24,921 bases of DNA, from positions 1 through 24,921 of the IMG/VR virus record IMGVR_UViG_3300009603_000057, one strand, 5' to 3'. The notes under the pieces were generated by a model. The model was given only the letters and a program-made list of their open reading frames with translations. It did no database searches and was not told where the DNA came from. Within the stretch, counting starts at the first letter, position 1, and each line of letters begins with the position of its first letter. A program made the translations under genes and the position numbers. The DNA is from a virus. Positions 1 through 24,921 of the stretch are shown piece by piece.

Positions 1-1104
1 CCCCTTTTCGGTGACGCCCGCCCATTTCTCAATGCGATCCAGGTCCTTCTCGTTGATCCCTCTCCGTGCTTGCTCCGGTAGATTCCTGTTCAGCAACCAC
101 CTCCTGGCGACATGAGCAACTTCGTGGATACCGGTGGAGACATCTGAATTTCGGAACCCCGTGATGATGGCAGTACCATCCTCTTTAAATTCAACAAGAC
201 CTTTGGTGGCTACATCACCTTCGCCTCTACGGAACTCAATTGTCTTGGTATCCAGACCAAGCGACTTAATAAGAGTGACCACACCTACCGCTTGATCCTC
301 ACCAATGTTCAAAGACTTAGCGACAGAGGATGTGTACTCACGAACCTCCACAACCTTCTGGTAGCCCTTCATGTCCACAACACCGTCCCGAACGGCTTGC
401 ATGACTTCATCAGGAGACTTCCCAGCAGCCTTCGCCTTGAGGCCGTGACGGAAACCACGGAGTCCCTGTATGAAGGTGTCTACGAGACCACCAATACCGA
501 GACCCTCGATGGCGTTCTTCAAGCGGCCCTCAATCTCCGAGTCGTTCTCGTCAGATGCGAGATACTCCGTTATCGGGTTCTGAAGAGACGGGGCCATTTG
601 AATCAGGTTTGACAACCGAGCCGCGTGTGCATCAAACACAGCGAAGTCAGTGACCGCACCAGCGACCGCATACTTACCAAGCTCCCTCCCCTTAGCAATC
701 GCAGCAGCCTTCCTACCAGCCCCAGCGGCCTTCTCAGCCTTCGTGAGTACCCCTGAGACTTTGGTGAGTGCGCCAATCTTAGAAGCAGCTCCGAGACCCA
801 CACCAACAAACGGAATAGCGAACTGAGAGATTCCCTCGACAATACCACCGACCATCGTGGAGGACTTACCAAGAAGTCTGTTGTCATAGTCTGGCAAAGC
901 ATCAAAGGTCATGTAGTCTGCAAGGTTGTAGACACCCTGGATGGCTCCCTCGACACCGCGGAATGGTGCGGCGGCAATGTCTCCGAGATACCCCCAGAAT
1001 CCTAGTTGTTCTTCTTGGAGATTATTGGAGGATCCGGTGGCTTGTTGTTCTTTCTCTTGGAAGGAGGAATACCCCTGCATCATCTCATCGAAAGATCTAG
1101 CCAT
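1..1104 (-). CDS. gp16-like internal virion (ejection) protein, partial at window edge, with HExxH motif
   Basis: The frame is open from ATG 1104 to the window edge, giving 368 residues without a stop, so the 3' part is missing. The start overlaps the TAA of the preceding gene (TAATG) and has a good Shine-Dalgarno (AAGGAAC). The position, last of the gp13-gp14-gp15-gp16 series, marks it as the large core/ejection protein that T7-like phages send into the cell with the DNA. I see no obvious T7 gp16-type transglycosylase domain in the visible N-terminal part. Instead there is a Gly/Ala-rich hydrophobic stretch at about residues 86-110 (motif SQFAIPFVGVGLGAASKI) and an HEVAH motif at residues 327-331 followed by basic residues, as in zinc metallopeptidases. 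The family call rests mainly on gene order; the peptidase idea is inference from one motif. Confidence 0.7.
   Translation of the reverse strand, partial: MARSFDEMMQGYSSFQEKEQQATGSSNNLQEEQLGFWGYLGDIAAAPFRGVEGAIQGVYNLADYMTFDALPDYDNRLLGKSSTMVGGIVEGISQFAIPFVGVGLGAASKIGALTKVSGVLTKAEKAAGAGRKAAAIAKGRELGKYAVAGAVTDFAVFDAHAARLSNLIQMAPSLQNPITEYLASDENDSEIEGRLKNAIEGLGIGGLVDTFIQGLRGFRHGLKAKAAGKSPDEVMQAVRDGVVDMKGYQKVVEVREYTSSVAKSLNIGEDQAVGVVTLIKSLGLDTKTIEFRRGEGDVATKGLVEFKEDGTAIITGFRNSDVSTGIHEVAHVARRWLLNRNLPEQARRGINEKDLDRIEKWAGVTEKG
774..843 (-). repeat. Source copy of the 70-bp direct repeat
   Basis: This stretch of the gp16-like gene encodes VEGISQFAIPFVGVG and the following residues. It is identical to 1463-1532 in the gp15-like gene. 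Both copies are in the same orientation, 689 bp apart. Confidence 0.95.
955..978 (-). repeat. Source copy of the 24-bp direct repeat
   Basis: This stretch of the gp16-like gene encodes IAAAPFRG. It is identical to 1443-1466 in the gp15-like gene, in the same orientation and 488 bp apart. Confidence 0.95.
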
Positions 1105-3530
1105 TATTTAGTTCCTTGATAACCAAGAAGGGATGATTGGGTGAATAAAAACGTTGTATCGTTGTAAGCTGGCATGTGCTTAATCAAGCGACCGATGTAA
1201 GTGTCGGCTTTGTTTTCGGCGTTCTCATATTCGTCCGCCGCACCCCTCACTTCGTCCATGTTTCTAAAATAGAGAACTCGCCTGGGGTTTGTTACATCTG
1301 AAGGCATGAACACCCCGTGCTGATCAAGGTTCCCGTTCGTCTTGGCCATATCCAGTTCATCTGGAGTGTATGGGTCTGCACCAATAGATCTAGCTGCTTG
1401 GTACTCCAGAAGAAGATTAGGATCTGGGGAAAACAGATCTTTACCGCGGAATGGTGCGGCGGCAATCTTAGAAGCAGCTCCGAGACCCACACCAACAAAC
1501 GGAATAGCGAACTGAGAGATTCCCTCGACAATTTGACCAGCCGGTGCTGACGGGTAGGCGTTGATCAAATTGATGCCAATTTTACCCTCTTCGATTTTAA
1601 GTTCACGGTTGAAGTGGAGCAGAATGTCGCTGGCAACACGGGTTCCTCGGAACTCTTCCAACCTAATTTGCCCCGCTTCACGAACAGCGGCCATTGCTTT
1701 TTCCCGTTGAGTCCCTATTTTGCTGACAATATTTTCCCGGTTGTCATCAACCACGCGCGCAAACTTACTGTCATTATGACGCCATGTTGTCCCGGGCGTG
1801 GTAAGAACGAGGGGATCAAATTCTCCAGCCTTTTTCGTGATCTGGCGGAGAGGACTCGTAGTGGGAACGGTGCCGGTGTGCGCTTCCATTTGTTCCGCCT
1901 CAATTCTCTTAATTTCAGCACGGACATTTGCGTCTATCTGCTCGTCAGAGTGCCCCAGCTCTATACCACTCGATGTGGCTGCTTTGATTGCGGAATCCAT
2001 TTCCCGACGAATTCTAACCAATTCATCTTCGATAATACTACTTGTCTCGTCGGTTACTTGCCCCGAACGAGAGCTGTGTTCGGACCCTGCCTCAAACATT
2101 GTCGTTGTCATTGTGGTTTTAATTTTGTTCAAGGAGGATGCGAGTTCGGGTCTACTTCTCTTTGTAGCCTCACCTGCCTGCCCCTTGACATCCTCATACA
2201 GATCTGCGAAGTCGAGGAATACCCTGTAGTCTTTTGGTGAGAGATCATCCGAACGACTTCTAATCTCTTCTCTAAATTGATCTGGGGTCATTGTTGGAGA
2301 TCCACCCCTAAAATCAGCACGAATACTATCGAGATACTCAAGTGTATCCCTATCAGACTCATCGCCCAATCGGAGCTGGCTGTGTGCTGTTGCTCTGGCA
2401 TTTAGGATAAATTTTGAAACATTCTGAACACCGGCTTCTTTAAGTTTTGGACGGAGATCGTCATCGACCTGATCAAGATCAAGGTCTTCGCTTTCGATCT
2501 TTTCCGCTAGGTACTGGTCAATAACTTCGTTAGCCGTTCGTGTCTCCGCTCTATCGAGGTATTGCGCACGTCTTTCGTCTCTAACAAGTGCAGCATCGGC
2601 TAGTTCGGGGATTTGGTCGAGAAGTGTATCCATTTCCGATGCAAACGAATAATCCAAACGCTGGCCTGCAATCTTCATAGAACCCACCTCACCCAAGAAG
2701 TTGATTGCAGAAATTTCATCATCCTCTGCAATTTGTTTGGCTCGCATTTCAATTGCTTTCCACATCCCATCACGACCAGACTTACCAGTGAGTGTGTGGT
2801 GCTTGTTGTTGATTTCAAGCAGACCGGCTTTCCACTCATTTATTTGAGAAGGGGTCACGGGTATATTAATATCCATACCCGCCCACCCGAGATCCAGATC
2901 AACAGTCTTAGGAAAGTTTGAGAGGTGCTCATACACCTTATCCACGTAATCATCCTCATTCTGCTTTACAGTCCTGGCAGCCCGCACTTGATACACCTGC
3001 TGTGAGAACACATTGGCTTGTTTATTGAACTCTTCAGCAGCAGCAGCAGAGGCGTAGAATCCCCCAGTGTTCAGAGTTTCAAAATGAGCCTGCAAGGCTT
3101 CCCGAGGATCTTCAGTGCTATAGGGATCCGAGAAACGATCTAGTTGTTCAATGCGCCATTTCTCAAGAGAAGTTCGGGCCATCATAGCCCCGGCATGTCG
3201 CCTGATTGCTCTCTGAGCATACGGGCTTGCGCCATCCGGTAGTCCTTGTTTCCGCCACTCTGAAGCGAGAGCATCTTCCAACTCCTCCTCAGTCATCGTA
3301 CTGACCTGAGCAATCCCCTCCTCAGTCTCACGCTCAACCATGTCCTCCCACAGATCACCGGTGATTTGCTTCAACTGTGGTGAGAACTCCGCAAGCGAAC
3401 GGGCAATATCAATCATCTCGTTCTGCGGCATTTGGAAGTAACCGGGGGAGATGTAAGAATCGGTGACTTGTTGTACTGGTTGGATTGCTTGGGAGGTATT
3501 GAGATCTTCTACTTGTTGTCTTTTAGCCAT
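1104..3530 (-). CDS. gp15-like internal virion protein (808 aa)
   Basis: This is a long, mostly hydrophilic, helix-rich protein with many charged and Gln/Glu residues, lying between the gp14-like and gp16-like genes. That is the position of T7 gp15 (747 aa), a core protein that forms part of the DNA ejection conduit. The start ATG 3530 follows the upstream stop by 3 nt and has GGAG upstream. Residues about 667-696 are an anomaly: the encoding DNA (1443-1532) is copied from two places in the gp16-like gene, and this is the only strongly hydrophobic segment in an otherwise polar region. About 110 residues follow it (DLFSPD... to GYQGTK) with no motif I recognise. The function is assigned by synteny and overall character, not by a specific motif. 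Confidence 0.7.
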   Translation of the reverse strand: MAKRQQVEDLNTSQAIQPVQQVTDSYISPGYFQMPQNEMIDIARSLAEFSPQLKQITGDLWEDMVERETEEGIAQVSTMTEEELEDALASEWRKQGLPDGASPYAQRAIRRHAGAMMARTSLEKWRIEQLDRFSDPYSTEDPREALQAHFETLNTGGFYASAAAAEEFNKQANVFSQQVYQVRAARTVKQNEDDYVDKVYEHLSNFPKTVDLDLGWAGMDINIPVTPSQINEWKAGLLEINNKHHTLTGKSGRDGMWKAIEMRAKQIAEDDEISAINFLGEVGSMKIAGQRLDYSFASEMDTLLDQIPELADAALVRDERRAQYLDRAETRTANEVIDQYLAEKIESEDLDLDQVDDDLRPKLKEAGVQNVSKFILNARATAHSQLRLGDESDRDTLEYLDSIRADFRGGSPTMTPDQFREEIRSRSDDLSPKDYRVFLDFADLYEDVKGQAGEATKRSRPELASSLNKIKTTMTTTMFEAGSEHSSRSGQVTDETSSIIEDELVRIRREMDSAIKAATSSGIELGHSDEQIDANVRAEIKRIEAEQMEAHTGTVPTTSPLRQITKKAGEFDPLVLTTPGTTWRHNDSKFARVVDDNRENIVSKIGTQREKAMAAVREAGQIRLEEFRGTRVASDILLHFNRELKIEEGKIGINLINAYPSAPAGQIVEGISQFAIPFVGVGLGAASKIAAAPFRGKDLFSPDPNLLLEYQAARSIGADPYTPDELDMAKTNGNLDQHGVFMPSDVTNPRRVLYFRNMDEVRGAADEYENAENKADTYIGRLIKHMPAYNDTTFLFTQSSLLGYQGTK
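1443..1532 (-). repeat. 90-nt block copied from the gp16-like gene, in scrambled order
   Basis: Positions 1463-1532 are an exact 70-bp copy of 774-843, and positions 1443-1466 are an exact 24-bp copy of 955-978. The two copied pieces share the 4 bases CAAT (ATTG on the coding strand) at 1463-1466. In the source gene the 955-978 piece lies upstream of the 774-843 piece in reading direction; in this copy the order is reversed. Both pieces keep the reading frame of the source, and the whole block is 90 nt (30 codons), so the gp15-like frame stays open. Confidence 0.95.
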
Positions 3531-3533
3531 AGG

Positions 3534-4256
3534 TCAATAACTCCAAGGGGTTCCGCCCCAAACAAAAGGATTATCTGGGCTACCCGGAGCTGGTGGTCCC
3601 ATATTTCCCGGCCCATAACCCGGCATTTGCCCTGACATCTGAGAACCACCCCACCCAGTTATTGACTTGTACTGTCCATAAGCACCAAGAACAGCAGAAC
3701 CAATCCTCAAACCTGCGCCAAGGAACGATGGTTGTTGTTGTGGAATATACATGAGGTTCTCGATTCGACCCTGAGCACCTGACCGGACGGACTCCAGTTG
3801 GTCCTCAATGTTCGCCTCCCTGAATTGCAGATTTCGCCTCACATTCGTCGCAAACTCAAGATCTTGACGGTGGAAGTTATTTACAAGGTGCGTCAATGAA
3901 GCACCAGCAACCCCACCTTCAGCACCAGAAACCTCCGCAGTCGCAATCCGTCTGCGAGCTTCTCGGTGGACTGTGTTGATCTCATTAGCAGCCGCCTCAC
4001 GCTCTTGGAGTTGACGCTCACGGGCTTGTTTGGTTTGGTTGGCGTAGTTCTCAAGTGCGCTTGCAGTACCCAACTCCTGTCTTTGGGCCATCATTGCATT
4101 CTGAGCATTTACCTGCTGTTGCTGACCAATGAATCCAACAGCGGTACTCGCCACAGACATCGCAATCATCAGGTTTGCCATGACGGCTGCGGTGGTAGCT
4201 GCGCTAGTAGCAGCGGCAGACATCCCAGCAACAACAGGGGCAGCGATGATACACAT
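3534..4256 (-). CDS. gp14-like internal virion protein
   Basis: The 240-residue product has an Ala/Met-rich hydrophobic N-terminus (about residues 5-45), then a Gln/Glu/Arg-rich region likely to form coiled coil (about 45-150). Its C-terminus is rich in Gly, Pro and Tyr (GYGPGNMGPPAPGSP). T7 gp14 is 196 aa, is an ejected core protein, and occupies the same place between gp13 and gp15. The start ATG 4256 overlaps the stop of the gp13-like gene (TGATG) and has AAGGA 7 nt upstream. The assignment follows from order, size and composition. The Gly/Pro tail is an addition not expected from T7. Confidence 0.75.
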   Translation of the reverse strand: MCIIAAPVVAGMSAAATSAATTAAVMANLMIAMSVASTAVGFIGQQQQVNAQNAMMAQRQELGTASALENYANQTKQARERQLQEREAAANEINTVHREARRRIATAEVSGAEGGVAGASLTHLVNNFHRQDLEFATNVRRNLQFREANIEDQLESVRSGAQGRIENLMYIPQQQPSFLGAGLRIGSAVLGAYGQYKSITGWGGSQMSGQMPGYGPGNMGPPAPGSPDNPFVWGGTPWSY

Positions 4257-4741
4257 CAGAAAATCCTTACGAATTCATAAAAGGGTCTTTTCTCAACCCC
4301 GTACTCCTGATGGAGATTTATCAGAGTGAACCCAAGCCATTTGATCCACCGGATGTGGACTGTGTTACGGGCATCAACAAAGTTGAACATCATGTCATAG
4401 GGGCGAGCACATTGATCTAACCAGAATCGACTCTCTCGCAGGAACCGGGTGGTGTTACCAAGTAGCAAGTCCGTACCAAGTAACCAGATCATTCCAACAC
4501 CGGGGATTGCGGGACCAGCTCCAAACATCCCGGCGGGAACTCCATCACCAATAATGGTGAATGGAACATCCGATGTACTGAACCCAGTTACCAACGCCTC
4601 CAAAGGTGTTTGACCACTGTGAGCTGCAATCTCATTCCGGTCTGCCTCACGGATGTTCTCAGCAATCCAATAGCAATCCTCCAATACAGACAGGCGGGCG
4701 TATAGATCTACACGCCGACTCGTTTTGCTCTTGGAGACCAA
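4256..4741 (-). CDS. gp13-like virion protein (DUF2833, GNAT-like)
   Basis: The 161-residue product resembles the DUF2833 family typified by T7 gp13 (138 aa), a protein needed for virion maturation. The visible signature is the GMFGAGP...GMIWLLGTD stretch in the middle (about residues 90-110) and VDARNTVHIRWIKWLGF near the C-terminus (about 127-143), which looks like the end of a GNAT acetyltransferase fold. No acetylation activity should be assumed. The start is uncertain: the listed TTG at 4741 overlaps the gp12-like gene by 34 nt, and no ATG is available before the conserved part, so translation probably depends on coupling to the upstream gene. Confidence 0.75.
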   Translation of the reverse strand: MVSKSKTSRRVDLYARLSVLEDCYWIAENIREADRNEIAAHSGQTPLEALVTGFSTSDVPFTIIGDGVPAGMFGAGPAIPGVGMIWLLGTDLLLGNTTRFLRESRFWLDQCARPYDMMFNFVDARNTVHIRWIKWLGFTLINLHQEYGVEKRPFYEFVRIF

Positions 4742-7233
4742 TTAAGTTCAAACTCCGCTGACATTAGATTACTGGGGAGTGGGCTATCGTTCTTGATCGT
4801 AATTGTAACTTGGTTTGCTTTAGAGAATACGGGAAATCTGAATTCTCCACTTTCCAAAGGAACTTCTCCAAGGGTCAATGCAGACCCCAACACACGACCA
4901 GCGAAGACATGGTTATTGGTGTCTCGATAATCTTGGGTTACTTCCACCGAGAAGTAGGAAGAGTCCGCATATACCAATGTGCCATATCGAAGTTGTGCAC
5001 GACCATCTGTGATAACCGCGCGACCACCTCCGGGGGATTGTTCCTTCAGGGTTACATCAGACATCTGATAGGACATCTCATAAGCCTCACCTACATAGAA
5101 ACCAAGCGCACCCAGGACAGCGGTGATTAACCCATAATCCACGGTTTCGGTGGCGGTGCTGAGATCGCCCTCATCTTCGGTGGTGGAGGCTGTATCAGTA
5201 ACATCCCCATAGTCCACTACATCAATCAGTGGGTCTCGTAGGGTGATTGTGGTGTCCCCAGCTTCAGGAGTACTTGTCACAGGAACCCTTGCGCCTGCGG
5301 TGGTGATCACCTGAATATCAGTTCGACCTGCGGTCACTTGGTATGGAAGAGTTACAATCTGTCCTGTGGCGTCTATGGTGGCTGCGCCAGACCTTCGGTC
5401 CAGACGAGATACATAAGTCGAATCAGTGTCCGTCTTCCCAGCTTCAAACGCCATCTTCTCAATGAAGACACCTTGACTACGATAAACCACCAAGTAGAGG
5501 TCAGTATCTATGAAGTCTGCCCCAAGTATGGTTGATCCAGTTCCAAACTCAAACCTGTGCCAAGCACTCTGTAGTCTTTCTACCCCAGAGTTGTGGAAGT
5601 TATAGACATACAAAGCATCAGTATCCCCATCCGCCATGCACACCAGAACATTCTCGTGGGAGGCGGCGGCAATCTTCGTGATCTTTCCGGGGATGTATTT
5701 GGGGATGTGCGCGGAGACATCAAACCCCTCAAAGATATCTTCTACAGCGTCTTTGGGGATATACTCCCTGACACCTGAGTAGGATCCCCGATTGAATGGG
5801 AACATGATCGACGGACCAATTGAGACCGGATCACAGGCCAACAAACAATCATAACTGGTGGAGTGCGCAATGGAGACAGTCTTAGGTGTCAACACCGGGC
5901 CACCCTGAAGTATGAACTGGTTGGTATCTGAGAATAGCACCAACTTCTGAGCCATTGGGACGGCGTGTCGGAGCACCGCAACTCTGTTGTGGGCAGAAGC
6001 GACATCAATCACAGCGGTATCCAACAGATCAACCACGGTGGTTCTGAAGAAGTTAAAGAACTCTCCTGACTCACTCAGGATCGTGTTCTCTCCCGCGAGT
6101 ACCCCAAGACGGTTCTTGAACAAGAAAATATCGTTGATTGTTTGCCCAACGAAAGACGGATCTGGGTTTGTATCTGCGTCACCAACCAGACGGGTTCCCC
6201 ACGAAAATGCGGAATAATCGTACACTGGGTTGGGAGCTGTATCACTGGTATGGGTGCCACCATCAGCTTTCTTGAATACAAACGTACTATCAGCCTGACG
6301 GATCAGTACATGGGGCATCGTGGAAGCATCGAGTTGAAGTGAGTCTACAAGAGCAGGGGCAGCGCACTCTTCCCAAGTACCCTCACCAATCGTTCCAGAA
6401 CCACTCAGTGCCACAAACTTCACATAGTAATCATCGACTGTTTCAGAAGGTTCACCCTCCACTTTGAGAATCAAACCGTCTTTGGCATAAGTAGGGAGGT
6501 CTGTGAATCGCTGACAAGAGCCTTTGAAGACTTCAATGTTTGAATCACCATCTGTGTGTGCGACGTTGATTGTGAAGTCAGCACCACTATTGGAGATATA
6601 GATTACATGACTTCCCGCGACTGCCGAGAAATTTCCTGATCCGTGAATATCCCCCGCAAGATCCGTCGCAATCGCAGAGGCGGTTGAGGCGGCCACTGCT
6701 GTGAATGTCGCAGCGGGGGAGGTGGCTTCATCATCCACATCTATAGTGTAATCACCAACAATACCGCCCTGCTTCACAAACACCAGAGCTTCATAGGTGT
6801 TCACAGAACTTGGGGTGTCTGCGGCGGCATCCATGATGACCGTTTTCTCGGTATTCACAATGAACGTAACATCCGCAATGGTTACAACACGAAAAGCGGT
6901 GTCCGCATTATCTGTGTCCAGATATGTCACACCATCCGGTACATCCACAGTCTCTTCATTCAGGTTGACCAGATCGAAGACCTTGATGTATTCATCCCGA
7001 AGGACCACAGAGTACCGCTCCGATTCATCACGGTTGATCGTGTGAACGAAGGTCTTACCACCGGTGGTGATACCCGTGTTCATCAGGTGCTCGGTTGGCA
7101 ACCGTTTGGTCAACCCCTCAATTATTGATGGGTAGGCGTTCTCCTGAGCCTCACATTGAGTGGGGAATCTCAGAGAGTCGGGTTGCTGTGAAACCCCATT
7201 GATGAGGTTTGGGATGGTCTTGGAAATAAGCAT
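4708..7233 (-). CDS. Tail tubular protein B (gp12-like nozzle)
   Basis: The 841-residue product begins with SKTIPNLINGVSQQPDSLRF, the N-terminal signature of T7 gp12 (794 aa), which forms the tail nozzle. The IPNL.NGVSQQP stretch is very well conserved among T7-like phages. The rest is beta-rich, with Thr/Asp/Val-rich repeats in the middle (about residues 160-250 and 620-700), consistent with the nozzle and propeller domains. The start ATG overlaps the gp11-like stop (TGATG). It works with tail tubular protein A below the portal; fibres would attach at this junction. Confidence 0.93.
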   Translation of the reverse strand: MLISKTIPNLINGVSQQPDSLRFPTQCEAQENAYPSIIEGLTKRLPTEHLMNTGITTGGKTFVHTINRDESERYSVVLRDEYIKVFDLVNLNEETVDVPDGVTYLDTDNADTAFRVVTIADVTFIVNTEKTVIMDAAADTPSSVNTYEALVFVKQGGIVGDYTIDVDDEATSPAATFTAVAASTASAIATDLAGDIHGSGNFSAVAGSHVIYISNSGADFTINVAHTDGDSNIEVFKGSCQRFTDLPTYAKDGLILKVEGEPSETVDDYYVKFVALSGSGTIGEGTWEECAAPALVDSLQLDASTMPHVLIRQADSTFVFKKADGGTHTSDTAPNPVYDYSAFSWGTRLVGDADTNPDPSFVGQTINDIFLFKNRLGVLAGENTILSESGEFFNFFRTTVVDLLDTAVIDVASAHNRVAVLRHAVPMAQKLVLFSDTNQFILQGGPVLTPKTVSIAHSTSYDCLLACDPVSIGPSIMFPFNRGSYSGVREYIPKDAVEDIFEGFDVSAHIPKYIPGKITKIAAASHENVLVCMADGDTDALYVYNFHNSGVERLQSAWHRFEFGTGSTILGADFIDTDLYLVVYRSQGVFIEKMAFEAGKTDTDSTYVSRLDRRSGAATIDATGQIVTLPYQVTAGRTDIQVITTAGARVPVTSTPEAGDTTITLRDPLIDVVDYGDVTDTASTTEDEGDLSTATETVDYGLITAVLGALGFYVGEAYEMSYQMSDVTLKEQSPGGGRAVITDGRAQLRYGTLVYADSSYFSVEVTQDYRDTNNHVFAGRVLGSALTLGEVPLESGEFRFPVFSKANQVTITIKNDSPLPSNLMSAEFELNWSPRAKRVGV

Positions 7234-7844
7234 CAGCCTCGACTCACCCGGTCAATGACACTACTTCGATCAATGATTCGTGCAACATCCCAGTTGTCAA
7301 ACACACTGTAGTCTGCGGTCTCCATCTCGTAATCCCGTAGAGCCCACAAAGCACCTTGCTCATCAGATCGGGAGAATGCAGAGAGCTTCTCAGATCCCAC
7401 AAGACGATCTTGGTAGATCCTGGCAGCGCGGATCATAACGTACCTGCGAGCACTCTCAGGGAGTTGTTCCCAATCCAACATATAGGTAACGGTGTACTTC
7501 TTGGTGTCCGTGAAGGTGTAGGTACGATCCTTGCGGTTGTACAGTTTGGAACCCCGGACCACAACATCATAATTTGAGTCAATGTTGCTGCCCTCAAGAT
7601 CCACACGAGCAACCCCGTCACTCAGTTCAACTTGGTTCTCTGAGTTGGGGGCCAAAGGGACTTCCTTCTCAGTGTTGAAGTGCCATCCAGCACTCTGTAC
7701 ATCACGGGAGACTTCATCGAGGATGTTCTGAGCGAGGCGGACATCCGATGTCAGTGATCCAGATAAAGAGTTCACGGGAGCTTCTCCCACGTTACTCAGC
7801 AGAGTGTTGATAGCTTCCAACTTTGTGGTGAGTGCGAGGGCCAT
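7233..7844 (-). CDS. Tail tubular protein A (gp11-like adaptor)
   Basis: From ATG 7844 the product is 203 residues (T7 gp11 is 196) and begins MALALTTKLEAINTLLSNVG, a typical start for this head-tail adaptor family. The sequence continues with GEAPVNSL and ends with an Arg-rich stretch. The frame is open further upstream to 7895, but that part would read through the terminator hairpin, while ATG 7844 has AGGAG 7 nt upstream, so I chose 7844. The protein forms the adaptor ring between portal and nozzle. It is the first gene after the capsid terminator. Confidence 0.92.
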   Translation of the reverse strand: MALALTTKLEAINTLLSNVGEAPVNSLSGSLTSDVRLAQNILDEVSRDVQSAGWHFNTEKEVPLAPNSENQVELSDGVARVDLEGSNIDSNYDVVVRGSKLYNRKDRTYTFTDTKKYTVTYMLDWEQLPESARRYVMIRAARIYQDRLVGSEKLSAFSRSDEQGALWALRDYEMETADYSVFDNWDVARIIDRSSVIDRVSRG

Positions 7845-7869
7845 CCATAGGCTCCTATGAAAGAGAAAT

Positions 7870-7898
7870 GGGGGTGGCCTCCTTTCGGAGACCAACCC
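7870..7898 (-). terminator. Intrinsic terminator after the major capsid gene (Tphi-like)
   Basis: On the minus strand a GC-rich stem with a GAAA loop (GGTCTCC-GAAA-GGAGGCC core, extended by GGG/CCC with minor mismatches) lies 33 nt after the capsid stop and is followed by ATTTCTCTTT. T7 places its main terminator Tphi in exactly this position, after gene 10. It probably lowers transcription of tail and core genes relative to capsid. Confidence 0.8.
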
Positions 7899-7931
7899 GT
7901 TTAGTTTTTGTTGACCGTTAGGTCAATAAGA

Positions 7932-8963
7932 TCAGGCGGACTTGATACCCACGCATGCTTGGCATCGGAGGTAGTTGTGTCCCATGCAGTAGCGAGCAAC
8001 CATGAGCGTACCCTGTCGGTTCACCATGTAGTCACTCTCGACTGCGAGGTCCATAAGCTTGACCGTACCAACACCAGAGCGGTGGAAGACCACACCCTGA
8101 TAGTTGGAGAAGTCAATGCCCGAGTAACCCTCGGAAGCCGCAGCACCACTAGCAGCAGCGTCAACAAACGGCGTGTTACGAATGTCGTCATCACCGAGAG
8201 TATTATCCGCCGCCACAGTACCTTCGTCGGTAGTCGGGATGTGTGTGCTCATAAAGCAAGTAACACCTGCGACCTGCATGGCCTGTTGACCACCCTGAAG
8301 GATCGAAGCACCTTGGCCATAATCCTTGTTGAGCAGAGCAGCAGCCGTGTCAGTACCACCAGCAGACTTGAGAACTGTGTAGAACGCTGTTGGAGTGAGA
8401 ACACACCAGCGATCTCCGGCGGGGACATTATTGTCATCCAGATATTTCGCTGCATCAATGATTGAATCAATGATGTTATCACCAGTCGTTCCACCAGTGA
8501 TCGTGCCACCAGTGTACGCATCACCAAGAACATCGGCTTGATCAAGCGAACCAGCCATGACCGTGCGAATGATCGCCTTGTCTGCGTGGTTACTGAGTGC
8601 ATACCCAAGTTCTTTGGAGTAAATTGACCTCACATCATAGTGGTTCATTGCTTCATCAATGTTGCCAATGAATGTGTGTGCCACCAAAAGGTTGTCGATA
8701 TTGATCACACGCTCTGCGTGGTCAATTGACGCACCATCGAGTTCCTCACCGGGGGTGTGATATGCGGCAGCCGCAACACCCGTCAGTGGGAAGGTTGCGC
8801 TTTTACCACTCGTAATTGTACGAACGGTGTGAAGAGGCATCATAAGATTGCGCTCTTCAAACGCGGAAAGAACTTCACCACTGAAGGTCTTGAGGAACAG
8901 CTCGAAATTATCCGAACCTCCCTGAGCAAGACCCAGCCGTGAAGCAGTATATGTATCTGCCAT
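7932..8963 (-). CDS. Major capsid protein (gp10-like)
   Basis: The 343-residue product is almost the length of T7 gp10A (345 aa) and has the HK97-fold coat features of this group. It begins MADTYTASRLGLAQGG, then FLKTFSGEVLSAFEERNLMM, and has IDNLLVAHTFIGNIDEAMNHYD with RSIYSKELGYALSNHADKA, the typical spine-helix region. It lies after the scaffold gene and before the terminator, as in T7. AAGGAAA lies about 10 nt upstream of the ATG. I see no slippery sequence or 3' extension that would suggest a frameshifted minor form like gp10B. Confidence 0.95.
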   Translation of the reverse strand: MADTYTASRLGLAQGGSDNFELFLKTFSGEVLSAFEERNLMMPLHTVRTITSGKSATFPLTGVAAAAYHTPGEELDGASIDHAERVINIDNLLVAHTFIGNIDEAMNHYDVRSIYSKELGYALSNHADKAIIRTVMAGSLDQADVLGDAYTGGTITGGTTGDNIIDSIIDAAKYLDDNNVPAGDRWCVLTPTAFYTVLKSAGGTDTAAALLNKDYGQGASILQGGQQAMQVAGVTCFMSTHIPTTDEGTVAADNTLGDDDIRNTPFVDAAASGAAASEGYSGIDFSNYQGVVFHRSGVGTVKLMDLAVESDYMVNRQGTLMVARYCMGHNYLRCQACVGIKSA

Positions 8964-9074
8964 TTGAGGCTTTTCCTTTTGAAAGAGTTAAAGATACGTT
9001 GAAAACATCGACGTTACTTCGATGGCTTCAGTTCCTAACCCGATCAGTCCGGTTGTCCCCCGCAGAGGGCCGCG
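8964..9074 (-). promoter_or_regulatory. Untranslated leader of the capsid gene, with hairpin at 9006-9024
   Basis: At 111 nt this is one of the longest gaps in a very compact genome. It contains a perfect 6-bp inverted repeat, CATCGA...TCGATG, with a 7-nt loop at 9006-9024 and a GC-rich segment near 9050-9070. Late T7-like phages usually put a phage promoter or an RNase III site ahead of the capsid gene. I cannot identify a promoter consensus here, so the regulatory role is inferred from position. Confidence 0.4.
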
Positions 9075-9326
9075 TCAGTCAGTTGGTTGAAGGTCCATTT
9101 GAACGTCACCAGCAAACCACCCTTCGGGGAGGTCTACCTTGTTACCGGAAAGTTCCCATGAGGAACCATTCCAGAAATAGACATGACCCCGTATTCCAGG
9201 GCCAAGCCTTACCAGTCCATCACTTTCAGGGACGAATACGACTCGTGAACTTTCGCACCCGCTCAGCCCAAGCATCACGATAACGCCGAGGCACTTTAGG
9301 GGCATCACTTGCAAGAGTCGGTTCAT
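9075..9326 (-). CDS. Small lipoprotein, possible o-spanin-like lysis protein
   Basis: The 83-residue product has a basic N-terminus, a hydrophobic stretch (about residues 10-22) and a lipobox L21-S22-G23-C24, so it should be lipidated at Cys24. Glu at +2 fits outer-membrane sorting. The mature 60 residues (RVVFVPESDGLVRLGP, then VYFWNGSSWELS and LPEGW) look like a small beta-rich domain and lack the proline-rich character of classical Rz1. The start ATG 9326 has GGAGAAGG upstream and lies inside the preceding small ORF in another frame, an arrangement typical of Rz/Rz1 pairs. A lysis role is inferred from the lipobox, the nesting and the adjacent holin-like gene. Confidence 0.6.
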   Translation of the reverse strand: MNRLLQVMPLKCLGVIVMLGLSGCESSRVVFVPESDGLVRLGPGIRGHVYFWNGSSWELSGNKVDLPEGWFAGDVQMDLQPTD

Positions 9327-9399
9327 TCGCCTTCTCCATGATGAGTTCTAGAAACACTTTGAAGATGGAAGAGAATGCAGCCATGATGGCAGCCCACAT
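9226..9399 (-). CDS. Small membrane-anchored protein overlapping the lipoprotein gene (57 aa)
   Basis: ATG 9399 follows the holin-like stop by 2 nt and has AAGGTGAG upstream. The product begins MWAAIMAAFSSIFKVFLELI, a plausible N-terminal membrane helix, and continues with a highly charged basic tail (VPRRYRDAWAERVRKF). It ends at TGA 9226-9228, inside the lipoprotein gene, overlapping it by 101 nt in a different frame. It is placed as an i-spanin would be, but is much shorter than known i-spanins and lacks a long coiled coil. I call it a real gene on the basis of ribosome site, spacing and composition; its function is unproved. Confidence 0.55.
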   Translation of the reverse strand: MWAAIMAAFSSIFKVFLELIMEKANEPTLASDAPKVPRRYRDAWAERVRKFTSRIRP

Positions 9400-9401
9400 T
9401 C

Positions 9402-9590
9402 TCAGCTCACCTTCTTCTTCAAAGCAAGACGTGCGCCTGTGTAGCCAAGAGCCACCAGAGCAGCCGCCGCAATACCAAGGATCTTGGCAATTGAACTTTC
9501 CTCTGCGATGACGCCAGAGGCCATGAGACCACCAACAACGGTGGCAGCAGCAGCGAGCCAGAACTCAGTAGTTTTAATTCCGGGTTTCAT
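9402..9590 (-). CDS. Holin-like small membrane protein
   Basis: The 62-residue product has two predicted membrane segments, about residues 9-28 (FWLAAAATVVGGLMASGVIA) and 35-53 (AKILGIAAAALVALGYTG), joined by a short acidic turn and ending in a basic tail (ALKKKVS). Size, topology and the cationic C-terminus fit a class II-like holin. GAGGTGATCA lies directly upstream of the ATG. It is followed at once by the small membrane protein and the lipoprotein, which supports a lysis cassette. Its place between scaffold and capsid genes differs from T7, whose holin lies after the tail fibre. Confidence 0.6.
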   Translation of the reverse strand: MKPGIKTTEFWLAAAATVVGGLMASGVIAEESSIAKILGIAAAALVALGYTGARLALKKKVS

Positions 9591-9598
9591 TGATCACC

Positions 9599-10330
9599 TC
9601 AAAGTTGAGAGATTGCGAGACGATCCTGAATCTCTTGACGATACGCAGGATCCTTAGTATAACGTGAGTCACGCATCGCTTCGGATACCTGCGCCCACGA
9701 ACGAAACGGATTACCACCACGGGTGGATGGAGCCGAACCTTTAAGAAGGCTGGGGCTGCTTCCGGTGGCTTGTGTGTAACGTGCAGACAGCCCACGAGCG
9801 GCCATCATCGCAGCATTCATATCCCCTGAGTCCATGACTTGATCATAGGAACCCACCTCTTCTTCGGAGAGGTTCTCTCTAGCCCATTCGATCATCTCAC
9901 TGTATTGATCTTGTCCACCAACCTCATTGAAGATGGTTCCCTGAGCTTGAGAAATCAAAGCACGTTGGCCTTCTACATAAGACCGGGCGATGTCTTCGGG
10001 AATCCCATACTCGTTTTGGATCTTCTCGTACGACTCCCCAGACAACTCGCCAGTTTCAGAGAACTCCTTAGTGTATTCCGAAATACTTTCCACAGACATG
10101 CCTGTGGATTCCGCGAGCGATTCATCGGACTCGGTGACGTATTCATCGGATGGCTCGGATCCCATTTTGGATTCAAGCTCACCGTAGGCGTTAGCAAGGT
10201 CTTCTGGAGATTCAAACTTCTCTGGTAGCCACTCGGGTCGTTCAGATACCTGCTCTTGTGAATCACTCACCTCCTCGGTTGGTGCTTCTGGACCAGTTAC
10301 GCCCATCTCCATTTGGATTCGCTCAGCCAT
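9599..10330 (-). CDS. Capsid assembly scaffolding protein (gp9-like)
   Basis: The 243-residue product is very acidic and rich in Glu, Ser and Gln, with predicted helices (EKFESPEDLANAYGELESKM at about residues 38-57). It ends with a more basic C-terminus, as phage scaffolds do. WLPEKFESPEDLANAYGELE is a recurring signature of T7-like scaffolds (T7 gp9 is 307 aa). It sits between portal and capsid, as in T7. The start overlaps the portal stop by 8 nt. It acts inside the procapsid and leaves before or during DNA packaging. Confidence 0.88.
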   Translation of the reverse strand: MAERIQMEMGVTGPEAPTEEVSDSQEQVSERPEWLPEKFESPEDLANAYGELESKMGSEPSDEYVTESDESLAESTGMSVESISEYTKEFSETGELSGESYEKIQNEYGIPEDIARSYVEGQRALISQAQGTIFNEVGGQDQYSEMIEWARENLSEEEVGSYDQVMDSGDMNAAMMAARGLSARYTQATGSSPSLLKGSAPSTRGGNPFRSWAQVSEAMRDSRYTKDPAYRQEIQDRLAISQL

Positions 10331-11882
10331 TCTTTACCATCTCCTTGGTTACGTCGGCACCGGCCTTCTGGGACTCACGGAACTGTTGATCCGCAATCCC
10401 CATAACCTGACCACCGTACTGTTGAACCACAGCATTCTGCTGGGCTTGTTGCATTTCCATCATCAGTTCTTCTTCAGTCTTGATGAGACCTTGGGTGTCA
10501 ATACCAAGAGCAGTTGCTCGTCGTTTGATGTATTCCCCGAGATTAACATACTGAGCAATCGCTTCTGGACCAACGGTTTGTGCCATACCTTGAAGGAAGA
10601 AGTCGAGTCGGTTGAGGTCACTACCCCGAGCCAACGCCTCGATACCGGTGATGATAGCAGGTGTGATGTATTTCTTCGGGAGTTTCGGGAGTTTCTTCTT
10701 CTTCTGGAGGTTTGCCATCATCCGGTTGACCAGAGGAAGTTGCAGTTCCTGTGAGAGCAGGGAGAAGGCTCCACCAAGTTGACGCTCAATCGACTGTGTA
10801 ACGAGACGGACTTCTTCAGCAGTTACTCGCTCTGCTTGTCGGATCGTCCCCTCGGTGAGGAGAAACGCATACGCAAGGCGATCTGTAATTGTCTGAGCCG
10901 TACTCGCCGCAATCGAGAGGTCCGCACTTTTGTTACTCTGAAGCACCGTGACATCTTGAGCACTCCCTTCAACGATGGCCCCGTTTGGGGACTTCGCAAG
11001 TGTTCTCGCACGAGTTGTCCCGTTCGGTGAGACCATGAACAGGATCTTGGATGCAGCCGCAGCACCTTCCACAATGGCTTGGGTCAGTCCCTCCAGGCTT
11101 CGGAGATCACCGAGGTACTGTTCTACATATCCTCTTCCGTAGTTCTCGCCCTCGACCGTATACATCCTTAGTGGGAGGAATGGCAACTTATCCTCTGCGT
11201 AAGTGCCGCGAGAACCGGGAATTTCAGAGTCACCGACTTCTTGGTAGACCTCCCACTTGGAATCATTTCGTTTTTGTATGCAAGTGTATAGGTCAACAGA
11301 TCCATCGGTGTTCGGTGAGATGGCTCCAACAGCAGCCTTGATTTCTTCAGGCAGGGCAACTGGGGAGACGCTTTCTTTCGTAATGATTTTCAGAGGATTC
11401 CCCATGGGATCCCTATCCACGCAGTACCGAGCGAGTGGGAATACCCGCACCCCACCATCTGGAGGGAAGTGCATCAGACAGTTACCTGCGATGATGAGAT
11501 GCTTGAGGGCTTCAAAGAGGGAGACGCGAACATTGTTCGTCTCAACCTCCTTCATCACGGCCTTCTCGATATCAGCGAGTGACCGCTCAATTTCGGTCTT
11601 TACTTCTGGGATCCCCTCGACCTGCCTGAGAGCGTGATCGTCAAGCACCAGCCGGAAGAATGGAGCGTTCGGTGGCAGGAGACTTAGGAGGAGACTGGAG
11701 GCGAGGTTATTCACTCCTCGTGCGCCAACGCCCTGGAAAGGGCAGGCAAATTTTCTATTTGAACTGTGTCCCTCATCTGGGATCACGGTGGGCAGGGTCA
11801 ACCGCGAACAGTCTCTCGCACGTTCTAAGAAGGAGAACCGTTGGGTCTCCAACTTTGTGTAGATCCCCCGCGCATTCATCAT
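10323..11882 (-). CDS. Portal (head-tail connector, gp8-like)
   Basis: The 519-residue product (T7 gp8 is 536) carries the usual family landmarks: RFSFLERARDCSRLTLPTVI near the N-terminus, GARGVNNLASSLLLSLLPPN at about residues 52-72, YGRGYVEQYLGDLRSLEGLT at about 240-260, and TAEEVRLVTQSIERQLGGAF at about 340-360. The start ATG overlaps the preceding stop (TGATG). It forms the dodecameric ring at the packaging vertex and docks terminase and then the tail adaptor. Confidence 0.95.
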   Translation of the reverse strand: MMNARGIYTKLETQRFSFLERARDCSRLTLPTVIPDEGHSSNRKFACPFQGVGARGVNNLASSLLLSLLPPNAPFFRLVLDDHALRQVEGIPEVKTEIERSLADIEKAVMKEVETNNVRVSLFEALKHLIIAGNCLMHFPPDGGVRVFPLARYCVDRDPMGNPLKIITKESVSPVALPEEIKAAVGAISPNTDGSVDLYTCIQKRNDSKWEVYQEVGDSEIPGSRGTYAEDKLPFLPLRMYTVEGENYGRGYVEQYLGDLRSLEGLTQAIVEGAAAASKILFMVSPNGTTRARTLAKSPNGAIVEGSAQDVTVLQSNKSADLSIAASTAQTITDRLAYAFLLTEGTIRQAERVTAEEVRLVTQSIERQLGGAFSLLSQELQLPLVNRMMANLQKKKKLPKLPKKYITPAIITGIEALARGSDLNRLDFFLQGMAQTVGPEAIAQYVNLGEYIKRRATALGIDTQGLIKTEEELMMEMQQAQQNAVVQQYGGQVMGIADQQFRESQKAGADVTKEMVKNG

Positions 11883-12097
11883 CAGTATGCTCCACCAACA
11901 CCGGAACCAGCACCAACATTGTCAAGTTTGATCTTCAACCCTGATACGCCACGACGTTTCTTAGCACTCGCTCGCCCCTCGCGCCTTGCAACACCCCTAC
12001 CCGGAGCTACCACAGTCTCAGCAGATTGCTGTGGGGGCGGTGGAGGTGGTGGTGGGGGAGGTGGTGGTCCGGGCATTTTTGGAGAAGACATGCACAT
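11882..12097 (-). CDS. Polyproline small protein upstream of portal
   Basis: From ATG 12097 the 71-residue product carries a run of twelve prolines near residues 10-22, then a basic region (RGVARREGRASAKKRRG) and a short hydrophobic tail (LKIKLDNVG). A small polyproline protein directly before the portal gene is a recurring, uncharacterised feature of marine T7-like podoviruses. A GTG at 12100 is an alternative start, but ATG 12097 overlaps the upstream stop (TGATG) and has GGAG 8 nt upstream. The gene touches the portal start at 11882. Its role is unknown; association with the head or with nucleic acid is a guess from the basic part. Confidence 0.6.
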   Translation of the reverse strand: MCMSSPKMPGPPPPPPPPPPPPQQSAETVVAPGRGVARREGRASAKKRRGVSGLKIKLDNVGAGSGVGGAY

Positions 12098-12303
12098 CAC
12101 TGGGACTCCAGAATGGTTTCGTTCTGCTCTTTGAAAAGGGCGGTGAGGTGATCAACAACAGATCGTTGACCAACCGCGTAGAAAATTACCCGCTCTTGTG
12201 TGTCAAGATCAGGACTTTTAAGTGGGAACTGAGATTCAAGCCAGTCGATAAGTTCACGAGAAACTTGAGGAGTTCGTTCATATACTTGGCCCTTATCCAC
12301 CAT
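12097..12303 (-). CDS. Hypothetical small protein (68 aa)
   Basis: The start ATG 12303 has a strong ribosome site (GAAGGA, 5-6 nt upstream) and overlaps the end of the Nmad1-like gene. A longer frame to 12327 is open, but its first codons have no ribosome site. The product begins MVDKGQVYERTPQVSRELID and contains WLESQFPLKSPDLDTQER, then a helix with HLTALFKEQNE. It is soluble, mildly acidic and has no motif I recognise. Its place between DNA metabolism genes and the portal block is typical for small conserved genes of T7-like phages. Confidence 0.6.
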   Translation of the reverse strand: MVDKGQVYERTPQVSRELIDWLESQFPLKSPDLDTQERVIFYAVGQRSVVDHLTALFKEQNETILESQ

Positions 12304-12619
12304 TTGTGTCCTTCTTCGATTGCACATAAGCCCCCATGAGGCAGGTGTAGTTGATGATGTCTATCAAAGTGTCTCGGAAGGATTCGTCTTCAACTTGAAA
12401 AGAACCCGTTTCACAGAAGGTACTTAGTCGAGAGAACTTGTCCGTGAGGCGTACCAGAAACCCCTTTTCTGTGGTTGTGATGCCCATCGACTCACACCTT
12501 TGGAAGTTCGCAAAGGGATGATCGTCACTTCCTGTGTAGTCACGGTTCTTTCGTAAACTGAGTACACGGGCATCAGCGCAGATGGTGAGGTGGTAATCGA
12601 GATAATCATCTACGTTCAC
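12293..12619 (-). CDS. DUF1599/Nmad1-like protein
   Basis: I start this gene at GTG 12619, which overlaps the exonuclease stop (GTGA). A longer frame to 12886 lies wholly inside the exonuclease gene and has a low-complexity Gly-rich translation, so I treat that part as a shadow. The 108-residue product has LRKNRDYTGSDD near residue 20, RLTDKFSRLSTF in the middle and VEDESFRDTLIDIINYTCLM towards the end. This matches the all-helical 'nucleotide modification associated domain 1' pattern (DKxSRL ... DESxxDTLxDxxNY). That family is associated in the literature with phage nucleotide modification or all-alpha NTP pyrophosphatases; enzymatic activity here is inferred only. Confidence 0.65.
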   Translation of the reverse strand: MNVDDYLDYHLTICADARVLSLRKNRDYTGSDDHPFANFQRCESMGITTTEKGFLVRLTDKFSRLSTFCETGSFQVEDESFRDTLIDIINYTCLMGAYVQSKKDTNGG

Positions 12620-13362
12620 GACGGGTTCCACAGACTCACCTGCCCCGTGTTCGTGCTGAACTCCCCCTTTCTCAGTATTCGTGAGACTCTTGCTTGAACC
12701 AGTGCATCCGTCTCCGTCAGCCCCGCCTTCGTGTACGCCCCCAACACCTCCTCCCAAGTCCCCTTCTTCAGTATCTTCGCTGCTGTCTTCGGGCCTACCC
12801 CCGGACACCCCGAGTATCCGTCCGTGGAGTCCCCGGTCAGTGCTTGGGACAAATGATTGTGGTCCGCTTGGTGTTTGCTCAGGCATTGGACGCCCTCCTC
12901 TGGTCGGTTAGGATTGTAAAGATAACCTGGGATTGTTTTCATGTCTTTGTCTTCGGAAACAATTATCGTGTCTCCCTTGATACGCTTAAGTCCCCCAGTA
13001 GCGAGCATACCCATCACATCGTCCGCTTCCAACGTGTCGTAGTCTATGACCTTGTATACCTCCCTACAGTATTCCCGCAGAGCTGGGAACACCAACGGCT
13101 TCCTCTTACCCTTACGGTTGTGCTTGTAGGTTGGGAGAACTTCCTTCCTCCAGTTGTTCGGGGAAGTTAGCGTGATGATCACATCATCAGCATTCAGGAG
13201 TTCTTTGTGTTGAGCAATCCACACATCCACAGCCTGTTTAGCGAGAGACGCATCAGCCGTCAAGGACCAGATATCATCCCCCCAGTCGAACGCAACTTCA
13301 ACCGCAGCAGATTCTTTATAGAGCAAAATATCGCCGTCAATCAGTAGTGTCGTTTTTGTCAT
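12616..13362 (-). CDS. 5'-3' exonuclease / flap endonuclease (T7 gp6-like)
   Basis: From ATG 13362 the product is 248 residues. It begins MTKTTLLIDGDILLYKESAA, giving the first metal-binding Asp pair, followed by LEADDVMG and VSEDKDMKTIPG, the conserved acidic centres of the PIN-like FEN family. A helix-hairpin-helix region GCPGVGPKTAAKILKK is at about residues 182-197. A longer frame to 13401 adds 13 residues of no family character and lies inside the upstream gene. In T7 this enzyme removes RNA primers and degrades host DNA. The gene follows DNA polymerase with two small genes between. Confidence 0.9.
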   Translation of the reverse strand: MTKTTLLIDGDILLYKESAAVEVAFDWGDDIWSLTADASLAKQAVDVWIAQHKELLNADDVIITLTSPNNWRKEVLPTYKHNRKGKRKPLVFPALREYCREVYKVIDYDTLEADDVMGMLATGGLKRIKGDTIIVSEDKDMKTIPGYLYNPNRPEEGVQCLSKHQADHNHLSQALTGDSTDGYSGCPGVGPKTAAKILKKGTWEEVLGAYTKAGLTETDALVQARVSRILRKGEFSTNTGQVSLWNPS

Positions 13363-13564
13363 TGTGAGATCCGTCTCCTGATTCTGCTGCCATCCTGGCA
13401 ATCACAGACAATCCTAAAACTGAGTGGTAAGAACCCATAAGTGAAAGAACAATATCCTCCACATCCTTCGTCATCTTGGCTGCGGCAACAAAGATTGAAG
13501 CATCAAATCGTCTGTGGAGTTCTGTAAGAAGTTCCGTGGTTGCAAAGTATTCAAGTGGTTCCAT
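13337..13564 (-). CDS. Small conserved-looking phage protein (75 aa)
   Basis: The product begins MEPLEYFATTELLTELHRRF and continues DASIFVAAAKMTKDVEDIVL, then GSYHSVLGLSVIARMAAESG. The pattern 'F.T.ELl.EL..RFDa' with a central Gly-His turn is one I associate with small conserved phage proteins between polymerase and exonuclease, but I cannot name a function. It overlaps the homing endonuclease gene by 94 nt in another frame and the exonuclease start by 26 nt. No clear ribosome site precedes it, which could reflect the later arrival of the endonuclease gene over its upstream region. Confidence 0.6.
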   Translation of the reverse strand: MEPLEYFATTELLTELHRRFDASIFVAAAKMTKDVEDIVLSLMGSYHSVLGLSVIARMAAESGDGSHNDKNDTTD

Positions 13565-13962
13565 TCGTAATTGATCCGCTTTAACTTGCTTAGTTCTTGA
13601 GTTAATTGATCACGTTTGTAAGAGCGTGGTGGATACGCAGAGATCTCCAGAAGTATCTGAGCTTGTGGACGTTTCTCTTGTAAGTATGGTAGAACGTGAT
13701 TGATACAGTTACGAGCGTTGTCTCCGGTTGCAACCCAAGTATATGCCTGTCTCCACTTTGGGTTTTGGGTTTGAGCCTTGGAGCTAAACGTACCTCCGAA
13801 CATTAACTCAAACCACTTCAGGGTATGGATGTAGGTATTCTCAATACAAACTGCGGGAGATCCATTGGTAAACTTGAAGCACCCCTCACCATCAAGATAC
13901 CCAGCCGCATACGCTAATTCAAATTCTGTGTACTCAGTGCGTTTCACCCCATGAATCTCCAA
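13471..13962 (-). CDS. LAGLIDADG homing endonuclease, free-standing
   Basis: The 163-residue product has one clear LAGLIDADG motif, AYAAGYLDGEGCF, at about residues 17-29, with the metal-binding Asp/Glu in LDGEG. The second half has LPYLQEKRPQAQILLEI, a common feature of single-motif, dimeric members. The gene is not inside an intron or intein: the polymerase upstream ends with a normal-looking C-terminus and overlaps this gene by only 29 nt. The listed start is TTG 13962 (GGAGAG 7 nt upstream); GTG 13947 is an equally good alternative. Its target is probably the same locus in a phage lacking it. Confidence 0.85.
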   Translation of the reverse strand: MEIHGVKRTEYTEFELAYAAGYLDGEGCFKFTNGSPAVCIENTYIHTLKWFELMFGGTFSSKAQTQNPKWRQAYTWVATGDNARNCINHVLPYLQEKRPQAQILLEISAYPPRSYKRDQLTQELSKLKRINYEWNHLNTLQPRNFLQNSTDDLMLQSLLPQPR

Positions 13963-15745
13963 TCTTGTACTCTCCGGCGAGAGGGACTTTGAGCTTTAGG
14001 GTCTCACCCGCCACCCGTATGGACCCCACGGCAATCTTCCCTGTCTCTTCTGCGATAGATGCTCGTACACTCAACTGTATCTCATCGTGGATGTGAGCAA
14101 CCTGATACACATATCCACAAGTCATATACTTGAGATCGCGGTGTAGTTGAACGGTAGCCTCCTTCATAACAACCGCACCAGCCGATTGAAGCAACAGATT
14201 GAGTGCAGAATGCTTGGATCGAACCGGGAGTTTGCGACCGTCCAGACCCGTGAGGTGCCCGTGGGTGTCCACCTTGGTTTCAACATGCTTCTTCAGTTTC
14301 TTGAAGGAGGGGAGGCGATCCATAAATCGCTTCTTGATCTGCTGGCCTTCCTTGACACCACCCCCGACGATCTCTCCAATCAAATTATCACCCCCACCAT
14401 AGAGCCACGCATAAATGAACTTCTTGGCATCCGCTCTGGTAGGTAACCCCGCAGCTTCTTGATTGGTGGCATGAATGTCCCCATCACACACTTGCTTCGC
14501 GTACTTACCGTTGTCAAAGTATGCGAGGTAATGCGCCAGCATCCTGAGTTCCAAACCACTGGCATCCACCCCAACCAGCACATGACCCTCATCAGGAAGG
14601 AACAATGATCTGCACTCAGTCCCATACGGCGAGGACACCGAGGGAACCTGAGAGACGTTTGGGCGAGAATGGGAACACCTACCGCTCACGGTTCCGTTGG
14701 TATTAACGCGACCATGGATCCTGCCATTCGCCACACAGCGGAGCCACGCTTCCTTGCCTTCAGCCAGTTGCCCAAGACGCTTGGAGATTGTCAGGTAGTC
14801 CACCAGGGGCTTTGCCTCGGAGAAGTCCAAGGCTGTCAGAATGGTTTCATCAATCTTCGGTTTACCGCTTGCGGTGTAGTCCCTTGGTTTCCAACCATAC
14901 TTCTCAATCAAACATCGAGAGATCTGGTCACGTGATCCAGGGTTGAATGGAGTGGTCTTCATTCGGAGCGGACCCTTGGTGATTTGTGTGTCTTTGTAAC
15001 CAGCAGCCTTCGCGGCAGTCTTTGTTGGGTACTGTTCCGAAGCCGCCAACCAGTATTGGGGTGTCTTCATGGGAACCTCTACAGGTGGGAAGATCTCTTG
15101 CATTCTTCTCTCAAGCACCGCCTTGAGATCCAGTAGTTCAGCGTGAAGCTCCTTGGCTGCATCCACATCAAACCTGAATCCGTGACGCTCTTGCTCGTAG
15201 AGGATCTCCGCAAACTTGTGTTCAAGCACTTGACTGCGAACCGTTGGTTCTTCCCTTTGGATCGCTTGCCACAACCGGAGGGTTACGTTGGTATCCTGAA
15301 CACAGTAATCCTCCATATCCTGGGACCACTGAGACCAGTCCGTGTGATCACCTTTGTACTCACCGAGCCGGTGTCCCCACGCATTCAGCGAGTGAGACCC
15401 GATCAAGTTTCGGGGGTACTCATCCCCACGCTTGAAGTCCTCCTCGCGGATGTCCGGCCATACCAACCGAGACAGCAGCATGGTATCTCTCAAGCAACCC
15501 TGAAGCCTGAAGTCCGGGTACAACTTCTTGAGTGCGGGAATGTCGAACGCCATAGCGTTGTGACCGATCACTTCATCGGCCAGTGATATCTCATCGAGTC
15601 CCTCGTCGATGTTTCCCTTCTGGTGGTTGTAAGTCTCAACCAAGTTCTTATAACGGATCACGATGCAATGAATCTCTTTCAGATCTGAGAGTTCTCTCCA
15701 ATCCTCGATGGCGTTTGTTTCAATATCAATGATGATTGAGTGCAT
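13934..15745 (-). CDS. DNA polymerase, family A (T7 gp5-like)
   Basis: I start at ATG 15745, which has AAGGA 6-7 nt upstream; ATG 15751 is too close to that site. The 603-residue product (T7 gp5 is 704) has the 3'-5' exonuclease domain with DIETN (Asp7, Glu9), IGHNAMAFDIPAL and YCVQDTNVT. The polymerase domain has motif A VGVDASGLELRMLAHYL, motif B RADAKKFIYAWLYGGG and motif C HIHDEIQLSV. All catalytic residues appear intact. Phe/Tyr choice at the O-helix falls on Tyr in FIYAWLYGGG. About 100 residues are missing relative to T7, so the thioredoxin-binding region may be reduced. It replicates phage DNA with the primase-helicase and SSB. Confidence 0.96.
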   Translation of the reverse strand: MHSIIIDIETNAIEDWRELSDLKEIHCIVIRYKNLVETYNHQKGNIDEGLDEISLADEVIGHNAMAFDIPALKKLYPDFRLQGCLRDTMLLSRLVWPDIREEDFKRGDEYPRNLIGSHSLNAWGHRLGEYKGDHTDWSQWSQDMEDYCVQDTNVTLRLWQAIQREEPTVRSQVLEHKFAEILYEQERHGFRFDVDAAKELHAELLDLKAVLERRMQEIFPPVEVPMKTPQYWLAASEQYPTKTAAKAAGYKDTQITKGPLRMKTTPFNPGSRDQISRCLIEKYGWKPRDYTASGKPKIDETILTALDFSEAKPLVDYLTISKRLGQLAEGKEAWLRCVANGRIHGRVNTNGTVSGRCSHSRPNVSQVPSVSSPYGTECRSLFLPDEGHVLVGVDASGLELRMLAHYLAYFDNGKYAKQVCDGDIHATNQEAAGLPTRADAKKFIYAWLYGGGDNLIGEIVGGGVKEGQQIKKRFMDRLPSFKKLKKHVETKVDTHGHLTGLDGRKLPVRSKHSALNLLLQSAGAVVMKEATVQLHRDLKYMTCGYVYQVAHIHDEIQLSVRASIAEETGKIAVGSIRVAGETLKLKVPLAGEYKIGDSWGETH

Positions 15746-15747
15746 GG

Positions 15748-16590
15748 TCATCCTTCATGTGATGCGTTAGTGGATAGAATAGCTCGTCCTAATAGTTCGG
15801 GGATCTGGGGGACTACGGCGTTGCCTAGTTGTTTAAGTCTGTCCACCCGCTTGGGTATCCCATGAGCCACTCGACCCACGTTGGGTTCAACGTCCCAAGC
15901 TTCCATTCTTCTGGGGTTGAGCCACGAACCAAGGGGTGGTTCCCCAACATGCCTTGCATTTTCCCGTTGGGCGTTCCTGCTGCATCCTCGTTGGCTGTCG
16001 GGGTAGGCCACATCCTCACAGCACCCCCCAACGTAGTCCCCCGTTTCGTTACTATTGTTTTCCCCACCCCCCGAACTTGATTGTTGTCCTGAGATGTGGG
16101 GGTAGGCCACAATCCAGATCCTATCCCTCTGGTGAGGCGCACCAACGGCACTAGCGGGAATACAATTCCATTCAGCGCAATACCCGACCGAGCAGAGATC
16201 TTGAAGGACCAAGGTAAGTCCCTTAGATCGAAGGGCTGATACATTTTCAATAATTGCCCACGTTGGCCGTACATCTCCGATGAGTCGAAACATCTCCGAC
16301 CAGAGACCGGATCTCTCCCCAACAATTCCTTTTCCTTTTCCGGCTCCACTGATGTCCTGGCATGGGAATCCACCCGCGATGACTGTTGGAACAATCCCAT
16401 CTGATTGCAATCTTTCAACCGTTAACTCCTTTACATCCCCATACACAGGGACACCAGGCCAATGCTTCTTGAGGACCAACTGAGCCTTATTATCAATCTC
16501 GCAGAACGCAACCGTCTGAAACCCCCCGGTCCTTTCAAGACCAAGGCTGAACCCACCGATACCAGCGAACAGATCTAAGGTGCGGTACAT
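15748..16590 (-). CDS. DNA (cytosine-5-)-methyltransferase
   Basis: The 280-residue product has the C5 methyltransferase motifs in order: motif I LDLFAGIGGFSLGLE (SAM binding), motif IV GGFPCQDIS with catalytic Cys77, motif VI ENVSALRSKG at about 115-124, motif VIII QRDRIWIVAY, and motif X QLGNAVVPQIPELLG. The target-recognition part between VIII and IX is short and rich in Ser, Gly and Asn. No restriction endonuclease is nearby, so it is an orphan enzyme, plausibly protecting phage DNA from host restriction. The start ATG has AAGGA upstream and overlaps the sigma-like gene by 16 nt; the end overlaps the polymerase leader. It looks like an accessory insertion in the T7-type module. Confidence 0.95.
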   Translation of the reverse strand: MYRTLDLFAGIGGFSLGLERTGGFQTVAFCEIDNKAQLVLKKHWPGVPVYGDVKELTVERLQSDGIVPTVIAGGFPCQDISGAGKGKGIVGERSGLWSEMFRLIGDVRPTWAIIENVSALRSKGLTLVLQDLCSVGYCAEWNCIPASAVGAPHQRDRIWIVAYPHISGQQSSSGGGENNSNETGDYVGGCCEDVAYPDSQRGCSRNAQRENARHVGEPPLGSWLNPRRMEAWDVEPNVGRVAHGIPKRVDRLKQLGNAVVPQIPELLGRAILSTNASHEG

Positions 16591-16757
16591 TCACAATGTT
16601 CCTTGATGTATTCAATAATCACGGGGTCATCTTCCAACAACTTCCTGAGTCTCCTAAGAACAGATGCCTCGATCTGCTGAACTCTTTGGTAAGAGATCTC
16701 TCTCCCCGTCACATCTTCAAGATGAGCAGCGAGTTTCTTGTAGGTCATGGCAGACAT
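16575..16757 (-). CDS. Sigma-70 region 4-like helix-turn-helix small protein
   Basis: The 60-residue product begins MSAMTYKKLAAHLEDVTGRE and continues with ISYQRVQQIEASVLRRLRKL. This closely follows the sigma region 4.2 pattern (V..ERVRQIEAKALRKLR), including the QIE core and the following basic helix. It is a single domain with no region 2 or 3, so it cannot be a complete sigma factor. The start ATG 16757 has AAGG upstream; a second ATG three codons later overlaps the lysozyme stop. Possible roles are binding to host -35-like DNA or to the RNA polymerase flap, or acting as a local repressor. These are inferences. Confidence 0.65.
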   Translation of the reverse strand: MSAMTYKKLAAHLEDVTGREISYQRVQQIEASVLRRLRKLLEDDPVIIEYIKEHCECTAP

Positions 16758-17323
16758 CGCTGAACCTTCTTCCAGTAGTTGTTTGTGGATCTACGGATGT
16801 ACCCCATTGGTCCGCCGTTGTGAATACGGGATAGAGTCTCGTAAGTCTCATCAGGTGCGAAGCGATCCCAGTACGCAAGCATCACCCACTCTGCGTAAAA
16901 CGGGTTACGAACATCCTCGTAGGTTCCCCCAATCGCTGGGTGTTTCTCTAATGCGTCGTACCAATAAGCATGACTGATCTGGTACGCTCCCAAGGACTTC
17001 CCACCATCACCTTCCGCGTTGTTCGGGTCTGGATGCCCACCCGTTTCCACTTCGCGGATCGCGTTAAAAAGGGATCTCGGATAAATCTTCAGCAACGTCT
17101 GAACGGTCCCATTCAGTGAGTCGCCCGGTTTCTCTATTGTATTTGACACGACTGGCAACTCCTGTTTCGCCTGAAAATCTATTCTTAAGGACTCGGATTG
17201 TGGTGACGTTGGGTTCGTCTTCGTCTTGTTGGTTCCGCTCCAACCCAATAACAATGTCAGAGAGCTGACCAATAGCATGAGAACCGCGTAGTTGGGCAAG
17301 TGATGTTTGAGCACCCTCTTCAT
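16745..17323 (-). CDS. Endolysin, i-type-lysozyme-like, with N-terminal signal anchor
   Basis: The 192-residue product has a basic N-terminus (MKRVLKHH), a hydrophobic segment at about residues 12-28 (YAVLMLLVSSLTLLLGW), a polar linker to about residue 80, and a catalytic domain at about 81-192. The domain reads AIREVETGG (probable catalytic Glu93), then an Asp near 106 in EGDGGKS, GAYQISHAYWYDA, SRIHNGGP (166-172) and YWKKVQ. This succession matches the destabilase/i-type lysozyme pattern better than a standard SLT domain, although a transglycosylase is possible. The start ATG 17323 has GGAAGGA 7 nt upstream and lies 260 nt inside the helicase gene. Ser/Leu/Gly content of the anchor would allow a signal-arrest-release endolysin. 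Confidence 0.75.
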   Translation of the reverse strand: MKRVLKHHLPNYAVLMLLVSSLTLLLGWSGTNKTKTNPTSPQSESLRIDFQAKQELPVVSNTIEKPGDSLNGTVQTLLKIYPRSLFNAIREVETGGHPDPNNAEGDGGKSLGAYQISHAYWYDALEKHPAIGGTYEDVRNPFYAEWVMLAYWDRFAPDETYETLSRIHNGGPMGYIRRSTNNYWKKVQRCLP

Positions 17324-18677
17324 GGCCGCGTCCTTCCGGTCTTCGTAAATGGGAAACCAGGATCAAAGCAATCCCCAGTTCGGCTGTGATCGACCGAAGC
17401 CGTGTCATCGCATGATCAATCATGCGTCTTTCATCCCCATCACCCATCCCTGAGACGATGATGCTGAGATGATCAAGGAATATGTGTGTCGCACCAAGAT
17501 GAAGAACCATGTATCGGATCTTTGAAACTAGATTCTCCCAAGCCATAGATCCGAAGTGGTCATAAAGAACGATCCGATCAGTCCCGATGGACGCATCGAA
17601 CGCTTCCTTTAATTTTTCTTCGGGAAAATCCCAGTAATGTTGTGGGCAGTCCAGATAAATCCCCATCAGGGCTCGCACCGTTTTCTCAACGGATTCCTCA
17701 AGGGCGATGTATCCCACCTTTTTCCCGAAACCCATCAGCCAGTATGCAAGCTCCCGGCACACCGAAGACTTCCCGACCCCCGTACCGCTACAGAGTGTAA
17801 CAAGTTCGCCTTGTCGGATCCCATGCGCAAGATCATTGAGACCACTCCAAGGATACGGAACCGATTCCACCAGTCGATCCGTGATAACTCGTTCCCACAG
17901 ATCCTCACCAATGATGACGCCATCGGGCCTGTAGGTCTTGGCACCATAGACTGCGTTGATCATCTCTTTTACTTTTCCCTCGATCAGACACTCGTTGGCA
18001 TCTTTACAAGGGAGAGTGACGATCTTCGCCTTTCCTGGTGACAGCAACAAAGAACACTCTGTAGCGGCAGCCCTTCCCGGCTCGTCTTGATCAAAACAGA
18101 AGTGAACGTGATCAAACTTCTCAAGAAACTCGATGCTTCTGGTGATGGACTTTGCGGCTCCCTTTGCACCATGGGGAATACTTACAACAGGCCACTTGTT
18201 ACCAAAGGCTTGGGAGATACTGAGAGCGTCTATCTCTCCCTCGGTGACAGTTATGAACTTCCCACCATCCCTCCAGAGATGCTCGCAATACAACTCTGTT
18301 GCTTTCCCAAGCATCCGGAAGTCTTTGTTAGGGAGCCGGATCTTCTGCGCGACAATCTTTCCATCAGAACCTCGGTAGTTCGCAACATGACACAGGGTTC
18401 CGTTGTACTCCCCGATGCCATACCCAAACTTCTTACAGGTCTCCTCGGAAAGACCGCGGCTTTTTATGAAGCGGGGCTCTGATTGAATAAACTCTGATCG
18501 CACCGTGTTATCCTCTTGGTACTCTGAACCGTGTTGGTTATCTCCAGGCTCCCAGCGACCACATCCAAAGCAGAACCCATGCCCATCGTCATAACGCGCG
18601 AGGTTGTTCCTCGATCCGCAGTCGGGGCATGGCTCATGTCGGAGAAACAATGAGTTCGATTCTCGGTCCAAAGTCAT
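17064..18677 (-). CDS. Primase-helicase (T7 gp4-like)
   Basis: The 537-residue product (T7 gp4A is 566) has an N-terminal zinc finger with Cys17, Cys20, Cys36 and Cys39 (CPDCG ... FCFGCG). A TOPRIM primase domain follows, with EGEID at 146-150 and FDQDEPG near 195-201. The RecA-like helicase has Walker A SGTGVGKSS at about 297-305, a Walker B region IFLDHLSIIV, and the arginine-rich QLRGSHAIGQLSD motif. The acidic tail ends EDLSEIPF, resembling the T7 gp4 tail that contacts polymerase. The start overlaps the resolvase gene by 44 nt with a weak ribosome site. A TTG eight codons in is an alternative. The last 86 codons overlap the endolysin gene. Confidence 0.96.
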   Translation of the reverse strand: MTLDRESNSLFLRHEPCPDCGSRNNLARYDDGHGFCFGCGRWEPGDNQHGSEYQEDNTVRSEFIQSEPRFIKSRGLSEETCKKFGYGIGEYNGTLCHVANYRGSDGKIVAQKIRLPNKDFRMLGKATELYCEHLWRDGGKFITVTEGEIDALSISQAFGNKWPVVSIPHGAKGAAKSITRSIEFLEKFDHVHFCFDQDEPGRAAATECSLLLSPGKAKIVTLPCKDANECLIEGKVKEMINAVYGAKTYRPDGVIIGEDLWERVITDRLVESVPYPWSGLNDLAHGIRQGELVTLCSGTGVGKSSVCRELAYWLMGFGKKVGYIALEESVEKTVRALMGIYLDCPQHYWDFPEEKLKEAFDASIGTDRIVLYDHFGSMAWENLVSKIRYMVLHLGATHIFLDHLSIIVSGMGDGDERRMIDHAMTRLRSITAELGIALILVSHLRRPEGRGHEEGAQTSLAQLRGSHAIGQLSDIVIGLERNQQDEDEPNVTTIRVLKNRFSGETGVASRVKYNRETGRLTEWDRSDVAEDLSEIPF

Positions 18678-19008
18678 CCGCCCATCTTTTTCGTGCAGTT
18701 AATCTCAAGATCTGATCGTCATCTTCCCAGATCTTGTCGTTACAAGAATCCAGAATTGCTTTGACGTAGTTGTCAACATCACCCCGCGGTTCCGTCCTCC
18801 GGGTAGTCTTGGGTTTCTTGCAGTAGAACCACAGAGAAACCTCAAGACTCCCGGAGATCGGTTCACCAGAGTAGACTCCATCCAAAGCGGCCTTCGCATC
18901 CTTGCGGAACTTCTTATAATTAGAACCATAAAACGTCCCCCACCTCGTTACACGCGGTCTGGAGGCAGGCACGGGAGTCACCGGGATGATGAGGAACAAT
19001 GTTTTCAC
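18634..19008 (-). CDS. RusA-like Holliday junction resolvase
   Basis: The 124-residue product has the RusA pattern: IPVTPVPASRPRVTRWG at the N-terminus, then RGDVDNYVKAILDSCND with the acidic pair Asp77 and Asp79 and Lys83, and WEDDDQI with a further Asp cluster at 96-98. All expected catalytic residues are present and the length (E. coli RusA is 120 aa) fits. It sits where T7 has endonuclease I (gene 3), between SSB and primase-helicase, so it probably resolves branched replication or recombination intermediates. The start GTG overlaps the SSB stop (GTGA) and has AAGGA upstream. Confidence 0.92.
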   Translation of the reverse strand: MKTLFLIIPVTPVPASRPRVTRWGTFYGSNYKKFRKDAKAALDGVYSGEPISGSLEVSLWFYCKKPKTTRRTEPRGDVDNYVKAILDSCNDKIWEDDDQILRLTARKRWADDFGPRIELIVSPT

Positions 19009-19622
19009 ATCATTCCTTCAAGGGGGTTGTCCGTGATGGAATCTTCGCTGAGATTTGCGGAGACGGTTTCAAAGCCCTCTTCATCTTTGAAGTCATATGC
19101 CTCCACGCCGCCGCCACCGAACTCAACGAGGTCGATGATCTGAACGACCCGCAACCTCAGTGAGACACCAACCCCGTTGGTTGGCATGTACCACGGCGCA
19201 ACCTCAACACCGCACCGCATCGTTGTACCTGATCCGATGCGGATATCGTTGTTCATTGGTGTACGTTTGGAATCAACCAAGATGGGTCGCTGAGTTATGG
19301 TTTTCCCATCATACTCATACCCAGCCTTGAGTTTGATTTTCAGATCCACCTCGCCGGTGTCCTCACCCTGATCATCCACAACCTCCATAACAGGAAGATC
19401 AGCCTTCTTCAGCTTCTTCTTCAGTTCCTTGGTCTGGTCGGCGTGGTACTCGTCGCGGACCTGGGTGATCGTGGTAATGAACTCCGCAGCATCTTCCCCA
19501 GTCATACGCAGGTTCACAGAGTAAACACCTATCGGATCAAACTTTCGATTGGGTTCATTAATCCGCGGATAGATCGCAGTACCCTTGGGAGTAATGAGTT
19601 TCATGTGCTTCTTCTTCGGCAT
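19005..19622 (-). CDS. Single-stranded DNA-binding protein (T7 gp2.5-like)
   Basis: The 205-residue product (T7 gp2.5 is 232) begins MPKKKHMKLITPKGTAIYPR and has FDPIGVYSVNLRMTGEDAAEF, a typical start of this phage SSB group. Beta-rich, basic central strands (LKAGYEYDGKTITQRPIL, RIGSGTTMRCGVEVAPWY) and a central Gly-rich part fit an OB fold. The acidic C-terminus (EDSITDNPLEGMM) resembles the tail that contacts polymerase and helicase, although it ends in Met-Met rather than in Phe. It lies directly after the RNA polymerase gene, with GGAG 8 nt before the ATG. Confidence 0.88.
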   Translation of the reverse strand: MPKKKHMKLITPKGTAIYPRINEPNRKFDPIGVYSVNLRMTGEDAAEFITTITQVRDEYHADQTKELKKKLKKADLPVMEVVDDQGEDTGEVDLKIKLKAGYEYDGKTITQRPILVDSKRTPMNNDIRIGSGTTMRCGVEVAPWYMPTNGVGVSLRLRVVQIIDLVEFGGGGVEAYDFKDEEGFETVSANLSEDSITDNPLEGMM

Positions 19623-19638
19623 CGGGTTCTCCAGAGGT

Positions 19639-22032
19639 TCAAGCGAAATAATACTGCGAATCGAGCAACGACTCGATCTCCAAACCCCCTACATAGGGGA
19701 TTGGTGGTAACTCTATATTTGTTGGGAGCAGGTGCGTGATCTGCTTCGCAAAATTTTCCATGAGATCCTCCGAAAACATATCGACCGAAGCCCGTCGAAG
19801 ACATGAAGATAACATTCCAGATTGGGCCGCAGTCGTTGCGTAGGAATCGTGGATCATGGAGAACTGCGAGACTCCGTTAAGTACCGCCAGGTTGGTGGTT
19901 TTCATCATCAAAGCAGCATCTAAGGAATGAACCATATTAGCCGGAAGGGCGTTCTTATGACGGAAGGGTGAAAGTTCTCCCTTGCCGAACCTCAAGCGGT
20001 GACGGCGGATCTTCTGACCGATACTGGTCTTCACCTCCATCGAGGCTTGCTTCTCATACAGTTGCTTCACGATGTAGCCAGTGGGTGTTGACCACATGGG
20101 GATAACGTCATGCTCCATGCAGATCCCCGCTACTTCCCGAAGCCAGTCCATTCCTGCGATTGCAGACTGAACGGCTTCCCCGATGGAATCATAGATCAAA
20201 ATACTCAGGAAGATGCACGCCTTGAATGGGTGATCCTTGAACACTTTGGGTCGCTTCCCGCTCCGAGTGAGATCGAAGTACCACTGAGCGGTATACTCTT
20301 TACAGGAGTGCTGGGTCGCCCCATAAGTAAGCGTCATACACTGTCTTTTTACCGTCTTTCGATCAATCCCAAACGCCAACCAAGTAGGTGCAAAGGGATC
20401 CTCTGAGGCCGTGAGCTTCTCGATGACAATATCTGCGACCTTTTGGTAGAGATCGTATGGTTTATCCGAGGGTAGAACATTGGTGTACTTTGCACCAACC
20501 GGATCACGCAGCAACATCGCATAGATCTGGTGACCCTGATTACTGGCGTCTTGTCCGCAGGGGATCTTGCTGATATGACCATAACCAACCCGCAAGAACT
20601 CACCCATATCCATTGCAGCAGCCAGGAACCCCCACGGTTCATCCGCCTTTGACCACTCAGTTGTAGTCCCCAACGGATCTTGATGTATGGCTTTGAAAAG
20701 ATCCTCGTTACCCCACACCCAGTTCAAACGCTCCTCGATGGGTGTCTTGTCTAGACCCCAGCAGTTTGCGAGGTGTACCCCCAGGTAGTTCGCATCATTC
20801 TGGCAGGTGATAGCGTCACCCTTTGCGAAACGAAGCACTGACCGGCCCCAGTCAGGACCGTGACTGTTGATATAGATGTTTGCGGGATAGAGTCGCCCAC
20901 GAAAATCTGCATTCATCACCTGTGACAAGGTTTCATTACGAAACTTCTGCGCAAGGAACAAAACTTTTGTGAGGTGTAATCTTTTACTACGATCCTGCGC
21001 GTTTAAATGGTGAGTCTCTTTCGCAGCTCGACGCCACTGCTTCTGGATTTCTTCATCCATCCAATCTTTATCAGATGGCCGCGTCGGTATCTCTAGATCT
21101 TTGTTCGCCGGTAGACCACCAACCCCAGTGTTGTTCTCATATGAATACAGCATGCACTGAAGAACATCGTCGTTGATTTCCCATTTAGTTTTTTGCAGTG
21201 AATTGATCGCGCTGTAGAACTCAGGCATGTGGGTGTTGTCAAGTTCTTCCAGGTATGATTTATCATAGGTCTTCACAAGTGGGCGACGGCGAACCTCATC
21301 ACTGAGATACCCACCTTGCCACATATTCTTCCACGGCATCGGTTCAACAACCATCGGCATGTACACCGGGGTAAGTATCTCATGGAATGCGTGGGCTTCC
21401 TTCAACCAGTAAAGCAACGACTCGGTGGCGCGGACTAACGTGACTGAGCGAGAGAAGATGTTGGTCACCGTCTCAATCTCAATCAAACCAGTTGCGGTAC
21501 GCATCAACTCAACTAAGACTAACCCAACCGCACACCGATCCTTACCACCCCACCTTGGGAGGAAGATATCATTCGCCTTTGCAGTCTTGTACCAAAGTCT
21601 CCGCTTCGTATCGTACGAGGTGTTCTTCTTGGTCCGTTCAAAGAGATCGCGGTAGAGGTTCGGTTCCTTCTCCTTCAAGGTGCGAGCCCGATGGTCATCC
21701 TCAAGGTACTGCCCCAGTTTCATAGCAATCGAGGTAAGTGTTCGCTGCTGAGAGATACCATCCAGTACAGTCCTGGCGGTCAACGCAGCCATCACATTCG
21801 TAGGGATCAAACTGAAGTATGGAAGTACCCGGTGCTTGCGACCAGGACCAGACTCCGAATTACGAGTCCACCGCTTGATCTCATCCGCGAGGGATTCGAT
21901 TGATTCTCCGAGGAGTCTCTTAGCGGCTGGAGCATAGGTCTCCACTTCCTTCTCTCTGGTTCTGGCGACCTTGCTCCAGTATCGGTCTTTCCCCAACGAA
22001 ATCATCTCACGCTCTAGATCACTTTGACGCAT
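19639..22032 (-). CDS. Single-subunit DNA-directed RNA polymerase (T7-like)
   Basis: I start at ATG 22032; the frame opens at TTG 22047. The 797-residue product (T7 is 883) has the fingers/palm signatures: DFRGRLYPANIY (T7 Arg425 region), GQDASNQGHQIYAML with catalytic Asp495, DRKTVKRQCMTLTYG with the O-helix Lys562 and Tyr570 (T7 Lys631, Tyr639), and NMVHSLDAALM followed by MIHDSYATTAAQ with the second catalytic Asp. It ends YYFA, close to the T7 'FAFA' foot. The N-terminal promoter-recognition domain is shorter than in T7, so its promoter is likely diverged from the T7 consensus. It should transcribe the replication and structural genes downstream. Confidence 0.97.
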   Translation of the reverse strand: MRQSDLEREMISLGKDRYWSKVARTREKEVETYAPAAKRLLGESIESLADEIKRWTRNSESGPGRKHRVLPYFSLIPTNVMAALTARTVLDGISQQRTLTSIAMKLGQYLEDDHRARTLKEKEPNLYRDLFERTKKNTSYDTKRRLWYKTAKANDIFLPRWGGKDRCAVGLVLVELMRTATGLIEIETVTNIFSRSVTLVRATESLLYWLKEAHAFHEILTPVYMPMVVEPMPWKNMWQGGYLSDEVRRRPLVKTYDKSYLEELDNTHMPEFYSAINSLQKTKWEINDDVLQCMLYSYENNTGVGGLPANKDLEIPTRPSDKDWMDEEIQKQWRRAAKETHHLNAQDRSKRLHLTKVLFLAQKFRNETLSQVMNADFRGRLYPANIYINSHGPDWGRSVLRFAKGDAITCQNDANYLGVHLANCWGLDKTPIEERLNWVWGNEDLFKAIHQDPLGTTTEWSKADEPWGFLAAAMDMGEFLRVGYGHISKIPCGQDASNQGHQIYAMLLRDPVGAKYTNVLPSDKPYDLYQKVADIVIEKLTASEDPFAPTWLAFGIDRKTVKRQCMTLTYGATQHSCKEYTAQWYFDLTRSGKRPKVFKDHPFKACIFLSILIYDSIGEAVQSAIAGMDWLREVAGICMEHDVIPMWSTPTGYIVKQLYEKQASMEVKTSIGQKIRRHRLRFGKGELSPFRHKNALPANMVHSLDAALMMKTTNLAVLNGVSQFSMIHDSYATTAAQSGMLSSCLRRASVDMFSEDLMENFAKQITHLLPTNIELPPIPYVGGLEIESLLDSQYYFA

Positions 22033-22061
22033 CCGTGCGTATCCCAACTTGGAGGGTTAGT

Positions 22062-23090
22062 TCATCCGTGAGTACGAATCGTACCACAGTTGCTTCGTCG
22101 GTTCTCAAGTTTCTCGATTGCAGACTCCAGATCGTGAGGGGAAAGGTGGGTGTACCTCAAGGTCATCTGAATTGTCTTGTGACCTGCAAGTTTCTGAACC
22201 CCCGCAATGTGGACACCTTCTTGAACTAAGTTACTGATGAATGTGTGCCGACACGCATGCAAGGTAGCACCGGGATCATCCGACCACCCGAGTTGATGCC
22301 GAACCTTATTCCAGATCCCTCTGGTTTGGCGAGCATCCGTCCATTTGAAGGGGCCAACCTCACAGGTTTGATTTGTAATGATTCGTATCGTGGCTTGGGT
22401 CATCGGGATAGACCTCGGAGAAAAGTTCTTTGTCTCATTCAATACGATAAGTTTCCCTTGGATGTCTTCCCACTTCAGGTTGAACAACTCCCCACATCGC
22501 ATACCAGTGTCAAGCAGCACCCGAACGATCTCACCATGCTCCGGGTAACCGAGGCGGTGAAACATATCCATAATTAGATCCTGCTCATCATCCGTGTACC
22601 ACCGAATACGACCCGGAGATTCCCGTAATCTCTTGATGGGAGGCAGGCGATCCAAGATCCCCAGTTCCACCGCGACCGTCAGCATCTTACTTATGGAACT
22701 CAGTTTCCGGTTACAAGTTGCGTTGGAGTTACCGAGTTTCTTCCACTCAGAAACCGCGAGATCAATGGTCGCCTTGTCGATATCGTTGATGAGTGTCCCA
22801 GGACTGACGGTCGCAACAACTAAATTGGCGTTTATCAGGGATGTTTCTTCACTCCGAGCACCCGACCAGACCGTGTTGTAGGTGTAGTCCGCAAGTTCTT
22901 GAAGAGTCCGAGGCAGACTGCGATGCACTGAGTGTTTGGAAACCTCTGGAGTGCGCCCAGCAATCAAGTCAGCCCTCGCTTGAGCCTCCCATATCTGTGC
23001 TTGAAGTCTCTCTTTGAATGATCTCCGGTAGCGAATACCGCTGTTCGTAACAGAAGCTTCATAACTCGATCTTCGTTGTTTGATACTCAT
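22062..23090 (-). CDS. int: Tyrosine integrase
   Basis: I start at ATG 23090, which has TTGGAGG 6 nt upstream and the same leader as neighbouring genes; a frame to 23129 is open. The 342-residue product has an N-terminal arm-binding-like part (YEASVTNSGIRYRRSF), a SAM-like core-binding domain (about 60-160) and a catalytic domain. The catalytic set is complete: Arg198 (TGMRCGELFNL), Lys221 (NETKNFSP), His278 and Arg281 (HACRHTF), His304 (LAGHKTIQMT) and Tyr313 (LRYTHLS). It ends 29 nt before the RNA polymerase ATG, the position seen in marine integrase-bearing T7-like phages. An attP is expected close by, but I could not identify a tRNA-like core. Confidence 0.95.
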   Translation of the reverse strand: MSIKQRRSSYEASVTNSGIRYRRSFKERLQAQIWEAQARADLIAGRTPEVSKHSVHRSLPRTLQELADYTYNTVWSGARSEETSLINANLVVATVSPGTLINDIDKATIDLAVSEWKKLGNSNATCNRKLSSISKMLTVAVELGILDRLPPIKRLRESPGRIRWYTDDEQDLIMDMFHRLGYPEHGEIVRVLLDTGMRCGELFNLKWEDIQGKLIVLNETKNFSPRSIPMTQATIRIITNQTCEVGPFKWTDARQTRGIWNKVRHQLGWSDDPGATLHACRHTFISNLVQEGVHIAGVQKLAGHKTIQMTLRYTHLSPHDLESAIEKLENRRSNCGTIRTHG

Positions 23091-23155
23091 GGTCCATCCT
23101 CCAATTGTCATTTCGGTTATCTGGGTCAACTAACATCATCTTATTCTACAAGTAA

Positions 23156-23189
23156 GCACCCCCCCAAGGAACTAACCAAGGAGGGGTGC
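23156..23189 (-). terminator. GC-rich hairpin upstream of integrase (terminator or attenuator candidate)
   Basis: On the minus strand GCACCCCTCC pairs with GGGGGGGTGC, extended by GG/CC around a TTAGTT loop with two mismatches. The tail TTACTTGTAG is only moderately T-rich. It lies between the 131-aa gene and the integrase start, in the only long gap of this region (23091-23235). It could limit read-through into the integrase. On the plus strand the tail is not T-rich. Confidence 0.5.
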
Positions 23190-23235
23190 GAGGATGATGA
23201 CTAATGTGGTGGGCATTGTAGCAAGTCAGTGGGGT

Positions 23236-23631
23236 TTATGCTGCACCTACGTTCTTCCGAAGAGGGAACACCGCACAACCCAGGTGCTTCCCTGCGTTGA
23301 TACTATCCATATTATCTATTTTGTGTTCAACAACAATTTCACCGTCGTGGACGTAGATAGCTAATTCAGTTCCGGGCCACTCCGAATGCCAAGTTTCCTT
23401 ATTATCAGGATCATACGGAGGCCACTCCTCGTCTGTGTATGGTAACCCGTTGTCCTTCAGAAGATACTCGGGTGGTGGTTTTTGATTCACGAGGCACTTG
23501 ACCCACAGAATCTCCCCGTCATACCCGGTTTCATCAGAAAATCCATCCCAATCCTCATCAGGTGTTTTACAATACTGCACCATTGTTATGAAATGAACCG
23601 GCTTTCGTTCAATCTCGGTTTCTTTGTTCAC
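23236..23631 (-). CDS. Hypothetical acidic protein (131 aa)
   Basis: The start GTG 23631 overlaps the upstream stop (GTGA) and has AGGAGG upstream. The product is acidic and rich in aromatic residues and Pro (PDEDWDGFSDETGYDGEILW, EEWPPYDPDN, WHSEWPGTELAIYVHDGEIV). Its C-terminal part ends with a small hydrophobic stretch, GKHLGCAVFPLRKN. I see no transmembrane segment and recognise no domain. Acidic early phage proteins are often inhibitors of host enzymes or DNA mimics, but nothing here shows that specifically. It is translationally coupled to the gene before it. Confidence 0.65.
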   Translation of the reverse strand: MNKETEIERKPVHFITMVQYCKTPDEDWDGFSDETGYDGEILWVKCLVNQKPPPEYLLKDNGLPYTDEEWPPYDPDNKETWHSEWPGTELAIYVHDGEIVVEHKIDNMDSINAGKHLGCAVFPLRKNVGAA

Positions 23632-23951
23632 GCTGCACCTCCTACTGCGAGTGAAGGGTGACCGCTACCCACAACATAGATATGGAGGCGGTCCCCTCTA
23701 TTGAGTTGGTAGGAATCAGGGTCAAAGGCGGTGGTAACTCCAACCATGTCGCTTCGGCCCTTGACCCAGGCAAACACGGTGTCGAGGTGTTCTGGGCGGC
23801 AGCACCATACGGCGTATGACGTTCCACCCTCGGCACCGCCCCAGCCACTCAAGAATGTATCGCGCCCCTTGATGAAGCATGTGTGGGTGCGGAATTCATA
23901 CTCGGTTCGATCATCCTGCATCAGATGGATTGTTTGCTTTGTAATGGACAT
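23628..23951 (-). CDS. Hypothetical protein (107 aa)
   Basis: ATG 23951 has the leader GAGGATGAACC. The product begins MSITKQTIHLMQDDRTEYEF and has RTHTCFIKGRDTFLSGWGGA, then SYAVWCCRPEHLDTVFAWVK and LHIYVVGSGHPSL. It is probably a small soluble mixed alpha/beta domain with three Cys. I recognise no family. It overlaps the next gene by 4 nt and belongs to the early block before the integrase. Confidence 0.65.
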   Translation of the reverse strand: MSITKQTIHLMQDDRTEYEFRTHTCFIKGRDTFLSGWGGAEGGTSYAVWCCRPEHLDTVFAWVKGRSDMVGVTTAFDPDSYQLNRGDRLHIYVVGSGHPSLAVGGAA

Positions 23952-23971
23952 AGGTTCATCCTCTATTGATT

Positions 23972-24006
23972 GGAACTAACTAAGAACTAACTAACGACTA
24001 ACTAAG
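23972..24006 (-). repeat. Tandem TTAGTTC/TTAGTTAG repeats
   Basis: Read on the minus strand this stretch is built from units of TTAGTT: TTCTTAGTTAGTCG followed by TTAGTTAGTTC and TTAGTTAGTTCC. It covers the end of the 107-aa gene at 24002 and the space before the leader of the next gene. The same unit recurs upstream at 24340-24361 and singly at 23168-23177, near 24384-24392 and near 24459-24467. It is A/T-rich and puts TAG in all three minus-strand frames. Confidence 0.75.
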
Positions 24007-24325
24007 AACCGGGAACGTCCCGGTCACTTTCCAGTATACGCTCTATTCCCCGTTCATACTCCTCATCCTCATCTTTCTCGTCCCCCTTCAAGAACTGTTT
24101 TGCTCTCCACATATCCACAATTGCAACTACCGCTTTTGCTTGTGGGTTCTGCTCAAACACATCCTGGATCCGCTTTGGATACTTGGAACGCTCCCACCTC
24201 TCAATGCGTTTACAGCACGGTGGAATAGTTTTGATGTTGGTATGTTTTCCTGATCCGGTGGTCCAACTGCTCGCAATGACACACCCGCCATAACTTCGTA
24301 ATTCTCTGAGTCCTTGAATGTCCAT
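24002..24325 (-). CDS. Hypothetical protein with acidic C-terminus (107 aa)
   Basis: ATG 24325 has the leader GAGGATGAACC, shared with the next gene. The N-terminal half has scattered Cys residues (GGCVIASS, TIPPCCKR) and a basic stretch (KRIERWERSKYPKRIQD). The C-terminal half has AKAVVAIVDMWRAKQFL followed by a strongly acidic run (GDEKDEDEEYERGIERILES). No membrane segment or catalytic motif is recognised. It lies between two short repeat-bearing gaps in the early region. Confidence 0.6.
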   Translation of the reverse strand: MDIQGLRELRSYGGCVIASSWTTGSGKHTNIKTIPPCCKRIERWERSKYPKRIQDVFEQNPQAKAVVAIVDMWRAKQFLKGDEKDEDEEYERGIERILESDRDVPGS

Positions 24326-24339
24326 TGGTTCATCCTCAT

Positions 24340-24361
24340 AACTAAGAACTAAGAACTAATT
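24340..24361 (-). repeat. TTAGTTCTTAGTT repeat before the 107-aa gene
   Basis: On the minus strand the spacer reads TTAGTTC-TTAGTTC-TTAGTT, directly before the ribosome site of the gene at 24002-24325. It is the same unit as at 23972-24006 and includes the stop codon of the preceding 56-aa gene. Confidence 0.7.
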
Positions 24362-24526
24362 AGAGCGCGTTTCAAAGTAACTCAGAACTAACATCCCCAC
24401 CGAACTCGACAACGCCATCAAGGGAAGGGTGATCCCCAGGCCAGCAAGGTAGCAGGTCGGAACTAACACAGCACCGGCGAGAAGGGCGGTGACGATCATA
24501 GCGGGGTCGAGGGGGATGAGTTTCAC
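24356..24526 (-). CDS. Small membrane protein (56 aa)
   Basis: I start at GTG 24526, which overlaps the upstream stop (GTGA) and has AAGGAGG upstream; a frame to 24550 is open but less likely. The product has two hydrophobic segments, about residues 10-28 (MIVTALLAGAVLVPTCYLA) and 31-50 (GITLPLMALSSSVGMLVLSY), joined by a very short turn, and ends FETRSN. It is a predicted two-pass inner-membrane protein. Its early position makes a lysis role less likely than a superinfection or membrane-related early role, but the topology also fits a holin. Confidence 0.6.
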   Translation of the reverse strand: MKLIPLDPAMIVTALLAGAVLVPTCYLAGLGITLPLMALSSSVGMLVLSYFETRSN

Positions 24527-24921
24527 TGTATGCCTCCTTCGATCTCGCAAACGATGGGATTTCCGGTTGATGACAAGCGACCGACAATCTCATGGCGGCG
24601 GTCTTGGTCAAAGTCGTCGCACGGCCCGAATCCGGGTCGGGGCGAATACGCGCCGCCGAGGTAATCGTCAACGGTGATGTCTTCGCGGAGGTTTCCGCGG
24701 ACTGCTTCGCGCATCTGGTCGAACGTGGGTCCGACTGGATCCTCTCCGAAGGCGGCGACATCGGCCATATCAATCTCCATCTGAACAGTGTTCCCGTTGA
24801 TGGCGACCGATTTGATGCCAACCAACTGATCGTATTGTCCATCGATCTGGACCCATGCGCGCAGTTGTCCGCGATGCTGGTCGATGGTCTTGAACAGGCC
24901 TATGGTGGTGCTGCTGGGATC
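24523..24921 (-). CDS. Hypothetical protein, 5' end beyond the window
   Basis: The frame is open from the window edge to TGA 24523-24525, giving at least 132 residues. A TTG at 24825 is a possible internal start, but the upstream codons (IGLFKTIDQHRGQLRAWVQI) continue in plausible protein, so I treat the gene as truncated by the edge. The product has VAINGNTVQMEIDMADVAAF, then DITVDDYLGGAYSPRPGFGP and ends VCEIEGGIQ. It is acidic and soluble and I recognise no family. By eye the DNA is richer in G and C than the rest of the window. Confidence 0.55.
   Translation of the reverse strand, partial: DPSSTTIGLFKTIDQHRGQLRAWVQIDGQYDQLVGIKSVAINGNTVQMEIDMADVAAFGEDPVGPTFDQMREAVRGNLREDITVDDYLGGAYSPRPGFGPCDDFDQDRRHEIVGRLSSTGNPIVCEIEGGIQ

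Follow-up and report, generated by a model that had tools for sequence, protein, structure and literature searches.

An Exact, Order-Swapped Double Copy of gp16-like Sequence in the gp15-like Gene of a Marine T7-like Phage

Introduction

Microhomology-mediated template switching is recognized in the literature by discontinuous copies and by joints with 2-5 bp of microhomology (PMC2621351). The rearrangements known as MMBIR / FoSTeS contain discontinuous duplicated pieces in altered order, and the phage locus described here likewise has such pieces, with 4 bp of microhomology at the joint between them; unlike MMBIR / FoSTeS, the phage case involves short pieces within ~0.8 kb, is known from sequence alone and has been scored at its middle joint only.

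A second point of reference is K1E/K1-5, where lysozyme activity is found on the gp15 homologue as the result of T7-type gp15/gp16 domain exchange (PMC8954989). The present locus is similar in that gp16 sequence lies inside a gp15-type protein, but the shared sequence amounts to 30 residues, not a catalytic domain, the copy is exact rather than ancient, and gp16 keeps its own. Exchange of ejection-protein domains is otherwise known, as far as we have found, only as ancient outcomes, and in a literature search that left most subscription journals outside its coverage there was no report of the same gp16 to gp15 copy. Over long time scales, domain exchange between gp15 and gp16 has precedent; what is new here is a fresh, order-swapped, base-resolved copy together with the gp15 cassette in which it sits. 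Being exact, the copy offers a base-resolution view of an injection-protein piece moving into a partner virion gene, and it marks a cassette in gp15 with a testable role in injection or host range. Finally, homologous mosaicism of phage genes provides a comparison: the surrounding gp15 is likewise plainly a mosaic, whose cassettes have passed between related phages, whereas the block itself derives from a non-homologous neighbor gene of the same genome.

Results

The window, by which we mean the whole stretch of DNA analyzed, is a linear IMG/VR virus record of 24,921 bases from a marine T7-like phage that carries an integrase. Its single-subunit RNA polymerase is ~35% identical to those of pelagiphages and its virion genes follow the T7 order, as expected for an Autographiviridae-type phage, with T7-type scaffold, major capsid, head-tail adaptor, tail, internal virion and single-stranded DNA-binding proteins all found. 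A 5'-3' exonuclease, RusA and a DNA polymerase are encoded as well. The two genes of interest (Table 1) had been called gp15-like and gp16-like in the earlier note, names that hold as labels of gene order and, in the case of gp16, of similarity to the internal virion protein D of pelagiphages, the protein of Pelagibacter phage HTVC011P (phrog_6651) being homologous to the donor gene with an hhalign probability of 98%. They do not extend to detectable similarity with T7 gp15 and gp16, for which hhalign returned probabilities of 1.9 (gp16) and 0.3 (gp15), and a search of solved structures matched no T7 gp15 or gp16 chain and gave no convincing relative for either protein. The gp15-like protein has no PHROG or Pfam match, and no similarity to it could be detected in the protein at the gp15 position of HTVC011P.

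Table 1. Positions of the block, its sources and the related features discussed in the text
Feature	Position	Strand	Remark
gp16-like internal virion protein D gene, first 368 codons	1..1104	-	phrog_6651, 5.9e-11; window edge cuts the rest
gp15-like internal virion protein gene, 808 aa	1104..3530	-	lies between gp14-like and gp16-like genes
Chimeric 90-bp block in gp15-like gene, residues 667-696 (IVEGISQFAIPFVGVGLGAASKIAAAPFRG) of 808	1443..1532	-	
gp16-like source of 70-bp piece (IVEGISQFAIPFVGVGLGAASKI)	774..843	-	
gp16-like source of 24-bp piece (IAAAPFRG)	955..978	-	
4-bp joint CAAT (coding strand ATTG)	1463..1466		common to both pieces
10-bp repeat TGTCGAGGGA, copy 1, in gp16 at start of 70-bp source	832..841	-	absent as such in relatives
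10-bp repeat TGTCGAGGGA, copy 2, in gp16 at downstream edge of 24-bp source	946..955	-	
Exact 14-mer AAGATTGCCGCCGC in tail protein gene	5663..5676	-	also spans chimeric joint (1456-1469)
Segment unrelated in DNA to nearest relatives: gp15 from ~aa 180 to end plus ~34 gp16 codons	1002..2989		boundaries approximate
Loci of swapped ~230-bp cassette, 3' part of gp15	L010:2430-4727, L012:3623-5923, L013:779-3097		

The block is made up of two exact repeats of gp16-like sequence, one of 70 bp (774-843 = 1463-1532) and one of 24 bp (955-978 = 1443-1466), that overlap at the 4-bp joint. On the coding strand the 24-bp piece lies upstream of the 70-bp piece in gp16 (IAAAPFRG before IVEG...), and in gp15 this order is reversed; both pieces are read in gp15 in their source frame and give the same peptides. 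The longest other exact direct repeat in the window is only 14 bp, so the block is far beyond chance. Its G+C content of 0.54 equals that of gp16 (0.54), the surroundings being at 0.46-0.48, and the source pieces are intact in gp16, as expected for copying rather than cut and paste. Microhomology was scored at the middle joint only; 1.8% of random joints within gp16 share at least 4 bp (P = 0.018). The 70-bp piece both starts and ends with ATTG on the coding strand. In these respects the description in the earlier note, namely exact pieces in reversed order and source frame meeting at CAAT/ATTG, was accurate. It had also pointed to a PFRG motif; IAAAPFRG is indeed present in the block, but GDIAAAPFRG is just a stretch that has been conserved among the closest gp16 relatives, and we know of no named motif of that kind. 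The two copies of the 70-bp direct repeat, 689 bp apart, constitute a deletion substrate, and a deletion between them would fuse gp15 to gp16 in frame, a product seen in none of the four assemblies that carry the block.

These assemblies are the window and exactly three other contigs recovered by a pattern scan for the joint (3300025282_000671, 3300008216_000368 and 3300009413_000160), which match the window at 99.9% identity and show 4, 4 and 7 differences, respectively. Several of the differences are private and none falls in the block or in the source sites. Because four assemblies with private SNPs carry an identical joint, the block is not the chimera of one assembly, a concern that the earlier note had raised.

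The direction of transfer can be read from more distant relatives. In L010/L011, L012/L014 and L013 both segments are found in gp16 and neither in gp15. Between the gp16 gene of the window and those of L010, L011, L012 and L014, 6 of 70 and 4 of 24 source bases differ, and at 10 of these 10 substitutions the gp15 copy carries the base of the window gp16. Since all ten were copied, the donor would be, barring later conversion, gp16 of the window lineage after its split from these four relatives, so that a gp16 to gp15 transfer, as proposed earlier, is supported by the pattern of substitutions.

Exact identity had been taken to mean that the event is recent, and this stands as a bound. Over positions 338-978 the window gp16 differs from that of L010 at 50 of 641 sites (7.8%), whereas between the copies 0 of 90 sites differ, which by the rule of three caps their divergence at ~3.3% (95% upper limit); comparison of the two values puts the age of the event at most at roughly 40% of that of the split. 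The event would thus postdate the split from the nearest relatives and predate the common ancestor of the four assemblies, which differ by ~0.1% or less, with the proviso that later conversion between the copies could hide its age.

The gp15 gene around the block is itself a mosaic, a feature that the earlier note missed. The 90-bp patch sits inside a ~2-kb segment unrelated in DNA to L010, flanked by sequence that is ~84-93% identical to it; the 5' part of gp15 is 92-93% identical and gp16 from ~938 down to 338 mostly 89-97%. When L010 and L012 are compared with each other, gp15 after ~codon 180 is mostly 86-100% identical, except for ~230 bp at ~56-72%. Within this stretch L012 is 76-94% identical to L013, with the regions on either side at ~50-66%; L012 carries an L013-like version of the cassette on an L010-like gp15 gene. 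Protein alignment places the patch of the window inside this same cassette. In a second clade (L071-L082), comparison of the ORFs at the gp15 position of L071, L073, L074, L079, L080 and L082 gave mostly 77-100% identity, dropping to 40-57% near the 3' end, where one or the other of two versions is found, and returning to 90-97% at the end of the gene. Because cassettes are swapped there in both clades, the 3' part of gp15 emerges as a site of repeated allelic exchange, and the patch, judged from these alignments, is the peculiar filling of that site in the window lineage. Two different mosaic events, one at ~2990-3010 in the window and the other between L010 and L012, break near gp15 codon 180, adjoining a conserved QVYQxRAART.

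We also looked for a close gp15 without the block. Searches with the whole protein, its C-terminal 359 aa, each flank of the block and a gp15 alignment recovered nothing closer than the distant relatives, apart from the three near-identical contigs; phage records (searched by DNA and by gp15 protein) and genome contigs likewise yielded none. No gp15-gp16 exact repeat of comparable length occurs in ~40 relatives' loci (374 kb), where the longer repeats (20-28 bp) are short-spaced and lie in other places. Exact copies of 23-28 bp, 72 bp apart, are found downstream of gp16 in two of the relatives, at L005:8225-8358 and L012:8671-8768.

Discussion

With a probability of roughly two in three, we attribute the block to a single complex, microhomology-guided template switch that copied two gp16 stretches into gp15 and was tolerated at a recombination-prone linker. 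Template switching is favored because the exact copies, the 4-bp joint and the swapped order fit the published marks. The T7-type single-stranded DNA-binding protein, 5'-3' exonuclease, RusA and DNA polymerase of the phage count in its favor as well. During copying or repair of the gp15 linker region, the nascent strand would have jumped to gp16 at ATTG (843, + strand) and copied 70 nt (843 to 774); a backward slip of ~200 nt, to the next ATTG (978), would have added a further 20 nt before the strand went back to gp15, so that one event completes the block. ATTG may have served for the first jump too, as the 70-bp piece begins with it. Only an in-frame product would keep the virion gene open, and such a product was presumably tolerated because the linker it fell in is little conserved, precedes a small C-terminal domain and is a site of sequence exchange in related phages too. 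The copies with their order, frame and direction, their occurrence in four assemblies and the exchange of cassettes among relatives are seen directly in the sequences; that the physical process was template switching, that there was one event and that the patch was tolerated by selection rather than kept for a gain of function are points that we infer.

The support that a single 4-bp joint (P = 0.018) lends to template switching is modest, and an identical sequence would result from two successive events or from broken pieces being joined. In one alternative, gp16 fragments from degraded or unpackaged phage DNA might have been end-joined and captured in a gp15 break in a non-replicative illegitimate recombination, for which the same product is expected, in which annealing of ends fits the 4-bp overlap, and for which an exonuclease and a T7-type single-stranded DNA-binding protein are at hand among the phage's own gene products; we regard this as unlikely nonetheless, since two separate pieces from one neighbor gene are needed in the same orientation and frame, and a replicative walk explains the proximity and orientation more simply. 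A route in two or more steps would begin with a tandem duplication of gp16 774-978, or a small circle closed at ATTG, part of whose junction then moved to gp15, possibly with slippage at TGTCGAGGGA. The block is the exact junction of such a duplication or circle and the 10-bp repeat adjoins both source pieces, but no duplication or single-piece genome was found among the four assemblies or the ~40 relatives' loci and more steps are needed, making this route less likely still. That the contigs are metagenomic, and that some of the other three could be re-assemblies of one sample, would leave room for an assembly or amplification chimera, which we consider highly improbable given the identical joint in four assemblies with private SNPs and a gp15-like gene that stays open.

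Two loose ends accompany the template-switch reading, namely the TGTCGAGGGA repeat beside both sources and the 14-mer that the joint has in common with the tail gene, which a simple template-switch scheme does not explain. Bridging through the tail gene by way of AAGATTGCCGCCGC was considered as a possibility; such a match occurs in 0.34% of 20,000 simulated joints but was picked after the fact.

As to what the 30 residues might do, the 19-mer that ranks highest in hydrophobicity in gp15 lies in the block, with a Kyte-Doolittle value of 1.58 (the next is 0.59); the earlier note had thought the segment possibly membrane-active, for which this value is borderline. This is nearly equal to the top 19-mer of gp16 (1.57), a stretch that also ranks first in L010 gp16. 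The most hydrophobic stretch of other gp15 relatives is elsewhere and weaker. AlphaFold models, with mean pLDDT values of 53 and 50 from shallow alignments, are too weak to place the block; pLDDT is 25-30 around it and mostly 60-88 over the C-terminal ~100 residues, and the low predicted values are in keeping with a linker ahead of the C-terminal part.

In T7, gp16-N contacts and steadies the flexible C-terminal part of gp15, and gp15 is without predicted membrane helices (PMC8954989). By analogy with the T7 contact, and given the hydrophobicity, a function of the patch is thinkable, though homology to T7 is undetectable. An adaptive gain, which would concern the effect of the patch and not its origin, could then have kept it because a hydrophobic, gp16-type segment aids membrane contact or gp15-gp16 binding in DNA ejection. 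We view this as doubtful. The hydrophobicity close to that of gp16, the retention of the source frame by both pieces (a priori ~1 in 9) and the T7 contact speak for it, but no membrane helices are predicted for T7 gp15, hydrophobicity in other gp15 relatives peaks in another place and at a lower value, there is no detected similarity to T7 gp16, and tolerance already accounts for the site. More speculative is a wider scheme in which the C-terminal cassette of gp15 would be a place where the ejection machine diversifies under selection in several clades of marine podoviruses. Here it would have been filled with a membrane-prone copy from the phage's own gp16, so that gp15 imitates the N-terminal region of gp16 at the position of the T7 contact between gp16-N and gp15.

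Other features of the window

A scan of the window for tRNA genes and Rfam families returned none. A short ORF at 13474-13962 (-) overlaps the 3' end of the DNA polymerase gene; it has no Pfam match, and its AAGYLDGEGCF... resembles by eye a LAGLIDADG homing endonuclease. Just upstream of the head-tail adaptor gene a small ORF at 11885-12100 (-), also without a Pfam match, contains a run of ~12 prolines. Genes for a DNA methyltransferase (15751-16590, -) and the integrase (22065-23129, -) are both present in this T7-like phage, which suggests a temperate life style.
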